Assembly (NCBI RefSeq): GCF_947166265.1
Contig: NZ_CAMVDO010000006.1
Coordinates: 62,001 to 126,000 of the forward strand
DNA length: 64,000 nt
Direction: 5' to 3'
From: an uncultured Fibrobacter sp.
GTDB lineage: Bacteria; Fibrobacterota; Fibrobacteria; Fibrobacterales; Fibrobacteraceae
The translations under genes and the position numbers were made by a program. A model generated the notes under the pieces. It did not search any database. It saw nothing but the letters and a program-made list of their open reading frames with translations, and was not told where the DNA came from. Below are positions 1 to 64,000 of the stretch, piece by piece (the stretch's first letter is position 1; every line of letters begins with the position of its first letter).

Positions 1-788
1 TCAAGCAGGTGGTGGTGGCTGACTACGACGGTTTCCATCGCAGCCAGATTACGCGCGATACGACAATCAGCATGATGCCCGTGTGGATGAAGGACAACGC
101 TGGGCTCTACTATGTGAATTTCAAGACGCATCGTCCGAAACTCTATTCCAAGATGTTCGGCGGAACCGAAAAGTCGGTGTTCCCGCAACTGGACCAGACT
201 TACAGCCCGGCGGTGAATCCGAAGACGGGAGAACTCCTTTTCTCGAGTACGGTAGATGGCAAGACGGATCTTTATATCGGAAATCCGGCGACGGGCAAGG
301 CGAAAAAGTTCGCCTACCTCAAGTCGAACCAGACGAGCCCCGCGTGGAGCCCGTATGCTTCCGAAGTGATGTTTACCAGTGACCGTGGCGGTGGACCGCA
401 GATTTTCGTGATGGGCAAGGATGGTTCTGATTTGCGTCGCGTGACCTTTATGGGCCGCTACAATGAACGTGCCGCCTGGTCGCCCGAAGGCGACCGCATC
501 GCCTATACCTCGATGGATAACGGCCACATGAACATTTATACCTGCGCACTCGATGGCTCCGACATTGTACAGCTGACGAACAACGCGGGCAACAATGAAC
601 ATCCTACCTGGTCGCCCGACGGCAAGCTGATTGCCTTTGCAAGTAACCGCAGCGGCTCGTACCAGATTTACATTATGAGAAAGGACGGATCGAACGTAAC
701 GCGAATTACCAATTCCGGTGAGAATACTTCGCCGACGTGGTCTTTTTTCTACGATGATTTTAAACAACAAAAAAAGGAAGGTAAATAA
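1..788 (+). CDS. tolB: TolB, C-terminal part (5' end outside window)
   Basis: The reading frame is open to the left edge, so the true start lies outside the window. The visible 260 residues carry consecutive PD40/WD40-like beta-propeller blades, each with an S-P-x-W-S-P-x-G-like core followed by a strand ending in IYIM or IFVM (four clear copies plus a final S-P-T-W-S). This is the propeller of TolB, the periplasmic partner of Pal in the Tol-Pal system that holds the outer membrane to the peptidoglycan during division. The stop codon overlaps the ATG of pal by one base (TAATG), so the two are translationally coupled, and a CpoB-like gene follows. The gene order supports the name strongly. Confidence 0.9.
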   Translation, partial: KQVVVADYDGFHRSQITRDTTISMMPVWMKDNAGLYYVNFKTHRPKLYSKMFGGTEKSVFPQLDQTYSPAVNPKTGELLFSSTVDGKTDLYIGNPATGKAKKFAYLKSNQTSPAWSPYASEVMFTSDRGGGPQIFVMGKDGSDLRRVTFMGRYNERAAWSPEGDRIAYTSMDNGHMNIYTCALDGSDIVQLTNNAGNNEHPTWSPDGKLIAFASNRSGSYQIYIMRKDGSNVTRITNSGENTSPTWSFFYDDFKQQKKEGK

Positions 789-1381
789 TGAAACACCTCG
801 TTAAACTCGCCATGGTAGCCTCTGCGGCAGCGCTTTGTCTTGTCGCCTGCGCAAAGAAGGAACCGCCTAAGACGGAACCTGAAGCAGAACCCGCTCCGGC
901 TGCAGTGGAACCTGCCCCGGCTGCTGCTCCGAATGCTGATTCTTTGGCTGCAGAACAGGCTCGCCTCGAAGCGGAACGCCTTGCTGCAGAACGTGCTCGT
1001 CTTGAAGCAGAACGTGCCCGCCTCGAAGCTCTTATCAACCAGATCATGAGCGAAGATGTGTACTTTGACTTTGACCGCTCCGAACTCACCGAAAAGGCCA
1101 AGGAACTGTTGGCTCAGGTGGGCGAACTCCTGATCAAGGAAGAACGCTTTACGATTACCATCGAAGGTCACACGGATGCCCGCGGTACCGAAGATTACAA
1201 CTTCACTCTCGGTGCAAAGCGTGCCATGAAGGTGAAGGAATTCCTCGCCGCTTACGGTATCGACAGCAAGCGCATGGAATCGGTGAGCTACGGTAAGGAA
1301 GCTCCGAAGGTCGAAGGTTCTAACGAAGAAGCTTACTCCCAGAACCGTCGCGCCAACTTCCGCGTGAACATCAAGGAATAA
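788..1381 (+). CDS. pal: Peptidoglycan-associated lipoprotein Pal
   Basis: The N-terminus is a lipoprotein signal with lipobox LVAC, giving acylated Cys21. A Pro/Ala/Glu-rich linker follows, then a short Ala/Glu/Arg coiled coil (about residues 55-85). The OmpA-like peptidoglycan-binding domain runs from about residue 92 to the end and shows YFDFDRSEL, the EGHTDARG diaminopimelate-binding motif and NRRANFRV near the C-terminus. At 197 residues it is somewhat longer than the E. coli protein because of the coiled linker. It directly follows tolB, with its start in the tolB stop, and acts in the outer membrane as the peptidoglycan anchor of Tol-Pal. Confidence 0.95.
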   Translation: MKHLVKLAMVASAAALCLVACAKKEPPKTEPEAEPAPAAVEPAPAAAPNADSLAAEQARLEAERLAAERARLEAERARLEALINQIMSEDVYFDFDRSELTEKAKELLAQVGELLIKEERFTITIEGHTDARGTEDYNFTLGAKRAMKVKEFLAAYGIDSKRMESVSYGKEAPKVEGSNEEAYSQNRRANFRVNIKE

Positions 1382-1518
1382 TTCAGAATTCAGAATTCGG
1401 AATTCGGAAAAAATTGTGTCATCCTGAGCGTGGTTCGACAAGCTCTGCAACCTTATAAAGGTACCTGAGCAAGCGAAGCGCGTCGAAGGGTGGAGTCGAA
1501 GGATCTCTTAGCTCTACC
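1382..1518. repeat. Composite intergenic repeat (GAATTC words plus TCATCCTGAGC element)
   Basis: The spacer between pal and the next lipoprotein is made of repeats. First come tandem variants of CAGAATT/CGGAATT. Then follows a TGTCATCCTGAGC element with GCGAAGCG and two GTCGAAGG words, ending GGATCTCTTAGC. The same TCATCCTGAGC...GTCGAAGG unit recurs in either orientation at 39085-39123, 43301-43336 and 43777-43873. No ORF is seen. Confidence 0.7.
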
Positions 1519-1526
1519 AACTAATT

Positions 1527-2489
1527 ATGAATATGAAACGAATTCTTTTAATAGCGGGTTTGGCTTCGTTCGCCCTTACAGGCTGTAGCCAGATGACGGT
1601 GCTACGTACCCAGGAAATGAAGGCTGTCGGGGCGGAAGTCCAGACGAGCTTGGATTCTGCGGTGCAGAGCTTGTCTGCGCAGAACGATTCGCTGCGTGCC
1701 GAACTTGATTCGACCAAGGCGATGCTCGATGCAGCCTCGCTTGCACAGAAACGTATGCAGGCCGAAATCACGATGCTTTCGCGTCGCGTGTCCGATGAAT
1801 CCGAACGTAATGATTCCAGGCAGGAAGAAATCATCTACCGCTTGGATATGCTTCTCGGCAAGTCCGACAAGATCTTGGCGAAGAAGGTCGTTGTAAGCGG
1901 AGCTCCTGCTCCTGTTTCGATGGATAGCCTGGAGCGCGAGGCGGAAAAGCTCGTGGAAGCCGAGGCTATGTTCAACACGGCCCGTTCGGATTACCACCGC
2001 GGTGAATTCAAGTTGGCCTACAGCGGATTCAAGCAGGTTTACGAGCAGATGAAAGAAGGCGAACTCGCCGAGAATTCGCTTTACTGGATGGCGCTCTGCC
2101 TGATCGATGTGAATCAGGTGGACAAGGCAAAAAAGGTATTTGCACGAATGTCGGAAGCCTTCCCCGATGGTCAAAAGACCTGCCCTGCCTTGTTCAAGCT
2201 CTCTACCCTTTATGGCGAAGATTGTGACATCGATATGCAGAAGCAGTATCTGCAGAAGATTCTTTCGACCAAGTCCTGCGAAAGGTCTGCCGAATTTGAA
2301 CAGGCGGCTGAAATGTTGCAGGAAATCCTGGAGAAAGAAGACAAGAAAGCTGCCGGCGAACCGGTGGATGCCTGCGTGCCTGTTGTTCGTGAATCCAAGA
2401 TGCCTTCTGCCCGCGTAAAGCCTGCCGAAGGTAGTGCTTCTGAACCTACGGCAAGTACAACTGCTGAATCTACAGAAGCCGCACTGTAA
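1527..2489 (+). CDS. CpoB/YbgF-like lipoprotein of the Tol-Pal cluster
   Basis: A 320-residue predicted lipoprotein with lipobox LTGC (Cys20). Residues about 35-105 form a coiled coil typical of the trimerisation helix of CpoB (YbgF). Residues about 145-265 contain helical TPR-like units, including a segment with FNTARSDYHRGEFKLAYSGF, which matches the first TPR of this family. The C-terminal tail is low-complexity Pro/Ala/Ser. CpoB coordinates outer-membrane constriction with septal peptidoglycan synthesis and usually follows pal, as here. Unlike E. coli CpoB, which is periplasmic and soluble, this one appears lipid-anchored. ATG at 1527 or at 1533 are both possible starts. Identity rests on context plus coiled-coil/TPR layout. 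Confidence 0.72.
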   Translation: MNMKRILLIAGLASFALTGCSQMTVLRTQEMKAVGAEVQTSLDSAVQSLSAQNDSLRAELDSTKAMLDAASLAQKRMQAEITMLSRRVSDESERNDSRQEEIIYRLDMLLGKSDKILAKKVVVSGAPAPVSMDSLEREAEKLVEAEAMFNTARSDYHRGEFKLAYSGFKQVYEQMKEGELAENSLYWMALCLIDVNQVDKAKKVFARMSEAFPDGQKTCPALFKLSTLYGEDCDIDMQKQYLQKILSTKSCERSAEFEQAAEMLQEILEKEDKKAAGEPVDACVPVVRESKMPSARVKPAEGSASEPTASTTAESTEAAL

Positions 2490-2528
2490 TAAAGGTTTGA
2501 GGAATCTGGTTACAGGTTCCAGGTATTA

Positions 2529-2557
2529 GGGGAATGCTGCAAGGCATTCTCCTTTTT
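2529..2557 (+). terminator. Rho-independent terminator after the tol-pal cluster
   Basis: GGGGAATGC pairs with GCATTCTCC (one G-T pair) around a short loop, followed by TTTTT. It lies 40 bases after the CpoB-like stop. Confidence 0.85.
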
Positions 2558-2571
2558 GTATGCGGTGGTAT

Positions 2572-2607
2572 TTAAAAAGAACTCCGACGATTGCTTCGCC
2601 GGAGTTC
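2572..2607 (-). terminator. Rho-independent terminator of murA
   Basis: Read on the minus strand, GAACTCCG pairs with CGGAGTTC, followed by a T-rich run (TTTTTAAA). It lies about 50 bases beyond the murA stop, beyond a separate repeat hairpin. Confidence 0.8.
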
Positions 2608-2610
2608 ATC

Positions 2611-2656
2611 TTTAGTCTTTCGTCTGTAGCCGCGAAGCGGCGTCCTCTCGTCTGGT
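2611..2656. repeat. CGTCTGTAG hairpin element abutting the murA stop
   Basis: The core is CGTCTGTAG, then the small inverted repeat GCCGCGAAGCGGC, then GTCCTCTCGTCTGGT. A near copy (GGCGCAAAGCGCC core, same flanks) lies at 48650-48685, where it abuts the proA stop. In both cases the element directly joins the last codon of a minus-strand gene. Arm substitutions between copies are compensatory (GCCGC/GCGGC versus GGCGC/GCGCC). Confidence 0.7.
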
Positions 2657-3934
2657 CTACGGTTCGTCGGCGTCGATGACGACTCGCTCGACTTTGGCGC
2701 CGAGCTTTGCCATCTTCGCTTCGAAATCTTCGTAGCCGCGGTCGAGGTGGTAGATGCGGCTAATCTTGGTTTCGCCTTCGGCAATCAAAGCGGCGAGGAC
2801 GAGCGCGGCGGAGGCGCGCAGGTCGGAGCCCATGACGTCTGCACCAGAGAGCTTTTCTCCGCCCTTGATGGTGGCGGTGTTGCCGTTGAGCGTGATGTTT
2901 GCGCCCAGGCGTTGCATTTCGGCCACATGCTTAAAGCGGTCGTTGTAGACGGTGTCCTGGATGACGCTGTTGCCGGGGACCGAGAGGAGCGTTGCCATGA
3001 GCGGCGCCTGCATGTCAGTGGGGTAGCCCGGGAACGGAAGCGTTTGGATGGTGATCGGCTTGAGTTCCACGTCGCGTGCATCGACTTCGGCCCAGTCGGG
3101 GCCGACGCTCACCTTGCAGTTCATTTCGCGGAAGGCGTCGAGGGTAGAAGCAATATGTTCGGGGATAATCTTGGTGACTTTCACGCGGCCGCGGGTAATG
3201 GCGGCGCCGCAGAGATAGGTGCCTGCCTCAATGCGGTCGGGGATGGTTACGCCATTGCCGGGGCGTAGGGATTCTACGCCTGTCACCGTCAGGGTGCGCG
3301 TACCGCGGCCCTGAATTTTTGCGCCCATGCCGATGAGGTAATCGACGAGGTTGTCGATTTCTGGCTCAAGGGCAGCATTCTGCAGGACGCTTGTTCCCTT
3401 GGCAAGGGTTGCTGCCATCAGCACGTTCACCGTGGCGCCCACGCTTGAAATCGGAAAATGGAAGGTGCCGCCGGGGAGGCGGCCTTCGCAGGTGGCCTCG
3501 ACATAGCCGTGCGTCACGGTAATCTTCGCACCGAGCGCCTCGAGTCCCTTCAAATGCAGGTCGACCGGGCGCGGGCCCCAGGCGCATCCGCCCGGGAGCG
3601 AAACGCGGCAACGGCCGAAGCGTGCCACGAGAGGTCCGAGAACGTAGAAACTTGCGCGCATCGTCTTCACGAGTTCATAAGGGGCTTCCAGGTGGTCGGC
3701 TCCACGGGTGTCAATTTTTAGCACATGGGCTTCGCCGCTGATATGGCAACCGATGACGCGCAACACGTCGGACATGGTCTTCATGTCCTTGAGGTGCGGG
3801 ACGTTCGTGATTTCGGATACGCCGTCGGCCAAGAGGGCTGCTGCCATTACGGCGAGCACTGCATTCTTTGCCCCGGAAATTTCAACTTCGCCTTCGAGCG
3901 GCTTCTTGACTTGGGGAACAATAAACTGGTACAT
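2657..3934 (-). CDS. murA: UDP-N-acetylglucosamine 1-carboxyvinyltransferase MurA
   Basis: A 425-residue protein of standard MurA length. It carries out the first committed step of peptidoglycan synthesis, transferring enolpyruvate from PEP to UDP-GlcNAc in the cytoplasm. Seen in the sequence: EISGAKNAVL near the N-terminus (UDP-GlcNAc-binding Lys and Asn), LPGGCAWGPRPVDLH with the catalytic cysteine at residue 117 (fosfomycin target), and FPGYPTDMQAP in the C-terminal half. The loop reads C-A-W-G where many homologues have C-x-I-G. It is transcribed alone, divergent from lpxH, with a terminator behind it. Confidence 0.96.
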   Translation of the reverse strand: MYQFIVPQVKKPLEGEVEISGAKNAVLAVMAAALLADGVSEITNVPHLKDMKTMSDVLRVIGCHISGEAHVLKIDTRGADHLEAPYELVKTMRASFYVLGPLVARFGRCRVSLPGGCAWGPRPVDLHLKGLEALGAKITVTHGYVEATCEGRLPGGTFHFPISSVGATVNVLMAATLAKGTSVLQNAALEPEIDNLVDYLIGMGAKIQGRGTRTLTVTGVESLRPGNGVTIPDRIEAGTYLCGAAITRGRVKVTKIIPEHIASTLDAFREMNCKVSVGPDWAEVDARDVELKPITIQTLPFPGYPTDMQAPLMATLLSVPGNSVIQDTVYNDRFKHVAEMQRLGANITLNGNTATIKGGEKLSGADVMGSDLRASAALVLAALIAEGETKISRIYHLDRGYEDFEAKMAKLGAKVERVVIDADEP

Positions 3935-4009
3935 AGTTAATTTGGATTTCTGGAAGAGGAGTTCGGAATGGACTCCTTTGTTGTTTACAATGGAAAAATA
4001 GTAATTTTC

Positions 4010-4017
4010 TATATTGC
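4010..4017 (+). promoter_or_regulatory. Candidate -7 box of lpxH (TATATTGC)
   Basis: TATATTG lies directly before the ATG with no room for a leader or a Shine-Dalgarno site. It is one of a recurrent set of TAnnTTT(G)-like boxes near start codons in this window. Confidence 0.5.
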
Positions 4018-4755
4018 ATGCTAATGAAATCCGTAGCCTACTTTATTTCAGATGTGCATTTAGGTGTGAATCCGCCAGGAGCTGTTCCCGGTCGTGAACA
4101 GGCGTTGGTACGTTTCTTGGAATCCATCAAGGAGACCGCCTCGCATCTAGTGATTGTAGGCGATTTGTTTGAATTCTGGTACGAATACAACGATTACGTT
4201 TGTCGCAATCATTTTGACTTGCTTTTCGCCTTGCGTGAATTAAAAAATTCCGGTTGCGAAATTCATTTGTTGCAAGGAAATCACGACTTTGCCTATGGCG
4301 ATTTTTTTCCAAAGACTCTTGGCGTGGCAGTTCATAAGGAACTTTTGCTAGAAATTCAGGGAAAACGCCTGTTTTTCCGGCATGGCGATGGCGTGGCGAA
4401 GTCCGATTTCGGTTACCGGATAATGCGGAAAGTTCTGGATTTCCCGTTAAATCGCTTCTTGTTTCGCGAAATTCACCCGGATTGGGGAATGGCTCTCGCC
4501 CGGTTTGTGGGGCGTAACAGCCGTAAAGCAGGGCAGTCGCGCGTTATCAAGATGGACGAGTACCTGCATTGGGCCGATGCGAACTTGAAAAAGCATGGTT
4601 GCGATTACTGCGTCCTAGGACACCACCACATTTCGGGAATATGGAATGTGGAAAATGGAATAGTCGCTTCGGCGGGGGAGTGGATAAAAAAACTCACCTA
4701 CCTCCGGATGGAAGCAGGCGAGCTTAGTATCAAGGAATTCGAACAATCGTGCTAG
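4018..4755 (+). CDS. lpxH: LpxH-like UDP-2,3-diacylglucosamine pyrophosphohydrolase
   Basis: A 245-residue calcineurin-type metallophosphoesterase. Metal-binding motifs appear in order: SDVHLG, GDLFEFW, GNHDF, RHGDG and GHHH. The F-W after GDLFE and the length fit the LpxH family, which cleaves UDP-2,3-diacylglucosamine to lipid X in lipid A synthesis at the inner-membrane face. GNHD instead of GNRD is the form seen in LpxH-like relatives, so LpxH2 or another nucleotide-lipid hydrolase cannot be excluded. ATG at 4018 or two codons downstream are both possible; no Shine-Dalgarno site is visible. The last four bases overlap the end of the convergent gene. Confidence 0.78.
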   Translation: MLMKSVAYFISDVHLGVNPPGAVPGREQALVRFLESIKETASHLVIVGDLFEFWYEYNDYVCRNHFDLLFALRELKNSGCEIHLLQGNHDFAYGDFFPKTLGVAVHKELLLEIQGKRLFFRHGDGVAKSDFGYRIMRKVLDFPLNRFLFREIHPDWGMALARFVGRNSRKAGQSRVIKMDEYLHWADANLKKHGCDYCVLGHHHISGIWNVENGIVASAGEWIKKLTYLRMEAGELSIKEFEQSC

Positions 4756-5195
4756 TCTGATGCCCCATCTGCACGACTTTCGGTGGATTTCATCATTTTC
4801 TTGCTGGCGTTGTCTCCCCAGATCCAAGCGACGATATCTGTATTCGAGAACTGATCCCACATAGCATCTAACCAGCACCAATGGTGGACTTCGCCCTTGC
4901 TATCGGTAATGGTCCATTTTTCAGGCGTTGCCGAGAACGTCATCCTAATCGGTTGCGGTTGGCTAAAACCACCGTATTCGGAGGTTGTTGGCGGTTGCTC
5001 GATTTCGATGGTCCAGGACTTGCCTACGGTTCTTTTATAGATGCCTACATTATAGCCGATAAGTAGGATGAGCACGATAATTGCGCCTTTGAAGTTCTTC
5101 TTGGAAAGGAAGAAAATCAGGAGAAGAGCAAGTAACAGTGCCAGGGCACCCAGGTTATAATGCGTCGTGTAGAACAATTTGAGAATGTCAATCAT
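4752..5195 (-). CDS. Hypothetical membrane protein, two N-terminal TM segments
   Basis: I do not recognise this 147-residue protein. Residues about 12-31 and 36-53 are hydrophobic, giving a short hairpin anchor with a Lys-rich turn (KKNFK). The remaining 90 residues are soluble, with W-rich stretches (SWTIEIEQ, EKWTITDSKG, HHWCWLDAMW) that suggest a small beta domain. It is convergent with lpxH, overlapping it by four bases, and lies 15 bases downstream of the next minus-strand gene, so the two may form an operon. Confidence 0.65.
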   Translation of the reverse strand: MIDILKLFYTTHYNLGALALLLALLLIFFLSKKNFKGAIIVLILLIGYNVGIYKRTVGKSWTIEIEQPPTTSEYGGFSQPQPIRMTFSATPEKWTITDSKGEVHHWCWLDAMWDQFSNTDIVAWIWGDNASKKMMKSTESRADGASD

Positions 5196-5210
5196 AGTTG
5201 ACCTCGGATA

Positions 5211-5960
5211 CTACTTTTTGGACCCCTTCTCGGAAACTTTCTGTTCGGCGACCAGGGCAGCGACACTAAAGGTGATCGTCTTGCCGTCGACCTTACATTC
5301 GGTACGGAAGCTCTTCTTGGGAAGCGCGATGCCGTGCGAGGAAAGTGTACCCATGAAGGATGCGTTTGCGTGGCTTGCGATGGTACGCACGTTAATAAAG
5401 CCCTTGTCCTTGCTGAAGGTAAGCTTGAATACCTTCTTCACGCGGTCGTAGTCGGCAATCAAGGTCTTGTTGGCCTGGGTATTGACGGCGTCCCTCGTGT
5501 GGCGGTCGAAAATAATGGTTCCACGCTGGTCGATCGAAAGCATGGTCTTGTTTGCGACCGAGTTGCGGCAGGCGATTAACTGCCACGGGCCTTTTTTCTT
5601 GGTGGCGTTCTTGCCGGTGAAAATGTACCTGTTGCCTTCTTTTTCAAGAGTATAGGGGCCGGTTTCGATCTTTTCGCCGATTGCGTTCAGCGCGCCCTTG
5701 AAATAAAGGAACTTGGACTTGATCGAGTTCACGCCCACGATAAAGCGGAACGATGTCGACTTGGCTTCTTTTATCGGCGTAATGGCGATGCGCTTGCCGA
5801 TCGGGTCCACTTCAATATCGGCGTAGGGACCGATTTCAGTGGTTTCACCCTTTTTATTAGTTTCTTGCTTGGCCATCTTGTCGAGTTTCATCGCCTTGAT
5901 GGTCTGTAGTGGAAACCGCAGAAAACCACGGATATCCATTTTAATGATAACACTATCCAT
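5211..5960 (-). CDS. Hypothetical protein, predicted cytosolic
   Basis: Not recognised. I place the start at the ATG preceded by GAGGTG four bases upstream (MDSVIIKMD...), giving 249 residues; an upstream in-frame extension has no ribosome binding site. The protein has no signal peptide or TM segment. It shows repeated beta-strand-like stretches (YADIEVDPIGKRIAITPI, GTIIFDRHT, KKVFKLTFSKD) and a Lys-rich C-terminus. The FIVG...KFLYFKG segments suggest a beta-sandwich or lipocalin-like fold, but this is a guess. It is probably co-transcribed with the small membrane protein downstream. Confidence 0.62.
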   Translation of the reverse strand: MDSVIIKMDIRGFLRFPLQTIKAMKLDKMAKQETNKKGETTEIGPYADIEVDPIGKRIAITPIKEAKSTSFRFIVGVNSIKSKFLYFKGALNAIGEKIETGPYTLEKEGNRYIFTGKNATKKKGPWQLIACRNSVANKTMLSIDQRGTIIFDRHTRDAVNTQANKTLIADYDRVKKVFKLTFSKDKGFINVRTIASHANASFMGTLSSHGIALPKKSFRTECKVDGKTITFSVAALVAEQKVSEKGSKK

Positions 5961-6040
5961 AAAACACCTCATTTTTTTGTGGATTTGTATGTAAACTAAT
6001 AAAATTTGCAAACAAAAGCAAGTGATATCTCAAAAAAATG

Positions 6041-6069
6041 TAAAAAAATCCCCTCAAAATAAGGGATTT
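6041..6069 (-). terminator. Rho-independent terminator of the alpha/beta hydrolase gene
   Basis: On the minus strand AAATCCC pairs with GGGATTT, and the run continues as TTTTTTTA. It lies 40 bases beyond the hydrolase stop and before the next minus-strand gene. Confidence 0.8.
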
Positions 6070-6108
6070 ATAAGCAGATAAACGAAATCTAGTAAAATTT
6101 GTACGAGT

Positions 6109-6900
6109 TTATTTCGATAAATTCTTATTTATTGCTTTCAAAATAATTGTAGATAAATGTTCGCCACCACGGACAAAGCTGTCGCGGTACTGAATCTTCT
6201 CGGCGGTTTTACGTGTTTGCGGCTCCGAAGATTTCCTATCGTAAATAAGATAAACGTTTTCGGCGTACTTTGCGAGTTTGCCTGTATTCGCCTTGAGGCT
6301 TGTGCGGACAAGGAAATCCGGGTAGAGAGCCTTGTATTTTTGCGCGATGGATTCGGCGATGTCGAAAATGGGGTCGATGAGAAGGAGTGTCTTGCCTGTA
6401 TCCATGAATTCGGCTGCGGGAATGGCTCCCATACCGTGTCCGGCAAGGATGTTGGGCGTGTTTCCGTTGACCTGGGAGGCACATTCGAAAATCTGCCTGG
6501 CATCTGCCATGAAGTTTTCCTCGCTAGGAGTTCCTTTGTTCTGGGCGGATCCTCGGTAATTGAAGGTGACTACGTTTATTTGCGGGAGAGTGTTTACTTG
6601 CGCAAGAAATTGGGCGGCGTCTTCGTCTGCTTCGGGAAAGTAGAGCATGACGGGAGCGCTCTCGTTACCCATGCTAAAGCCGTTCAGTACGATGCCGTCT
6701 TCCAGGGTGCAGATGAGCGGCCTTACCTTGCCTTGAATGGCCTCGTTCGCTTCTTTATGGTAAATGGCGCGCGGAAATGCATTCCTGCGTTCCGTAAGGG
6801 CGAGGTAAAATACCATGCTTACGTATATAATGGCTAAAATGCCTGCGATGCGCAGCAGCCGAAACAGGGAATTCTTGAGGAGCGTCTTTATATTCTGCAT
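6109..6900 (-). CDS. Membrane-anchored alpha/beta hydrolase
   Basis: From the ATG at 6900 the protein has 263 residues: a basic N-terminus, one hydrophobic anchor (LRIAGILAIIYVSMVFYLAL) and an alpha/beta-hydrolase domain. NYRGSAQNKGTPSE matches the strand/oxyanion region of YfhR-like (BEM46) hydrolases. GHGMGA sits at the nucleophile elbow, where the expected serine of GxSxG is Met (G-H-G-M-G), so the usual nucleophile seems absent and activity is uncertain. LLIDPIFDIAES follows, and GGEHLS supplies the C-terminal His. The chosen start has a TACATTTG box seven bases upstream; the longer open frame would start before that box. Confidence 0.72.
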   Translation of the reverse strand: MQNIKTLLKNSLFRLLRIAGILAIIYVSMVFYLALTERRNAFPRAIYHKEANEAIQGKVRPLICTLEDGIVLNGFSMGNESAPVMLYFPEADEDAAQFLAQVNTLPQINVVTFNYRGSAQNKGTPSEENFMADARQIFECASQVNGNTPNILAGHGMGAIPAAEFMDTGKTLLLIDPIFDIAESIAQKYKALYPDFLVRTSLKANTGKLAKYAENVYLIYDRKSSEPQTRKTAEKIQYRDSFVRGGEHLSTIILKAINKNLSK

Positions 6901-6907
6901 TTGCTCG

Positions 6908-6915
6908 CAAATGTA
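6908..6915 (-). promoter_or_regulatory. Candidate -7 box TACATTTG of the hydrolase gene
   Basis: A perfect TAnnTTTG match on the minus strand, seven bases before the ATG. The same octamer precedes ispG. Confidence 0.55.
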
Positions 6916-6924
6916 GAAAAAAGG

Positions 6925-6964
6925 AAAAAGAAAAGGACCCTCGCCTGATTCCAGACGAAGGTCC
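6925..6964 (-). terminator. Hairpin with T-rich tail upstream of the hydrolase promoter
   Basis: On the minus strand GGACCTTCG pairs with CGAGGGTCC (one mismatch), followed by TTTTCTTTTTCC. It ends just before the hydrolase promoter box, so it would stop any transcript arriving from about 7000. No coding gene lies upstream on this strand, so it may end a very short RNA or insulate the promoter. Confidence 0.55.
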
Positions 6965-7124
6965 AAAGGATGGGATTGGGTGTTCCTTGAATATACCTAA
7001 AAAAATGGGGGAGCGTATCACTTCGAAAACTAAAAGTGTTCTCGAATTGTTCTATTTACGGAAATTTACGCAAATGTGCCTAGATATAAGAAAAAAGGGT
7101 GTTCCCAAAATTTCAAGAAAAATT

Positions 7125-7131
7125 TATATTT
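7125..7131 (+). promoter_or_regulatory. Candidate -7 box TATATTT of the TIGR02147-like gene
   Basis: TATATTT ends seven bases before the ATG; an AAAGGTG ribosome binding site fills the gap. Confidence 0.5.
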
Positions 7132-7138
7132 AAAGGTG

Positions 7139-7990
7139 ATGAACGTATACGCTTACTACAACTACCGAAAGTATTTGCAGGACTATTACGATTACCGTAA
7201 GTCTGTGCAACGCTACTTTTCTTACAGGTCCTTTGCCAAGAAGGCGGGGTATTCCTCGTCGGGGTTCTATCTGGATCTGGTCCGCGGGCGCAAGTCGCTT
7301 ACGCCCCAGATGTTGCCCAAGTTTATCGCGGCTCTCGGCCTGAACGAAAAGGAAGGCCGCTACTTTACGCTGATGGTGGACTTCACGCATGCGACTACGC
7401 CGGCCTCTAAGCAGGCAATCTTCGAACAGATGTCCGCACTTCTCCCGAGTGCGATAAAGTCGCTGACCAAGAGCCAACAGGAATACTATAGCAAGTGGTA
7501 TTACGTGGCGGTCCGCGAGGCGCTGTCCGTTCTCGATGTGGGTCCCAAGAATATCCAGGAACTGGCCCTGTTCCTCAACCCGCGCATCACGCTTCCGCAG
7601 GCAAAGCAGGCGATTCAGCTGCTTTTGTCGATGCAGTTGATTGAACTGGACGAAAAGGGCTTTTACCGCTCGGTAAACAAGGCTATCTTTAGCGGTTCCG
7701 AAATTTCGTCGCTTTTCGTTCATCAGTTCCAGAAGCAGATGATGGATCTGGGTAAAGATGCCCTGGACCATTACAGTACCGAACGCAGAAATGTATCTTG
7801 TATGACGATGAGTGTTTCTGCTGAAGGCCTGGAGCGTATCATCAGCAAGATTGACCTTTTCCGCAAGGAAGTGGTCGACATCATTCGCTCCGACGAAGGG
7901 GAGACGATGGTGTGTCAGATGAATATTCAGTTTTTCCCGCTGAGCAAGGAAAAGGTTGAACTGCCACCCGAGGCCGAGGAGGAAAAATGA
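7139..7990 (+). CDS. TIGR02147-family (DUF4423-type) putative regulator
   Basis: The 283-residue protein starts at an ATG behind AAAGGTG (MNVYAYYNYRKYLQDYY...); an extension of 21 codons upstream lacks such a site. The N-terminus, with Y-R-K-Y-L-Q-D-Y-Y, then SYRSFAKKAGYSSSGFYLDLVRGRKSL, resembles a helix-turn-helix and is the hallmark of the TIGR02147 family, known to me as a large paralogous family in Fibrobacter succinogenes. The middle region (LSKSQQEYYSKWYYVAVREAL-like) and a winged-helix-like segment follow. The stop overlaps the start of a lipoprotein gene (ATGA), so the two are coupled. Function is not established; transcriptional regulation is inferred from the HTH-like N-terminus. 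Confidence 0.82.
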   Translation: MNVYAYYNYRKYLQDYYDYRKSVQRYFSYRSFAKKAGYSSSGFYLDLVRGRKSLTPQMLPKFIAALGLNEKEGRYFTLMVDFTHATTPASKQAIFEQMSALLPSAIKSLTKSQQEYYSKWYYVAVREALSVLDVGPKNIQELALFLNPRITLPQAKQAIQLLLSMQLIELDEKGFYRSVNKAIFSGSEISSLFVHQFQKQMMDLGKDALDHYSTERRNVSCMTMSVSAEGLERIISKIDLFRKEVVDIIRSDEGETMVCQMNIQFFPLSKEKVELPPEAEEEK

Positions 7991-9402
7991 AAATGAAGCT
8001 TTTTTACCTGGCGTGTGCAATTGCTGTGGTGTTTTCTGCTTGCAGCAGCGACAAGGTTGCAGGTACCGTTACCGATACGGGCAATACGGTTGCCACAAAT
8101 GAAGGACAGGTTGCTGGTGTTGTTCGTCGCGTAGACGGTAGCCCTGCATCGGATGCGGTCGTTCGCATGGCACGTATGGCCATTTACGATACGATTCTGC
8201 ATATTCCTGAACAGATCGAAGTCGTTACCGATTCCGATGGCGTGTACGCATTTGATTCCGCTATAGCCGATACGTTCCAGCTTGCAGTTATCGATACGTC
8301 GGTAGCGGAAGTGTTTTTCCTGCCGCGTACCACGCTCAAGGCCAAGGCCCTGGACAGTATTACGCTTTCGAAAGCCGCCATTGTCAGTAGCGTTCTTTTC
8401 TTTGAAGATGTCGAAGATTCCTTGGTGTCGGTGGGTGGGCACTTTATGACCTGCCTGTCGGGAACCCCGTTCTGTAACGATGTCTTTGCGGCGGATAGTT
8501 TCTATATGCTGGTGCCTTCGGGAGAATGGACCTTGGAATTTTTCCCGGGCGACTCCATGATGGTGGCGCGTCTCCAGTCTCTGGGCTTTGCCGACAGCCT
8601 CATCTACCGTAGCTGGGACTTGGGAAAGGTGAAGGCCGGTGATACCGTTAATCCTGGTCCGTTTGTTTGGAGTACGACGACCAACGTAGACACCCTGATT
8701 AAGGAAGCTGAAAAGGAAACCGAAAAGGAACCTGAAAACATGGCTCGCCTTACGGGAACGATCCTTTGCAAGAACGGCAATCCCTGTGCCGATGTCGAAG
8801 TGATGACGATTCGCGATATTTACGGATTTGAATTTGTAGAAGGCGATTCCCTGGAATTCGTGTCCGAAACCGTGACCGATAGCCTTGGCCGCTGGTGGTT
8901 GCCGCTTCCCGATACGTTGCCGGGAGATTCCTTTAGAATTGAATTCCGCAAGCGTCAGGACGACCTGGTGACTCAGGTGGGTGTTTCTCGCTATCTGACG
9001 GCCAAGGAAATTAAGGGACTGAAGGATACCCTTAAGGTTGGAAAAGTGACTCTTTCGAAACCTTCGGCGCTGGAAAGCGGAGTTAGCCTTGTGGTTGACC
9101 GTGAAGATTCCTCGCAGTCGAGCAACTGCATGGTGAATAGCGTGGTGGTCGGCATCAAGGGAACGTCTCATTTTGTGCGAGATGCGACCTGTAATCCGAT
9201 CATTTTGTCTGACTTGCCGACGGGAAGCCAAAAGGTCGTTCTTTATTCGGGTATTCCGAAAGCGATCGAGGCCTTGCGTGCGAAATCGAGCATTCCGATG
9301 TCCTATTATGTGACCCTTACGGCGGTTTCTCTCCCCGAAGGGAACATTCAGCGGCAGCAGTGGATGACTTATACTCCACCAAATCAAAATATTTTCAAAT
9401 AA
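7987..9402 (+). CDS. Putative lipoprotein with carboxypeptidase-regulatory-like repeats
   Basis: A 471-residue protein with lipobox FSAC (Cys19). Two segments resemble carboxypeptidase-regulatory/CNA-B-like beta sandwiches: one near residues 38-105 (GQVAGVVRRVDGSPASDAVV... DSDGVYAFD) and one near 252-320 (ARLTGTILCKNGNPCADVEV... DSLGRWWLPLPD). They are joined by an acidic KEAEKETEKEPEN linker at about 238-250. It is translationally coupled to the upstream regulator-like gene by a four-base overlap, with GAGGAGG before the ATG. The duplicated domain layout suggests a surface-exposed scaffold or sensor; no enzymatic motif is seen. Confidence 0.78.
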   Translation: MKMKLFYLACAIAVVFSACSSDKVAGTVTDTGNTVATNEGQVAGVVRRVDGSPASDAVVRMARMAIYDTILHIPEQIEVVTDSDGVYAFDSAIADTFQLAVIDTSVAEVFFLPRTTLKAKALDSITLSKAAIVSSVLFFEDVEDSLVSVGGHFMTCLSGTPFCNDVFAADSFYMLVPSGEWTLEFFPGDSMMVARLQSLGFADSLIYRSWDLGKVKAGDTVNPGPFVWSTTTNVDTLIKEAEKETEKEPENMARLTGTILCKNGNPCADVEVMTIRDIYGFEFVEGDSLEFVSETVTDSLGRWWLPLPDTLPGDSFRIEFRKRQDDLVTQVGVSRYLTAKEIKGLKDTLKVGKVTLSKPSALESGVSLVVDREDSSQSSNCMVNSVVVGIKGTSHFVRDATCNPIILSDLPTGSQKVVLYSGIPKAIEALRAKSSIPMSYYVTLTAVSLPEGNIQRQQWMTYTPPNQNIFK

Positions 9403-9446
9403 CCCCTTGCCGAACCAAAAATCTTTTACTAACTTTGGTTTCGCAC

Positions 9447-9517
9447 TGAGCTATGGTGTAATGGTAGCACAACAGATTCTGACTCTGTTTGTCTAGGTTC
9501 GAATCCTGGTAGCTCAA
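9447..9517 (+). tRNA. tRNA-Gln (anticodon CTG)
   Basis: Acceptor TGAGCTA pairs perfectly with TAGCTCA. The D arm GTGT...GCAC, anticodon arm ACAGA-TTCTGAC-TCTGT and T arm CTAGG-TTCGAAT-CCTGG are all present. The anticodon is CTG, reading CAG. The discriminator base is A; CCA is not encoded. A strong terminator follows at once. Confidence 0.95.
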
Positions 9518-9523
9518 CGAAAG

Positions 9524-9560
9524 ACTCTTTGCTTATACCCCTAAGCAGAGAGTTTTTTTT
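9524..9560 (+). terminator. Terminator of the tRNA-Gln transcript
   Basis: ACTCTTTGCTTA pairs with TAAGCAGAGAGT (one G-T pair), followed by a run of T. Confidence 0.9.
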
Positions 9561-9732
9561 ATTCCCCTCAAAGGCGCTATGCGCTGATCTCCTAGTCTGT
9601 TCCTCTTTGAATCCCCTCCCTCGTTACACTCGGTCGAGGATGACTGCGGATGACCTAACCACTAATCACTAGCCACTGTCTACTTCCTGCTGTCCCCAGT
9701 AACCTGCCTCCTGACACCTGTTACCTAACTAC
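9561..9732. repeat. Word-repeat spacer
   Basis: No ORF is supported in this stretch. It contains GGCGCTATGCGC, a GAGGATGAC word, then ACCACTAATCACTAGCCACT and variants of AACCTG/ACACCTGTTACC. Related words occur in the spacers at 17262-17352 and 23700-23797. Confidence 0.5.
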
Positions 9733-9740
9733 TATATTTG
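9733..9740 (+). promoter_or_regulatory. Candidate -7 box TATATTTG of the methyltransferase gene
   Basis: A perfect TAnnTTTG match only four bases before the ATG, with no Shine-Dalgarno site between, implying a leaderless or near-leaderless mRNA. Confidence 0.55.
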
Positions 9741-9744
9741 CACT

Positions 9745-10512
9745 ATGGAATTTTTCGACTACTACGAGAAACTTTTCGGTGAACGCTGGCCTGCTTTGCT
9801 TGAATCCCTGAAAGGGGAGGGGCGTGCGACAGAACTTCGTTTTGGCGAAGGTCTTGAACCCTATTATTTGGACGAAGCATCCGTTTTTGCGGCGAAGGCG
9901 CTCGGTGTGCGTCCCGGAGACCAGGTCCTTGACATGTGCGCAGCCCCCGGTGGAAAGACTTTGGTGATCGCCTCGATGCTTCAGGGAAATGGTTTTTTAC
10001 AAAGTAACGATCGCTCGCCGGATAGGCGCTTGAGGCTCCAGCGCGTGATTGAAAACTCTTTGCCGGAGGCCTGGAGAGAAATTATCAAGGTGACTGGATA
10101 CGATGGTATGAAATTTGGACTGCACAAGAAGGAATGTTTCGATAAAATTCTTCTGGATGCTCCGTGTTCTTCGGACCGTCATGTTCTGAATTCTCCGTCG
10201 CATCTGGAAGTCTGGTCTGCAAAACGCGTGAAAAGGCTTTCCGTGGAGCAGGGTGCCCTTCTTGCCTCGGCGGTGGATGCCCTGAAACCCGGTGGAACGG
10301 TGGTTTATGGTACTTGTGCCCTTTCTCCGATGGAAAACGACGATGTGGTTCGGAAAATCCTCAAAAAGCGCCCAACAATGTGTTCTGTTGAAATTGAGGA
10401 ATTGTTGCCCGGTGCCGACCGTACGGAATTCGGAGTCCATATACTGCCCGACCGCTCCGAAGGTCGCGGCCCCATCTATTGCGCAAAGCTTTCGAAGGTC
10501 GAATCAGTTTAA
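9745..10512 (+). CDS. RsmB/NSUN-type RNA (cytosine-5) methyltransferase
   Basis: A 255-residue SAM-dependent RNA m5C methyltransferase. The SAM-binding motif I is DMCAAPGGKT (residues 63-72). Motif IV, LLDAPCSSD, carries Cys141, which helps product release, and motif VI, YGTCALSPMEND, carries the nucleophile Cys191. It lacks the N-terminal NusB-like domain of RsmB and the PUA-like C-terminal extension of RsmF, so it is a minimal catalytic core like NSUN4. The target, rRNA or tRNA, cannot be told from sequence. It is probably transcribed from its own promoter and is followed 21 bases later by an unrelated envelope gene. Confidence 0.88.
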   Translation: MEFFDYYEKLFGERWPALLESLKGEGRATELRFGEGLEPYYLDEASVFAAKALGVRPGDQVLDMCAAPGGKTLVIASMLQGNGFLQSNDRSPDRRLRLQRVIENSLPEAWREIIKVTGYDGMKFGLHKKECFDKILLDAPCSSDRHVLNSPSHLEVWSAKRVKRLSVEQGALLASAVDALKPGGTVVYGTCALSPMENDDVVRKILKKRPTMCSVEIEELLPGADRTEFGVHILPDRSEGRGPIYCAKLSKVESV

Positions 10513-10533
10513 AAAATTATTTATCTTTAGGAT

Positions 10534-12066
10534 ATGTTTAAGCGGATTATTTTTTCGTCGTTTTTGGCGCTTTCAAGTGTTCTTTCTTTTGCCGACGGTG
10601 TTGATTCCTTGGCGGAAACTCCGAAGTCCGAGGCCTTGTCTTCTTCGTCCGTGCAACAGGTTGCTTCGGCCGAATCGTCTGTATCCAAGGGGCGTGAAGT
10701 TCCGGTGCGTTACTGGGTAAATGGGGATTCCGTTGAACTGGAAGCTATTTTCGTAAAGATCGAGAACGATACGGTGTTCTTGAAAAAGCCGAACGAGGCG
10801 GAACAGAAGCGTATTGACCGCATCACCGATGAACAGGCGCTGGCGTTGCAGCAAAGCAACGGGCAGCAGGCCGACGATTCGCTGGAAGACGAAAACGACG
10901 ATGTGGAAATCAAGAATGAACCGTCAGAAATCATCATGACCGACGCGGTCAAGGATTCCATGGCCGCTCAGTCCGATACGGCCTCAGCTCAGGCGGCCGC
11001 TCCGGTGGACGACGGCTCTGGTGACGACTTGGAAACGGCACTTGCCAAGGAAGACACCCGTCTGAAAAACGAGGAAATTGAGAAGTACGAAAAAGAACTT
11101 CGCGAACGCGAAATCCAGGATAGCATTGCCGCCGCAAAGAAAAATCCCTATATCAAGATTTTCAGGTTTGAGCTCAAGCGTCTTTACAATATGGAAGACG
11201 AGGTGATGATCGACCTTTCCCTTTCGAACTATATTGTTCCTGCCCTCAAGGGAAAAATCGAGAAGGATTTGTATCCGAAGGGTAAGGCGAACTTGTTCGT
11301 TGTTTCGGAACCCGAGGCGTGTTCGCTTTTTGTGAATGGCATTCCGCTAAAAATTGTCGCTCCCGATACCATCAAGAACATCAAGCCCGGAAAGTACACG
11401 ATTTCTGTGATGAAGGTCTTGAAGGATGTGGAATGGTGGGGATCTGCGGTGGTGCGTATCAACGCGGATAGCCTGAACAAGGTGACGATTCCGGTGGTTC
11501 GCCCCTCGACAAGGCTTACGCTCAATACGAATCCCGAGGCGGTCGAAGTCTATGTAGGCCGGGAACCGACCGTAAATAAGATGCCCGACTATATGACCGA
11601 TATCGTGGTCGACGATGTTCAGCCGCAGGTGGGCGCAACGGTTCACTTTAGAAAGGTGGGCTACCGCGATACATCGGTGACGATGGAAATCAAACCGTAT
11701 ATGCCTAACCTGGTGTATGTGGATATGACGCCCGTGCTCGACGACCTGGATTTTATCGAAAACCAGAAAGCTTTCGACAAGGAACGCGGGCAGCGCCGCA
11801 TTGGGCGCGGTCTCTTGTGGAGTTCTATTGTTCCCCTTGTTGCCGGGGGCGTGATGTGGTACTTGGCGGAACGTGACTGGAGCAAGGCTGCCGATAAAAA
11901 GCATGCCTATGAAAAACTCGCCGCCTTCGATAGCGAAGACACGCGCCAGATGGTGAAGGACAACCATGAACTGAATGACCGTGGCGACACCAAGTGTGGC
12001 GTTGCGATTGGACTTGGCGCGTTAGGCCTTGGACTTTTGACGGCTGGTATCATTCTTGCATTCTAG
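10534..12066 (+). CDS. PEGA-domain-like envelope protein
   Basis: A 510-residue protein with a signal peptide (about residues 1-20, ending LSFADG). An acidic, Ser/Ala-rich and partly coiled region follows (about 95-200, including TRLKNEEIEKYEKELRERE). Two PEGA-like beta modules come next: one at about 250-320 (LFVVSEPEACSLFVNGIPL) and one at about 325-405 (LTLNTNPEAVEVYVGREPT). The C-terminus has two hydrophobic segments (LLWSSIVPLVAGGVMWYLA and VAIGLGALGLGLLTAGIILAF), so it may be held in the inner membrane. No enzymatic motif is seen. TATCTTT ends five bases before the ATG. Confidence 0.72.
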   Translation: MFKRIIFSSFLALSSVLSFADGVDSLAETPKSEALSSSSVQQVASAESSVSKGREVPVRYWVNGDSVELEAIFVKIENDTVFLKKPNEAEQKRIDRITDEQALALQQSNGQQADDSLEDENDDVEIKNEPSEIIMTDAVKDSMAAQSDTASAQAAAPVDDGSGDDLETALAKEDTRLKNEEIEKYEKELREREIQDSIAAAKKNPYIKIFRFELKRLYNMEDEVMIDLSLSNYIVPALKGKIEKDLYPKGKANLFVVSEPEACSLFVNGIPLKIVAPDTIKNIKPGKYTISVMKVLKDVEWWGSAVVRINADSLNKVTIPVVRPSTRLTLNTNPEAVEVYVGREPTVNKMPDYMTDIVVDDVQPQVGATVHFRKVGYRDTSVTMEIKPYMPNLVYVDMTPVLDDLDFIENQKAFDKERGQRRIGRGLLWSSIVPLVAGGVMWYLAERDWSKAADKKHAYEKLAAFDSEDTRQMVKDNHELNDRGDTKCGVAIGLGALGLGLLTAGIILAF

Positions 12067-12081
12067 CTAGTTCTCTGATAC

Positions 12082-12672
12082 ATGAAGATCTTGAAACGGT
12101 TGCTGCTGTGTTGCCTTTGGGGTGTTATGCTTGCAGAGGCGCATCCGCATGTGTTTATCGATGCAACCGTCAAGGTTATATTTGACAACGCCGGGCTTAC
12201 GTCGGTAAAAACGCGGTGGGTGTTCGACGAAACCTATAGCCTTGTCATGATGTCTTCGGGCGACTCCGATGGCGACGGAAAGATTTCCGAAAAGGAACGT
12301 GATTGGTTTTTCGACAGAATACTTTCTCAGTATGCCGAAAACAACTACAACACCTATGTGCAATACGGGACGTCGTTTCTAAAGGCTCGCGAGCTGAAAA
12401 ATTTCGATGCGACGTTCAAGAATAATCGGCTGATTCTGGATTTTGAGACAACATTCGACTGTCCGGTGGGGGATGACTATAAGATGCTTGTGGTTGCCGT
12501 TGCGGATTTGACCAACTATATGCTGATTACGCCCGATATGGAACAAGCCGATGTCGATGCCCCCGATGCAATCGATGTGGAATTCTTTAACGATGTCCTA
12601 AAGGGACTTACCGTGTTTAGGGCTTTTTCCCCGGACTTGGAGGGGCTTTTCTTAAGGTTCAAGAAAAAATAA
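12082..12672 (+). CDS. DUF1007-family periplasmic protein
   Basis: A 196-residue protein with a signal peptide (cleavage near AEA-HPHV). The mature N-terminus HPHVFIDATV is the hallmark of DUF1007, a family often found beside nickel/cobalt or zinc exporters. An EF-hand-like loop DSDGDGKIS sits at about residues 57-65. It begins 15 bases after the PEGA-like gene and is probably co-transcribed. No transporter gene is adjacent here, so a metal-related role is only a family-based guess. Confidence 0.8.
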   Translation: MKILKRLLLCCLWGVMLAEAHPHVFIDATVKVIFDNAGLTSVKTRWVFDETYSLVMMSSGDSDGDGKISEKERDWFFDRILSQYAENNYNTYVQYGTSFLKARELKNFDATFKNNRLILDFETTFDCPVGDDYKMLVVAVADLTNYMLITPDMEQADVDAPDAIDVEFFNDVLKGLTVFRAFSPDLEGLFLRFKKK

Positions 12673-12711
12673 ATGAGATTCTTTCTATTTTTAGGCTGAA
12701 GGAGATTCACT

Positions 12712-13374
12712 GTGTTAAAAAAGATCTTTTCGATATGCGCCTTGGCTACGGCAGTTTCTTTTGCTGGAGTTGCCGATCCGACTCTTTACACCTCGGGGGC
12801 GGCTGAACCGGAAACCCCGCTGGTAAATATCAACTACGTTCCCAATGACGAACCCCTGTTTGCGGTTTCGATATACCCGTTCGATATGATCTGGGATGCC
12901 GTATACCATGTCCCTTCGGTAAAATTGTCCTTTGAAGGGTGCATCAATAGCAGTATGTCTTTGATGACGCAGCCGTCCGTAAAGATGGGGACAATCACAA
13001 GGGGTTCTAAGGATAATCCCAACCGTCGAGATATCGATATTTTCCTTCTCGAAATTTCGGAAGGCATTCGATTCTATTTCAATAGGGGACACCGCGGCTG
13101 GTTTATGGCAGGACACTTTGTCTATGACCGTGCAACCCTTGACTACGATTTCGAATATGATGAAGATGCTGATGTGACCTTTAAGGGGAATGGCTTTGGA
13201 TTCGGCTTTTATGGCGGACATAAGACCCGTCGGGGACATTTCACCTCGTCTCTGCAAATAGGCCTGTCGTATATGCGTTATTCGATGAAGTCTAATGTGC
13301 GCGAAGACTTGGACCAAGCATCTGTCGTGAATGCGGAATTGGATATAAACTATTCGATAGGTTTCGCGTTCTAA
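12712..13374 (+). CDS. Putative outer-membrane beta-barrel protein
   Basis: The 220-residue protein starts at a GTG behind GGAG. It has a signal peptide (LKKIFSICALATAVSFAGV). Alternating aromatic/polar strands follow (GIRFYFNRGHRGWFMAGHFVYD, GFGFGFYGGHKTRRGHF, LQIGLSYMRYSMK), and the last residue is Phe (IGFAF). These are typical of small outer-membrane barrels. A TATTTTTAGG box lies 20 bases upstream of the start. I cannot name a family. The gene stands alone between the DUF1007 gene and thioredoxin. Confidence 0.7.
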   Translation: MLKKIFSICALATAVSFAGVADPTLYTSGAAEPETPLVNINYVPNDEPLFAVSIYPFDMIWDAVYHVPSVKLSFEGCINSSMSLMTQPSVKMGTITRGSKDNPNRRDIDIFLLEISEGIRFYFNRGHRGWFMAGHFVYDRATLDYDFEYDEDADVTFKGNGFGFGFYGGHKTRRGHFTSSLQIGLSYMRYSMKSNVREDLDQASVVNAELDINYSIGFAF

Positions 13375-13386
13375 GGGATAATTTTT

Positions 13387-13394
13387 TATTTTTG
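13387..13394 (+). promoter_or_regulatory. Candidate -7 box TATTTTTG of the thioredoxin gene
   Basis: A perfect TAnnTTTG match 21 bases before the ATG at 13416. A GGAG ribosome binding site lies between. Confidence 0.5.
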
Positions 13395-13415
13395 GTAAAA
13401 AAACTGGAGAATAAA

Positions 13416-13739
13416 ATGCCTGCAATTCATCTTACTGCAGAAAATTTTGATCAAGCTATTTCGTCTGGCCAATTAGTTCTTGTTGATTTCTGGGCAACTT
13501 GGTGCCGTCCGTGCATGATGATGGGCCCTGTGATCGACGAACTTGCCGATGAATACAATGGACGCGCTGTTATTGCCAAAATTAATGTGGACGACGCCGG
13601 CGTGGGTGATATTTGCACCCGTTTTGGCATCACGAACATTCCCAATATGAAACTCTTCAAGAACGGGGTGGAAGTGGGTAACGTGGTGGGCGCTGTGCCC
13701 AAGGCAACCGTCAAGGGCGTTATTGACCGCAACCTGTAA
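13416..13739 (+). CDS. trxA: Thioredoxin with WCRPC active site
   Basis: A 107-residue single-domain thioredoxin starting at the ATG after GGAG (MPAIHLTAENF). The fold markers are present: VDFWATW, the redox site W-C-R-P-C, the KINVDDAG strand and the cis-Pro in NIPNMKLFKNG. The dipeptide between the cysteines is Arg-Pro rather than the usual Gly-Pro, which should alter redox potential or partner choice. It acts as a cytosolic disulfide reductase, since it has no signal peptide. It lies between the barrel gene and hisF, with a repeat spacer behind it. Confidence 0.9.
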   Translation: MPAIHLTAENFDQAISSGQLVLVDFWATWCRPCMMMGPVIDELADEYNGRAVIAKINVDDAGVGDICTRFGITNIPNMKLFKNGVEVGNVVGAVPKATVKGVIDRNL

Positions 13740-13814
13740 TATATTGAGAACTTTGAGTTTAGAACTTAGAGCTTAGTACTTAGGTAATTCTTCTAAGCTC
13801 TACCGCCTACTATT
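13740..13814. repeat. Word-repeat spacer (CTTAGAACTTAG type)
   Basis: The spacer before hisF consists of degenerate tandem words TTTAGAACTTAGAGCTTAGT, then ACTTAG and the reverse-oriented TTCTAAGCTCTAC. It could fold as an imperfect hairpin (AGAGCTTAG with CTAAGCTCT). No ORF is seen. Confidence 0.6.
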
Positions 13815-14606
13815 ATGCTTACCAAACGTCTTATAGTTTGTCTCGATGTCCGTAACCGTAAGGTGACGAAGGGTGTCAAGTTTAAGGGCAATATCGATAT
13901 CGGTGATCCCGTTGAAATGGGGGCGCAGTACAGTGCCGATGGTGTCGATGAACTTGTCTTTTACGATATTACGGCAAGTGCGGAAAATCGTCCGTGCGAT
14001 ATGGAAATGATTCGCCAAATTGCGCGTCGCGTGTTTATTCCGTTTGCTGTGGGCGGAGGTATCCGCAATTTGGACGACATGCATGAGGCGCTTTTGGCCG
14101 GTGCCGAGAAAGTTAGCGTGAATAGTCTTGCAGTGTTGCATCCTGAAATCATTGCCGAGGGGGCGAAAGCCTTTGGACGGCAGTGCGTGGTGCTTGGCAT
14201 GGACGCTAAATTCGTCGGAGTCTCGGATAAGTTTAAAAGCGGCTACGAGGTCTATATTCGTGGCGGTCGACAGGCGATGGGCATCGACGCCGTGGAATGG
14301 GCGAAAAAGGCCGAAGACCTTGGTGTGGGCGAAATCTGCTTGAATGCAATCGATACGGACGGTGTTCGCAACGGTTACGAATTAAACATTACGGACCAGG
14401 TGGCTCGCGCGGTACAGGTACCCGTGATTGCAAGTGGTGGCGCCGGAACTCCGGCGCATATTGTGGACTTGTTCCGTAAGACTTCTGCTGATGCGGCGTT
14501 GGTTGCCTCGATGGTGCATTTTGGGGACTATACGGTTCCTGGAATAAAAAAAGAAATGCTTGCGGCAGGGATTCCAGTGCGCAAGAAAATGAACGGCGAG
14601 GTGTAG
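13815..14606 (+). CDS. hisF: Imidazole glycerol phosphate synthase subunit HisF
   Basis: A 263-residue (beta/alpha)8 barrel. With HisH it forms imidazole glycerol phosphate and AICAR in histidine synthesis. The catalytic aspartates fall at the canonical numbers: Asp11 in CLDVRNRKVTKG and Asp130 in LGMDAK. FYDITAS, VGGGIR and the phosphate-binding ASGGAG are also present. The CLDVRN...GDPVEMG form matches the variant seen in Deltaproteobacteria and relatives. No hisH is adjacent; hisI lies 34 kb away, so the histidine genes are scattered. Two bases separate it from tldD. Confidence 0.95.
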   Translation: MLTKRLIVCLDVRNRKVTKGVKFKGNIDIGDPVEMGAQYSADGVDELVFYDITASAENRPCDMEMIRQIARRVFIPFAVGGGIRNLDDMHEALLAGAEKVSVNSLAVLHPEIIAEGAKAFGRQCVVLGMDAKFVGVSDKFKSGYEVYIRGGRQAMGIDAVEWAKKAEDLGVGEICLNAIDTDGVRNGYELNITDQVARAVQVPVIASGGAGTPAHIVDLFRKTSADAALVASMVHFGDYTVPGIKKEMLAAGIPVRKKMNGEV

Positions 14607-14607
14607 C

Positions 14608-15990
14608 TTGAACACTTCTGTTGCGGTCAAGATTTTCGAAGCTGGCAGAAGTGCCGGTGCTGACTTTGTCGAAATTTTCGAAGAAGAAACCCGTAGCTCG
14701 ACACTCGGTCTGAAGTCTAGTCAGATTGAGTCCGCAACAGCGGGGACCGAATACGGCATTGGCATCCGTTTGATTTATGGAACCGAGGTTCTATACGGTT
14801 TTACAAGCGATGATTCCGAAGAAGCTCTTATAAAGCTTGTGCAGACGCTTGCCTTTGGACGTATCGCTAAAATGGAACAGGCGCCTATAGAGTTTAAGCC
14901 CGAAAAACGCATTGCCGACTATAATGCCGCTGCATTCAAGGATCCGCGTGTGCTGGGACAGGCTGTTAAACAGGATTTCCTGTTCCGAGCAGACCAGGCT
15001 GCCCGCAAGGTTTCAGACAAAGTTGTGCAAGTGGGCGCATCGGTGACCGATTCCTGTTCGACGTTCTCGCTTATGAATAGCGAGGGACTGAATTTGTTGA
15101 TGAACCGTGCTCGCTTGCGTGTGAACGTGACCGTGACGGTGTCCGATGGATCCGAGAGGCTTACCTCTCACGAAGCTCCGGGTGGCTTGGGCGGTTATGA
15201 ACTTTTAACAAATTATTCGCCCGAAGATTTGGCTACGGAAACATCGGAACGCCTGTTGCGAATGCTTTCGGCCGGTTACATTAAGGGCGGGCAGATGCCC
15301 GTGGTGATGGGCAACGGCTTTGGCGGCGTGATTTTCCACGAGGCTTGCGGTCATCCGCTTGAAACCGAATCGGTGCGTCGCGGTGCAAGTCCGTTCTGCG
15401 GAAAGTTGGGCGAGGCGATTGGACAGCCCTGCCTTACGGCAATAGATGATGGTACGCTCGATGGAGTGTGGGGAAGCCTTAAGTACGATGACGAAGGTAC
15501 GCCCACCCAGCGTACGACCCTGATTGAAAACGGCATTCTGAAAACCTATATGAGTGACCGCGTGGGAGCCTCTGAAGTCGGTATTGAACGCACGGGGTCC
15601 GCTCGACGTGAAAGTTACAAGTATGCACCTGTCAGCCGTATGCGTAATACTTTTATTGCCCCTGGTAAAGATTCGCTCGAATCGATGATTGCTAGTGTTG
15701 ATAACGGCTTGTACGCCGCCCGCATGGCGGGGGGCTCGGTGAACCCTGCGACGGGCGAATTTAACTTTGCCGTCGATGAAGGCTATGTTATCCGTAACGG
15801 CAAGATTTGTGAGCCGGTGCGCGGTGCGGCCCTTATTGGAAAGGGTCACGAAATTATGCCTCGCATTAGCATGGTGGGTAGTGACTGGGAAGTTGCCGCA
15901 GGTGTCTGCGGTGCAAGTTCGGGACATGTTCCCGTGACGGTCGGTCAGCCTTCCATTAAAGTCGATCAGATTCTGGTTGGCGGTAGATAA
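14608..15990 (+). CDS. tldD: TldD-family metallopeptidase
   Basis: A 460-residue protein with the TldD zinc motif H-E-A-C-G-H (His244, Glu245, His249) inside GVIFHEACGHPLE. The following EG/DDGTLDGVWGSLKYDDEGTPTQRT and RRESYKYAPVSRMRNTF segments are typical of TldD. TldD works with TldE/PmbA as a heterodimeric peptidase that degrades unfolded peptides and processes some RiPPs. No tldE is in the window. The start is a TTG just after the hisF stop; the GGCGAGGTG within hisF's end can serve as ribosome binding site. It is co-transcribed with hisF. Confidence 0.92.
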   Translation: MNTSVAVKIFEAGRSAGADFVEIFEEETRSSTLGLKSSQIESATAGTEYGIGIRLIYGTEVLYGFTSDDSEEALIKLVQTLAFGRIAKMEQAPIEFKPEKRIADYNAAAFKDPRVLGQAVKQDFLFRADQAARKVSDKVVQVGASVTDSCSTFSLMNSEGLNLLMNRARLRVNVTVTVSDGSERLTSHEAPGGLGGYELLTNYSPEDLATETSERLLRMLSAGYIKGGQMPVVMGNGFGGVIFHEACGHPLETESVRRGASPFCGKLGEAIGQPCLTAIDDGTLDGVWGSLKYDDEGTPTQRTTLIENGILKTYMSDRVGASEVGIERTGSARRESYKYAPVSRMRNTFIAPGKDSLESMIASVDNGLYAARMAGGSVNPATGEFNFAVDEGYVIRNGKICEPVRGAALIGKGHEIMPRISMVGSDWEVAAGVCGASSGHVPVTVGQPSIKVDQILVGGR

Positions 15991-16010
15991 TTTAACTGAA
16001 TTTTTTTTGC

Positions 16011-16046
16011 AAAAAAAAACGCACCGTTGCAGAAGCACGGTGCGTT
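16011..16046 (-). terminator. Terminator of serA (convergent region)
   Basis: On the minus strand AACGCACCG pairs with CGGTGCGTT, followed by a run of nine T. It lies between convergent tldD and serA. Confidence 0.9.
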
Positions 16047-16073
16047 AATTCGTTGTTTCGAATTTCTAGTGAA

Positions 16074-17240
16074 TTAGAAGTGAATCACGCGGACCTTGAT
16101 GACCTTGTCGAGCTTGCCGAGTTTTTCGATAATGGAATCATCGACCTTGCTTTCGACGTCAACGAGGTTGTAGCCGATTTTGCCATTGCTCTTGTTGCTG
16201 AAAGATGCAATGTTGATGCCTTCGGCACCGAACACCTTCGTGATTTCAGAAATCATGTTCGGAACGTCCTGGTTGATCACCACCACGCGGCTCTTGATGC
16301 CAGCATGCGGATGATCGACGAGAGCCGGGAAGTTCACGGAATTGCGGACGCAACCGTATTCGATGTAGTCCTTCAATTCTTCGACAGCCATCACGGCGCA
16401 GTTTTCTTCGGCTTCTTCGGTGGAAGCACCGAGGTGCGGGAAACAGGTCACTTTGTCGTTCTTGATGAGGTCTGCATCCGGGAAGTCGCAGAGGTAACCC
16501 TGGAGGGAACCGGAGGCGAGCATTTCGTTCACCGGAGCCATTTCCACGATGCCACCGCGGGCGAAGTTCATGATGTAGCTGCCCTTGAAGCCGGCGAGGT
16601 TCTTGCGGTTGAGCAAGTTTTCGGTCACGCCCTTGATGAACGGAACGTGCACGGTGAGGAAGTCAGACTTCGCAATCACGGTGTCGAGGTCGGCAATTTC
16701 AACCTTGTTGGAAAGTTCGTGCATGTTGGCGGCGTTCGGATACGGTTCGTAGGCGATCACGCGCATGTTCTTCCAACGGGCATAGTTGGCGACGAGCACA
16801 CCGATCTTGCCGAGGCCGATCACGCCGAGAGTCTTACCGGCGAGTTCCATACCGGCGAACTTCTTCTTGCCGCTTTCGACGGTCTTTGCGAGATCCGGAT
16901 CGGTGGTGTCGAGGTTCTTGACCCATGCGGCAGCCTTGTCCACGTTACGGACGGCCATGCCGAGCACGGTCATCACGAGTTCGGCAACGGCGTTGGCGTT
17001 TGCACCCGGGGTGTTGAACACGCAGATGCCCTTCGCGGAAGCCTTGTCGATAGTGATGTTGTTCACGCCAGCGCCGGCGCGGGCGACAGCCAGCAGGCCG
17101 TCAAAGTTGTCGGTATCAACCTGGGCGGAACGCACCAAGATGGCATCCGGTTTTTCGACGGAGTCGGAAACCTGGTAGAACGAGCCAAACAGGCTCAAGC
17201 CTTTCTTGGAAATGTTGTTCATCGTCTTAATAGTTGCCAT
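16074..17240 (-). CDS. serA: D-3-phosphoglycerate dehydrogenase SerA
   Basis: A 388-residue D-2-hydroxyacid dehydrogenase that oxidises 3-phosphoglycerate, the first step of serine synthesis. Seen: ARAGAGVNNI, the NAD-binding GVIGLGKIG, NFARGGIVE with the catalytic Arg, and FPHLGASTEEAEENCA with the catalytic His. The C-terminal 75 residues are an ACT domain (VVVINQDVPNMISEITKVF), the site of serine feedback in this family. The length fits the short two-domain-plus-ACT form. AAAGGACAATACA precedes the ATG, giving an AAAGGA ribosome binding site. Confidence 0.94.
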   Translation of the reverse strand: MATIKTMNNISKKGLSLFGSFYQVSDSVEKPDAILVRSAQVDTDNFDGLLAVARAGAGVNNITIDKASAKGICVFNTPGANANAVAELVMTVLGMAVRNVDKAAAWVKNLDTTDPDLAKTVESGKKKFAGMELAGKTLGVIGLGKIGVLVANYARWKNMRVIAYEPYPNAANMHELSNKVEIADLDTVIAKSDFLTVHVPFIKGVTENLLNRKNLAGFKGSYIMNFARGGIVEMAPVNEMLASGSLQGYLCDFPDADLIKNDKVTCFPHLGASTEEAEENCAVMAVEELKDYIEYGCVRNSVNFPALVDHPHAGIKSRVVVINQDVPNMISEITKVFGAEGINIASFSNKSNGKIGYNLVDVESKVDDSIIEKLGKLDKVIKVRVIHF

Positions 17241-17355
17241 TGTATTGTCCTTTGTTTAAGTTAAAACTTAGTGATTGGTGGTTAGTGGTTGGTGATTAGG
17301 ATCTATAATCGTGGCGTAGCCGCCCTGTTTACTAATCACTGTTTACTAACCACTT
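17241..17355. repeat. Word-repeat spacer (GTGATTAGTGGTTAGT type)
   Basis: The spacer between ispG and serA holds TTAGTGATTGGTGGTTAGTG and, in opposite orientation, TACTAATCACTG/TACTAACCACT. They flank a GGCGTAGCC core. The two arms can pair. The same words recur at 23768-23797 and about 9658-9680. Confidence 0.65.
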
Positions 17356-19095
17356 TTAGGGTTCTTGCCAGCGGCCTCTTTCCTTAATCAAATTCACGAG
17401 TTCTTCGATGGCGTCTTCTTCGGGGATGTTCTTCTTGACCGCCGTCTTGCCCTCGAACAAGGTAATGCGACCGGGGCCACCGCCCACATAGCCGAAGTCG
17501 GCGTCTGCCATTTCGCCCGGGCCGTTCACGATGCAGCCCATGATGCCAATGGAAATGTCCGAAAGATGTCCGAAGCGGGCCTTGATCTTGCCCATCACCT
17601 GCTGGATGTCGTAGAGGGTGCGGCCGCAGCTCGGGCAGCTGATAAAGTTCGTCTTGCTGCGGCGGCAGTAGGCGGCCTGCAGAATGTCGAAGGCCAGAAG
17701 AACGCTTTCCTTCGCGCCCTTGTAGCCGTCGATAACGACGGCATCGCCAAGACCGTCGGTGACGAGGCTTCCGATATCGGCGGAGACGCGGAGCGTTTCA
17801 CGTTCGTTGTCGTTAATCTTGGCGTACAGGAGAATCGGGTCTTGGCGACCTGCTGCATCGAGTGCAGCAGCAAGGGCGCGCACGCCGGAGACCATCTCGG
17901 CGCCTGTGTAGCAGAACACAGAACCAGCGGGTACGGCAGAGGGATTCGCTGCAAAGCCTGCGATATCCATGGCGTCCTTAAATTCAACGATAGGCTTCTC
18001 GGAGAGGCTCGGCAGCGCAAATTCCGCGTTGCGGCGTTCGCCTGTAAGTGCAATCGCATTGGCCTTCACGCCGACCTTCACCGGATTTGCTCCGCCAATT
18101 TCCACGCCGGAAATTACGACGGGCTTTGTCGCTCTGCGTTCGTAATGATACGGGTCCTTTTCGAGAACCGGCACCGCGTAGCTTACCGGTTTTGTCGGGA
18201 GTGCGCAGGCCTTGATGAGTTCCTGTGCAACCGGGACTTCCGCCACCGGATCTTCGGTGAGCGACACGCGGATGGTGTCTGCAAGGCCATCGAGCAATAG
18301 TGCACCGATACCAGCTGCAGACTTCAGTCGGCCGTCGGCACCTGCACCCGCTTCCGTGACACCTACGTGGAACGGATACGGCTTGAAACCTTCTTGCTTG
18401 ATGCGGGCGGCGAGCATACGGTAGGCGGCAATCGCTACACGCGGGTTGCTGCTCTTGAGGCTCAAAACGACCTGGTCAAAATGTTCAGCTTCGCAAACGG
18501 CGAGGTATTCCATGGCGCTTTCCACCATGCCTTCAATGGTGTCACCGTAGCGGTAAATCATGCGGGCGGCAAGTGAACCGTGGTTCACGCCAATGCGGAT
18601 GGCGCGACCGAGGCGCTTGGCCTCTTGTACGAACGGCGTAAAGGCTTCTGCCACCTTTTCCTTGCCTTCTTCAAAAGTCTTGTCTGTCTGCTGATCGAGT
18701 GTCAAAATGCCTGTGTCGACAAAGTTACCCGGATTGATGCGAACCTTTTCGACCCATTTGAGTGCTTCGAATGCGGCTTTCGGCTGGAAGTGGATGTCGG
18801 CAGAAACCGGCACCTTGCAACCTGCTGCACGCACCTGCTTCATGACTTCTTCAAGTCCCTGGGCGTCAGCGAATGTCGGGGCGGTAATACGGACAAGTCC
18901 GCAACCCACCTTGGCAAGCGCCAATGTTTCTGCCACCGTACGCTCGACATCTTTCGGCTTGGTGGTGGTCATGGACTGAACTAAAATGGGGGCATTGCCC
19001 CCGATAAGTGCGTCGCCAACGCGAACTTGTACAGTTTCCCTGCGGACGGCATTGAAGCGGTCGGCAACATACGGGAATTCGCTAAACTTTGTCAT
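17356..19095 (-). CDS. ispG: 4-hydroxy-3-methylbut-2-enyl diphosphate synthase IspG
   Basis: A 579-residue IspG (GcpE), the iron-sulfur enzyme of the MEP isoprenoid pathway that converts MEcPP to HMBPP. The N-terminal TIM barrel shows VQSMTTTKP, VRITAPT, SADIHF and VRINPGN. The C-terminal 4Fe-4S domain shows FISCPSCGRTLYD and GIMGCIVNGPGEM, giving three cysteine ligands. The extra 200 residues relative to the E. coli enzyme form the inserted middle domain typical of plants, Chlamydia and Bacteroidota. The stop is followed by a word-repeat spacer before serA. Confidence 0.95.
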   Translation of the reverse strand: MTKFSEFPYVADRFNAVRRETVQVRVGDALIGGNAPILVQSMTTTKPKDVERTVAETLALAKVGCGLVRITAPTFADAQGLEEVMKQVRAAGCKVPVSADIHFQPKAAFEALKWVEKVRINPGNFVDTGILTLDQQTDKTFEEGKEKVAEAFTPFVQEAKRLGRAIRIGVNHGSLAARMIYRYGDTIEGMVESAMEYLAVCEAEHFDQVVLSLKSSNPRVAIAAYRMLAARIKQEGFKPYPFHVGVTEAGAGADGRLKSAAGIGALLLDGLADTIRVSLTEDPVAEVPVAQELIKACALPTKPVSYAVPVLEKDPYHYERRATKPVVISGVEIGGANPVKVGVKANAIALTGERRNAEFALPSLSEKPIVEFKDAMDIAGFAANPSAVPAGSVFCYTGAEMVSGVRALAAALDAAGRQDPILLYAKINDNERETLRVSADIGSLVTDGLGDAVVIDGYKGAKESVLLAFDILQAAYCRRSKTNFISCPSCGRTLYDIQQVMGKIKARFGHLSDISIGIMGCIVNGPGEMADADFGYVGGGPGRITLFEGKTAVKKNIPEEDAIEELVNLIKERGRWQEP

Positions 19096-19100
19096 GCTCT

Positions 19101-19108
19101 CAAATGTA
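19101..19108 (-). promoter_or_regulatory. Candidate -7 box TACATTTG of ispG
   Basis: A perfect TAnnTTTG match on the minus strand, five bases before the ATG, directly behind the terminator of the upstream gene. It implies that transcription starts at or close to the start codon. Confidence 0.6.
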
Positions 19109-19148
19109 GAAAAAAAGAAGAATGAAAACTCTTCATTCTTCTTTTTTC
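19109..19148 (-). terminator. Terminator of the HD-GYP gene
   Basis: An 11-bp perfect stem (AGAAGAATGAA / TTCATTCTTCT) with a five-base loop and T-runs on both strands. On the minus strand it ends the HD-GYP transcript just before the ispG promoter. Confidence 0.88.
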
Positions 19149-19160
19149 ATTCCTAATTTT

Positions 19161-20861
19161 CTACGCTTCGTCTTCTTTCAGGCTGCTGTAATAAGCTTCA
19201 AGTTTGGGACGGCAGGCTTCAAAACAGTTCCTGAGAGAGGGGTCGAACTGGGTTCCCATTCCCTCGATGATGATGGAGTAAGCTTCGTCGAAGGACATCT
19301 CCGCTTTGTAGCAACGTTTACTGACTAGAGCATCGTACACGTCGGCGATTGCCATAATGCGCGCTTCGAAGGGAATCTCGGTCCCCTTGAGTTTCTTGGG
19401 GTATCCGAATCCATCGTAGCGTTCGTGGTGGTAGCGGGCTACGTTTTTTGCGATTCTGACGAAATCGGGAGATTCGACCGGTGTCAGCAGGTTTTCGACG
19501 ATCATGGCGCCCTTTTCGGGGTGTTCCTTCATTTCTTCGTATTCCTGCGGCGTAAAGCGTCCAGGTTTTCTCAAGATACGGTCGTCGATTGCGATTTTTC
19601 CGATATCGTGCATCGGGGCGGCCGAAACAAGGCTGTCGTAGAAGAAATTGGACTGCCCAAGGCTCGTGTCCTTGCGCAAGTAGTCCACCAGAATCTGCAC
19701 CACCTTGCTGGTGCGCTTGATGTGGCTTCCCGTATTGCTGTCGCGGTTTTCGACCATGTGGGCCATTCCGACCACCATCTGTTCCTGAATCGAACGGATC
19801 TGCGAGTCGTTTTCCTTAAGCATCAGTTCGAGACGAACATTGTTTGTTCCCAGCATGTTGATGTAGTTCTGCAAGCTGGTTTCGTCTTCGATTTTGAACA
19901 AAATTATTTTTTCGGAACTGGAAAGAGGGAGTTGACTAATCCTGATCTTGTAGTATTTCCCGTCATGTTCCAGCTTCTTTTCGTTTGTATCCTTGTCGTG
20001 GGGGAGTTCGTTAATCCACGAAATGAGAAGGTGGTTCAGTTCAGAGTTATCGGGGAACGTGTGGTCGATTCGGCAATCCTTAAGGTTCGGAAAAGTCTCG
20101 TAGGCGACGGCGTTACAGCCGAGGAAACTTTTCTTAGAAGAAATCAGGACAAAACTATCGGTATTTCGGGTTTCCAATACATGGGAAATGATTTGTTCGA
20201 CATTATAACGCTTGACTCTATAGCAAATGTACAGAAGTGCGAACTGGTCGAATACGTAGACTGCCGGCATGACCATCGTGTCACTTTCGACGACTCTAGA
20301 AATGAAAAATGAAAGGATGGATACGGCTTCGATCGAAGAAAGTGCGATGAGGCTTTTGAACGAAACGTTTTTCTTTTTGATGAATGCGTAGACAATCAGA
20401 CTTACGTTAATGATGACGAAACCCACCATTAGGCAATTGAAAATATCGTGCCCGATGCCGTAATCGGCGGTAAAGTTGCCGACGCCATTTGTCTGGATAA
20501 AGCGGATGGATTTATAGTAAAGTCCGTTGAATCCAACCGTAAGCGACATGCCGAAAACGATGAACACCAGAATGATGAGCAGGTCATGGCTCCAGGTGGG
20601 AAACTTGGTCTTGCAAATGGAAAGGCAGGCGTCGAACGTGAATAGCGGTAGGAAAATTGAACCGACATATATCATCTTGTTCGAGAGAATGGCCTGGTCC
20701 AGGTTTGTAGACAGAGCGAGTAGCAAGTGGCCAAGGCAGGCGATAAAAACAGAAAAAAACAGGAGCGAATAATGACCGTTCTGCTTAGAATTAACATGGT
20801 AGTGCAGCACCGTATTGAATGCTGCAACAACACAAAGAACTGTCAAATAAAAAATGACCAT
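19161..20861 (-). CDS. HD-GYP domain protein with N-terminal multi-pass membrane sensor
   Basis: A 566-residue protein. The first about 235 residues contain roughly seven hydrophobic segments, like the histidine-kinase 7TM sensor module. A PAS-like region follows (about 235-340; FVLISSKKSFLGCNAVAYETF... YYKIRISQLPL). The HD-GYP domain (about 365-555) has GSHIKRTS, the metal-binding HDIGKIAID and HHERYDGFGYP, matching the HHExxDGxGYP signature. Such domains usually degrade cyclic di-GMP, so this is probably a membrane-bound phosphodiesterase. No GGDEF gene is in the window. A possible promoter box TATATTTA lies near 20897-20904. Confidence 0.88.
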   Translation of the reverse strand: MVIFYLTVLCVVAAFNTVLHYHVNSKQNGHYSLLFFSVFIACLGHLLLALSTNLDQAILSNKMIYVGSIFLPLFTFDACLSICKTKFPTWSHDLLIILVFIVFGMSLTVGFNGLYYKSIRFIQTNGVGNFTADYGIGHDIFNCLMVGFVIINVSLIVYAFIKKKNVSFKSLIALSSIEAVSILSFFISRVVESDTMVMPAVYVFDQFALLYICYRVKRYNVEQIISHVLETRNTDSFVLISSKKSFLGCNAVAYETFPNLKDCRIDHTFPDNSELNHLLISWINELPHDKDTNEKKLEHDGKYYKIRISQLPLSSSEKIILFKIEDETSLQNYINMLGTNNVRLELMLKENDSQIRSIQEQMVVGMAHMVENRDSNTGSHIKRTSKVVQILVDYLRKDTSLGQSNFFYDSLVSAAPMHDIGKIAIDDRILRKPGRFTPQEYEEMKEHPEKGAMIVENLLTPVESPDFVRIAKNVARYHHERYDGFGYPKKLKGTEIPFEARIMAIADVYDALVSKRCYKAEMSFDEAYSIIIEGMGTQFDPSLRNCFEACRPKLEAYYSSLKEDEA

Positions 20862-20992
20862 AAAATCCCATCGTCCCTTTTAGCCAATCAACCCGTTATA
20901 AATATAAATTAAGATTTTTGAGTTTATGCGAATATCCGTAAATTTTTGCACACTTTTGTGAAATTATGTGTAGAATGTCACAAAAAAAACGG

Positions 20993-21027
20993 AAAAGTCC
21001 CGTCCTGATTAAACGGACGGGACTTTT
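20993..21027 (-). terminator. Terminator of rpsO-pnp
   Basis: A perfect 13-bp stem (AAAAGTCCCGTCC / GGACGGGACTTTT), followed on the minus strand by CCGTTTTTTTTG. It lies 33 bases beyond the pnp stop. The rest of 20862-20992 is AT-rich upstream DNA of the HD-GYP gene with no ORF. Confidence 0.92.
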
Positions 21028-21059
21028 CTTGTCAAAATAACTTTGATTATTTTGTTCGA

Positions 21060-23315
21060 TTAGGCTTCAGCCGGTGCTTCAGGTGCAGCCGGAGCTTCAG
21101 CAACAGGTGCTTCGGCGGCCGGAGCTTCTGCAGCGGGCTTCGGAGGGAGCAAAGCCTTCATGGAAAGCTTCACCTTGCCCTTCGGGTCAACACCGAGGCA
21201 GAGCACTTCGACTTCGTCACCGACGTGAACGACGTCTTCGACCTTATCGACGCGGTGGTCGGCAAGTTCGGAGATGTGCACGAGACCGTCGCGACCCGGG
21301 AGGATTTCGACGAATGCGCCAAACGGCTGGATCGTCTTGACCTTGCCCTTGTACTTGCGGCCCGGTTCGGGTTCGGCAGTGAGTTCTTCGATCATGCGGC
21401 GGCAGACTGCTGCGGCCTTGCCACTCGGAGCGGCAATGTCGATGTTGCCATCGTCGTCGATGTTGATGGTGCAACCCGTCTGAGACTGCATGCCCTTGAT
21501 CACGGAGCCACCGGAACCGATGACGTCGCGGATCTTGTTGGTCGGGATGCGCATCTTGATCATGGTCGGAGCCTTTTCGGAAACCTTCGGACGCGGAGCG
21601 GCGAGGCCGAGTTCAGCCATCTTGCCGAGGATGTGCAGACGGCCCTGACGAGCCTGTTCCAGAGCTTCGCGCATGAGTTCCGGCGTAATGCCGCGGATCT
21701 TGATATCCATCTGGAAGGCAGTGATACCTTCGGCAGTACCCGTCACCTTGAAGTCCATATCGCCGAGGTGGTCTTCCGTACCGGTAATGTCGGTCAAGAT
21801 CTTGATCTTGCCGCCTTCCTTGACGGAACCCTTTTCGGAGATGAGGCCCATGGCGATACCTGCAACCGGAGCCTTGATAGGAACGCCAGCGTCCATCAAG
21901 CTGAGGCAGCCACCGCAAACAGAGGCCATGGAAGAAGAACCGTTGGATTCCTGAATTTCGGAAACCACGCGGATGGTGTACGGGAAGTCTTCCGGCAGCG
22001 GAAGAACGGCAGCGAGAGAACGTTCGGCGAGGTGGCCGTGACCGATTTCGCGGCGGCTCATGCCGAGTCGCTTGCATTCACCCACGCTGTACGGCGGGAA
22101 GTTGTAATGCAGCATGTAGCTCTTGGAGCCTTCGCCCTGCAGGCTTTCGTAGCGCTGTTCGTCGGCCTTGGAGCCGAGCGTACAAACCACGAGACCCTGG
22201 GTTTCACCACGCTGGAAGATTGCAGAACCGTGGGCGCTCGGAAGTACGCCGAGTTCGATTTCGATCGGGCGGACTTCGGTCGTCAGACGGCCGTCGAGAC
22301 GGACATCTTCGTTCAGAATCATTTCGCGCATAGCAGTGCGTTCGTAGTCGCTGAAGATTGCCTTTGCATCGGCAACGAGTGCGGCATCCTGTTCTTCGTC
22401 CTTGCCGACGATAGCGAGAATGCGTTCGTCTTCGAGCATCTTGGCGCAGAGGTCTGCCATAGCCGGATAGAAGTCGGTCTTCACCATGTTGGAGTGGACG
22501 TCCTTGTTCAGTTCGTCCCAAACGACTTCCTTCACCGTAGCGACGAGCTTGTCGTGAGTTTCGCCAACGTGCTGCGGCTTGAGTTCCATCTTCGGCTTGG
22601 CGCAGCGGTCCACCAGTTCCTGTTGGGCCTTGCACATGGCCTTGATTGCTTCGTGGCCGGCGAGAATTGCGTTAATCATCGTGTCTTCGGACACTTCGTA
22701 GGCACCGCCTTCCACCATGCAGACGGAATCTTCGGTACCGGCGACCACCAGGTCCAGATCGGCGCAGGCCATCTGTTCGTAGGTGGGCATCACGATGTTC
22801 TGACCATCGACCACGGCCACGCGTACGGCGGCAACCTGCTGTTCGAAGGGCAGTTCAGAAAGACCGATAGAAAGGGATGCTGCAGACACGCCGAGCACAT
22901 CCGGTGCAAACTTGCGGTCAGCAGACAGAACCTGCACGATCACCTGGACTTCGCGCGTGAAGTTCTCGGGGAACATCGGGCGAATCGGGCGGTCAATAAT
23001 ACGTGCAGAAAGCGTTTCTTCGTCAGAGGGACGACCAGCTTCGCGCTTGCTGTAACCACCCGGGAGGCGACCAGCGGCGTAAGCCTTTTCGCGGTATTCC
23101 ACAGTGAGGGGGAAGAAGTCACCTTCTTTTTCTTCGCCGTAGCAGACGGTAGAGAGCACGAACGCGTCGCCCATCTTGGCGACGGCTGCTCCGCGAGCCT
23201 GCTTGGCGATACGGCCCGTTTCGAACGTGATGACACGACCGTCAGGAAGCGTTACGGACACTTCCTTGGGGTCCAGCATCTTGCCGTATTTTTGATGGTA
23301 TGCGTCAATAGACAT
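21060..23315 (-). CDS. pnp: Polynucleotide phosphorylase
   Basis: A 751-residue PNPase, a trimeric 3'-5' exoribonuclease of RNA decay. Two RNase PH-like cores are seen; the second has FQRGETQ and the catalytic DGGSSD-equivalent TDITGTEDHLGDMDFK. The KH domain shows IPTNKIRDVIGSGGSVIKG and the S1 domain YKGKVKTIQPFGAFVEILPG. The C-terminal 40 residues are an Ala/Pro/Glu-rich tail (PAAEAPAAEAPVAE type), a flexible extension with internal repeats. It is downstream of rpsO with a 21-base gap, the conserved rpsO-pnp order, and ends at a strong terminator. Confidence 0.97.
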   Translation of the reverse strand: MSIDAYHQKYGKMLDPKEVSVTLPDGRVITFETGRIAKQARGAAVAKMGDAFVLSTVCYGEEKEGDFFPLTVEYREKAYAAGRLPGGYSKREAGRPSDEETLSARIIDRPIRPMFPENFTREVQVIVQVLSADRKFAPDVLGVSAASLSIGLSELPFEQQVAAVRVAVVDGQNIVMPTYEQMACADLDLVVAGTEDSVCMVEGGAYEVSEDTMINAILAGHEAIKAMCKAQQELVDRCAKPKMELKPQHVGETHDKLVATVKEVVWDELNKDVHSNMVKTDFYPAMADLCAKMLEDERILAIVGKDEEQDAALVADAKAIFSDYERTAMREMILNEDVRLDGRLTTEVRPIEIELGVLPSAHGSAIFQRGETQGLVVCTLGSKADEQRYESLQGEGSKSYMLHYNFPPYSVGECKRLGMSRREIGHGHLAERSLAAVLPLPEDFPYTIRVVSEIQESNGSSSMASVCGGCLSLMDAGVPIKAPVAGIAMGLISEKGSVKEGGKIKILTDITGTEDHLGDMDFKVTGTAEGITAFQMDIKIRGITPELMREALEQARQGRLHILGKMAELGLAAPRPKVSEKAPTMIKMRIPTNKIRDVIGSGGSVIKGMQSQTGCTINIDDDGNIDIAAPSGKAAAVCRRMIEELTAEPEPGRKYKGKVKTIQPFGAFVEILPGRDGLVHISELADHRVDKVEDVVHVGDEVEVLCLGVDPKGKVKLSMKALLPPKPAAEAPAAEAPVAEAPAAPEAPAEA

Positions 23316-23336
23316 AAATTTCTCCAGTTAGAAGAA

Positions 23337-23609
23337 TTAGCCGCGCAGACCGAGTTCCTTGATCAAGGCACGCTGGGCGACAATGTCCTTTTCGCCGTAG
23401 TACTTGAGGAGGTTCTTGCGCTTAGAAACCATCATAGACAGACCGCGCAGGGAGTGGAAGTCCTTCTTGTGGGTCTTTGCATGTTCGGTGAGGTTCTTGA
23501 TCTTCTCGGTGAGGAGAGCGATCTGAACGCGGACGTTACCGGTGTCCTTTTCGTTTGCTCCGAACTTAGCGGTGATTTCTGCAGCCTTTTCTTTAGTGAT
23601 AGTAGCCAT
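23337..23609 (-). CDS. rpsO: 30S ribosomal protein S15
   Basis: The 90-residue S15 starts MATITKEKAAE; AAGGA lies nine bases upstream. The longer open frame upstream is not part of the protein. Seen: DTGNVRVQIALLTEKI, LTEHAKTHKKDFHS, then RGLSMMVSKRKNLLKYY, the 16S rRNA-binding helices of S15. It sits upstream of pnp on the same transcript. In other bacteria S15 represses its own translation through a leader structure; a short palindrome in the leader may be relevant. Confidence 0.96.
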   Translation of the reverse strand: MATITKEKAAEITAKFGANEKDTGNVRVQIALLTEKIKNLTEHAKTHKKDFHSLRGLSMMVSKRKNLLKYYGEKDIVAQRALIKELGLRG

Positions 23610-23639
23610 TATAGCCATTCCTTTTTTTGTTGTTTTGGC

Positions 23640-23658
23640 GGTCACCACCGTGGTGACC
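23640..23658 (-). promoter_or_regulatory. Palindrome in the rpsO leader
   Basis: GGTCACCAC-C-GTGGTGACC is a perfect 9-bp inverted repeat with a one-base centre, about 31 bases upstream of the rpsO start. It could be an operator or part of an autoregulatory mRNA structure. In an RNA, the tight loop would open at least one or two pairs. Its role is not shown. Confidence 0.45.
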
Positions 23659-23699
23659 TGTTTCATTACATGTTTTTGTCCGAGTTTCTCTGCTCTAGC

Positions 23700-23797
23700 A
23701 CCAGTGGAATTGGCGAATCTGGTCACAGGACCCAGGCAAAAATGCAATTTGGGGGTATATATAGAAAAGTGATTAGTGGTTAGTGGTTAGTGGTTTG
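23700..23797. repeat. Word-repeat spacer upstream of rpsO and thiH
   Basis: Contains ATCTGGTCACAGGACCCAGG (related to the GGTTACAGGTTCCAGG words at 2507-2524), then a TATATATAG box usable by rpsO on the minus strand, then tandem GTGATTAGTGGTTAGTGGTT. No ORF is seen. Confidence 0.5.
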
Positions 23798-23865
23798 GAA
23801 AAAAGGGGCAAAATGAGGTGAAAAAGGGTGAAAATTGACTTCTAGCAAGATTTGGGCTTCTTTTC

Positions 23866-23873
23866 TATATTTT
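23866..23873 (+). promoter_or_regulatory. Candidate -7 box TATATTTT of thiH
   Basis: TATATTTT ends five bases before the GTG start, in the context TTTTCTATATTTTAGG shared with several other genes. Confidence 0.55.
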
Positions 23874-23878
23874 AGGCC

Positions 23879-25138
23879 GTGGAAAGGAAAGACAATAATT
23901 ACCTGTTTGATTCTGGCAACCTCTCTGAAGGGGCGCTTGCAAAAAAGCACCGTATCGAGAACGACCCCAGTGCCCGCACTAATATAATGGACTACTTGCC
24001 CGGCATGGAAGTTATCCAGTCGGACATTTGCGACAAGGTACTCGCCGAATTGGAAAATTATGACTATTCCAAGTATACCGGCAAGGACGTGAAGCGTGCT
24101 TTGGAGCATGAGCGTTGTACGCTCGAAGATTTCAAGGCGCTCCTTTCTCCTGCCGCTGCTCCGTATCTGGAACAGATGGCCGCGAAGGCGAAAATCGAGA
24201 CGAGCAAACACTTCGGCAACAACGTCTACTTCTTTACGCCGCTTTACATCGCAAATTACTGCGAAAACTACTGCGTGTATTGCGGATTCAACTGCTACAA
24301 CCATATCAAGCGTATGCAGCTCACCATGGAGCAGATCGAGCACGAGATGAAGGTGATTGCCGACAGCGGCATGGAAGAAATCCTGATTCTCACCGGCGAA
24401 AGTCGTGTCAAAAGTAGCGTGGAATATATTGGCGAAGCCTGCAAGCTTGCCCGAAAGTATTTCCGCATGGTGGGTGTCGAAGTCTATCCGGTAAATACCG
24501 ACGAATACCGCTATCTGCATGAATGTGGCGTGGACTACGTGACGGTTTTCCAGGAAACTTATGACAAGGTTCGTTTCGAACAACTTCACCTGATGGGACA
24601 CAAGCGTGTGTTCCCGTACCGCTTTGACTCGCAGGAACGCGCCCTGATGGCGGGTATGCGCGGCGTTGCCTTCTCTGCATTGCTTGGACTTTCTGACTTT
24701 AGGCGCGACGCGCTTGCTTCGGCACTCCATGTGTATTTCTTGCAGAAAAAGTATCCGCATGCCGAAATGAGTTTAAGTTGCCCGCGACTGCGCCCGATTA
24801 TCAACAACGACAAGATTGACCCGCTCGATGTTCACGAAAAGGAACTTTGCCAGGTGCTCTGCGCTTACCGCATCTTCTTGCCGTACGTGGGCATTACGGT
24901 TTCGAGCCGCGAAAGCAAGGAATTCCGCAACGGCATCGTGAAAATTGCAGCGACGAAAGTTTCTGCTGGTGTTTCTACCGGCATTGGCGACCACGAAAGC
25001 AAGTACAGCGGCAAGGATGACGGCGAAGGCGGAGATGAACAGTTCGAAATCAACGACGGTCGCAGCTTCAACGCCATGTACAGCGACATCTCTGGCGAAG
25101 GCCTGCAACCTGTATTGAACGACTATTTGTACGTGTAG
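23879..25138 (+). CDS. thiH: ThiH, 2-iminoacetate synthase (radical SAM)
   Basis: A 419-residue radical-SAM protein. The 4Fe-4S motif C-x3-C-x2-C is Cys128, Cys132 and Cys135 in NYCENYCVYCGF. ThiH splits tyrosine to dehydroglycine (2-iminoacetate) for the thiazole ring of thiamine. LSCPRLRPI and the SAGVSTGIGDH segment are typical of ThiH. It lacks the C-terminal cysteine motif of HydG, the close hydrogenase-maturation relative. The GTG start is chosen because of the promoter box; it gives about 40 more residues than E. coli ThiH. thiE lies 1 kb downstream past an opposing gene. It ends one base from the convergent prepilin gene. Confidence 0.9.
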   Translation: MERKDNNYLFDSGNLSEGALAKKHRIENDPSARTNIMDYLPGMEVIQSDICDKVLAELENYDYSKYTGKDVKRALEHERCTLEDFKALLSPAAAPYLEQMAAKAKIETSKHFGNNVYFFTPLYIANYCENYCVYCGFNCYNHIKRMQLTMEQIEHEMKVIADSGMEEILILTGESRVKSSVEYIGEACKLARKYFRMVGVEVYPVNTDEYRYLHECGVDYVTVFQETYDKVRFEQLHLMGHKRVFPYRFDSQERALMAGMRGVAFSALLGLSDFRRDALASALHVYFLQKKYPHAEMSLSCPRLRPIINNDKIDPLDVHEKELCQVLCAYRIFLPYVGITVSSRESKEFRNGIVKIAATKVSAGVSTGIGDHESKYSGKDDGEGGDEQFEINDGRSFNAMYSDISGEGLQPVLNDYLYV

Positions 25139-25996
25139 TTAGTATTTGAAGTTCTTACAGCCTATGTCTCCATAGGTCGAAAAACAGACTCCGTAATCCG
25201 AAAGAAGGGCTCCGCCTTTTCCACTGGACCTTTCGCGCATTTTTGCGCCGGCGGGAAGCAATGCAACCTCTACGGATTGACTATGTTCGTTTCCTCCAGT
25301 CCACTGGAATCTCAAGGTGAGGCGATAGTTCGTGTTGTTTCCACCTTGTGTCGTTATTCCTGATAACCCTGCACTTTTTCCGTGGTTTAAGAGGTTGCTC
25401 ATGAATAACTGTTTCTTGGGATATGTGCGGTAATAGGTGTCGTTACCCTGTTTATACGAAACAGAATAATATGTAGCCCCATTTTGCTTATAAGCATTTC
25501 CGCCTTTGTTTCTTGCTGCAAGAATGTCTGCAACCCCTTCAAATCCGGCGTCTCTCAAGGCATCGTACCAGACTCCACTCTCCCCAATGATTTTGCTCAT
25601 CTCTGAGCCACTGTTAATGCTAGAGTGATTGTTCTGGATGTTGGTGTGAAAATCCGGTCGTAATTCATAAACGAATAAGTCTAAGCCATTTTCGCTTGCC
25701 AATTTGTCTTTTAATTTTTTGAGATTGTCGTTCGCTTTGTCGCCTTTAGTGACAAAGTCACTTTGGTATAGGGCAGCCTCATTTTCCAGTAGAGCCCTGT
25801 TCAAGGCGTCGCGCAGATAGAACAGTTTCATCATATCGGCTTTTTCTTTGACTCTTTCGCTATATCCAATAAGCTTGGGTGCGGCCACGGCGGCAAGAAC
25901 ACCCAAAATCACAATAACGACCATAATTTCAATGAGCGTAAAACCGGTTTTGAGGTTCCCGTTATGAAAATGCGATTTTTTTGATGCGCGAATCAT
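25139..25996 (-). CDS. Prepilin-like protein (type IV pilin/pseudopilin)
   Basis: A 285-residue protein with a class III signal: basic leader, then KTG-FTLIEIMVVIVILGVLAAVAAPKL, with cleavage after Gly18 and Glu at mature position 5. The hydrophobic helix is the N-terminal alpha-1 of type IV pilins and type II secretion pseudopilins. The rest has CFSTYGDIGC near the C-terminus, which could form a disulfide loop. It is long for a major pilin. No pilus assembly genes are nearby, so it is an orphan minor pilin or pseudopilin. The ATG has AGGA eight bases upstream and a TATATTTA box at about 26016-26023. Confidence 0.85.
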   Translation of the reverse strand: MIRASKKSHFHNGNLKTGFTLIEIMVVIVILGVLAAVAAPKLIGYSERVKEKADMMKLFYLRDALNRALLENEAALYQSDFVTKGDKANDNLKKLKDKLASENGLDLFVYELRPDFHTNIQNNHSSINSGSEMSKIIGESGVWYDALRDAGFEGVADILAARNKGGNAYKQNGATYYSVSYKQGNDTYYRTYPKKQLFMSNLLNHGKSAGLSGITTQGGNNTNYRLTLRFQWTGGNEHSQSVEVALLPAGAKMRERSSGKGGALLSDYGVCFSTYGDIGCKNFKY

Positions 25997-26097
25997 ATTT
26001 TATCCTGTCTTACCATAAATATACTTTATTTAGTTATTAGTTCAAAGTTTTTTGTTGCTAGAGAGCTTTTTTGGAGTGTTTTTCTATTTTTAGGGTG

Positions 26098-26727
26098 ATG
26101 AAAAAACTCGATACGACGCTTTATTTTATTACCGATAGTACGACGGTGCCTGAAAAACGCTTTTTGCCGGTGGTGGAAGCCGCCTGCAAGGGGGGAGCGA
26201 CCCTTATCCAGCTGCGTGAGAAGGACAAGTCTACCCGTGAGTACCTGAAACTTGCCGAGGCGACTCACGAAGTGACCTTGCGCTACGGAATTCCCTTGAT
26301 TATCGATGATCGTGTGGACGTCGCCCTTGCGATTGGGGCGGAAGGAGTGCACGTGGGACAGTCCGACATGCCGGTTCACTTGGCCCGGAAGCTCATGGGA
26401 CCCGACAAGATTGTCGGGGCGACAGCCAAAACGGTTCCGCAGGCACTCGAGGCTTATGAACAGGGGGCTGATTACCTGGGCTGCGGAGCAATTTACCCGA
26501 CCACGACCCATGTAAAAACCGTCATCACTCCGGTGGAAACACTCAAGGATGTCGTGAAGGCCGTCCCCATTCCGGTGAATGCGATCGGTGGACTCAACAA
26601 GGATAACCTCTTTGTGCTGAAGGGTTCGGGAATTGCTGGGGTATGTGCCGTGTCTGCGATCATGAAGGCGGCTGATCCGGAAACGGCGGCTCGCGAACTC
26701 AAGCAGGCGTTCCTGGATTTGGGCTAA
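26098..26727 (+). CDS. thiE: Thiamine-phosphate synthase ThiE
   Basis: The 209-residue TIM-barrel enzyme starts at the ATG after AGGGTG (MKKLDTTLYFITD); TATTTTT ends six bases upstream. It joins the thiazole and pyrimidine halves of thiamine. Seen: ITDST, GGATLIQLREKD, LIIDDRVDVALAIGAEGVHVGQSDMP, GADYLGCGAIYPT and the phosphate-binding NAIGGLN. It is in the same orientation as thiH but separated from it by a minus-strand gene, so it has its own promoter. The length is normal. Confidence 0.94.
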   Translation: MKKLDTTLYFITDSTTVPEKRFLPVVEAACKGGATLIQLREKDKSTREYLKLAEATHEVTLRYGIPLIIDDRVDVALAIGAEGVHVGQSDMPVHLARKLMGPDKIVGATAKTVPQALEAYEQGADYLGCGAIYPTTTHVKTVITPVETLKDVVKAVPIPVNAIGGLNKDNLFVLKGSGIAGVCAVSAIMKAADPETAARELKQAFLDLG

Positions 26728-26741
26728 TCTTCCGAAATTTC

Positions 26742-26749
26742 TAATTTTG
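26742..26749 (+). promoter_or_regulatory. Candidate -7 box TAATTTTG of the ClC gene
   Basis: A perfect TAnnTTTG match five bases before the GTG start. Confidence 0.55.
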
Positions 26750-26754
26750 GTTTC

Positions 26755-28494
26755 GTGAAGTCTTTTTCCTCACAGTTTACCCGACTTCTCGTTGTAAACG
26801 GGTATTTCTCAAAAATAGCGCTCGCGACGGTGATTGGCCTTGTGACGGGTTTTGTCGCGGTGGCGTTTCATTATGGATTGTCGCTTGCCAATAAGCTTGT
26901 CCGTTTGCCCTGGACGGGGGAGGGGGCGCTCCCATGGTGGAGCTTTGCCGCAATGCCTATGGTGGGTGGCCTGGTCGTTGGCCTGTTGATTTTCCGCATA
27001 GCCAAGGCGCCTGAGGCGGCGGGGCAGGGGACGGACAACATGATTCGCTCCTTTCATTACCAGGGTGGGAGTATTCGCCCCCGTGTGGCTCCGGTAAAGT
27101 TTATCACGAGCATCATTACGCTTGCTACAGGCGGAAGCGCCGGTTACGAAGGCCCGATTACGCAGATCGGTTCGGGAATCGCCTCTACGTTGAGTGGGTT
27201 CTTTAAGATGCCGCAGTCGTTGCGCAGGCAGTTTACCCTTGCGGGAACGGCTGCGGGACTCGGGGCGATTTTCAAGGCCCCGTTGGCGGGAGCGCTCACG
27301 TCGGTCGAGGTGCTTTACCGTGAAGATTTTGAATCGAATGCATTCGTGACGTCGATTGTTTCTTCGGTGGTGGCGTTCACGGTGTATATCGCGGTGGTGG
27401 GAACGGCGCCGGCGATTGCGGGGGTCCCGGTCTTTCCGTTGACGAATGCCGCTGAGCTATTGGCCTGTGCGGCCCTTGGCGTTTTCTGCTTTCCGTTTTC
27501 GTATTTGTATGTGCGTTGCTACGCTGAATCTGAAACCCGCTTTGCTCGCTGGAAAATCCCCGACTGGATTAAGCCTGCTGTGGGCGGGGCCTTTATTTCG
27601 GTGATTATTCTTGCATACCCCGAAGTGGCGGGTGGCGGATTCGAATATATCGGCGAACTCATGCGCGGGCTTGTGCCGCATACCCTATGGGGCGTATTGT
27701 TGCTGCTTGCGATTGCGATCGCAAAGATTGTCGCGACTGCTTTTACAGTAGGTTCGGGTGGCTCGGGTGGAGTGTTTGGCCCTTCGCTTTTCATTGGCGG
27801 TGTACTTGGTGCGATGTTTGCGGGAATCTGCGAACTTGTTTTCCCCGGTGCGGTGCGGGCTCCCGAAATGTTTATCTTGGTTGGAATGGCAGCCTTTTTT
27901 GCGGGGGCGGCCAAGGCTCCGATTGCGGGCGTGGTGATGGTCTGCGAAATGACCGGGAGCTATAGCCTTTTGCCGGGACTCCTGATTGCCGCCGTGATGC
28001 ATATCGCCTTTTCGCGACCCTGGAGCATTTACAAGAGTCAGGTGCTGAACAAATTTGCAAGCCCCGCGCATCGAAGCGACATGGATGTCGATGTGCTGAG
28101 CGTGATGACTGTCGGAGAAGTGATTGAAACCTGCGAGATGAAAACCCTCAAGGGAAATGAACCGCTTTCGGAGGTGCTGAAGTTCGTGGACCTGAATTAT
28201 GTCTATCCTGTTTATGAGGGCAAGACCTATTTAGGACTTTTGGATATGTCGGTGGTGAAATCCGCCTATATTTCGTCTCCGGACTTGATTCAGCATCTGC
28301 TTGTTTCGGATTGTACGGTCAAGGTTCCGATGCTTCTGGTTTCGACGGACCTGCATACGGCATCCAAGATTTTCGCCCGTTTTTCAATTGACGAACTTTG
28401 TGTGAAGGACGAGCGTGAAAATGTGGTGGGGGTCCTGAGACATGCGGCCATTTTCAAGGCTTACGACCGTATTGTCAAACAGGAATTGCGGTAA
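26755..28494 (+). CDS. ClC-family chloride channel/antiporter with CBS-like C-terminus
   Basis: A 579-residue membrane protein starting at GTG. About ten or more hydrophobic segments fill residues 20-430. ClC filter motifs are visible: GQGTDN (in place of the first GSGIP), GGSAGYEGP with the gating-type Glu, and GSGGSGGVFGPSLFIGG. GAAKAPIAGVVMVCEMTGSY is also typical of the family. After about residue 440 comes a cytoplasmic CBS-like pair (VLSVMTVGEVIE and LLVSDCTVKVPML). The gating Glu suggests voltage-gated or proton-coupled anion transport. It has its own promoter and faces dus. Confidence 0.9.
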   Translation: MKSFSSQFTRLLVVNGYFSKIALATVIGLVTGFVAVAFHYGLSLANKLVRLPWTGEGALPWWSFAAMPMVGGLVVGLLIFRIAKAPEAAGQGTDNMIRSFHYQGGSIRPRVAPVKFITSIITLATGGSAGYEGPITQIGSGIASTLSGFFKMPQSLRRQFTLAGTAAGLGAIFKAPLAGALTSVEVLYREDFESNAFVTSIVSSVVAFTVYIAVVGTAPAIAGVPVFPLTNAAELLACAALGVFCFPFSYLYVRCYAESETRFARWKIPDWIKPAVGGAFISVIILAYPEVAGGGFEYIGELMRGLVPHTLWGVLLLLAIAIAKIVATAFTVGSGGSGGVFGPSLFIGGVLGAMFAGICELVFPGAVRAPEMFILVGMAAFFAGAAKAPIAGVVMVCEMTGSYSLLPGLLIAAVMHIAFSRPWSIYKSQVLNKFASPAHRSDMDVDVLSVMTVGEVIETCEMKTLKGNEPLSEVLKFVDLNYVYPVYEGKTYLGLLDMSVVKSAYISSPDLIQHLLVSDCTVKVPMLLVSTDLHTASKIFARFSIDELCVKDERENVVGVLRHAAIFKAYDRIVKQELR

Positions 28495-28533
28495 GGCGTC
28501 AATGGTGCCTGACGCACTAGCCTTTACGAAATT

Positions 28534-29511
28534 TTAGGAAAGTTCGTTGACCGCTTCGAGATATTCGGCAAGATTCCGTGACTTTTCAATTTTCTTCTGG
28601 ATTTTCTTGGGGATTTCTGTGTATGTCCAGAAGGGGCGAATCTTGTTTAGAATCTGTGCGCTGCCTTGCAAGCGGCCGGTATAGTCTGCAAGCATCTCGG
28701 TGTGGATTTTTAATAACGTATCTATGGGTGTTTCGCAGGGAATTCCTGCGTATTGAGCGGCGAGGACGGGGTTTGCCAGTAGCCCGCGTCCGATCATGAT
28801 TCCCGAAAGTTTCGGGTACCGGGTCTCGATGTATTTAATTTGCTGTAGATTCGCCAAGTCTCCGTTAAAAAGGAGAGGATGCTTGCAGTCCGTGTAGAAC
28901 TGGTCGAATGTGTTAAAGTCGAGCGCGCCCTTGTACTGCTGGATTCCAAGCCTCGGGTGTAGCGTGATGTGGGCGAGTGAGGTGTCGTTCAGCATCGGCA
29001 AGAGCTGCAGGCTTTCGTTAGGTTCTGAATACCCGATGCGCATCTTGATGCTGAATTGAACGTGCTTCTCGCTTGAAAACTGGTTGATGGCGTCGAGGAT
29101 TTCGCGGACTTTTTCGGGGCGTGCAAGAAGCCCCGAACCACGACCGGACTTGGCCTGCATCGGGTAGAGACAACCCATGTTGATGTCGATTTCCGTGAAT
29201 CCGAGGCCTGTGACGGTCTTAGTCAGAATTTCGAATTCCGCCCTATCGCGGACAATGATTTGCGGTATCAGGTGGTAAGGCTTTCTTTTGCTGTTTGTAC
29301 CTTGTTTGTCGGTGCTTGCGCCGTCGAGCGTTTCGGCGATAAAATGCAGGTCTGTTTCGAGGTCGCGGAGATCCTTTTCTCGGACATTCCCCTTTTCGAT
29401 TCTAAGAAAAGGCGTGTAGTAGGTGTCGATTCCCGGTGCGAATCTGTAGTGGGCTAGCCTGTAGGCGGATTCAGTGAATCCCTGGAGCGGAGCGAAATGG
29501 ATGGGGAACAT
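28534..29511 (-). CDS. tRNA-dihydrouridine synthase family protein
   Basis: A 325-residue FMN-dependent Dus enzyme that reduces uridines in the D arm of tRNA. FAPLQGFTESAYR is the N-terminal FMN-binding start. The catalytic cysteine is Cys114 in INMGCLYPMQAKSGRGSGLL; the family usually has N-x-G-C-P, and here two residues stand between Cys and Pro. SIKMRIGY, the HPRLGIQQYKG-like catalytic His/Arg segment, FNGDL and IGRGLLANP follow. A region at about 62-80 (STDKQGTNSKRKPY) has the look of an added polar loop. It starts three bases before the peptidase downstream ends, so the two may be co-transcribed. Confidence 0.86.
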   Translation of the reverse strand: MFPIHFAPLQGFTESAYRLAHYRFAPGIDTYYTPFLRIEKGNVREKDLRDLETDLHFIAETLDGASTDKQGTNSKRKPYHLIPQIIVRDRAEFEILTKTVTGLGFTEIDINMGCLYPMQAKSGRGSGLLARPEKVREILDAINQFSSEKHVQFSIKMRIGYSEPNESLQLLPMLNDTSLAHITLHPRLGIQQYKGALDFNTFDQFYTDCKHPLLFNGDLANLQQIKYIETRYPKLSGIMIGRGLLANPVLAAQYAGIPCETPIDTLLKIHTEMLADYTGRLQGSAQILNKIRPFWTYTEIPKKIQKKIEKSRNLAEYLEAVNELS

Positions 29512-29514
29512 TGC

Positions 29515-30576
29515 TTACGAACAGCGGAGCACTTGGCCTGGACGAATCATGTTGCCCTTGATGCCGTTCAGCTGCTTGAGACGCGTAATCGAAATTCCAT
29601 ACTTGCGGGCGATTTTTCCAAGGCAGTCGCCGCGACGCACCTTGTAGTAGCGGTGCTTTGAAAGTTCTTTCTGAAAATCCGCTTCGACCAGCTGGAGCTT
29701 TTCTTCTTCGATTTCGGTCATTGCGTTGATGTATGTGCCGTCTGCGAAGTTGAATACGGTAGCGGGGTCGATGTAGTTTCCGTTGAAACGCATTTCAAAA
29801 TGGAGATGCGCTCCGAAGGAGCGGCCCGTGTTGCCGCCTACGCCGATGGTGTCGCCTGCCTGCAGGGTGTCGCCAACGTTGACTTGCCAGCTCGCAAGAT
29901 GTGCGTATAAGGTAGTTAGTCCGTTTCCATGGTCCATGATGACAAATTTACCGTAACCCTTGCGTCGGCCCTGGTTTCTGACCTTTACGACAACGCCCTT
30001 GAAGGCGGCTACGATGGTGCGGTCTTCACCGTGGCAGAGTCCGAGGTCTACGCCACGATGCATGCGGTAGGTGCGGATTCCGTAGGGGGCTGAAATGCGT
30101 CTGCTTGCCGTGGGGACAAAGGCGGTCGTCATGTCGAGGACAAGCCTGCTTGCGGAATCAACGGTCGCCGAGTCGACTGAATTCATGTCGGCAGCGAGTT
30201 CAGCTTCGGCGTCTTCGCTTTCTGCTCCGGCTTCGCTTTGGGCGAGGGAATCTTCGACCAAGGAGTCGGCTTCGGCGATTTCTTCGGAATCATTGGACTG
30301 CGAATCTGCGGTGGCCGTTTTTTCGGATGGATCGGTAGCGTGGGAATCCTTCGTAACGGGTTCTGTTGTGGCCTGTTCGGTGGTGTTGCCGATATTTTCG
30401 TTTTTTGTTGCTTCGGCGGGGTCAATGATTTCTTTTATGGACTTATCTTCGGTCTCGTTGGCGAGGCTTGTCTGGCCATCTTCGATGAGCGTTTCCGGAT
30501 GGGAAGGAATTCCCATATCCTTGGCAAAAATAGCCAGGGGGAAAAATGCAATCAGGGTAAGGGTTGTCCATTTCAT
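29515..30576 (-). CDS. M23 peptidase with C-terminal LysM domain
   Basis: The protein has 353 residues from the ATG I prefer (MKWTTLTLIAFFPLAIFAKD), which gives a proper signal peptide; an upstream in-frame Met would run into the nadE start. Residues about 25-140 are an acidic Thr/Ser/Glu linker. The M23 domain shows SAPYGIRTYRMHRGVDLG and GAHLHFEM, so the zinc ligands His, Asp and HxH are all present and the enzyme should be active. A LysM domain (YYKVRRGDCLGKIARKYGI) closes the protein. It probably hydrolyses peptidoglycan cross-bridges in the periplasm. It is divergent from nadE. Confidence 0.88.
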   Translation of the reverse strand: MKWTTLTLIAFFPLAIFAKDMGIPSHPETLIEDGQTSLANETEDKSIKEIIDPAEATKNENIGNTTEQATTEPVTKDSHATDPSEKTATADSQSNDSEEIAEADSLVEDSLAQSEAGAESEDAEAELAADMNSVDSATVDSASRLVLDMTTAFVPTASRRISAPYGIRTYRMHRGVDLGLCHGEDRTIVAAFKGVVVKVRNQGRRKGYGKFVIMDHGNGLTTLYAHLASWQVNVGDTLQAGDTIGVGGNTGRSFGAHLHFEMRFNGNYIDPATVFNFADGTYINAMTEIEEEKLQLVEADFQKELSKHRYYKVRRGDCLGKIARKYGISITRLKQLNGIKGNMIRPGQVLRCS

Positions 30577-30620
30577 AAAAGTGGGTTGAAATTTAGTAAA
30601 AAAAGTTTTTTTTGCATTGC

Positions 30621-30628
30621 TATATTTA
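30621..30628 (+). promoter_or_regulatory. Candidate -7 box TATATTTA of nadE
   Basis: TATATTTA ends four bases before the ATG of nadE. There is no Shine-Dalgarno site. Confidence 0.5.
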
Positions 30629-30632
30629 GAAT

Positions 30633-32588
30633 ATGTTTGGATTTTACCGATTCGCATCTGTTTGCCCGACGCTGAAAGTCGCCGATACTGCCTACAATAC
30701 GGCTGAAATTATCCGTTGCGCCCGCGAGGCGATTGACGGGGGAGCGTCCTTTGTCGTGTTCCCCGAACTTTGCATTACGGGGTACACCTGTAGTGATCTG
30801 TTTCATCAGGAACTGTTGCTTAAGAAGAGTCTGGAATCGCTTTCGGAGATTGCGAAGGCTTTTGCGGATAGTGATACGGTGATTGCGGTGGGGCTTCCGC
30901 TTCGCATGTTCGGTTGCCTCTACAACTGCGCCGCCTTTGTGCAGAAGGGGAAGCTTGTGGCGGTGACGCCCAAAATTCATTTGCCGAACCAGCGCGAATT
31001 CTACGAAAAACGTCATTTCTCAAGCGGCCGCGATCTGTTGCGTGGCGGTGTGGCTGGGGTTGCGCCGATTTGCCGTGTCGAGGGCTTTGGCGATGTGCCG
31101 GTGACGAATTTCTTTACGGTGAAGGGCGAGGGTTCCGAGGTACGTGTCGGCGTGGAACTCTGCGAAGACTTGTGGACGCCGGTCCCTCCGAGCGGTGAAC
31201 TTGCCCTGACCGGTGCAAACGTGATTGTGAACCTTTCTGCAAGTGACGCCCTGGTGGGCAAGGGCGACTATCGCCGCAACCTGGTGATGAACCAGTCGGC
31301 GCGTTGCATGGCCGCCTATGTGTATGCTTCGGCGGGGGTGCACGAATCGACGACGGACATGGTCTTTAGCGGTCACCTGATGATTGCCGAAAACGGGACG
31401 ATGCTTGCCGAGACGAAAAATTACAGCCGCGAATCTGAAATCATCTACGCCGATGTCGACGTGGAACGCCTGAACATGCAGCGATTGAGCGAAGGCTCGT
31501 TTCAGGATTTCGATAGCCGCGAATTTTATGCGCGTGCGGCAAGTTTCGACGGATTGCGCTCGGTGGAGAGCCTCAAGTACCGCTTCGTGGCGCCGACTCC
31601 GTTTGTACCGGGGAACGCCGAAACCCGCGACCAGAACTGCAAGGAAATTTTCAATATCCAGTGTGCAGGGCTTGCGAAACGCATCGAGGCTTCGCATACC
31701 AAACGCGCTGTCGTGGGGCTTAGCGGTGGGCTTGATTCGACGCTTGCGTTGCTCGTGATTTCGGAAACATTCAAGTTGCTGAAACGCCCTGCAAGCGAAA
31801 TACTCGTGCTCACGATGCCCGGCTTCGGAACGACGAAACGCACCAAGAACAACGCTGTTACGATGGCGGAACTGTTGGGCGTAGAACTTCGTACGGTCGA
31901 TATCCAGAAGGCTTGTATGCAGCACTTTGCGGACATCGGCCATGACCCGAATACGCTCAATGTGACTTACGAAAATGTGCAGGCCCGTGAACGCACCCAA
32001 ATTTTGATGGATATCGCGAACAAGGAAGGCGGTATCGTGGTGGGAACGGGAGACCTTTCCGAAATTGCGCTCGGCTGGAGCACCTACAATGCCGACCATA
32101 TGTCGATGTATGCAGTAAACTGCGATATTCCGAAGACGCTCGTGCGCCACGTGGTGGGCTGGTATGCGGACCGCGCAAGGAACTTCGTTGCCGACGAAAA
32201 GACTGCCGATGAACTTTCCCTGGTTCTCCGCGATATTCTTGATACACCGGTTTCGCCGGAACTGTTACCTGCCGATGCCAATGGGCAAATTGCGCAGAAG
32301 ACCGAAAGCATTCTGGGCGCCTACGAAATCCACGACTTTTACCTGTATCATTTTGCCAAGTACGGTGCGACTCCGCAAAAGATGTTGTTCCTGGCGAAGT
32401 ATGCTTTTGCGGGGAAATATAGCGACGAGGAACTGGAAAAAGCGCTTGCCGTATTCGTGCGCAGATTCTTTACGCAACAGTTCAAGCGTAGCTGTATTCC
32501 GGACGGCCCGAAGGTCGGAACGATTTCCCTGTCGCCGCGAGCCGACTGGCGTATGCCCAGTGATTCGAGTTTCAGCGACTGGCTGTAG
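30633..32588 (+). CDS. nadE: Glutamine-dependent NAD+ synthetase
   Basis: A 651-residue two-domain enzyme making NAD+ from deamido-NAD+, glutamine and ATP. The N-terminal nitrilase-type glutaminase (about 1-290) shows VFPELCITGYTC with the catalytic Glu, TPKIHLPN with the Lys and GVELCEDLW with the Cys. The C-terminal synthetase (about 320-651) has the PP-loop VGLSGGLDST, GTGDLSEIALGW and a C-terminal RADWRMP. The length fits the bacterial long form with its own ammonia source. It stands alone and faces cobB. Confidence 0.96.
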   Translation: MFGFYRFASVCPTLKVADTAYNTAEIIRCAREAIDGGASFVVFPELCITGYTCSDLFHQELLLKKSLESLSEIAKAFADSDTVIAVGLPLRMFGCLYNCAAFVQKGKLVAVTPKIHLPNQREFYEKRHFSSGRDLLRGGVAGVAPICRVEGFGDVPVTNFFTVKGEGSEVRVGVELCEDLWTPVPPSGELALTGANVIVNLSASDALVGKGDYRRNLVMNQSARCMAAYVYASAGVHESTTDMVFSGHLMIAENGTMLAETKNYSRESEIIYADVDVERLNMQRLSEGSFQDFDSREFYARAASFDGLRSVESLKYRFVAPTPFVPGNAETRDQNCKEIFNIQCAGLAKRIEASHTKRAVVGLSGGLDSTLALLVISETFKLLKRPASEILVLTMPGFGTTKRTKNNAVTMAELLGVELRTVDIQKACMQHFADIGHDPNTLNVTYENVQARERTQILMDIANKEGGIVVGTGDLSEIALGWSTYNADHMSMYAVNCDIPKTLVRHVVGWYADRARNFVADEKTADELSLVLRDILDTPVSPELLPADANGQIAQKTESILGAYEIHDFYLYHFAKYGATPQKMLFLAKYAFAGKYSDEELEKALAVFVRRFFTQQFKRSCIPDGPKVGTISLSPRADWRMPSDSSFSDWL

Positions 32589-32615
32589 AAAAGAATTCTA
32601 TTGCCGGGTGGCTAT

Positions 32616-33317
32616 TTATTTGAATTCCTTGCACCACTTGGGGACGATTTCTGTCGCTTTACCTTGTACAAAAATGTCTGTGTAGGGGTCGCTGGTCGGA
32701 ACTTCAAGGTTCAGGCAGGTGACCTTGGCTCCAAAACCCTTGGCGAAACTCTTGAATCCTGCAGCGGGGTAGACGACGCTGCTTGTACCGATGTATACGA
32801 ATTCCTTGCAGTGCCTTAGGGCATCCTGAATTTCTTCCATGTAAAGCGGCTGTTCGCCGAAGAATACGATGTCCGGGCGGCTCATGGCTCCGCAGAAGGG
32901 GCAGCGCGTGTCCAGGGTTTCTTCGCCGTCGAACAGAAATTCGTGCTTGGGGTTGTGCTCGCAGGTCAGGCGCATCAGGTCGCCGTGCATGTGCAACACA
33001 CGCTTGGATCCCGCGCGCTCGTGCAGGTTGTCCACGTTCTGCGTGACCAAGAGAAAATCGTCACCTAGACGTTTTTCCAGTTCGGCCAGGGCGAAATGCG
33101 CTGCGTTCGGTTTGTGTTCCTTGAGTCCCTTCCTTAAGAAGTTGTAGAAATCCTTGACGCGTTTCTTGTCGCGGTAGTAGCCTTCGGGGGTGCACACGTC
33201 GTCGATATTTTCGTGTTCCCACATACCGTCGTTGCCGCGGAAGGTTCGTAATCCCGATTCGGCACTGATGCCAGCGCCGGTTAAAACAACGAGTCTCGGA
33301 AACTGTGTCTTACTCAT
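32616..33317 (-). CDS. cobB: Sirtuin NAD-dependent deacylase (CobB-like)
   Basis: A 233-residue class III sirtuin. Seen: VLTGAGISAESGLRTFR (NAD binding), TQNVDNLHERAG, the catalytic His in HMHGD, RPDIVFFGE and GTSSVVYPAAGF. The zinc module is reduced, with one Cys at LTC and a CPFC pair, as in E. coli CobB. In the substrate pocket E. coli has Y-N-A-R after Phe (a YxxR acyl-binding pair); here the stretch is FYNFLRK, so Tyr is kept but the Arg register is shifted by one. Its ATG overlaps the stop of the upstream M20 peptidase (TAATG), so the two are coupled. Confidence 0.93.
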   Translation of the reverse strand: MSKTQFPRLVVLTGAGISAESGLRTFRGNDGMWEHENIDDVCTPEGYYRDKKRVKDFYNFLRKGLKEHKPNAAHFALAELEKRLGDDFLLVTQNVDNLHERAGSKRVLHMHGDLMRLTCEHNPKHEFLFDGEETLDTRCPFCGAMSRPDIVFFGEQPLYMEEIQDALRHCKEFVYIGTSSVVYPAAGFKSFAKGFGAKVTCLNLEVPTSDPYTDIFVQGKATEIVPKWCKEFK

Positions 33318-34702
33318 TAGCAGATATCTCCAAAGAACAAGGTTTCAGCCACGATTCCGTGTTCGAAGTCGGGCAGGTAAAGGCTTTCATTTTCTCCGTG
33401 GGCGTTGCATTCGGGGTCTTCGAGGCCCGTGAGCAAAATGGGAATGTTGCCGAATGTGTTGCGGAACAGCTCTGCTCCGGGGATACTTGCACCACAACCG
33501 ATAAACTTGGTCTCGGACCCGTAGGCCTTCGACATGGATTCGCTCATTTTCTGGAAGAACGGGTGTGTGGTGTCGGTGACGAAGGGGTTCGCTCCATCTT
33601 CGGTCACGATACTGCATACAAGACCGTAGGGAACCTGCTCCTGCAGAAATTCGACCAACTGTTGCGTGGCGACATCGGCGTCCATGCCAGGGGCCAGTCG
33701 AATGCCGATGCGGGCGTAGGCGCTGTCTTGCAGAACGTTTCCGGCATTTGTGCGGCTACCGACTTCCATCGTGGTTACCACGATAGAGGGCCTGCGCCAT
33801 AGTGATAAGAGAATTTCGTTTTCGGGAACTTTCAGCTGGACGCTTTCCAGAACTCCACCGTCGTTGCGGAAAATTTCTTCGGTCATGCCGAGGCTCTTGT
33901 AGCTTTCGAGTTCTGCTTCGGTCGGGGGAACGAGCGTATCTTCGAAATTAGGAATCAGAATGTTTCCCTTGCCGTCGGTGAGACTTGTAATCATGCGGCA
34001 AAGCACCTGACCGGGATCGGGAATGGGGCCTGACCAGCTGCCAGAATGGAGTGGAGCCTTGGTTGCCTTGAGTTCCACGTTCACGGCAATCATGCCGCGT
34101 AGCGTCGTGGTAATCGAGGGTATTCCCTTGGCAAAGTTTTCGAGGTCTGCGACAATGACGGCGTCGCATTTTAAAAGCTCAGAGTTTTTCTTCAGAATTT
34201 CGGCGAATCCCGCACTTCCGGATTCTTCTTCACCTTCAATCAAGAACTTGAGGTTCGGACCTTCATTTTTTTTCAGGGCGCGCACCTGTTCAAGAGCGGC
34301 GAGATGGACGACGATTCCCGCCTTGTCGTCGGCGGTACCGCGGCCATAAAGGCGGTCTCCCTGTTTACAGGCTTCAAAGGGCTTGGTGTTCCAGAGGGCT
34401 TCGCGCATGGGGGGCTGGACATCGTGATGGGCGTATAAAAGCACGGTCGGCTTGTCGGGGCTCGTGAGGCTTTCCCCATACACGGAAGGGCGTCCACTGG
34501 GTGGCAAAAGGAACTGTACGTTGGTAAGGCCTGCTTGCAAGAAAAGTTCCTTGACTTTTTCGGCGCTATCCAGAACGTATTTCTGGTCGAAGTTGTCAAA
34601 ACTGATTGAAGGTATGCTTACCAGATCGCTCAGGGTCTGGATATAGGCGGGCATCTTTGCACGAACGGCAGCAACAACGGAATCAAATGCTTTCTGTTCC
34701 AT
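33317..34702 (-). CDS. M20/M28-type dipeptidase
   Basis: A 461-residue cytosolic zinc peptidase of the ArgE/DapE/CNDP-like M20 family. Metal and catalytic residues are visible: YAHHDVQPP (His and Asp), YGRGTADDKAG (bridging Asp), LIEGEEESGS (catalytic Glu-Glu) and CNAHGENESL (C-terminal His). A dimerisation domain fills about residues 200-320 (LKATKAPLHSGSWSG). It is most like dipeptidases with broad specificity. It is translationally coupled to cobB, perhaps because both act in amino-acid turnover, but that link is only context. Confidence 0.9.
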   Translation of the reverse strand: MEQKAFDSVVAAVRAKMPAYIQTLSDLVSIPSISFDNFDQKYVLDSAEKVKELFLQAGLTNVQFLLPPSGRPSVYGESLTSPDKPTVLLYAHHDVQPPMREALWNTKPFEACKQGDRLYGRGTADDKAGIVVHLAALEQVRALKKNEGPNLKFLIEGEEESGSAGFAEILKKNSELLKCDAVIVADLENFAKGIPSITTTLRGMIAVNVELKATKAPLHSGSWSGPIPDPGQVLCRMITSLTDGKGNILIPNFEDTLVPPTEAELESYKSLGMTEEIFRNDGGVLESVQLKVPENEILLSLWRRPSIVVTTMEVGSRTNAGNVLQDSAYARIGIRLAPGMDADVATQQLVEFLQEQVPYGLVCSIVTEDGANPFVTDTTHPFFQKMSESMSKAYGSETKFIGCGASIPGAELFRNTFGNIPILLTGLEDPECNAHGENESLYLPDFEHGIVAETLFFGDIC

Positions 34703-34836
34703 AATTCAACTCAATAGACGATAAGAACGTACATCTCCATTTCTAGTCAATAAAATAGTAAACCTTCTGAAAAATGGTCGTTAATAATGGATATTTTCTA
34801 TTTTATAGAGTGTAAGTTTTGGCAAAAGGAATTCCC

Positions 34837-36024
34837 ATGTCTTTCAACTGCGTGAATCACGAATATTACCTGAACTTTGGCGATCGCATGCTTGCGCTGA
34901 TTCGCCGTATTTTTCACAAGTATCCCGAATTTCGTCATGATTCCTTTAAGCACGTCGCAAGGCTTGCTCCCTATATTCCCTTTTTAGGGGGGCGCCCTGA
35001 CTTAAGCAAGACGCTCAAAAGGGTCATTACGTTTCCGGACCACAGCAACTCGCTGTATCTCGGTTGCCCGATCATTTTGGCCGCGGGGGCAAACAAGACT
35101 GCGAAACGAATTTGCGATTATGCGAATATGGGTTTCGGTGGCATTACCGTAGGAACGGCCACCCGCAAGTTCCGTGAAGGAAATACGCACCGTCCGCGTA
35201 TCGGTTTCTTGGAAAATGACCGTGCCATTCACAATAGCATGGGCCTCAACAACGAAGGGGTCGAAATTATCGCTCGCCGCACCGATGAACAGCTGACGCG
35301 TGCCCATAAGGCAGGACTTTGCGTGGGAGTGTCGGTGGCGGAAACTCCGGGGCTTACCGATGACGAAGAAAAGTTGAAGGACTTGCTTGAAAGTTTTGCA
35401 ATCGCCTACAAGGCGGGCGACTACATCGAGATTAACGTGAGCTGCCCGAATACCGGCGAGGCTCGCGTCGATATGGACCTTTCGCTTACCGAACGAATCT
35501 TTGGCGAAATTATGAAGTACCGCAATGCGCAGGCCATCCGCAAGGCCGTGTATGCCAAGATTAGCCCGGACCTTTCGGAACGTCACCTGGTGAACATCAT
35601 GGACATGCTCGTGCGAACGGGGGTGAACGGTGTTGTTGTTGGAAACACGTACCCGACGAAAAAGATGAGCGAATTGCCTGTCGAGGCAAAACTCGAAAAC
35701 CTGACTCCGCTCCGTGACGATGGCGACTGCGGTGGTATGTCCGGTCGTCCGCTTTATGAAAACATGATGTGGAACGTAACCTATATCCGTACCCATTACC
35801 CTGAAATCAGCGTGATTGCCTGTGGGGGTATTGACCATGGGTTCAAGATCTTTGACTTGATCAAGCTTGGGGTGGATGCGGTGGAGTGTTACTCCGTCGT
35901 TGCTTTCCGCTGGATGGCGGCACATTCGATGCGCAAGGAACTCGAAGCGGCACTTCGTGAAACCGGATATACGACGCTTTCGGATTACGACGACCACAAT
36001 CCGAAGCAGACCAAGGCCGTTTAA
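34837..36024 (+). CDS. pyrD: Dihydroorotate dehydrogenase-like protein (class 2-like)
   Basis: I start the 395-residue protein at the ATG behind AAAAGGA; a TTG six codons upstream is less likely. The N-terminal extension and LAAGANKTAKRICDYANMGFGGITVGTATRKF...GNTHRPR...NSMGLNNEGVE match class 2 dihydroorotate dehydrogenases, which feed electrons from dihydroorotate to quinones in pyrimidine synthesis. GGMSGRPL and ACGGI are FMN-phosphate motifs. At the catalytic-base position, class 2 enzymes have Ser (NxSSPN), but here it is Cys (NVSCPNTG), as in class 1. A TATTTTA box lies about 30 bases upstream. Confidence 0.8.
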   Translation: MSFNCVNHEYYLNFGDRMLALIRRIFHKYPEFRHDSFKHVARLAPYIPFLGGRPDLSKTLKRVITFPDHSNSLYLGCPIILAAGANKTAKRICDYANMGFGGITVGTATRKFREGNTHRPRIGFLENDRAIHNSMGLNNEGVEIIARRTDEQLTRAHKAGLCVGVSVAETPGLTDDEEKLKDLLESFAIAYKAGDYIEINVSCPNTGEARVDMDLSLTERIFGEIMKYRNAQAIRKAVYAKISPDLSERHLVNIMDMLVRTGVNGVVVGNTYPTKKMSELPVEAKLENLTPLRDDGDCGGMSGRPLYENMMWNVTYIRTHYPEISVIACGGIDHGFKIFDLIKLGVDAVECYSVVAFRWMAAHSMRKELEAALRETGYTTLSDYDDHNPKQTKAV

Positions 36025-36048
36025 CGAAACTCCTTCGAAACCCCACCA

Positions 36049-36080
36049 TGATGTCATCCCCGACCTGATCGGGGATCTCT
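36049..36080. repeat. TGTCATCCCCGACC hairpin repeat
   Basis: ATCCCCGA-CCTGA-TCGGGGAT is a perfect inverted repeat after TGTC, followed by CTCTCTT. It may act as a weak terminator between pyrD and the PDZ-thioredoxin gene. It is a different family from the TCATCCTGAGC element although the first bases match. Confidence 0.65.
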
Positions 36081-36094
36081 CTTAAAAAAGGATA

Positions 36095-36877
36095 ATGGAT
36101 TTGTTTGCGAAAACTTCTTTTATTCGGAATCTTTCTGTAGCGGTTCTTTTGACTACCGGTATTTCTTTTGCGGTTCCCTGGCTAGGGGCGACCTATAAAA
36201 GGACCACCTTCGAAAATCATCTTGCGATGAATGTGGAGGGGGTGCATCCTGAATCGGGCTGCTTTACGGCTGGAATGAAAATCGGAGACATGATTATCGG
36301 TGTCCAGGGGCAGACTCTTACGGACATTTCGCAGATTCGCTCGGCTGTTGCAAACCGCAAGGCCGGAGATAAAATCCAAATTGAAATTGTTCGTGATGGC
36401 AAGAAGAAAAAGTTGACGGTTCCCCTGACTGAACGACCGGATGATATCAGTAGCCTGACGGGTTCTGCCATTGGCAGCAAGATTGCGAAGTTCGGTGAAA
36501 ATTTCTACAAGAACGGCGAAAAGCGCAAGGAAAAACCGAAGGCGACCTTGCTTGACTTCTGGGCGACTTGGTGCGGTCCTTGCCGCGCGACACTTCCTGT
36601 GCTTGCGAACCTGTATAAAAAATACAGCCCCAAGGGGCTGGAAATAATTGGTATTGCCGATGAATCTGTAGAAACGCTAAATGCGTTCTATGCGCAACAG
36701 CATGCATCTCCCTATCCGCTTTATCGTGATGCCACGAAAGAAATGTGGATGCGATATGGAATTCACGCTGTACCTACGCTTATGCTGCTAGACCAAGATG
36801 GCTATATCAAGCAGGTATGGAGCGGCGCTCCCACCGAAGCGATGATTGAGCGGATATTGAAGGATGTGATTAATTAA
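36095..36877 (+). CDS. PDZ-thioredoxin fusion protein, periplasmic
   Basis: A 260-residue protein with an N-terminal signal or anchor (residues about 8-28). A PDZ domain follows (about 45-115; GVHPESGCFTAGMKIGDMIIGVQGQTL... IQIEIVRDGKKKKLTV), the substrate-binding type found in HtrA. After a short linker comes a TlpA/ResA-like thioredoxin domain (about 145-260) with LLDFWATWCGPCRATLP (active site W-C-G-P-C) and the cis-Pro in HAVPTLML. I infer a periplasmic thiol oxidoreductase with a tethered substrate-recognition module. The GxGD-like PDZ carboxylate loop is not clear. It is convergent with the small lipoprotein gene downstream. Confidence 0.87.
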   Translation: MDLFAKTSFIRNLSVAVLLTTGISFAVPWLGATYKRTTFENHLAMNVEGVHPESGCFTAGMKIGDMIIGVQGQTLTDISQIRSAVANRKAGDKIQIEIVRDGKKKKLTVPLTERPDDISSLTGSAIGSKIAKFGENFYKNGEKRKEKPKATLLDFWATWCGPCRATLPVLANLYKKYSPKGLEIIGIADESVETLNAFYAQQHASPYPLYRDATKEMWMRYGIHAVPTLMLLDQDGYIKQVWSGAPTEAMIERILKDVIN

Positions 36878-37234
36878 TTACTCTACCGCGGCCTTTTTCT
36901 GCGTTGCAAAGATTTCTTCGTATTCTTCTTTGCTAATGCGTCCGTATGCGGTGGTGATTCCGCCGAATTCATAATAGGCCGAGTCGCCCTTGACGCTCAT
37001 GCAGTAGGGCATGTCGAGCGAATTCTTTCCGCAAAGCTTACCGTCTTGAATCGTCGCCTGCAGGTCTCCGTTCACGTTACGGATAGTGAAGTCCTGGTTG
37101 TTTTCGGTTAGAACTTCAAAAATCATATTGGCTTCGCCTTTCCAGCAACCGGCATAGCTTGAACTGTCGTTGCCACAGCCGAAAAGGAACATCGAGGAAA
37201 TAAGGGAGGCGGAAATTAGAATTGCTTTCTTCAT
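36878..37234 (-). CDS. Small putative lipoprotein
   Basis: A 118-residue protein with lipobox LFGC (Cys20), followed by GNDSSS. Mature residues hold two Cys pairs (AGCWKGEAN and GKLCGKN...PYCMSV) that could form disulfides. I recognise no family; the layout (WKG, IQDGKLCG) resembles small envelope lipoproteins of unknown role. It starts in the divergent region with the M15-like gene and ends directly beside the PDZ-thioredoxin gene. Confidence 0.7.
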   Translation of the reverse strand: MKKAILISASLISSMFLFGCGNDSSSYAGCWKGEANMIFEVLTENNQDFTIRNVNGDLQATIQDGKLCGKNSLDMPYCMSVKGDSAYYEFGGITTAYGRISKEEYEEIFATQKKAAVE

Positions 37235-37247
37235 ACCCTTAAAATAG

Positions 37248-37254
37248 TATTTTT
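37248..37254 (+). promoter_or_regulatory. Candidate -7 box TATTTTT of the M15-like gene
   Basis: TATTTTTAGG lies 12 bases before the ATG. On the other strand TACTATTTTAAGG serves the divergent lipoprotein gene, so the promoters overlap. Confidence 0.45.
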
Positions 37255-37266
37255 AGGTTCAAAAAA

Positions 37267-37800
37267 ATGCAATTTTTTGTTAAACATTTGTATTTAATGG
37301 CCCCGCTGCTTGCGGTTTTTGCACTGATTGGCGTATACAGGCTTATCAAGGCGAATGACCGGCCGATTCCGCATTACGAACCCAAGCAAGTCGAAGACAC
37401 TTGGTCTGCCGAGGAATATATGCGCCACCTGAACCTAAAGCCTTTTAACCAGCGCGAAGTTCATCGGCTGCTCCTCAAAAGGACCCGTCAGAAACCGGGT
37501 GTCTATCTTGAAAGTCTCCTCCCTGCGATGGATACGGCGGGAATTGAGGTGGTTCATTGCTTTCACCTGGTGATGGGCGATGAGTATGTCCCCGTGATAA
37601 CGAGCGGAAACGATTACCCTTACCACAAGCGCGAATCAAAGCACTACAAGAACGCGGCCATGGATTTTCGCATCAAGGATGTCCCGATGTCTAGACGGCG
37701 TGAAATTGTCGAAAAGATTCAGGACAAACTTGGAGAACGTTTTCGAGTGCTCTGGGAAAAAGGGGAGATGGAGCACTTGCACGTGGAAATGGTGGAGTAG
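37267..37800 (+). CDS. Membrane-anchored M15-like (VanY/endolysin type) metallopeptidase
   Basis: A 177-residue protein with one N-terminal TM segment (about 6-27). The C-terminal half has ITSGNDYPYHKRESKHYKNAAMDFR, which places His and Asp like the S-x-H-x6-D zinc motif of M15 carboxypeptidases, and EHLHVEM, which gives the final HxH. This set fits a D-Ala-D-Ala or L-Ala-D-Glu peptidase acting on peptidoglycan. The overall domain is short, so a non-catalytic relative is possible. It is convergent with the SUMF-like gene, 12 bases apart. Confidence 0.68.
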   Translation: MQFFVKHLYLMAPLLAVFALIGVYRLIKANDRPIPHYEPKQVEDTWSAEEYMRHLNLKPFNQREVHRLLLKRTRQKPGVYLESLLPAMDTAGIEVVHCFHLVMGDEYVPVITSGNDYPYHKRESKHYKNAAMDFRIKDVPMSRRREIVEKIQDKLGERFRVLWEKGEMEHLHVEMVE

Positions 37801-37812
37801 CGGTGTAACTGC

Positions 37813-39072
37813 TTACTTGCAGCAGCGGAAGCCGACGTTCGGGTACTGGTTCTGCGGGTAGAAGCTGAACTTGTTGTCGGTGCACTTGCTTTCGTTGTTG
37901 GTGTTCCACGCACCGCCTGCGACCAGGTACATGTTCGGGTGATCCTTGCTCGTGGTAGAGGTCCATTCCCAGAGGTTTCCGTTCATGTCGTACATGCCGT
38001 ACCAGCTGCGGCACTGTTCCTTACGGCCACTGCGTTTTGCGGCCTTGGTGTTGGTGTTGCACTTGTTCTGCTTGTAGCTGTCACCGTAGCTGTAGCGCGT
38101 GTTGTCCTTGCTCTTGCAGGCGGCTTGCCATTCGGCGAGGCTGCAGAGGTGCTTGCCTTCCTGCTGGCACAGACTTGCGGCCTGTTCCTGGCTCACCATG
38201 TCGCGGGGGAGTTCGTCAGCCTTGTTCGGGTATTCGTAGGCGTCTACGCAAACGGTCTTGCCGCCGAGCGGAACGGGGTAGGCGTTCTTGCCGCAAATGT
38301 TGTCGCTTGCCATGTCGTACTTGGCTTCTTCCCAGGCGGTGCGGTTACCCACGGAGTCCATGGCGTAATAGAAAACGGAACCGGTCTTGTTGTATTCCAT
38401 CGCCTTTCCCGCTTCTTGGGGGTGGAGCGTGTCGCCAATGGAGAGGAATGTCTTGCACTTGATTTCTTCGCACTTGACCTTGAGCTTGATCGGGTCGTAG
38501 TAGCGACCTGCGGGCGGAGCTATTTCGGCGACGGGCGGCACCTGGTCGGCGGCGCGGATGCTGTCCTGGATGCGTTTCTTTTCGAGCGAGTCAGCCTTGG
38601 CCTTTTCGAGAGCCGCCAGGGAATCGGCGATGCGCTGTAGACTATCGGCGCGAGCCTTGTCGATTGCGGCAAGACTATCCTTGATGCGGTTCAGGCTGTC
38701 GCGTACGTGGCGGATGCTGTCGCGGTTCACGTTGTTCTTGAGGGCAGCAAGCGAATCTGCTACGCGGAGGCTATCGGCTATACGGAGACTGTCTGCGATT
38801 CTAAGGCTGTCGGCGTTGAGCCTTGCCAGTGAATCTGCCATGCGGATGCTGTCGGCGCGGGCCTGTTCAAGGGCTCGGAGACTGTCGAGCGTGTGTCTGC
38901 GTTGCATTTCGAGTGCCGTTTCCTGTTCCTTGGCAAGGGCTTCTTGCTTGATTTGGTCCAGGTGGCACTGCACAATAAAGAGCGTCACCAGCAATAGGAA
39001 CATCAACACGAGAATCGCGATGTTCTTTTTTTTGCGCTTATTCTTCAACTGTTCTTCGTTTTCGTTTGCCAT
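37813..39072 (-). CDS. Formylglycine-generating-enzyme-like (SUMF) protein with TM anchor and ADSLR coiled coil
   Basis: A 419-residue protein: Lys-rich N-terminus, one TM (about 18-35), then a coiled coil of repeated A-D-S-L-R-I/A units (about 60-165; ADSLRIADSLRIADSLRVAD). A short Ig-like module follows (about 180-240; PPAGRYYDPIKLKV). The C-terminal 130 residues are FGE-sulfatase-like (ICGKNAYPVPLGGKTVCVDAYEYP, HLCSLAEWQAACK, GMYDMNGNLWEWTSTT, AGGAWNTNN, VGFRCCK). This fold is common in Fibrobacter surface proteins, usually without the copper-binding cysteines of true FGE. It follows cdaA with a TCATCCTGAGC repeat between. Confidence 0.85.
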   Translation of the reverse strand: MANENEEQLKNKRKKKNIAILVLMFLLLVTLFIVQCHLDQIKQEALAKEQETALEMQRRHTLDSLRALEQARADSIRMADSLARLNADSLRIADSLRIADSLRVADSLAALKNNVNRDSIRHVRDSLNRIKDSLAAIDKARADSLQRIADSLAALEKAKADSLEKKRIQDSIRAADQVPPVAEIAPPAGRYYDPIKLKVKCEEIKCKTFLSIGDTLHPQEAGKAMEYNKTGSVFYYAMDSVGNRTAWEEAKYDMASDNICGKNAYPVPLGGKTVCVDAYEYPNKADELPRDMVSQEQAASLCQQEGKHLCSLAEWQAACKSKDNTRYSYGDSYKQNKCNTNTKAAKRSGRKEQCRSWYGMYDMNGNLWEWTSTTSKDHPNMYLVAGGAWNTNNESKCTDNKFSFYPQNQYPNVGFRCCK

Positions 39073-39084
39073 AAAAGTTTCCTT

Positions 39085-39123
39085 AGATCCTTCGACTTCG
39101 CTGCGCTCCGCTCAGGATGACAC
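39085..39123. repeat. TCATCCTGAGC repeat, between cdaA and the SUMF-like gene
   Basis: Reverse-oriented copy: AGATCCTTCGACTTCGCTGC, then GCTCCGCTCAGGATGACAC. It starts 12 bases upstream of the SUMF-like start codon and ends two bases from the cdaA stop. Confidence 0.8.
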
Positions 39124-39124
39124 G

Positions 39125-39964
39125 TCAGCTCGCTTTTTCTTCGGCGGTTTCGGCCTTCGCCGATTCGCGGACATCGTTAAAGAGCTCGCCCCAGTGGCGG
39201 ATAATTTCTTGCTTGAGTTCGGCGACGCTGATGTTTCTGCGCAGCGTGTTACGGTAGGCGATAGAGATGTAGCCCGTTTCTTCTGACACCACGATTACAA
39301 GTGCGTCACATTCGGCGGCCAAAGCCTTGGCGGCGCGGTGGCGCATGCCGTAGCCCGCTTCTTTTTCGGCGTTACCCGTGGGCATAGGCAAGATACAGCC
39401 GGCCGCAACAATTCTCTTGCTGTTCATGATGACGGCACCGTCGTGTAACGCGGAATTCGGGAAGAAGAGGGCTCGTAAAAGTCTTGAGCTAATGCGAGCA
39501 TCCAAAATTTCACCGGTGTCGGCGTAGTTACGGAGTCCCACGCGCTTTTCAAGCACGATCAATGCACCTGTGTGGGTCTTTGCCAAATCCTGGGCGGCGC
39601 TCGCGATGGTCTTGGTGATTTCGTCGAGACCGCTTGAATGGAAAAACAGGTTGTGGAAATCGAGTTTACTGGCGGCCTGACCGATACGGGTCAGGGCGCT
39701 TCGAATTTCGGGCTGGAAAAGAATCACGAGCGCGATAATGCCGAGGGTTGCAAGGTTGCTGATAAGCCACACGACGGTATGGAGTTCCCACCACTGCGCA
39801 ATAATCCAGGCGAGAATCAAGAGTAATCCACCGAAAATCATCTGGGCGGCGCGGGTGCCGCGGAAAAGCAAGAAGATGTAGTAGATGATGATGGATATCA
39901 GGAGCACGTCCAGAATATCCGCCGGACGCACATCGATGATTCCGAATAGCTTAAACAGAATCAT
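39125..39964 (-). CDS. cdaA: Diadenylate cyclase CdaA
   Basis: A 279-residue protein with three TM segments in the first 100 residues and a DAC domain behind. The DAC signature is complete: ALHDGAVIM (the DGA motif) and GMRHRAAKAL (the RHR motif). CdaA makes cyclic di-AMP, a second messenger for potassium, osmotic and cell-wall control. The start overlaps the end of folP by 14 bases. The order tilS-ftsH-folP-cdaA suggests one operon. No cyclic di-AMP phosphodiesterase is present in the window. Confidence 0.94.
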   Translation of the reverse strand: MILFKLFGIIDVRPADILDVLLISIIIYYIFLLFRGTRAAQMIFGGLLLILAWIIAQWWELHTVVWLISNLATLGIIALVILFQPEIRSALTRIGQAASKLDFHNLFFHSSGLDEITKTIASAAQDLAKTHTGALIVLEKRVGLRNYADTGEILDARISSRLLRALFFPNSALHDGAVIMNSKRIVAAGCILPMPTGNAEKEAGYGMRHRAAKALAAECDALVIVVSEETGYISIAYRNTLRRNISVAELKQEIIRHWGELFNDVRESAKAETAEEKAS

Positions 39965-40856
39965 TTCTTAACGCCTCCAGATAAAGCAGGGATTCCTTGG
40001 CCTCTTTCACGTCGTGCACGCGGATGCAGCTTGCTCCACCGAGTACGGCAATGATTCCTGCCGTTACGGTCGGAATCAGGCGGTCGCTCGTTTCGAGTCC
40101 CGGCATCTTTCCGATGTAGGACTTGCGCGAGGTGCCTATAAGAACGGGGTAGCCGTCTTTCAGGAATTCTTCGGTCGATTTCATCAAGTCGATGTTGTCC
40201 TGCGCGGTTTTCCCGAATCCGATGCCTGGATCGATGCAAATCTTTTCGCGCTCGACTCCGAGGTCCAGAAGCTTTTTCACCTGCGACAGGAGTTCTTCGC
40301 GGACTTCCTGCACCACGTTCGTGTACGGCTTGAAGTCCTGCTGCATGGTACCGAAGTTTCCGCGGATGTGGTTGAGAACCACGGCGGCCTTGGTGTCTGC
40401 GACGGTCTGGAGCATGTTCGGGTCCATGGCGCAGGCGCTAATGTCGTTGATGATGTGTGCGCCGAGCTTCATGGTTTCTTCGGCGACTTTCGCCTTGACC
40501 GTGTCGACCGAAATGTAGAACTCGCGGGGCTTACCGTCGCTGCTGTAGCCGCTTTTGGCGAGGGCGGCGAGGCGTTCTACCACGGGGCATACGCGGTCCA
40601 GTTCTTCTTGCAGGCTGACTGGTGCGCTTCCTGGGCGGCTGCTTTCGCCACCGATGTCCAGAATTTCGGCACCCTGGTCTAGGAGCATCAAGGCGTGTTC
40701 GTAGGCAGCGTCAGGCTTGTTGTGCTTGCCACCGTCAAAAAAACTGTCCGGAGTCACGTTCACGATACCCATGATTAGCGGGGTCTTGCAGGGCAAAACC
40801 TTGTTCCCGATTTTCCAGGGGAGAGAACGACTATGATCCAGAACTTCTTTGAACAT
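39951..40856 (-). CDS. folP: Dihydropteroate synthase FolP
   Basis: A 301-residue TIM-barrel enzyme joining p-aminobenzoate to dihydropterin pyrophosphate in folate synthesis (sulfonamide target). Seen: MGIVNVTPDSFFDGGK, DIGGESSRPGS, ISVDTVKAKVAEE, INDISA, DPGIGFGKT and GTSRKSYIGK. The start codon shares a base with the ftsH stop, so the genes are coupled; the end overlaps cdaA. Confidence 0.96.
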   Translation of the reverse strand: MFKEVLDHSRSLPWKIGNKVLPCKTPLIMGIVNVTPDSFFDGGKHNKPDAAYEHALMLLDQGAEILDIGGESSRPGSAPVSLQEELDRVCPVVERLAALAKSGYSSDGKPREFYISVDTVKAKVAEETMKLGAHIINDISACAMDPNMLQTVADTKAAVVLNHIRGNFGTMQQDFKPYTNVVQEVREELLSQVKKLLDLGVEREKICIDPGIGFGKTAQDNIDLMKSTEEFLKDGYPVLIGTSRKSYIGKMPGLETSDRLIPTVTAGIIAVLGGASCIRVHDVKEAKESLLYLEALRNDSV

Positions 40857-42991
40857 TACGAATTTTCCTGATGAGATTCTACGGTAGAGGTTTGGGCATC
40901 GCCGTCGCCTGCCGGGGTCGAGCCACTGGCGGGCGCGGGCTTGATTTCTGCGACGGGAGCGGCGTCTGTCACCGGTGCCACGGGCGGTTGTTTTCCCGGG
41001 TCGGGCGGTGGCGTATTTTCGCGCTTCTTCTTCGCTTCCATTTCTTCAAGGGCCTTGTACTGGCGGCTCTTCTTGGTGCCGGTCAGCTTTTCACCGGCCA
41101 TCACGCGGTCAATTTCTTCGCGGTCGAGCACTTCGAATTCAAAGAGGGCTTCGGCAAGGTCAATCAACTTGTCCTTGTTTTCTTCGATGAGCTTCTTGGC
41201 GGCCTGGTCCAGACGCTTAATGAGGTTGTTCACCGCATTGTCGATCTTTTCGGCCATCATCTCGGACATTTCTTTCGGCTTAGAGATTTCACGGCCGAGG
41301 AACACTTCGCCGTCGGTGCGGCTGTAGCATACCGGTCCGATTTCGTCGTCGAAGCCCCATTCCGTCACCATCTTGCGGGCTAGTTCAGTAGCGCGCTGAA
41401 TGTCGTTGCTGGCGCCTGTGCTCTGGTGGTTGAAGAAGATGAGTTCGGCGAGGCGGCCAGACATCATGATCATGATGCGTTCTTCGGCGTATTCGCGGCT
41501 GTAGCTTACCTGGTCGCGTTCGGGCAGACTCATGGTTACGCCGAGGGCGCGCCCGCGCGGGATAATCGTAATCTTGTGGAGCGGGTCGGAATGCTTGCAC
41601 AGAAGCGTCATGAGGGCGTGGCCCGCTTCGTGGTAGGCCGTGTGGCGCTTTTCTTCGTCGGTCATCAGGAGCGTACGGCGCTCGGCACCCATGCTAAGCT
41701 TGTCGCGAGCTTCTTCAAAGTCGAGCATCGTGACTTTCTTGTTGTTGAAACGAGCGGCGAGGAGGGCTGCTTCGTTCACCAAGTTTTCGAGGTCTGCACC
41801 TGCAAGACCCGGTGTTCCCTTAGCGACAGCCTTCACGTCCACGTCGTCGGCGAGAGGCACTTTGCGCTTTTTCAGGTGAACCCTCAAGATTTCTTCGCGG
41901 CCCTTCAGGTCGGGGAGTCCCACCACAATCTGGCGGTCAAAGCGGCCGGGGCGCAATAGCGCCTTGTCGAGCACGTCGGGGCGGTTGGTCGCGGCAATCA
42001 AGATGACGCCTTCGTTCGCGGTAAAGCCGTCCATTTCCACCAACAACTGGTTCAAGGTCTGTTCGCGTTCGTCGTGACCGCCACCGAGACCCGCACCACG
42101 CTGGCGACCGACGGCATCGATTTCGTCGATGAACAGAATACACGGGGCGTTCTTCTTGCCGGTTTCAAAGAGGTCGCGTACGCGGCTTGCGCCCACGCCA
42201 ACGAACATTTCCACAAAGTCGGAACCGGACATGCTGAAGAACGGGACTCCTGCCTCGCCTGCAACAGCGCGGGCAAGAAGCGTCTTACCGGTACCCGGAG
42301 GGCCAACGAGTAAAGCTCCCTTCGGAATGCGTCCGCCGAGGGCATCGAATTTCTTCGGGTCCTTCAAAAATTCTACAAGTTCCTGCAAGTCCTGCTTGGC
42401 TTCGTCGCAGCCTGCCACGTCGTTAAAGGTGGTCTTTTGCTTGCCGTTCAACTGTTTTGCCTGGCTCTTGCCAAAGCTGAACGGACCCTTGCCGCCGCCA
42501 CCCATCTGGCGGTTCATCATCAGGTAGAAGAATACAATCAGGAGAATTGCAGGCAAAAATGCGACAATCGTGTCGAGCCAGGTGCTGGATTCGTGAATGA
42601 CCTTGACTTTGACGCCCTTGAACATTTCCCAGGCGGTAATCTGGTCATTGGAGACTTCGAGCATGTGGCTACGGAAAGCTTTTGTGGTTCCGTTGTCACT
42701 TGACTTGGTGAAGCGGGCGAGGGCACTCTGGTTCTTTTTGGCCTCGGCAATTTCGTCGGGGCTCATTTCGCGCTTGCCTTCGATAATCACTCCGTCGGGG
42801 GTCTTTTGGAGCGAAAGTTCGGTAATGACCTTGGTGGAATCTCCCATCATGGCCAAGAATTCGGTGCGCGTAATGTCCGATTCGCCATCTTTTCCGGCGA
42901 GCGGGAACATGACGAACAGCAAAAGTATCATCACCACTAAAATGATAAAGTTCTTGCTACGGTATGGGGGTGTAGGTTTTCCTTGACTCAT
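40856..42991 (-). CDS. ftsH: ATP-dependent zinc metalloprotease FtsH
   Basis: A 711-residue membrane AAA+ protease that degrades misfolded membrane proteins and regulators such as LpxC in other bacteria. There are two TM segments (about 13-30 and 142-162). The AAA domain shows Walker A GPPGTGKT, Walker [10 protein letters not shown] and [19 protein letters not shown]. The zinc site is [11 protein letters not shown]. The C-terminal 80 residues are Pro/Ala/Glu-rich. tilS lies 17 bases upstream; tilS-ftsH neighbourhood is common in bacteria. Confidence 0.97.
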
Positions 42992-43008
42992 AAAATCCTT
43001 TTATACGT

Positions 43009-44220
43009 TCAATTGCAAGATACAAATTTTGTGGCCTCTGCAACGTCCTTGAATTCGCAAATCAAGACGGTTGAGCCCTTTTTGACGATAGAACGCTTGC
43101 GGTAAGCGCTGCGTACGGGAATTTTAAGATGCGCGGGCTCTTTCTGGTCGTAAAAGAATCCTATCGGAAAGCGAAACCCAAGCTCCGAAAGCCACAAACG
43201 GAACATTTCCGACAAGTCCGCATCGGCATGGTCGATTTGAATTTTGCGAAGTTTTCTCTTGTCCAATGCGATGAGTGACGAGGGGCGAGAAACGGGAGAT
43301 GTGTCATCCTGAGCTTGTCGAAGGGTCTCTCGAAACATAGCATCGCATTTATCCATTACCTTCGCGTAGGCCTTGTCGGCTAGCGAGGCAATCCTACACA
43401 ATTGCGTAGCGGCGTCACGGTATCCTCTTGCGAGCTGTGGCAGGTAAACATGGCGCACCTTGTTCCGTGCGAATTTTACATCGGAATTGCTTTCGTCTTC
43501 GCACCACTTTAGATTGTTTTCGCGAGCATACGCAAGAAGCTCTTCGCGAGTGACGTTCAGGAATGGTCGGAAGATGTTGTCTCGTACTTCCTGAATGCCC
43601 CGGAGCCCTGCGAGTGTTGTTCCTCGGCGGAGTCGCATGTAAATGGTTTCCGCTTGGTCTCCTGCATGATGCGCAGTGACAATGACAAATGAGGGATGAG
43701 GTGTGAGGTCGCAGCCTTCGGCTGCTTTGAGGTGTGGGGTATGAGAGACAAAAGACGAGAGACGAAAGACGAGAGATGTGTCATCCTGAGCGGAGAACCG
43801 TAGGTTCGTAGTCGATATACGAAACTTGTCAACTTGTTGACTTAGTTGAGTTAGGTTCGAAGGAGCAGGATCTAGGATGATTTCTGCCAGAGCCTTATAT
43901 CTTGCTTCCCTCGCATTTTCTTCGAGCGAACCCTCGGCATTTTTTAGCGCATCGCCATTCAGCTTCTTCAAGAAAAACGGAATGTTGTGCACTTTCGCGA
44001 ATGCCTCGACAAATGCGGCGTCGCGGTCGGCGGTTCCTTCGCGCAGTCCGTGGTGTACATGTGCGATCCCCAGCCATTCGATGCCGAGCGTTTCGCGGTT
44101 TGCAATGAAATAATGCGCGAGGCAAATAGAATCCAACCCGCCCGAAACTGCAAGCAGCAGGCGCTTGAAACCATAATCATGGATTCTTTTTTGGATGCTT
44201 GCAAATTCGTCGGTAATCAT
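43009..44220 (-). CDS. tilS: tRNA(Ile)-lysidine synthetase TilS with two repeat-derived insertions
   Basis: A 403-residue TilS, which makes lysidine at C34 of tRNA-Ile(CAU) using ATP. The PP-loop LLLAVSGGLDSICLAHYF (SGGLDS at 26-31), HVHHGLR and TAHHAGDQAETIYMRLRRG are conserved. Between REARYKALAEI and VIVTAHH, where homologues have a short turn, lie about 60 residues (118-177) encoded by intergenic-type repeat DNA (RFSAQDDTS, VFRLSSFVSH). A second stretch of about 19 residues (297-315, RQAQDDTSPVSRPSS) has the same origin. Both keep the frame. The core motifs remain intact, so the protein may still work, as the gene is essential elsewhere. Confidence 0.9.
   Translation of the reverse strand: MITDEFASIQKRIHDYGFKRLLLAVSGGLDSICLAHYFIANRETLGIEWLGIAHVHHGLREGTADRDAAFVEAFAKVHNIPFFLKKLNGDALKNAEGSLEENAREARYKALAEIILDPAPSNLTQLSQQVDKFRISTTNLRFSAQDDTSLVFRLSSFVSHTPHLKAAEGCDLTPHPSFVIVTAHHAGDQAETIYMRLRRGTTLAGLRGIQEVRDNIFRPFLNVTREELLAYARENNLKWCEDESNSDVKFARNKVRHVYLPQLARGYRDAATQLCRIASLADKAYAKVMDKCDAMFRETLRQAQDDTSPVSRPSSLIALDKRKLRKIQIDHADADLSEMFRLWLSELGFRFPIGFFYDQKEPAHLKIPVRSAYRKRSIVKKGSTVLICEFKDVAEATKFVSCN
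43276..43336. repeat. TCATCCTGAGC repeat inside tilS (second insertion)
   Basis: GTGACGAGGGGCGAGAAACG, then GTGTCATCCTGAGCTTGTCG and AAGGGTCTCTCG. It is read in frame within the C-terminal part of tilS. The CGAGAAACGGGAG words match the CGAGAGACGAAAG family. Confidence 0.8.
43690..43869. repeat. Composite repeat block inside tilS (first insertion)
   Basis: Three repeat families lie in series: a GAGGTGTGAGGTCGCAGCC element with TTCGGCTGC core, tandem GAGACAAAAGACGAGAGACG words, then TGTCATCCTGAGCGGAGAAC and TTCGTAGTCG, TTGTCAACTTGTTGACTTAG words up to GGTTCGAAGGAGC. This is the composition of intergenic spacers elsewhere in the window. Confidence 0.85.
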
Positions 44221-44229
44221 TCTTATTTG

Positions 44230-45417
44230 TTAATTCCTTGCGACCGAAGAGAGAATTCTTTTGGTCTCTCCTGTCACATTGCTGCGAATACATTCGTAGT
44301 ATTCTTCACGGTTGTCTGTGCTGAAACCATCAACAGGGCCGTCTTTGTAATGAAGGGCTTCTTCGGTGCTGTTGCGTGCGCTGAGCAAAAAATCTGCATT
44401 TCCCTCTAGGCACTGTTCCTTTGAAATGGCGCCTAATTGTTCGTGCTTTGTGCAGGTTTTACCATTGCTGGAGAATGTTTCATAGAAATTCATGCCGGTC
44501 TGGTCGAATTTGTAGGAACCGTCTAATACAAAAGTTTGGCTACCAACGGAAAACTCCTTGTTTGAAACAACTTTTATGACTTGTGCTTCTACGAGAGAGT
44601 CTATGTGGAAATCGCTGATGTCGAAGTCCAAATAGTTAGCCAGAATGCTGCCCAACCTTAACTTGCTTTCTGTGATATTACTTGGGTCAATGGTGGTCGT
44701 GTTGTATACGGAATCCTGGGTGATGGTGATTGTTCTTGCAATACCTTTCAGGCCGCCGATAGAGGCGGTGCATTTGATTTCAGTTTCCCCGATAATTCTC
44801 TGACAGCCTGTTGCTTTCCACTTGCCATAAATGCCGTTATGTTCGGTGCTTAAGGACAATGTTTCAACGTTCTTGTAGGCGTCGTAAAACATCTGTTCAT
44901 CAGGATCGTCAGATACCATTTTTTTGACAGGTCCTGTCCACATGGAATCTCCGACAATGGTAATCTTGTTTGTGTCGAGAGCCGATGCATTTTCTTCCCA
45001 TGCGAATGTTTTGGTGCCTGCGTGGTAGTTGCAGGATTCTAAACCCTGGTAAAAGAATCCTGTGGTTTCGTCATACCGATATGCCATGGCGTAGGTGTAG
45101 CCTTCGCCAAAGTCTATGCTAACCGAGGGATTTATTGTATTCTCTTTTGATGAAGAAGATTCTTGAGATTCCGAAGAATTGATGCTAGAACTAGAAGCAA
45201 TTGCTTCGCTAGATGAAGAATTTACTTCTTGATTGCTAGAAGATGAGTCCTTTGTATTTTGAGATTCTGATGAAGAGGAATCGTTTTCCTCTGCAGAAGA
45301 ACTGAGAGTCGTTTCTTCAGAAGACGATGAAATGTCATCTGTTGCCGACGAAGAATTGTCATCGCCGCAGGCGATAAGCATAGCACTAGTCATTGCAAAT
45401 GCAAATAGCTTTTTCAT
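44230..45417 (-). CDS. Ser-rich-linker lipoprotein, paralogue A
   Basis: I place the start at the ATG behind AGGTG, giving 395 residues with lipobox LIAC (Cys17). Residues 18-95 are an Asp/Ser/Glu linker of SSSS blocks, typical of Fibrobacter lipoproteins. The globular part (about 100-395) has WKATGCQRI, SMWTGPVKKM and four or more Cys, including TCTKHEQLGAISKEQC. The first 30 residues (CGDDNSSSATDD...) match the neighbouring gene at 45691-46779, and both have Y-x-x-x-T-x-x-F/Y and C-x-W/ECDY-like stretches, so they are probable paralogues. Function unknown; surface-exposed by inference. Confidence 0.8.
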   Translation of the reverse strand: MKKLFAFAMTSAMLIACGDDNSSSATDDISSSSEETTLSSSAEENDSSSSESQNTKDSSSSNQEVNSSSSEAIASSSSINSSESQESSSSKENTINPSVSIDFGEGYTYAMAYRYDETTGFFYQGLESCNYHAGTKTFAWEENASALDTNKITIVGDSMWTGPVKKMVSDDPDEQMFYDAYKNVETLSLSTEHNGIYGKWKATGCQRIIGETEIKCTASIGGLKGIARTITITQDSVYNTTTIDPSNITESKLRLGSILANYLDFDISDFHIDSLVEAQVIKVVSNKEFSVGSQTFVLDGSYKFDQTGMNFYETFSSNGKTCTKHEQLGAISKEQCLEGNADFLLSARNSTEEALHYKDGPVDGFSTDNREEYYECIRSNVTGETKRILSSVARN

Positions 45418-45462
45418 AATGTTCACCTCGTATAAAGCCTTTCCAACGTAAATCTAAAAAAT

Positions 45463-45470
45463 TATATTTG
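45463..45470 (+). promoter_or_regulatory. Candidate -7 box TATATTTG upstream of the small basic ORF
   Basis: A perfect TAnnTTTG match, 17 bases before the ATG, with AAGGAGG between. Confidence 0.6.
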
Positions 45471-45487
45471 TTTGTAAGGAGGCCGTT

Positions 45488-45754
45488 ATGGCTAAAAACA
45501 AAGCGAAGGCGCTCGGCAAGGTTGTCGAAACCGCCAAGGAAAGCGCAATGCTCAGAACGCTGCGCATTGACGGCTCCCAGAACGGAGCCACCCTGCGGAC
45601 AAGAATCGTCCGCGACAAGACGAAGTACACCAGAACCCTTAAACACAAGAAATCCCTCGCCGAAGCGGGGGATTTCCCTTTATTGAATTCTTATTTCAAG
45701 TTAAACTGCTTGAGACATTCTTCGAATTCTTCGTTATTGGAACTTGATCCGTAA
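45488..45754 (+). CDS. Small basic ORF between two lipoprotein genes
   Basis: An 88-residue ORF with an excellent AAGGAGG site six bases before the ATG and a consensus promoter box, so expression is likely. The first 55 residues are strongly basic (MAKNKAKALGKVVETAKESA, then DKTKYTRTLKHKKS) and resemble small nucleic-acid-binding or ribosome-associated proteins; I cannot name a family. From about codon 55 the frame runs through a strong hairpin and then across the 3' end of the opposing lipoprotein gene, so the natural C-terminus may be shorter and the last 30 codons may be a read-through tail. Confidence 0.55.
   Translation: MAKNKAKALGKVVETAKESAMLRTLRIDGSQNGATLRTRIVRDKTKYTRTLKHKKSLAEAGDFPLLNSYFKLNCLRHSSNSSLLELDP
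45650..45675 (+). terminator. Hairpin inside the small basic ORF
   Basis: AAATCCCTCGC-CGAA-GCGGGGGATTT is an 11-bp stem with a tetraloop and one G-T pair, followed by CCCTTTATT. The tail is short of T, so termination is uncertain. It may instead be a fold-back repeat. Confidence 0.5.
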
Positions 45755-46779
45755 AGTTGTTTGACGAAGTCCCGATGAATGTTGCTGTAATCGCTTCCAA
45801 CCTCATCTTGACTGTGGTCGCCGTTTTCGCAGTATTCCTGCGTTAATTCGATATTTTTTTGCCACAAGGTGCAGGTGCTTTCTTGGTAGGTTATTTTTGT
45901 TGTGAATGTGGAAATTTGCGAGGGGTTCATCTCTAATGTGTGGTCCATCGATATCTCTAAAATTTTGTTGTTGATGGACAAATCCGCCTTATTGTGATCC
46001 TTGGCGACTATCCACATATCGCTGTCAATAAAGGTGGTGTCGGCTGAAAGTTTCTTAATATTTCGAAGATAATCATTGCAGAGTTCTTCTTTTTGCCCGT
46101 CATTAAATAAATTATAGATGACGCTGCAATATTGGACCGGCTCGGGTGTGTAGCTTGATCCCGTGATTTTAGTGCGAGTCGTTATGGTTTTTTGCTTTGG
46201 TGTCAGTTCTAGCGTGATTTTATAGTTGGAAGGAATCTCTGTGAATTCACCTTGATAAATCCTTCCGACACATTCCCATGTCGAAAAAATGGATTTCGAA
46301 GAACCGATATATAGGGTTGCTGCTTTGATGGTGTCGCAGGCATCTCCGATGTAATCACATTCGTATAGGGTGTCGTTTGACATCTTGTAGCCAAAGGAAT
46401 TAAAAATCATGTATTTGAGCGAATCGTTGTTGTATCCTGCTTCTAACACCAATTCGTCGTACTTGTATACGCCCGTGTAGTCTTCGGTGTACCATTTGAA
46501 TGAATTCGTGGTGGTATCGTAGTCGCATTCTTCTTCAAGAAAGTAGTATCTCAAATACTTTTCATCGAAGAATGAAAAATTGTCGACATCCACTGTAGTG
46601 ATCCAATTGTCATCAGAAATATTCGAAGAAGATGTCGGCTCGTTATTTTCCTCGGAAGAAGAACTGACACTTGATTCTTCCGAAGATGAAAACTCGTCAT
46701 CATTTGCCGATGACGATTTGTCGTCGCCGCAGGCGACCATCAGCATTGGGATTAGTATAAGTGGGAAAAGTTTGTTCAT
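45691..46779 (-). CDS. Ser-rich-linker lipoprotein, paralogue B
   Basis: A 362-residue protein with lipobox MVAC (Cys17) followed by GDDKSSSANDDEF and a Ser/Glu linker to about residue 55. The rest is a beta-rich domain with CDYDTTTNSFKWYTEDYTG, a ECDYIGDAC pair, STWECVGRIY and STCTLWQKNIELTQEYC. GAGGAG lies five bases before the ATG. The layout and the CGDD(N/K)SSSA start match the lipoprotein at 44230-45417; the two flank the small basic ORF. No enzymatic motif is seen. Confidence 0.78.
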   Translation of the reverse strand: MNKLFPLILIPMLMVACGDDKSSSANDDEFSSSEESSVSSSSEENNEPTSSSNISDDNWITTVDVDNFSFFDEKYLRYYFLEEECDYDTTTNSFKWYTEDYTGVYKYDELVLEAGYNNDSLKYMIFNSFGYKMSNDTLYECDYIGDACDTIKAATLYIGSSKSIFSTWECVGRIYQGEFTEIPSNYKITLELTPKQKTITTRTKITGSSYTPEPVQYCSVIYNLFNDGQKEELCNDYLRNIKKLSADTTFIDSDMWIVAKDHNKADLSINNKILEISMDHTLEMNPSQISTFTTKITYQESTCTLWQKNIELTQEYCENGDHSQDEVGSDYSNIHRDFVKQLYGSSSNNEEFEECLKQFNLK

Positions 46780-46804
46780 GATTCTCCTCGTAATTTTTTA
46801 TGAT

Positions 46805-46840
46805 AAAATAATAAAAATTCCTCGCGCTGGCGAGGATTTC
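46805..46840 (-). terminator. Terminator of the histidine phosphatase gene
   Basis: TCCTCGC-GCTG-GCGAGGA with A/T pairs outside. On the minus strand it continues AATTTTTATTATTTT. Confidence 0.82.
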
Positions 46841-46898
46841 TTGCGGATTCTATTAAACAAGGAGCTTTTCGACTGAATCGGGCTTGGCGTCAGGTAGA

Positions 46899-48248
46899 CT
46901 ATTTCCCCGTTGTGGCGAGTTTCCCGTAGTATTCGCGGACGTCGTCCCAGCGGTAATAGGGGGCGGCGGGGCAACTTTGTTTTGGTTTTGGGGATGAGAC
47001 TTGGTTCGCTTCGGCAGGCTCAGCGACCTTACTAATTCCACATGTCACGGGCAATTTCTGCTCTATTTCGTTGAGCATTACCTTCACCAGAATGGGGGTG
47101 CCTTTCTTCGCGGACTTATAGAAGATAAATTGCACGTTCGCGGCCATGGGACTGATTTCATAGTCGCGCCAGACCGTGTGCAGGTTTTCCATGTCGGAGG
47201 TTTCCACGCCGGCGGTGCCCAGCTGCAACAGGGCGACAAACGGAAAAATCACCGTGTCGTGACCGAAGCGGAGCGTTGTTGTTGTCTTTTTCGCAGGTTT
47301 TGCTGTTTTGCCTGCTTTGGTCGTGTCCGTGGCAATTACCTTGTCTGCTTCGTCCAGAACGTTTTTCAGGAGCGGGCGTGCATTTTCGAGGCCCTGTTTT
47401 TGAGCGAAGGGATTGTTGCCGAGAACGCTATACCACCAAGCGTTCTGTGCGTGCCAACGGGCGGCAAGATCTTCGTCGGTCCACAAGTCGTCAAAGCTGA
47501 ATTCGATTTCGGGACTACCTTGCAAGCTGTTGCCGATTTCATAAATTTTGCTGAAAAGATCACCTGCATCCACATTTTTCTGGATGTAGCTGGAATCGTT
47601 GAAAATAGCGCGCATCATGCGAGTCGGATTAACATGGCTATAAAGTTTTTCGTTTTCCTTTTGCCATGCGGGCGTATTCGATTCGTTGATAATCTTGCCA
47701 AAATCGAGCGGACTGATAAAACTCATCAGGTACTTGCCAGATTCCTGGTGAATGTCCAGCTTGGGCTTCTGGGCGCGGAGCTCTTCAAGGAACGCCGCCA
47801 TGCTGACGACGCAGCGCACACTGGTACTGGCGAAGGCTTCCACGTAGGCGTCGCTCTTGAACACTTCGGGGAAATTTTTCACCATACGTTTCGCGATTCC
47901 CTGGTGCTGAGCTACGCCAAGCTGGGTTAGGTCGCCTGCACGTGGGGCGGCGTATTCATCCAGATACTTGGCGCGTTCAAGCAGGCTCTTGCCGAGGTTC
48001 GTGAGTTTGCTTAAGGAATCTGCCTTCGCGAGCGTGTTGTACAGGGCGTGGTAATGGTCGGCCGGCTGGTGGAATCGGCTGCCGTGTCTGCCGTAATGGC
48101 TCAGGTAAAACGGCTTGTAGCCGGTGGGAACCTTGGTGTATTTTGCGGTGGGAGTGGGGTAGGCGTAGTAGTTGCTTCCCATCTGGTGACGGTCTTGGGC
48201 AAATCCCGAAATCGCCATCGTGATTAACAACACGAAGATTTTTTTCAT
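46899..48248 (-). CDS. Histidine-type phosphatase (MINPP/phytase-like), secreted
   Basis: A 449-residue protein with a signal peptide (cleavage near GFA-QDR). The catalytic N-terminal motif SHYGRHGSR (RHG at 54-56) and the C-terminal acid FGHDTVIFP (HD) define the branch 2 histidine phosphatases, whose members release phosphate from phytate or other phosphomonoesters. The context suggests periplasmic or surface phosphate scavenging. Near the C-terminus about 20 residues (SKVAEPAEANQVSSPKPKQ) look like repeat DNA translated in frame (GGTTCGCTTCGGCAGGCTCA on the plus strand). The conserved YYRWDDVREYY tail follows it. Confidence 0.85.
   Translation of the reverse strand: MKKIFVLLITMAISGFAQDRHQMGSNYYAYPTPTAKYTKVPTGYKPFYLSHYGRHGSRFHQPADHYHALYNTLAKADSLSKLTNLGKSLLERAKYLDEYAAPRAGDLTQLGVAQHQGIAKRMVKNFPEVFKSDAYVEAFASTSVRCVVSMAAFLEELRAQKPKLDIHQESGKYLMSFISPLDFGKIINESNTPAWQKENEKLYSHVNPTRMMRAIFNDSSYIQKNVDAGDLFSKIYEIGNSLQGSPEIEFSFDDLWTDEDLAARWHAQNAWWYSVLGNNPFAQKQGLENARPLLKNVLDEADKVIATDTTKAGKTAKPAKKTTTTLRFGHDTVIFPFVALLQLGTAGVETSDMENLHTVWRDYEISPMAANVQFIFYKSAKKGTPILVKVMLNEIEQKLPVTCGISKVAEPAEANQVSSPKPKQSCPAAPYYRWDDVREYYGKLATTGK
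47001..47030. repeat. TTCGGCAGGCTCAGCGACC repeat inside the phosphatase gene
   Basis: GGTTCGCTTCGGCAGGCTCA followed by GCGACC. It resembles the TTCGACAAGCTCAGGATGA type of repeat but is a separate variant. It is translated in frame as VAEPAEANQ. Only one copy is in this window, so its repeat nature is inferred from resemblance. Confidence 0.45.
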
Positions 48249-48287
48249 TTTATTCTCCCGTATCCCACATCACTCACACAAATCGTT

Positions 48288-48638
48288 TTATTTGTCGCAG
48301 ATTTTGAAAAAGCAGCTGCGGGCACCGGTGTGGCAAGCCACCTGCGGGCCCTGCATGCGAACCTTAAAGAGCAAGGCGTCGCTGTCGCAGTCGGCGGCCC
48401 ATTCCACGACGGTCATCACGTTTCCGCTGGTGTCGCCCTTGTGCCAGAATTCCTTACGGCTACGGCTCCAGAACACCATTTCGCCACATTCGTGGGTGCG
48501 GCGGAGAGCTTCTTCGTTCATCCAGGCCATCATCAGAACGTCGCCCTTGTCGGCATCTTGAACGATTGCGGGGGCAAGTGCAACGCCGTCCACAACGACT
48601 TCGAATTTAATCTCTTTAATCAGTTCGTCAAAGTTCAT
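48288..48638 (-). CDS. hisI: Phosphoribosyl-AMP cyclohydrolase HisI
   Basis: A 116-residue stand-alone HisI, which opens the purine ring of phosphoribosyl-AMP in histidine synthesis. Seen: [33 protein letters not shown] and the metal-binding Cys/Asp set [13 protein letters not shown]...[11 protein letters not shown]. The HisE domain is absent. It follows proA on the minus strand with 46 bases between, filled by a CGTCTGTAG hairpin repeat. hisF is 34 kb away. Confidence 0.95.
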
Positions 48639-48649
48639 CTTTCGTCTCT

Positions 48650-48685
48650 CGTCTGTAGGCGCAAAGCGCCGTTCTTTCGTCTAGT
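48650..48685. repeat. CGTCTGTAG hairpin element abutting the proA stop
   Basis: CGTCTGTAG, GGCGCAAAGCGCC hairpin, then GTTCTTTCGTCTAGT. It is a close copy of 2621-2656 and also joins directly to a gene's stop codon. TCTTTCGTCT precedes it as an extra word. Confidence 0.7.
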
Positions 48686-49965
48686 TAACCTCTCACCTGT
48701 CCGTTTCCGCGCAAAATCCACTTGTAGCTGCAGAGGCTTTCCACGCCCATGGGGCCGCGGGCATGCAACTTGTCGGTAGAAATGCCCACTTCGGCGCCGA
48801 GGCCGTATTCTCCACCGTCTGCAAAGCGGGTGCTTGCGTTCACCATCACGCTGCTGCTGTCCACGTTCGCGACAAAGTAGTCCTGAACGGAGGGGTCTTC
48901 GGCAACGACCGCTTCGGTGTGGCGGCTGCTGTTCTTTTCGATATGGTCGCAGGCTTCGGCGACGTTGTCGACGAACTTGACGCTTGCCTTGAGGGCCAGA
49001 TATTCGTGGTGGTAGTTGGAGTCGTCGCCAATATCCTTGATACGGCTGTCGTGGCTCTGGGCGTCCTTGTTGCCAAAGAGTTCCACGCCGCGGTCGGCGA
49101 GGCAATCGATCAATTTCTTCGTGGTGGCCGCGTCGATATGGCGGTCGATAATCACGCATTCCATGGCGTTGCACACGCCGGTGCGCTGCGTCTTGGCGTT
49201 AATCAGAATGTTCACCGCCTTGTCCATGTCGGCGGACTTGTCCACGTACACATGGCAGATGCCGTTGAAGTGCTTGATCACGGGAATCTTGCTCTGTTCT
49301 ACGACTGCGCGGATCAGACGTTCACCGCCGCGGGGAATCACGAGGTCGAGGCAGTCGTTGCGCTGCAGGAGCATACCCACCAGGTCGTGGCTCGTTTCGG
49401 TCACGAGCTGCACGGCGTCTTGGTCGATGCCTGCTTCGGCAAGGGCTTCGTGGAAGATTCCGGCGAGGCACTTGGCGGAGTTGAGCGATTCCTTACCGCC
49501 ACGCAAAATCACGGCATTGCCCGCCTTAAAGCAGAGGCATGCGCCATCGATCGTTACGTTCGGGCGGCTTTCGAAAATAAAGAATACGGAACCGATAGGT
49601 ACGGCGATACGGCTAATCTTGATGCCGTTCTTGAGTTCGCGGCTTTCGAGAACCTTGTTCAGCGGATCTGCAAAGGAGGCGATTTCTTCGGCACCCTTGG
49701 CCATGGCCTCGATGCGGGCGTCGTTCAAAGTCAGACGGTCCATCTTCGAATCGTCGAGCTTTCCGGCGGCGGCTTCTAGGTCAATCTTGTTTGCAGCAAG
49801 GATTTCTGGCTTACGGTCGCGCAAAATCTGGGCGACACGATTCAGCACGGCGCTACGCTTTTCACCCGGCAGGGTACGGAGCGTCTTGCTTGCCTTCTGG
49901 GCATTTCTGGCCAGAAGGTCGGAGTATTCTTCCAAGTTGGAATATTTCAAATTGGACTGTTCCAT
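48685..49965 (-). CDS. proA: Gamma-glutamyl phosphate reductase ProA
   Basis: A 426-residue NADPH-dependent enzyme of proline synthesis that reduces gamma-glutamyl phosphate to the semialdehyde. Seen: FESRPNVTIDGACLCFKAGNAVILRGG, the catalytic cysteine in RTGVCNAMECVII, and the C-terminal STRFADGGEYGLGAEVGISTDKLHARGPMG. Length is standard. proB is not in the window. AAAAGGA lies upstream of the ATG. A TATATTG box about 50 bases upstream on the minus strand overlaps the promoter of a candidate small RNA. Confidence 0.97.
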   Translation of the reverse strand: MEQSNLKYSNLEEYSDLLARNAQKASKTLRTLPGEKRSAVLNRVAQILRDRKPEILAANKIDLEAAAGKLDDSKMDRLTLNDARIEAMAKGAEEIASFADPLNKVLESRELKNGIKISRIAVPIGSVFFIFESRPNVTIDGACLCFKAGNAVILRGGKESLNSAKCLAGIFHEALAEAGIDQDAVQLVTETSHDLVGMLLQRNDCLDLVIPRGGERLIRAVVEQSKIPVIKHFNGICHVYVDKSADMDKAVNILINAKTQRTGVCNAMECVIIDRHIDAATTKKLIDCLADRGVELFGNKDAQSHDSRIKDIGDDSNYHHEYLALKASVKFVDNVAEACDHIEKNSSRHTEAVVAEDPSVQDYFVANVDSSSVMVNASTRFADGGEYGLGAEVGISTDKLHARGPMGVESLCSYKWILRGNGQVRG

Positions 49966-50017
49966 AAGCCGTTTTTATCCTTTTTTGAGCACTTTTTGTT
50001 GTGTTTGTCTAATTTTA

Positions 50018-50173
50018 CAATATAGAAACTTGTCTTTTGATAGACAAGAATATATCTTCAAAATACAGGTTTGATTTTACCCGCGACGTTGATGGGTTGT
50101 CGCAAGGTATCGGACTTGGGTGTTTAGACTCGGTGTAGTCCTTTTCTCTCGGGGACGCGCCGAGTCTTTTTTT
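50018..50173 (+). ncRNA. Candidate small RNA between proA and the acyltransferase fusion
   Basis: A TAATTTTA box at 50010-50017 on the plus strand is followed by about 150 bases without a credible ORF. A stem-loop at 50078-50109 pairs TACC/GGTA and GCGAC/GTCGC. A terminator-like hairpin (AGACTCGG/CCGAGTCT, with inner GTCC/GGAC) ends in seven T. Both flanking genes are on the minus strand, so this transcript has no gene of its own, and its 3' end touches the end of the next gene. I do not recognise 6S, SRP or tmRNA features. The 5' end is inferred from the box. Confidence 0.5.
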
Positions 50174-53100
50174 ATTTCTTTTCGATAAGTTCCAGAGCGA
50201 GTTTCTTCATTCCGTTGAAGTCCCACTTGCCCGATCCGAGCTTTGGAATCTGATCGACGTTGAATACGGCACCCGGCTGCATAAGCGGCGGAATGCCCGA
50301 CTTGCGAAGTGCACGGGAAATTTCTTCGGGATCGCCGTCCTTCACCAAAAGGACGATTCGTTCGCCCTTCGCGGAATCGGGAACGGCTGTCACGGCGAAT
50401 TCGTGTTCTCCCATAATTCCGGATTCGGCAATGCGGAACTCCACGGCGGTGAGAGAAATCATTTCGCCACCGAGCTTGGCAAAGCGGCTGTAGCGGCCGA
50501 GAATCTGTACAAAGCCATCCGGGGTAATCTTGCACTTGTCACCCGTCTTGTACCAGCGGCGACCATCGATTTCAAGGACGACGTTGTCGGTCTTTTTCTT
50601 GTCCTTGAGGTAGCCTTTCATCACCTGAGGCCCGGTAACCACCAACATGCCTTCTTCGCCGTTGGCCAAGAATTCGTTAGTCTCGGGGTCGATGATTGCG
50701 CACACAGAACCCGGCACCGACATGCCGATGCTCGAGGTATCGCTGCATTTTTCCATGGTCAAGAAATCGTCCAGCAGTACGTTCGGGGCGTTGAGGGTTG
50801 CAAGTGGTGTAAGTTCGGTGCACCCATAGCCTTCGTAAACATCCTTGCCGAACTTGAGCTTGAAGGTCTCGCGCATTTCGGGGCGGAGCTTTTCGGCGCC
50901 TGCGATAATGTAGCGCAGAGAATCCAAGCACATGGGGTGAACCCAGCGGTTAATGGCAATGGCGCGCAGGAATGTGGGCGTACCCATCATGATGGTGGTC
51001 TTGTACTGGGCGCACACGCGGGCAAGCGTCTTGATGTCCGTCGGATCAGGGCAGAGCACCATAGGCACACCGTCCAAAAGCGGCATCATATAAGTCATGG
51101 TAAAACCGAACGAATGGAACAGCGGGAGTAACGATGTCATTACGTCGGTACGACGAAGCTTGATAATGTGGTCGCCTTGCTGGGCATTCGAAATCACGTT
51201 CTTGTGGGTGAGTTCAACACCCTTCGGCGTACCTTCGGACCCCGAACTGAAGAGGATGACGGCGTCGTCGTTCAGGTTTGCCGAAGTAAACCACAAGCGG
51301 CGCAGAATCGCAGCCGGACAGAAATGGATGATGAATGCCGAAACAAAGCGGCAGATGGTAGACATCTTGGCTTCTTCTTCGTCCAGGTAAATCATCTGGC
51401 ACTTGTCGGCGATTTGTGCGAAGGCGGCGTTCTTTCCGCAGAGCTTGTCGAAGAAGGCGTGTGTCGTGACGACGGTGGTGAGGTCGGCTTTTTCGATGCA
51501 GCCCAAAATCGTGTCGACCGGGGCGGAGTAGTTCAGGTTCACCGTCGTCTTGCCGGTGCCGAGAATCGACATAATGCCAAGGGCCGCATCGCGGCTGGTG
51601 GGGAGCATAAAGCCCACGTGGCAGTCGTTTTTAGCGGCAGACTTGATGATTTTGCCGAAATAGTGGCACAGGCGAATCATGCCGTAGCCGTTCACGTGGT
51701 TGCCTGCCGGGTCAATCAAAATGACGCGGGAACGGCGCTTGCGCATGGCCTTGAACCACAGCGGAACAATGGAAGCGGAACAGTCCATGGCGGCGTTCCA
51801 GATGTCGGTGTCCAGAAGTTCGAGGTCGTGGCGGATATCCTTTTCGGTGGCGCTTGTCGGGAGTGGTTTCGAAAAACCGACGCTGATGACGCGGTTGAAG
51901 GACTGCGGACGGTTCACGCATTCGCTTGCGTGGCTGTAGCGGCTGCCCCAGAGCCCCTGGATGTAGAACGGAATGATCTGGGCTTCGGTGCCTTCGATAG
52001 CCTTGGAGTAGTCGAGCGAGAAGGTGGATACGAACGGGGTCTTGGAGACTTCGCCTTCGGGGAAGATGACGACCGCTTCTCCGTTCAGGAGCGCCTTGTG
52101 GATTTCTTCCATGGCGGGTGCCGGGTCGCGGCGGTTGATGCTAATTAGGAACTTGCCGTGGAAAAGCCAGCGCTGGTACCAGTCGGCAAAGGTGTTGCGG
52201 TTGCTTGCAATGCGGAGTGGTCTAGGAGATGCAATCTGGAGAACTGCCCAGTCGATAAAGCTGAAGTGCGGACCCACGAGAAGTACCGGACCGCTTTCGG
52301 GAATGTTCTGGACGCCCATCACCTTGACGCGATAGCGGAACACGAAGGCGAATGCAAAACGGAGTGCTGCGCGCAAAAGGGCCATCGGGTTGTTCTTGAG
52401 GTTTGCGATAAAGCAAATCGCAAGAATGACCGCGAGAATCATGAAACAGTAGTCGAGCGTAATCGGCGTAAAGATAAGGAGCAATGTCTGACCACCCATG
52501 ATGAGTACGAGAACGGCCATCTGGATGCAGTTTGCAACAGCGTGGATGCGGCCTGCCGTATCGGGGCGGGTGTAGCTCTGAATGACGGTTCGCAAGATGA
52601 CGAATGCGCAGCCGGCGCTCCAGCCGATGATACCGTAAAGGATTGCCTGCAACCAGGCGTTATGCACGAACGGGAGGGCGAACATGGTGATGGCGGATGC
52701 TGCCGCAGCAAACGGGATGAGGCCGGTTTCGACGAAGCCCTTCGATGCCTTGCTAGCCGAGAACGCTCCAATGACATAGCCGATAGTTACGATGAACATC
52801 GAAACGGGAATGACGGCGGTGTTCAGCATGTCAGTCATGTTCTGGATAAGAATCAAGAAAATCTGCGTGACTCCCCAAAAGGCGGCAAGACCAAGAATTG
52901 AAAGGCGTATAATCGGATGGCTCCAGGTGGCCGAAAAATTACGCATGGGCGAACGCATCTTGAGGTTGTCGTGCCTTTCACCGACCTTGATGCAAAAGCC
53001 TGCAATGGTTGTCACGACGCTTAGGCCTAGATAAATCCATAGGGTAAGGTCAATGCTTACGGGGGCGTCGGGTCGACCCGAGAGTCCCATGGCAAAGAAG

Positions 53101-53561
53101 GCTGCTGCAGCGGTACCGAGTACTGAAAGCGCCATGTACCAGGAGTTCACCTTCACGAGGTCTTCGCTTTCGACCATCTCTTTCATGATGCCGAGCTTGG
53201 CCGGGCTGAGCACGGCAAGGAAAATTCCATACAGGCCAAGGAGACCGTAGGCGACCCATTCGGCGCCAGCCACGTAGCAGACAACAACGGCAATCACCGA
53301 GGCAAGCATCCCCACAGAGCACCATGCCATGACGCGGCCCTTGTGAAAACGGCCTGCAAAGTAGCTCGCAGCAGGGATCATAAAGATGCTGGGCGCAAAA
53401 ATGGCCACTTGCAACAGCATGCTGCGCCACCAGAAGGCGGACCCTTCGAACGAGAACGAGAGCCATCGCTGAAAGTGGACGAACAGGCCCATTTGCACAA
53501 AAATGCTACAGAAAACAAAAATCAGGTACGCAATGGAACTCTGGTACTTGGTCAGTTTCAT
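50172..53561 (-). CDS. MFS-PlsC-acyl ligase three-domain fusion (Aas/LplT-like)
   Basis: A 1129-residue protein. Residues about 1-400 form a 12-TM MFS transporter resembling LplT, the lysophospholipid flippase. Residues about 420-620 are a PlsC acyltransferase with GPHFSFIDW (HX4D) and VIFPEGEVSKT. Residues about 650-1129 are an AMP-forming acyl-ACP/CoA ligase with VILFSSGSEGTPKGVELTHKN and WYKTGDK. Together they can import lysophospholipid and re-acylate it at the inner membrane; in E. coli LplT and Aas are separate. It is the last gene after the NSS transporter and metS. ATG placement has no strong ribosome binding site. Confidence 0.9.
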   Translation of the reverse strand: MKLTKYQSSIAYLIFVFCSIFVQMGLFVHFQRWLSFSFEGSAFWWRSMLLQVAIFAPSIFMIPAASYFAGRFHKGRVMAWCSVGMLASVIAVVVCYVAGAEWVAYGLLGLYGIFLAVLSPAKLGIMKEMVESEDLVKVNSWYMALSVLGTAAAAFFAMGLSGRPDAPVSIDLTLWIYLGLSVVTTIAGFCIKVGERHDNLKMRSPMRNFSATWSHPIIRLSILGLAAFWGVTQIFLILIQNMTDMLNTAVIPVSMFIVTIGYVIGAFSASKASKGFVETGLIPFAAAASAITMFALPFVHNAWLQAILYGIIGWSAGCAFVILRTVIQSYTRPDTAGRIHAVANCIQMAVLVLIMGGQTLLLIFTPITLDYCFMILAVILAICFIANLKNNPMALLRAALRFAFAFVFRYRVKVMGVQNIPESGPVLLVGPHFSFIDWAVLQIASPRPLRIASNRNTFADWYQRWLFHGKFLISINRRDPAPAMEEIHKALLNGEAVVIFPEGEVSKTPFVSTFSLDYSKAIEGTEAQIIPFYIQGLWGSRYSHASECVNRPQSFNRVISVGFSKPLPTSATEKDIRHDLELLDTDIWNAAMDCSASIVPLWFKAMRKRRSRVILIDPAGNHVNGYGMIRLCHYFGKIIKSAAKNDCHVGFMLPTSRDAALGIMSILGTGKTTVNLNYSAPVDTILGCIEKADLTTVVTTHAFFDKLCGKNAAFAQIADKCQMIYLDEEEAKMSTICRFVSAFIIHFCPAAILRRLWFTSANLNDDAVILFSSGSEGTPKGVELTHKNVISNAQQGDHIIKLRRTDVMTSLLPLFHSFGFTMTYMMPLLDGVPMVLCPDPTDIKTLARVCAQYKTTIMMGTPTFLRAIAINRWVHPMCLDSLRYIIAGAEKLRPEMRETFKLKFGKDVYEGYGCTELTPLATLNAPNVLLDDFLTMEKCSDTSSIGMSVPGSVCAIIDPETNEFLANGEEGMLVVTGPQVMKGYLKDKKKTDNVVLEIDGRRWYKTGDKCKITPDGFVQILGRYSRFAKLGGEMISLTAVEFRIAESGIMGEHEFAVTAVPDSAKGERIVLLVKDGDPEEISRALRKSGIPPLMQPGAVFNVDQIPKLGSGKWDFNGMKKLALELIEKK

Positions 53562-53573
53562 AAATCCTCAAAA

Positions 53574-53675
53574 CTATTTCTTCTTGAACACCTTGTAAAA
53601 GCAGAAGGTGCACATCCCGATAATGCTTGCCCACGAGAGCACCATAAAAATCAGGCCGCTAGTAGAAAATTCCAT
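53574..53675 (-). CDS. metS: MetS-like small subunit of NSS transporter (33 residues)
   Basis: A short ORF (MEFSTSGLIFMVLSWASIIG...) with GAGGAGG a few bases upstream. One TM segment fills residues 7-26, and the tail is basic (KVFKKK). It starts two bases after the NSS transporter stop. Small single-TM partners of this kind (MetS, with methionine/alanine transporter MetP) are known to sit directly behind NSS transporters. I infer the same role. It is too short for most gene finders. Confidence 0.75.
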   Translation of the reverse strand: MEFSTSGLIFMVLSWASIIGMCTFCFYKVFKKK

Positions 53676-53676
53676 G

Positions 53677-55329
53677 TTATGCCTCCTCATTGTCGGAATC
53701 GCCGACGGTCATGTTCTGCTTGTGAAGAATGGTGGTTTTTCGGGCAGGGCCGTTTTTTTTCCAGGCGTAGTAGATGGCAATGTTCAAAAGCACCACGAGG
53801 GCGAGCAGGAATCCGCGAACGCCCCAGGTAAAGCCAATCTGCGAGAATTCGCTACCGAGGAATGTGACCTTGGCGTCGGCCGGAACGTTGCTTAACAGAA
53901 GTACGCCCATGCCATCGTGAATAATCCAGGCGACCAGCACGACTGCCAGGTAAATCGGGCACACGTACATAATGATCGGCCTAAAGAATCGGGGGAGTTT
54001 CAAGGCGGCACCGTCGTTCATCAAGGCGAAAGCTTCGCATTCCGGCTTGCCGTCTTCGCCAATCACGTCGGATTTGCGGCGACCGAGTACGAACGAGAAA
54101 ATGAACGCCTGAATCGTGCCGAGAACCACGAGCAAGAAGCTTCCGCCCCAGAAGTCGAGCTCATCGACCGCGCCTGCGGCAAGGCCGAAAATACCCACAA
54201 GGCCTCCCAAGAAGGTCACGGTACCGGTGGCGGTAATGGAGCCCTTGCGGCTAAACTTCAGGTCGTCTTCGCAGAAACTGATCAGCGGCTGGATAATCGA
54301 AATGGCGCTAGTGACGCCCGCGATAAAGAGCATTGCAAACCACAGCGTCTGGAAGAATCCGCCGAACGGCAGCTGGCCGAACACGAACGGCATAGTCTGG
54401 AAGCCGAGGCCGAAGGTGCCGAGTTTTGCACATTCTTCAATGTTGTTGCCGGCAATGAGTACGGCCATCGGAATCACGATGGTACCACCAAGAATGATTT
54501 CGGCAAAGCCGTTGGTGGCGCCCGCAGTCAAAGACGAAAGCACCAGGTCTTCCTTGGGCTTCAGGTAGCTTGCGTAGCAGAAGACGATGCCCATACCGAG
54601 GCTCATGGTAAAGAACACCTGGCCGGAGGCGGCAAGCCAAACGGCGGGGTTAAGAATTTCGGAAAGGTTCGGGTTCCACACGAAGGCAAGACCCTTACCG
54701 ATGTCGGTAATCGTAAGTACGCGCACCACGAGGATAATGCCCATGATCAAGAGAATCGGCATGGTAATCTTGTTCACGCGCTCGATGCCCTTGCGCACGC
54801 CGAACGAAAGGAGTCCCATGTTGCAGGCGAAGGTGAGCAAGAAGAAGAGGATGGCTGCCGGAACCGGGCCAATCTTGGTGTTCAGCATGATGTAGTTGCC
54901 GAAGAATTCCTTCATCGGTTCGTAACCGCCGGCGACGACTTCCATCAGTTTGCCCGTGGCGGAGTAGTAGGTAAACGCCAGAATCCAGGACTGGATAAAG
55001 ATGTAATAGAAGCTGATGAACAGGGGCGGGAGAAGACCGAGCGAACCGAGGTGCTTTGCCCAGGGCTTTTTGTTCAGAATATAGTGGAATCCACCCGGAG
55101 CGGTGCCGTGGTGCTTATTGCCGGCTGCGCGACCCAGAGTCCATTCCATCCAAGAAAGAGGAATGCCCAGGAGCAGGAAGGCGATGAGGTATGGAATAAT
55201 GAATGCGCCGCCACCGTTTGTGGCTGCCTGTACCGGAAAACGCAAAAAGTTGCCAAGTCCGACGGCGGAACCTGCGACTGCAAGGATAACGCCAAGTTTC
55301 GAACCCCAGTTGTCTCTAGAGTTTTTCAT
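53677..55329 (-). CDS. NSS-family sodium-dependent amino-acid transporter
   Basis: A 550-residue protein with about twelve TM segments. The N-terminus WGSKLGVILAVAGSAVGLGNFLRFPVQAATNGGGAFIIPY is the signature of the neurotransmitter:sodium symporter family (LeuT fold, TM1 with the sodium and substrate sites). A long C-terminal region after about residue 440 has two or more further TM segments. With the MetS-like subunit next to it, methionine or alanine uptake is the best guess. It heads the group metS - acyltransferase fusion. Confidence 0.93.
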   Translation of the reverse strand: MKNSRDNWGSKLGVILAVAGSAVGLGNFLRFPVQAATNGGGAFIIPYLIAFLLLGIPLSWMEWTLGRAAGNKHHGTAPGGFHYILNKKPWAKHLGSLGLLPPLFISFYYIFIQSWILAFTYYSATGKLMEVVAGGYEPMKEFFGNYIMLNTKIGPVPAAILFFLLTFACNMGLLSFGVRKGIERVNKITMPILLIMGIILVVRVLTITDIGKGLAFVWNPNLSEILNPAVWLAASGQVFFTMSLGMGIVFCYASYLKPKEDLVLSSLTAGATNGFAEIILGGTIVIPMAVLIAGNNIEECAKLGTFGLGFQTMPFVFGQLPFGGFFQTLWFAMLFIAGVTSAISIIQPLISFCEDDLKFSRKGSITATGTVTFLGGLVGIFGLAAGAVDELDFWGGSFLLVVLGTIQAFIFSFVLGRRKSDVIGEDGKPECEAFALMNDGAALKLPRFFRPIIMYVCPIYLAVVLVAWIIHDGMGVLLLSNVPADAKVTFLGSEFSQIGFTWGVRGFLLALVVLLNIAIYYAWKKNGPARKTTILHKQNMTVGDSDNEEA

Positions 55330-55370
55330 TTTCTTATTCCTTTAAAAATTTGCGGGGGAAAATTTAGCAT

Positions 55371-55976
55371 TTAGTTCTTGGATGCAATTCCCTTGAGAGC
55401 CTCTTCCATATATTTGCCGAAAAGTTTGGAGATGTTTTCTGCCGTAGTTCTCGGTTCACGGTCGTTCATGCTCATTTTTTGGTCGAATATCTTTTCCCAA
55501 AGGGCTTCTTCGCTATTCGTGCTCTTGAAGGTCAGCTGGAGGGCGAGGTGGGCATATTGGCTGCTGCCTTCGTCCACTTCTTCGATAGCGACAATGTTTC
55601 CGAGGAACTCATAGTCGGGCTTGCCGTTAGGTTTGGTCTCGACGGATTTGAACAGTTCGCTCTTGTTCAGGTACTCGCTTGCGACTTGAGTCATCATCTG
55701 TTCGGGGCGGCTAGCCCACAGGTCCAGGTCGTAGAACATGAAGTCGTAGGCGGATTCGCGGTAGACGATGTTTGCACGCTGGTAGGCGGGCTCGATGGTG
55801 AACTTGCGCACTTGCAGGCGCTTGTCCTTGAAAGTGCCGGATGACGGCATCTGAACGTTTTCGACCGCGAGGGTGTAGTAGCGCGTGGGCTCCGTATCAC
55901 CGCCGCCGAGGCATGCCGTGAGAGATAGTGCGAAACAGCATAAAATTGATGCGAGAAAAATGGATCTATAATTCAT
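55371..55976 (-). CDS. PqiC/YmbA-like ABC-transport auxiliary lipoprotein
   Basis: A 201-residue lipoprotein with lipobox LTAC (Cys22). The segment RYYTLAVENV (start of the family's core), then LQVRKFTIEPAYQRANIVYRESAYDFMFYDLDLWASRPEQM, fits the PqiC-like auxiliary lipoproteins that work with Mce/ABC lipid transporters. It lies in the direction of mlaE-mlaF-mlaD, 160 bases beyond mlaD across a GC-rich spacer. I infer that it completes the lipid-transport system at the outer membrane. No MlaC- or MlaA-like gene is visible. Confidence 0.82.
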   Translation of the reverse strand: MNYRSIFLASILCCFALSLTACLGGGDTEPTRYYTLAVENVQMPSSGTFKDKRLQVRKFTIEPAYQRANIVYRESAYDFMFYDLDLWASRPEQMMTQVASEYLNKSELFKSVETKPNGKPDYEFLGNIVAIEEVDEGSSQYAHLALQLTFKSTNSEEALWEKIFDQKMSMNDREPRTTAENISKLFGKYMEEALKGIASKN

Positions 55977-56136
55977 TATACAATCCTTTCGTCAAAAAAT
56001 GAAAGCGTGGCCGGGCGGGGGAGGGGTGCAGGGGAGTGGGGCTGGCGGCCTTCGCAACTATGAGCGCGGGCCCCCTCCCCGCTAGATGCATTAAACTTAT
56101 TTATCATAATTGTTTTTTCTTCTTTTTTTCAAAAAA
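55977..56136. repeat. GC-rich inverted repeat and G-tract spacer between mlaD and the lipoprotein
   Basis: About 56005-56092 is far richer in G and C than its surroundings. On the plus strand four or more G-runs (GGG, GGGGG, GGGG, GGGG, GGGG within 56013-56041) form a classic G-quadruplex motif. GCGGGGGAGGGG can pair back to CCCCCTCCCCGC at 56080-56092. There is no ORF. The mRNA from mlaD to the lipoprotein would carry the C-rich copy. Confidence 0.65.
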
Positions 56137-57084
56137 CTACTTCCTCCGGCTCTTGTTTTCTGAACGAATCAGTACCGACGGATTGTTCTTGATTTTCTGT
56201 GTAAATTCTTCGAGGTTTTCAAGTACGGCGTTGAGTTCCACGACGGCATCCCCGACCTGATCCTGGTTCTTGTAAACCACCTGGTCGAGCCGCTGCGTGA
56301 GCTGGTTGACAGATTCCATCGCTTGCGTAAGGTTCTCGTTCATCGCCTTCGTGTCGATTGCGTCGAGCTTTTCCTTGAGAATGTCGAGGTTTTCGCCCGC
56401 CTTGGAGGCGATTTTCGCATCTTCGATTTCGGCAAGAACGTTTTTCATCGAAGAAGCCGCGCTAGAAATGTTGTTTATGGGTGTGTAGAGGTCCTGCGAC
56501 ATCTTGTTCAGCCGCAGGGTCAGCTTGTTCAGGTTTTCAGTTGCGCCTTCAAAGTTTTTGATGGCGTTGCTGATGTTTTCGGTATTTTCTGCCGAGAATA
56601 CATGGTTCAGGTTGGTGACCAAGGAGTCGACATGTCCTACGATGGAGCTTGCCTGCGAGGCGATTCCGTCAAGCGAAGATTCTTCTGCTGGTATAAAGCC
56701 GCCTTCCGGAACATCGGGTTCGTCGAACTTCCCGCCCGAAAGAACAATCTGCTTTTCACCCGTCAGGGAAATCCCGTGAGTCATGCCTGCGCGTGTTCCC
56801 CTCTTGATGGGGGTTCCCTTGTCGACACGGAAACGCACGACGACCTGGTTCAGGTTTGTAGAGTCGATGTGTATGTCTGTTACGCTACCGACCTTGATGC
56901 CGTTCAGCATCACATGCGCTTCGCCATATAGGCCGATGACCGACTTGTTGAAAATGGTATAGTAGTTGTCGTACTCCCGTGTCAGGTAGCTCGAAAGCAC
57001 GTAGCCCAGAAATACAAGGATGAGAACCCCGCAAAAAAGCATGAATGCGCCGATTCTGATGCGCTCTCTTCGTGTGGTTTCCAT
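56137..57084 (-). CDS. mlaD: MlaD/MCE-family substrate-binding protein
   Basis: A 315-residue protein with one N-terminal TM (about 11-30) and an MCE domain (about 40-125; YTIFNKSVIGLYGEAHVMLNGIKVGSV... ISLTGEKQIVLSGG). The rest is a long helical, coiled region with evenly spaced hydrophobic positions (LVTNLNHVF, LTLRLNKMS, LTQRLDQV), longer than E. coli MlaD. MCE proteins form hexameric pores or tubes that carry lipids across the periplasm. The gene follows mlaF by 12 bases. Confidence 0.9.
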   Translation of the reverse strand: METTRRERIRIGAFMLFCGVLILVFLGYVLSSYLTREYDNYYTIFNKSVIGLYGEAHVMLNGIKVGSVTDIHIDSTNLNQVVVRFRVDKGTPIKRGTRAGMTHGISLTGEKQIVLSGGKFDEPDVPEGGFIPAEESSLDGIASQASSIVGHVDSLVTNLNHVFSAENTENISNAIKNFEGATENLNKLTLRLNKMSQDLYTPINNISSAASSMKNVLAEIEDAKIASKAGENLDILKEKLDAIDTKAMNENLTQAMESVNQLTQRLDQVVYKNQDQVGDAVVELNAVLENLEEFTQKIKNNPSVLIRSENKSRRK

Positions 57085-57096
57085 AGTTACTCCGAA

Positions 57097-57882
57097 TCAG
57101 TCGATAAAGTCAAAGTGGTAATATTCGTTGTTGTCAGGCTCTTTGGGACATTCTCTGTTAAAGAAAGTCTTCAAAATGGGGTCTTCGCTTTCCAGACCTT
57201 GCTTGAGAGTCCCGTCCATATACACGTAGCCGTTTTCAAGGTAAATGAAACGGTCGCAGATAATCTTGATGCTTTCGAGTTCGTGGCTTACGATAACCAT
57301 CGAAATGCCCAGCGTATCGCGAAGTTCTAGCAGAAGTTCGTCTAGCGAGCGGGCGGTCAACGGGTCAAGGCCGGTTGAGGGTTCGTCGCAGAACAGGAGT
57401 TCTGGCTTTAAGGCAATTGCGCGGGCGAGGGCCGCTCGTCTTTGCATACCGCCCGAAAGTTCCGACGGGTACTTGTGGAACGCATGTAGCAGGTGGACCT
57501 TTTCGAGTCTGTCTGCGACAATGGCTTCCATCTGGCTCTTGGGCATGTAGGGCATACTGCGGATAAGCGGAAGCATTGCGTTTTCGGCAACGGTCAGGTC
57601 CGAAAGGAGAGCGCCGTTCTGGAACAGGACTCCGGTACGCATACGGGTGGTGTAGTCAAGTCCACTCTTGGCAGGGAAAGTTTTCCCGAAGTAGGTGATG
57701 GTTCCGCTTTCGGCCTTGTAAAGCTTGAGGATGTTGTTCATGAGGGTTGACTTGCCACAGCCCGAACTTCCAAGAATCATGCGAATTTCGCCCCTTCTAA
57801 CGTCGAAGGAAATATCGTGCAGGACAGTCTTTCCCTTGTAACCGGCTTTTAGGTGATCTACTTTGAGTGTAATGTCTTCCAT
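57097..57882 (-). CDS. mlaF: MlaF-like ABC ATP-binding protein
   Basis: The 261-residue ATPase starts at the ATG behind GGAG (MEDITLKVDHLKAGY); an upstream extension would overlap mlaE. Walker A is GSSGCGKST, the Q-loop lies in GVLFQNGAL, the signature is LSGGMQRRAALARA, and Walker B is LLFCDEPSTGLDP, followed by the switch His in VIVSHE. The GVLFQxGALxxxLTVxEN form is specific to Mla/Ttg2A-type ATPases. It sits between mlaE and mlaD. Confidence 0.94.
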   Translation of the reverse strand: MEDITLKVDHLKAGYKGKTVLHDISFDVRRGEIRMILGSSGCGKSTLMNNILKLYKAESGTITYFGKTFPAKSGLDYTTRMRTGVLFQNGALLSDLTVAENAMLPLIRSMPYMPKSQMEAIVADRLEKVHLLHAFHKYPSELSGGMQRRAALARAIALKPELLFCDEPSTGLDPLTARSLDELLLELRDTLGISMVIVSHELESIKIICDRFIYLENGYVYMDGTLKQGLESEDPILKTFFNRECPKEPDNNEYYHFDFID

Positions 57883-57889
57883 GTTTCTC

Positions 57890-58951
57890 CTAGTAGAATG
57901 CGAAACTGAACGCGCAGTCGGCGACAATGATGCTGGAAATCGAAATGACGACGCTAGAAGTTGTCGCTTGGCCGACTGCTTCGGCGCCACCGGTCGCGTT
58001 CATCCCCCTATTGCATGCAATCAGCGTGACAAGCCAACCGAATACGATGGACTTGATCGTGCTTTTTAGGAACAGTAGGGGCGGAATGCCTTCGCGAATT
58101 TCTTGCATGTAGTTCATGAACGTGATGTCGAAGAAGAAAAATGCGATAACGAAACCGGCGAGGCAACCGGCGATGGCAGAACAGAACGAAAGAATCGGTG
58201 TGCAGATAGTCATGGCGACAAAACGCGGAACTACCAGGTATTGTACCGGCGAAATGGCCATGGTCTTGATGGCCTTGATCTCTTCGCAGACGGACATGTT
58301 CGCAATTTCCGCGGCGATAGAGCTGCCCGAGCGCCCTGCCAAGATAATGGTCGTGAGAAGGGGGCTGATTTCTGCGAAGATGAGATATCCCAGTCCCGAG
58401 GCGAGGTAGGAACCGCCACCGACAGCCTTAAGCATAAAGGAGCTCTGGAGTGCCATGGTAAAGCAGATAAGACCCACCATCAAAAAGCAGATGCCCATGG
58501 CTTCGGCGCCAAGGCGGTAAATTTGCTTTGCGTTACCGCCGAACTTGCTTTTCGCCTTGTCAAAACGTCCGTAAATGGTCCAGTAGACGCATGTGTTCAA
58601 GAGAATGAAAATCTTTGCGACACTGACTGCCGCAACAATTGTCTTTTCTCCAAGGTCTTCGAGGAAGTTTTTCTTGACTTTGACTTTTACGGGGACTTTC
58701 TGCTTTTTAAGGTGTTGCAGGTGCGTCTTGATATCATTGTTAAAGTGGGCGAGCGTAAGCTTGTTCCCGGTCTTTTCGCTAGTTTCTGCAAGAAGTGCGA
58801 AAAAGGCGTCTCCGCTGTAGTCCATGTAGGTCAAGTTAGAACCATCTACGCAAAGTTCGCCTGCGTTGAGCTGCTTTATGCAATCGTACAGCAAATTTTT
58901 GCTGTTGGCCGCAGTCAGTTTTTCGGGAAGTGTGATGGTCTTTCTTTCCAT
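57890..58951 (-). CDS. mlaE: MlaE-like permease with N-terminal STAS domain
   Basis: A 353-residue protein. Residues about 1-90 look like a STAS domain (ITLPEKLTAANSKNLL...ELCVDGSNLTYMDYSGDAFFALL), the same fold as MlaB. Residues about 100-353 are a MlaE permease with four to five TM segments and the GRSGSSIAAEIANMSVCEEIKAIKTMAISP coupling region. So MlaB and MlaE are fused. It is the first gene of the Mla-type operon. TAAATTTA on the minus strand lies seven bases before the ATG. Confidence 0.92.
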   Translation of the reverse strand: MERKTITLPEKLTAANSKNLLYDCIKQLNAGELCVDGSNLTYMDYSGDAFFALLAETSEKTGNKLTLAHFNNDIKTHLQHLKKQKVPVKVKVKKNFLEDLGEKTIVAAVSVAKIFILLNTCVYWTIYGRFDKAKSKFGGNAKQIYRLGAEAMGICFLMVGLICFTMALQSSFMLKAVGGGSYLASGLGYLIFAEISPLLTTIILAGRSGSSIAAEIANMSVCEEIKAIKTMAISPVQYLVVPRFVAMTICTPILSFCSAIAGCLAGFVIAFFFFDITFMNYMQEIREGIPPLLFLKSTIKSIVFGWLVTLIACNRGMNATGGAEAVGQATTSSVVISISSIIVADCAFSFAFY

Positions 58952-58958
58952 ATAGGTG

Positions 58959-58966
58959 TAAATTTA
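58959..58966 (-). promoter_or_regulatory. Candidate -7 box TAAATTTA of the mla operon
   Basis: TAAATTTA on the minus strand within TTTCTAAATTTACACC, seven bases before the mlaE ATG. Confidence 0.45.
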
Positions 58967-59000
58967 GAAAAATAAGAAAAAAATTACATTGCGGATTTTA

Positions 59001-59008
59001 TAATTTTA
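59001..59008 (+). promoter_or_regulatory. Candidate -7 box TAATTTTA of the helicase gene
   Basis: TAATTTTAGG directly precedes a five-codon ORF that lies just before the helicase start. Confidence 0.45.
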
Positions 59009-59010
59009 GG

Positions 59011-59028
59011 ATGAACAGCGATAAATAG
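59011..59028 (+). other. Five-codon upstream ORF (M-N-S-D-K-stop)
   Basis: ATGAACAGCGATAAATAG follows the promoter box with two G between. The helicase ATG comes three bases after its stop. In this genome many true starts lie at this distance from the box, so the mini-ORF may be translated and couple to the helicase gene. There is no direct evidence of translation. Confidence 0.35.
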
Positions 59029-59031
59029 ATA

Positions 59032-61353
59032 ATGATGGGTGAAATTGACTTGACTAATGGGCCGGTTTCGGCGATTACCGACGGCCTCGATAATGAACAG
59101 AGGCTCGCTGTAGAGACTACTGAAGGCTATATTCGCGTGATTGCGGGGGCGGGTTCCGGCAAGACTCGGACGCTTACGCACCGTTACCTGTACCTGGCCA
59201 AGGAACTGGGAATTTCGCCGTCGAACATCTTGTGTGCGACTTTTTCGAATAAGGCCGCCTTCGAGATGAAAAAGCGAATCCGCACCATGCTGAAGGGCGA
59301 CGATTCGGGCTACATTTCGACTTTCCACAGTTTTTGCGTGCGGCTTTTGCGCGAAGATATTCATGTGCTCCAGTTTCCCAAGGAATTTCTGGTGCTCGAC
59401 GAAGAAGACCAGAAGTCGCTGGTGAAAAAGGCCTACGTTGAACTCGGCTATTCGCTTAAGGATTTGCGCATCAGTAGTGCCATCGACTTTATCGGTGGGC
59501 GCAAGGCGAATGATATTTCGTATGTGGAATGGTTTGCGGGGCATGATTCGGCTTCGGCAAACGATGACCTGCTCAAAATGGTGGAGAACGCTCCTGACAA
59601 GTGGCACAAGGTCTATTATCGCTACCTTTACGAGCAGAAAAAGAATTTTGCGCTCGATTTTGACGACCTGATTCTGGTGACCCTGTACATTTTACAGCAT
59701 TATCCCGAAAAGCTCAAGAAATGGAGCGAGCGCATGATGTACGTGATGGTCGATGAGTTCCAGGACATTGACCTGCAGCAGTACCAGCTCGCCGAACTCC
59801 TTTCGAGCTACCACCATAATTTGTTCGTGGTGGGGGACCCTGACCAGACGATTTACGGCTGGCGCGGTGCCGATGTGAACCGCATCTTGGAATTTGACAA
59901 GGTGCATAAGGACGCGAAAACGATCCTTTTGCAGAACAATTACCGCAGTACGCCGAGCATCTTGAAACTCCCCGATGCGGTTATCAGGAACAACGAGTTC
60001 CGTATCGAGAAGGTGCTGCGCCCCATGCGTAGCGGCGGAAAGACGCCCGTGTTCTGCCACGCGAAAAATACCCGCGAAGAGGCTTCGTGGATTGTCGAGA
60101 ACATCGAGGAAGCGATTGCGAACGGGGTCGCGAAAAAGGATATTGCTGTGCTTTACCGCATGCACGCGCAGTCGCGCTCTGTCGAAGAGGCGCTGATGAC
60201 AGCCGATATCCCGTACAAGGTCTATAGCGGCGTGGGCTTTTACCAGCGGGCAGAAATCAAGGATGCCATTTGCTACTTGCGCATGCTGGTGTACGGCGAC
60301 GATATGGCTTTCTTGCGTACGGTGAATACGCCTAAGCGGCAGTTCGGTCCGAAAAAGGTGGCTGCGCTCGCGGCCTTGGCCGATGAACAGGGAATGTCTC
60401 TGTATGAAACCTTGCTGCAGATATGTTCTGTGGCGGGAGCTTTGCCGCTTGCCCAGGCGAAGGATGCGGCGGTTGCGAAACCCTTTGCGCTGAGTGCGGA
60501 GCAGTGCAAGGCGTTCCTCGCAAAAAGCAAGGTGGGGGAGTATGTGTCGCTCATTGAAAAGTTCCGTTTCAAGTACCGCGACATGCCCATTACCGAGGTG
60601 TTTACGCGACTGATGCGCGAATCCCGTTACGAAGAAATGCTGCGCCTCGATGGCGACGAAAACCGCCTCGACAACCTCGCGGAACTCAAGCAGGGATTGC
60701 TCGAATTCGAGAATCTGCTCGAAGAAGATGCGACGCTCGACGAGTTCTTGCAGAACATTGTGCTGTTTACGAATGCCGACGAGAACGACGGCGACCGTGA
60801 CCGTGTGCAGCTGATGACAATCCACAATTCCAAGGGGCTGGAATTCCCCTACGTGTTCGTTTGTGGAATGAACGAGGGCTTTTTCCCGATCAAGCGCATC
60901 GAGAATAAGATGCAACTCGAAGAGGAACGCCGCCTTGCGTATGTGGCGCTCACTCGCGCCGAAAATGTGCTGTTCCTGAGTGATGCCGAAGATGGAGTCG
61001 GCGAAGAATCGAGCCGGTACCCGTCGCGGTTCCTGCTCGAAATGGACATGACTGATCTCCACGTGGTTCGCGGCGTTTCCGAGAAATTGCTACAGGAGGC
61101 TCGCGCCTACATCGCCGAATCCGACCGCAACCGCGAACTTTTCAGCGACGAAACTCTAGGCCTCGTGAAAAAGGCCCCTGTCGCGGAATTTACCGTGGGC
61201 GACCGCGTTTTCCACCGCATTATGGGCTTCGGGAGCGTCGCCAAGGTCGACGAACAGGCCCTCTGCTACCAGATTAAATTCGACAAGATTGAAACCCCGC
61301 GTGCCATCCAGTTCGACTTCCCGCTTAAGCGGGTGATGGAAGAATTGTCCTAA
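59032..61353 (+). CDS. UvrD/Rep/PcrA-family superfamily 1 DNA helicase
   Basis: A 773-residue 3'-5' helicase. Motifs: Q-motif LDNEQRLAVE, motif I GAGSGKT, Ia TFSNKAAFEMKKRI, II VDEFQDID, III VGDPDQTIYGWRGAD, IV NYRSTP, V TIHNSKGLEF and VI VALTRAEN. Domain size fits PcrA/UvrD (about 700-770 residues). The C-terminal 60 residues (VGDRVFHRIMGFGSVAKVD) form the Tudor-like domain of UvrD/PcrA that binds RNA polymerase. Motif II reads DEFQD, as in Rep/UvrD. Two adjacent ATGs (59032 and 59035) are possible starts. It faces the surface-protein locus. Confidence 0.95.
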   Translation: MMGEIDLTNGPVSAITDGLDNEQRLAVETTEGYIRVIAGAGSGKTRTLTHRYLYLAKELGISPSNILCATFSNKAAFEMKKRIRTMLKGDDSGYISTFHSFCVRLLREDIHVLQFPKEFLVLDEEDQKSLVKKAYVELGYSLKDLRISSAIDFIGGRKANDISYVEWFAGHDSASANDDLLKMVENAPDKWHKVYYRYLYEQKKNFALDFDDLILVTLYILQHYPEKLKKWSERMMYVMVDEFQDIDLQQYQLAELLSSYHHNLFVVGDPDQTIYGWRGADVNRILEFDKVHKDAKTILLQNNYRSTPSILKLPDAVIRNNEFRIEKVLRPMRSGGKTPVFCHAKNTREEASWIVENIEEAIANGVAKKDIAVLYRMHAQSRSVEEALMTADIPYKVYSGVGFYQRAEIKDAICYLRMLVYGDDMAFLRTVNTPKRQFGPKKVAALAALADEQGMSLYETLLQICSVAGALPLAQAKDAAVAKPFALSAEQCKAFLAKSKVGEYVSLIEKFRFKYRDMPITEVFTRLMRESRYEEMLRLDGDENRLDNLAELKQGLLEFENLLEEDATLDEFLQNIVLFTNADENDGDRDRVQLMTIHNSKGLEFPYVFVCGMNEGFFPIKRIENKMQLEEERRLAYVALTRAENVLFLSDAEDGVGEESSRYPSRFLLEMDMTDLHVVRGVSEKLLQEARAYIAESDRNRELFSDETLGLVKKAPVAEFTVGDRVFHRIMGFGSVAKVDEQALCYQIKFDKIETPRAIQFDFPLKRVMEELS

Positions 61354-61406
61354 CTTTTACATTTTGTCCGGCTTGTCAACATCAGCCATTCCGACTTCAA
61401 TGATGC

Positions 61407-61438
61407 AAGAAAGAACCCCGTTGCCAGGGTTCTTTGTT
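61407..61438 (-). terminator. Shared terminator after helicase and peptide genes
   Basis: AAGAACCC pairs with GGGTTCTT. On the minus strand it is followed by TCTTGC; on the plus strand by TGTTACATTT. It lies 27 bases beyond the stop of the second peptide gene and serves that group. Confidence 0.7.
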
Positions 61439-61464
61439 ACATTTGGTAATTATCTAGCCTGTCG

Positions 61465-61605
61465 CTAGTCCTTTTCCACTTCCATGCACGCAGGGAACAC
61501 GCAAGGGCTTGATTCCAGCAGGCTCGCGGTTTGCTTCAGCGCAATAATCTTGACTGCGGGAGTGGAATACTCCTTCTTTTGCCTTACCGTTTCCGTGTTA
61601 TGCAT
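61465..61605 (-). CDS. Small Cys-pair peptide 2 (46 residues)
   Basis: Starts MHNTETVRQKKEYSTP; AAGGA lies five bases before the ATG, inside the end of the upstream peptide gene. The two genes overlap by eight bases. Cys35 and Cys40 lie in SSPCVFPACMEVEKD near the C-terminus. Alignment with peptide 1 by eye keeps K-K-x-Y-[TS]-x-P, then I-I/V-I, then S-L-L-E-[CS]-S and C-M-E at the same spacing. No signal peptide is seen. Function unknown; small peptides with a YxxPxxxV-like start behind surface-protein genes occur in rumen Bacteroidales (recollection, not searched). Confidence 0.75.
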   Translation of the reverse strand: MHNTETVRQKKEYSTPAVKIIALKQTASLLESSPCVFPACMEVEKD

Positions 61606-61744
61606 AGAAATCCTTGGGGCTGTCAGCCTGACCCATTTCTTCCATGCAGCCTCCGCTACATTCGAGAAGGCTAGGCCGATATTGAATTTCGATGACCTCG
61701 ATGGTCGGGACAGTGTAGGGTTTCTTATTTTGTTCGTTATTCAT
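61598..61744 (-). CDS. Small Cys-pair peptide 1 (48 residues)
   Basis: Starts MNNEQNKKPYTVP at the second of two in-frame ATGs, because TAGGAG lies seven bases before it; the first ATG (61750) would give 50 residues but only one base of spacing. Cys29 and Cys33 lie in LLECSGGCMEEMG. The stop of the surface protein is seven bases before the first ATG, so the genes are likely coupled. The YTVPTIEVIEI stretch matches YSTPAVKIIAL of peptide 2. The GG before Cys33 is reminiscent of double-glycine leader sites, but no peptidase or modifying enzyme is nearby. Confidence 0.78.
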   Translation of the reverse strand: MNNEQNKKPYTVPTIEVIEIQYRPSLLECSGGCMEEMGQADSPKDFYA

Positions 61745-61757
61745 TCGCATTCTCCTA

Positions 61758-62216
61758 CTACTTAACAATCTCTATTTTACCGTTGTGCAGATAGCGTCCC
61801 TTCACGCTGGGCTTGCCATTGAGTACGCGGCCCTGCAAGTCAAACCAACGGTCAACCGAGCGGCTGTTCAAGCGGATTTCGCCCGTACGGGTGTTGATCT
61901 TACCGATGACAGTCGTGCTGCCGTCCTTGTCCACGATTTCGACATCGAGAGCCTCGGGAATGGAGCTCACACTCGGCGCCGAGAAACTTCGCGATTCGTA
62001 TTGCGGCATCGGGGCATTCTTCTGGGAGTCTCCGTCGTTTTCATCGCCATTTTCAACCGGCCTGTAAACGAGATAACCTCGCATAGGCAGGATGTAGGAC
62101 TTGGAGCTCGTCCACCTGAACTGTCCTACCTTGAGACCGTCGGCCTGGTCCTTGGCGACAAAGTCGTAAGACTTTCCGATTAGGTGTGTGGAGTCATTGG
62201 CGAAGTCGAAGTAGTG
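61758..62216 (-). pseudogene. C-terminal part of the surface protein, separated by TAG
   Basis: The frame continues without a shift behind the TAG codon at 62217-62219: HYFDFANDSTHLIGKSYDF and on through FVAKDQADGLKVGQFRW and MRGYLVYRP. An ATG at 62084 would give a 108-residue remnant. The end has WFDLQGRVLNGKPSVKGRYL and HNGKIEIVK, the layout (DLQGR ... GxYxxNGK) of type IX secretion C-terminal sorting domains. The segment is thus the sorting tail of the upstream gene. Its stop codon is close to peptide 1, so the locus still looks like one operon. Confidence 0.75.
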
Positions 62217-64000
62217 CTACGTGCCGCGGAACTCCCACTGAACACCTTCCTTTTTGAAACCGTAGGGATGCTTTTCGCTAGTATTGAGAGTGACTGGTTC
62301 TTTGAAGGTGAGCTTCGTGGCAGTGGGTTGCAGCAGGTAGGGCGTATTTGCCTCAATTTTGTCAGTAACCTTGGCAATATGGACGAGGCCCCAAATGGTG
62401 TCGTTGCCAACAATTTTGACATCAATGTCATGAATCTTGTAAAAAACGGCACCTTCAACTGAACCCGCTGCAATTCCAAACGGGAGCACAATGGTGGAAT
62501 ACTTGTCCACTGTGAACGTACGATTGAATTCAACCGAAACGTTCTCGATGTCTTTGGGGATATTTACAGTACCTTCGCCCTTGTACTCGCCGTTGATTTC
62601 GGCTCGCTTGCCGTTTTCGTCTTCGAAAACTTGGATTGCAGCGAAAGTGGTTTTCTTAGTTTCAACGGTTAGCGTTCCACTTACGAAATTGATTTCGTAA
62701 TTATCCGCAGTCAAACCGCCCGGCGTAATGGTATATTCGCCAGTCTTGTTCCCCTTCTTGTAGTTGTATCCATAAGTCAGTGTTCCGCCCAAAACAGATG
62801 CATCATCCGAGCCCAAGAAGCCGTTGTATTCAACACCGTCATTCGCAGGCTCATCACCGTAGACAATGGTTTTGTCCTTGGCGGTGATTGTCAAGGGAGC
62901 CTTGGTAATTTCAAAAGTCTTCGAAATGGAGCCGGGGTAGTCGCCCATGCCGGTGATGGTCATGTTGGCGGTTCCGGCCGATACGTTGTCAGCACATTCG
63001 ACCGTATAATCGGTACCAAGGATGAGCGTTGTTTCGCCGTCTTTCACGGAAATTTCGGGACAAATCTCAGAACCAGAGTAAGTCTGGTCGGGGATGGTGG
63101 CGATAGTGATATCTGAATGAGTGAGGAGTTTAATAATTCTAAATGTCTTCTCCACATAGCCCAGCGATGAATAGTCGCCTTGGAAGGTGGCTCTTACGGT
63201 CGCCGTGCCAGCATTCGTATTATTCATGTAAGAATATACATAGTCCGTGCCTTTGGTGAGGTTGAGCGAGCCGGCTATGACGAGCGGCTCGGGGGTGATT
63301 TCGCTGCCTGTGTAGGTCTGGTCGGGCACGACATCTATCTGACCGGCGGTTTTCAGAATAGATACATTCCACCTGCCGTTGCCGGCATCGGTCATCGTGA
63401 TGTCGTAGTAGCCTGCCGGGGCCACACTTTCAAGGCTGAATTTTGTATTCATCCCCGATTCATAGAATGCCCCTGTGCCACCGGAATAGGGGATGTTCGC
63501 TTGGTATGTGTTGTTGTCTAAAAAGAATTTGCTGTAGCTGTTTACTGCATATTTCCGAATCTGACACGACCAACCCTGCTGAAGATTTACAGTGGTCAAG
63601 CCGTCGTATATGGTTTCTACGACTTCGCTGTACGGACCATCTGTTAAAAACCTCCACTCGAACTCTGTTGTGCCGTGAGTACCTTGTTCAAACACTGCAC
63701 TAACTGTCACATTGCCCTTGGGCATCAGGAAAGTATTACTAGTTGATGAAACATCATTGTTTTCAGCATCCTTTACAACAAGGCGGCTTAACCTGTATCC
63801 AAAATCAGGCGTGGTGGTTATCGTCACCATTTCCATATACTTAGCCGTAGTAGCACCCGTCAACGTACCGTGCTCGATACCGTCCGCAATGGTGATGGTG
63901 TAGTCGGTATCGTCTTTCGGTACGATAACACGGCGGTTGCCGTCCTCGTTGATAGTAAAGTAGTCGCTGGCGATTGAGGTCACATCAGTCTCACCGTGTT
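62217..64000 (-). CDS. Large surface protein with Ig-like/MBG repeats, truncated by in-frame TAG (5' end outside window)
   Basis: The frame is open to the right edge, so the N-terminus is missing; an internal GTG at 63983 is not the start. Seen from N to C: an InlB-like/Bacterial repeat unit (YTITIADGIEHGTLTGATTAKYMEMV, then GYRLSRLVV and MPKGNVTVSAVFE), two related Ig-like repeats (VPDQTYTGSEITPEPLV and IPDQTYSGSEICPEISV), and an MBG-type unit (APLTITAKDKTIVYGDEPA). A beta-rich end follows (STIVLPFGIAAGSVEG). It stops at WEFRGT before the TAG. It is probably a secreted adhesin-like protein of type IX secretion that lost its tail. Confidence 0.8.
   Translation of the reverse strand, partial: HGETDVTSIASDYFTINEDGNRRVIVPKDDTDYTITIADGIEHGTLTGATTAKYMEMVTITTTPDFGYRLSRLVVKDAENNDVSSTSNTFLMPKGNVTVSAVFEQGTHGTTEFEWRFLTDGPYSEVVETIYDGLTTVNLQQGWSCQIRKYAVNSYSKFFLDNNTYQANIPYSGGTGAFYESGMNTKFSLESVAPAGYYDITMTDAGNGRWNVSILKTAGQIDVVPDQTYTGSEITPEPLVIAGSLNLTKGTDYVYSYMNNTNAGTATVRATFQGDYSSLGYVEKTFRIIKLLTHSDITIATIPDQTYSGSEICPEISVKDGETTLILGTDYTVECADNVSAGTANMTITGMGDYPGSISKTFEITKAPLTITAKDKTIVYGDEPANDGVEYNGFLGSDDASVLGGTLTYGYNYKKGNKTGEYTITPGGLTADNYEINFVSGTLTVETKKTTFAAIQVFEDENGKRAEINGEYKGEGTVNIPKDIENVSVEFNRTFTVDKYSTIVLPFGIAAGSVEGAVFYKIHDIDVKIVGNDTIWGLVHIAKVTDKIEANTPYLLQPTATKLTFKEPVTLNTSEKHPYGFKKEGVQWEFRGT

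Follow-up and report, generated by a model that had tools for sequence, protein, structure and literature searches.

Two short, overlapping genes of an uncultured Fibrobacter sp. very probably (a probability of roughly 0.83) encode precursor peptides of a RiPP-like pathway, which would be matured in trans by one enzyme operon and whose precursor genes are scattered, mostly behind genes for surface proteins. Both genes lie near the end of a 64,000-nucleotide stretch of DNA, here called the window. The reading draws on a peptide gene family, an enzyme operon, the co-occurrence of the two, a linkage to surface-protein genes, and purifying selection, all of which were observed directly in the genomes compared. 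The reference for several predictions is the class of linear polyphosphorylated peptides (LPP), whose lpp clusters were described in Paenibacillus/Bacillota (Popov et al., May 2026; PMC13381572). The relevant features are:

61410..61435, no strand assigned: hairpin separating the peptide genes from a uvrD-like gene that converges on them, with a terminator score on the plus strand.
61465..61605, minus strand: peptide 2, 46 aa, MHNTETVRQKKEYSTPAVKIIALKQTASLLESSPCVFPACMEVEKD, the second proposed RiPP precursor (profile match 2.4e-11).
61507..61509, minus strand: Ser33 of peptide 2, predicted core Ser3 from alignment with xxS3 of LPP precursors (PMC13381572).
61598..61744, minus strand: peptide 1, 48 aa, MNNEQNKKPYTVPTIEVIEIQYRPSLLECSGGCMEEMGQADSPKDFYA, proposed RiPP precursor (profile match 2.0e-14).
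61655..61657, minus strand: Ser30 of peptide 1, predicted core Ser3 and phosphorylation site from the same alignment (PMC13381572).
61758..62213, minus strand: C-terminal fragment of a surface protein with a T9SS short-CTD-like tail ending in ...TTVIGKINTRTGEIRLNSRSVDRWFDLQGRVLNGKPSVKGRYLHNGKIEIVK, seen as a reading frame; the same tail type precedes most family peptides.
62217..64000, minus strand: body of the surface protein with InlB B-repeat-like and MBG domains (PF18676, 1.5e-15; PF18998, 2.2e-11).

Both peptide ORFs are real, as a previous sequence-only reading had held: each frame on the minus strand has a ribosome binding site, the end of peptide 1 overlaps the start of peptide 2 by 8 nt, and homologues and purifying selection were found. 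For peptide 1, the ATG at 61744 stands 7 nt past AGGAG and has the better-spaced site, while that of the alternative start at 61750 (61598-61750, 50 aa) stands merely 1 nt past it; peptide 2 has AAGGA 5 nt ahead of its ATG. The motifs shared by the two peptides and their identical Y-to-SLL distance of 15 residues were also borne out. The 7-nt gap reported between the surface-protein stop (61758) and peptide 1 is correct for the 61750 start and becomes 13 nt for the better start at 61744. The surface protein described upstream is represented by its C-terminal tail, in a fragment of only 151 codons; an in-frame TAG at 62217-62219 interrupts the gene with the frame kept on both sides, which is due to a nonsense mutation of recent date or to an error in the assembly. 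Its body runs past the window end to a signal peptide (N-terminus in locus L043), and the two downstream peptide ORFs are intact despite the TAG. The terminator said to close the group was reassigned: the hairpin at 61410-61435 shows no more than a weak T tail on the minus strand, where the peptides are encoded, is probably a shared terminator, and reads best as the terminator of the convergent helicase gene. About 2.5 kb past the window end (L043, ~8380-8641, plus strand; G000:C6:128.4-128.6 kb in the same genome), the module occurs once more in decayed form, with just the last ~40 codons of a surface tail near-identical to that in the window and then an intact family peptide (MNRKFEKKYYIAPAIKVVELRRQENLLQCSKCNLEELGLADRPKEFLG). 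Elsewhere in the window, three adjoining genes (56137-58951, minus strand) resemble ordinary Mla/MCE lipid transport genes and encode an MCE-domain protein, an ABC ATPase, and a permease with a STAS-like N-terminus.

The two peptides belong to a family that is widespread in the genus. A two-row profile detected 11 copies in their own genome (these two and nine further ones) and copies across most genus genomes. With a broader profile (A5, E<=0.01), 13 copies were identified in the own genome and homologues in 56 of 61 Fibrobacter-genus genomes, compared with 0 of 40 other Fibrobacterota genomes outside the genus; a tblastn-type check proposed earlier, performed here by profile search, thus gave a positive answer. 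Scanning genome contigs with a single peptide yielded no confirmed relative, the peptides being both too short and too divergent to be found in that way, whereas the whole-genome profile search succeeded. Family peptides were also identified in 20 of 20 Bacteroidota genomes (1 to 30 each; mostly rumen Prevotella and relatives), which had been selected for carrying the companion kinase. In Prevotella sp. Tb.RUG.463 (G110, the genome of locus L129) and in G169, 30 and 16 precursor copies are present, most of them on separate contigs; the isolates Prevotella sp. tf2-5 and MA2016 have 20 and 4. The top-scoring family member in the genus is found in the own genome (G000:C9:18378-18503, locus L006), 36 nt 3' of a HisH-looking gene and not of a surface protein. 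Precursor genes of 40-50 aa are easily overlooked by annotation and the peptides match none of the families in Pfam or NCBIfam, so that mining for compact clusters would miss the scattered copies.

Conservation is concentrated in a nearly ungapped block, KKxYxxPxMxVVxLxx[H]QxxLLxxS, which is followed by a variable tail. Across 161 distinct peptides, Y is conserved in 99%, P in 100%, LL in 78-86%, and S at Y+20 in 84%, and the tails differ between paralogues. A precursor-peptide family with a conserved N-terminal half and a variable tail, as anticipated from the window alone, is strongly supported by the homologues, by the statistics on gene context, and by an operon with fitting maturation enzymes. 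Over 15 close pairs, which are partly non-independent, pN/pS was 0.38 for the leader and 0.29 for the tail; codon constraint, another check put forward earlier, is therefore present, and these ratios indicate purifying selection on both leaders and tails when close relatives are compared. An end resembling FGLAPxPxDHLA, a pattern chosen after the data had been viewed, is shared by 15 tails including that of peptide 1. In four Bacteroidales loci (L202, L204, L207, and L208), the leader is followed by a different core type, roughly MM[ST]xPPG[DH]P instead of LLxxS; several of these peptides adjoin genes for the kinase and a RiPP recognition element (RRE) or lie in their vicinity, and they possibly represent a separate product class.

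The cysteine pairs of the two peptides (C-x3-C and C-x4-C) are not a signature of the family: tails with 0, 1, 2, and 3 or more cysteines number 42, 8, 34, and 2 among 86 non-redundant Fibrobacter tails and 59, 2, 0, and 0 in Bacteroidota. It is very unlikely that the cysteines are the purpose of the molecule, as in a secreted disulfide or metal-binding peptide. Two-cysteine Fibrobacter tails do occur far above chance (34 of 86 versus 15 expected, with a maximum of 25 in 5000 shuffles of letters among tails), and 19 of the 34 pairs begin at the LLxCS position, but leader, operon, and placement are unchanged in the 42 Fibrobacter and the 59 of 61 Bacteroidota tails that have no cysteine. The pair can be no more than a subsidiary trait of the core, where paired-cysteine chemistry may constitute a second modification in Fibrobacter. 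Among the roles suggested earlier, a secreted disulfide peptide is thus conceivable for the two-cysteine Fibrobacter subset and does not suit the remaining tails; a metal-binding accessory of the surface protein found no support, and a modified peptide fits the RRE-type leader and the matching operon.

PqqD-type RREs recognize leaders that carry YxxP and then a hydrophobic residue, and since the peptides contain YxxP, RREs of this type were looked for. A standalone PqqD-like RRE of ~90 aa is encoded in one copy in 56 of 61 genus genomes. In the own genome, it belongs to an operon on a contig other than that of the window (G000:C50, locus L071, 4739-9720), in which a family peptide, MDTKEIEMESKRVYVAPEMSEVEYLFQGALLEGSDCNEQGAACLEPHP, is followed by genes for five proteins: an NTP transferase, an HprK-like kinase, a signal-peptidase-like protease (Ser/His/Asp), the PqqD RRE, and an MsbA-like exporter. 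Because each genome has a single RRE and a single kinase, we infer that the peptides of the window use this operon from their separate contig. In 20 pqqD loci examined, the order kinase-protease-RRE-exporter is kept, protease or kinase scores above threshold in nearly all, and a family peptide lies immediately 5' of the operon in most; the NTP transferase is present in 16 of 20 Fibrobacter pqqD loci and is less frequent near Prevotella operons.

Searches against Pfam and NCBIfam in the own genome identified the NTP transferase as NTP_transf_5 (3.6e-45) and the RRE as PqqD (PF05402, 2.7e-12). The RREs also match ScmD (TIGR04248, best 3e-10), and their profile matches the leader-bound structures TfuB1, TbiB1, and PbaB1 as well as LppB, which scores below the lasso B1 proteins. 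A PDB search with a single RRE returned only spurious TALE-repeat matches and no significant domain, and the profile search was used instead. The kinase matches ScmC (TIGR04249, 4e-6); its Pfam Hpr_kinase_C and HPr kinase scores are below the cut-off in Fibrobacter, so that the assignment is by fold and motifs, namely a Walker motif GxSGTGKST in 101 of 107 homologues and a predicted model (pLDDT 94.9) with a PEPCK/HprK superfamily fold match (E=3e-7). This model was built from 67 sequences; an earlier one from nine sequences was poor. The protease, of S24/S26 type, matches archaeal-type signal peptidase TIGR02228 (1.3e-8) below the curated cut-off, and the Ser/His/Asp pattern is kept in 100 of 102 homologues. 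The exporter is an MsbA-type ABC protein (ABC_membrane and ABC_tran) without a peptidase domain of its own. In one Bacteroidales genome (L215:7095-9377, minus strand), protease and ABC exporter form one polypeptide, encoded in an operon with RRE and kinase next to a T9SS cargo gene, as would be expected of a leader protease coupled to export.

Similarity to lasso systems raises the question of whether the peptides could be lasso precursors with a YxxP leader and a core folded into a lariat. The peptides have their best matches, all weak, among the lasso leader models of NCBIfam (E=0.028) and in the TfuA leader seen bound to an RRE, and lasso B1 proteins are the closest match to the RRE. However, the B2 leader peptidase (PF13471, Transglut_core3) occurs in 0 of 61 genus genomes, no asparagine-synthetase-like macrolactam cyclase was noticed among the ORFs of the operon neighborhoods read, no conserved Gly follows the predicted cut, and core positions 7-9 have no fixed Asp/Glu. 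A lasso assignment is extremely unlikely and was rejected on the absence of B2.

Kinase and peptides co-occur closely. Among 101 Fibrobacterota genomes, 53 have both, three the peptide only, one the kinase only, and 44 neither (Fisher p=8e-24; p=3e-4 within the genus alone), and the corresponding counts in 198 Bacteroidales genomes (the order of Prevotella sp. MA2016) are 10, 2, 17, and 169 (p=2e-8). These p-values overstate independence because the genomes are related; the pattern nonetheless recurs in two phyla. Three genomes with peptides and no detected kinase (G018, G026, and G041) are all contaminated or incomplete, and the kinase occurs without peptides in G039. Matches in the scan with the kinase came from Fibrobacter and rumen Prevotella/Bacteroidales, with up to 62% identity to the query, and Bacteroidota loci mostly show the identical kinase-protease-RRE-exporter order. 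Resemblance of this degree between phyla that share a habitat points to possible horizontal transfer.

The peptide genes are physically linked to surface proteins with T9SS-like tails. For 160 distinct peptides with sufficient upstream sequence, 113 directly follow a tail-type gene, agreeing with the proposal that copies would stand behind other surface-protein genes, while 12 follow another family peptide and 35 something else, about seven of the latter being tails missed by the pattern used ([YF]-D-L-x-G-R-x(n)-G-x-Y-x(n)-K, hand-written). Large ORFs ending <=160 nt from a peptide start have such a tail in 38 of 47 cases versus 20 of 495 background ORFs from these loci (odds ratio 100, p=4e-35), an enrichment whose size is approximate, as the pattern was hand-written and the loci were picked for peptides, and whose direction is not in doubt. 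Tails of the window type resemble the short T9SS signals of Prevotella intermedia (PMC11969387), with ~45 aa, Y-D-L-x-G-R, G-x-Y, and a final basic-residue motif. In a TIGR04183 search, the window and Prevotella tails give no match, and a profile-profile comparison between the tails of Fibrobacter/Prevotella and those of TIGR04183 type gave no significant similarity; the former are therefore called T9SS-like by motif only. In other Bacteroidales (L210, L211, L215, and L217), the operon sits with T9SS cargo genes whose products pass the TIGR04183 cut-off. An earlier publication put forward a T9SS for the cellulases of F. succinogenes (PMC6851124), and the SprA translocon was found in 9 of 9 genomes checked, which is weak evidence since 188 of 198 Bacteroidales-order genomes have SprA and three kinase-bearing genomes do not. 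Presence or absence of SprA proved uninformative about T9SS dependence. Our literature search found no paper joining T9SS with RiPP precursor peptides.

Tight siting behind cargo genes, together with the absence of enzyme genes beside the peptides of the window, would also be expected of unmodified small partner proteins of the surface proteins, such as a secretion chaperone or assembly factor, acting independently of the RRE operon. We consider this unlikely: the conserved half matches RRE leaders, peptides co-occur strongly with the kinase and also directly precede the enzyme operon, and the tails, where contact with a partner would be expected, vary most between paralogues.

In the preferred reading as RiPP-like precursors, the PqqD-type RRE would bind the KKxYxxPxM leader, the HprK/ScmC-like kinase would phosphorylate the near-invariant Ser of LLxxS (core Ser3), the NTP transferase may add a further group, the signal-peptidase-like Ser/His/Asp protease would cleave after LL, and the MsbA-like ABC protein would export the core. 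The cut was placed after LL (LL/xxS) because the near-invariant Ser aligns with Ser3 of LPP, and is predicted after Leu27 in peptide 1 (LL/ECS) and after Leu30 in peptide 2 (LL/ESS). As the precursors are mostly located directly behind genes for secreted proteins, peptide and surface protein would be made together, and any contact between peptide and cargo is putative. Since they would be co-expressed with T9SS-like cargo, the modified peptides may act at the cell surface or be attached to it, and the LPP loci of Bacilli in capsule regions point likewise. A tentative extension, possible though rather doubtful, is that every T9SS-like surface protein has its own modified peptide, exported and joined to or acting on the protein or its anchoring glycan; if so, one enzyme operon would decorate many surface proteins with different peptides.

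Several lineages of known systems share parts of this machinery. In the SynChlorMet cassette, which includes radical SAM proteins, the counterparts are ScmC and ScmD, matched by our kinase and RREs, respectively; no radical SAM protein was seen in the Fibrobacter enzyme operon. Paeninodin and the Bsf-type phosphorylated lasso peptide, in which an HprK kinase acts on Ser3 (PMC10368454), similarly have a YxxPxL leader, an RRE (B1), an HprK kinase acting on Ser, an NTP transferase, and an exporter, but lasso peptides need a B2 peptidase and a macrolactam cyclase, and the protease here is of another class. A survey of Bacteroidales RiPPs does not mention HPr kinase, nucleotidyltransferase, or Fibrobacter, and PqqD appears just in its references.

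In LPP, LppB (RRE) binds YxxP, LppK adds several phosphates to core Ser3, LppS (S29/H68/D93) cuts the leader aided by LppB, and LppD is the exporter (PMC13381572). The present system likewise has a discrete PqqD-type RRE, an HprK-like kinase, an NTP transferase, an archaeal-type S/H/D protease, and an MsbA-like exporter, needs no cyclase, and shares a conserved YxxP leader with a hydrophobic residue at +5, a partial HQ, xxS at the leader-core junction, and a variable C-terminus. LPP precursors have the consensus YxxPxVLxHQxIxFETxxS, ending in FET/xxS3 (PMC13381572), whereas LL precedes the predicted cut here, the leader reads PxMxVVxLxxQxxLL rather than PxVLxHQxIxFET, and the distance from Y to Ser is 20 instead of 18 residues; the cores here are short (~30 aa or fewer). 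Judged by gene content and leader, the system therefore appears to work like LPP, and membership is not claimed as FET is absent. LPP loci contain one to three precursors beside the enzymes and are located in capsule regions in Bacilli (PMC13381572), a surface theme that recurs here with surface proteins, although up to 30 precursors are here scattered genome-wide behind T9SS-like cargo genes.

LPP was reported as restricted to Bacillota, with a Bacillota-only RRE clade (PMC13381572). By gene content, an LPP-like enzyme set in Fibrobacterota and Bacteroidota appears to be new and would extend the class to two further phyla of major plant-fiber degraders. Also new are the genome-wide scattering of precursors, which would provide one RRE, kinase, and protease with many natural substrates, and the strong physical association of these precursors with secreted proteins that end in T9SS-like signals. 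The link to surface genes makes the role of the peptides reported here testable through the surface proteins.
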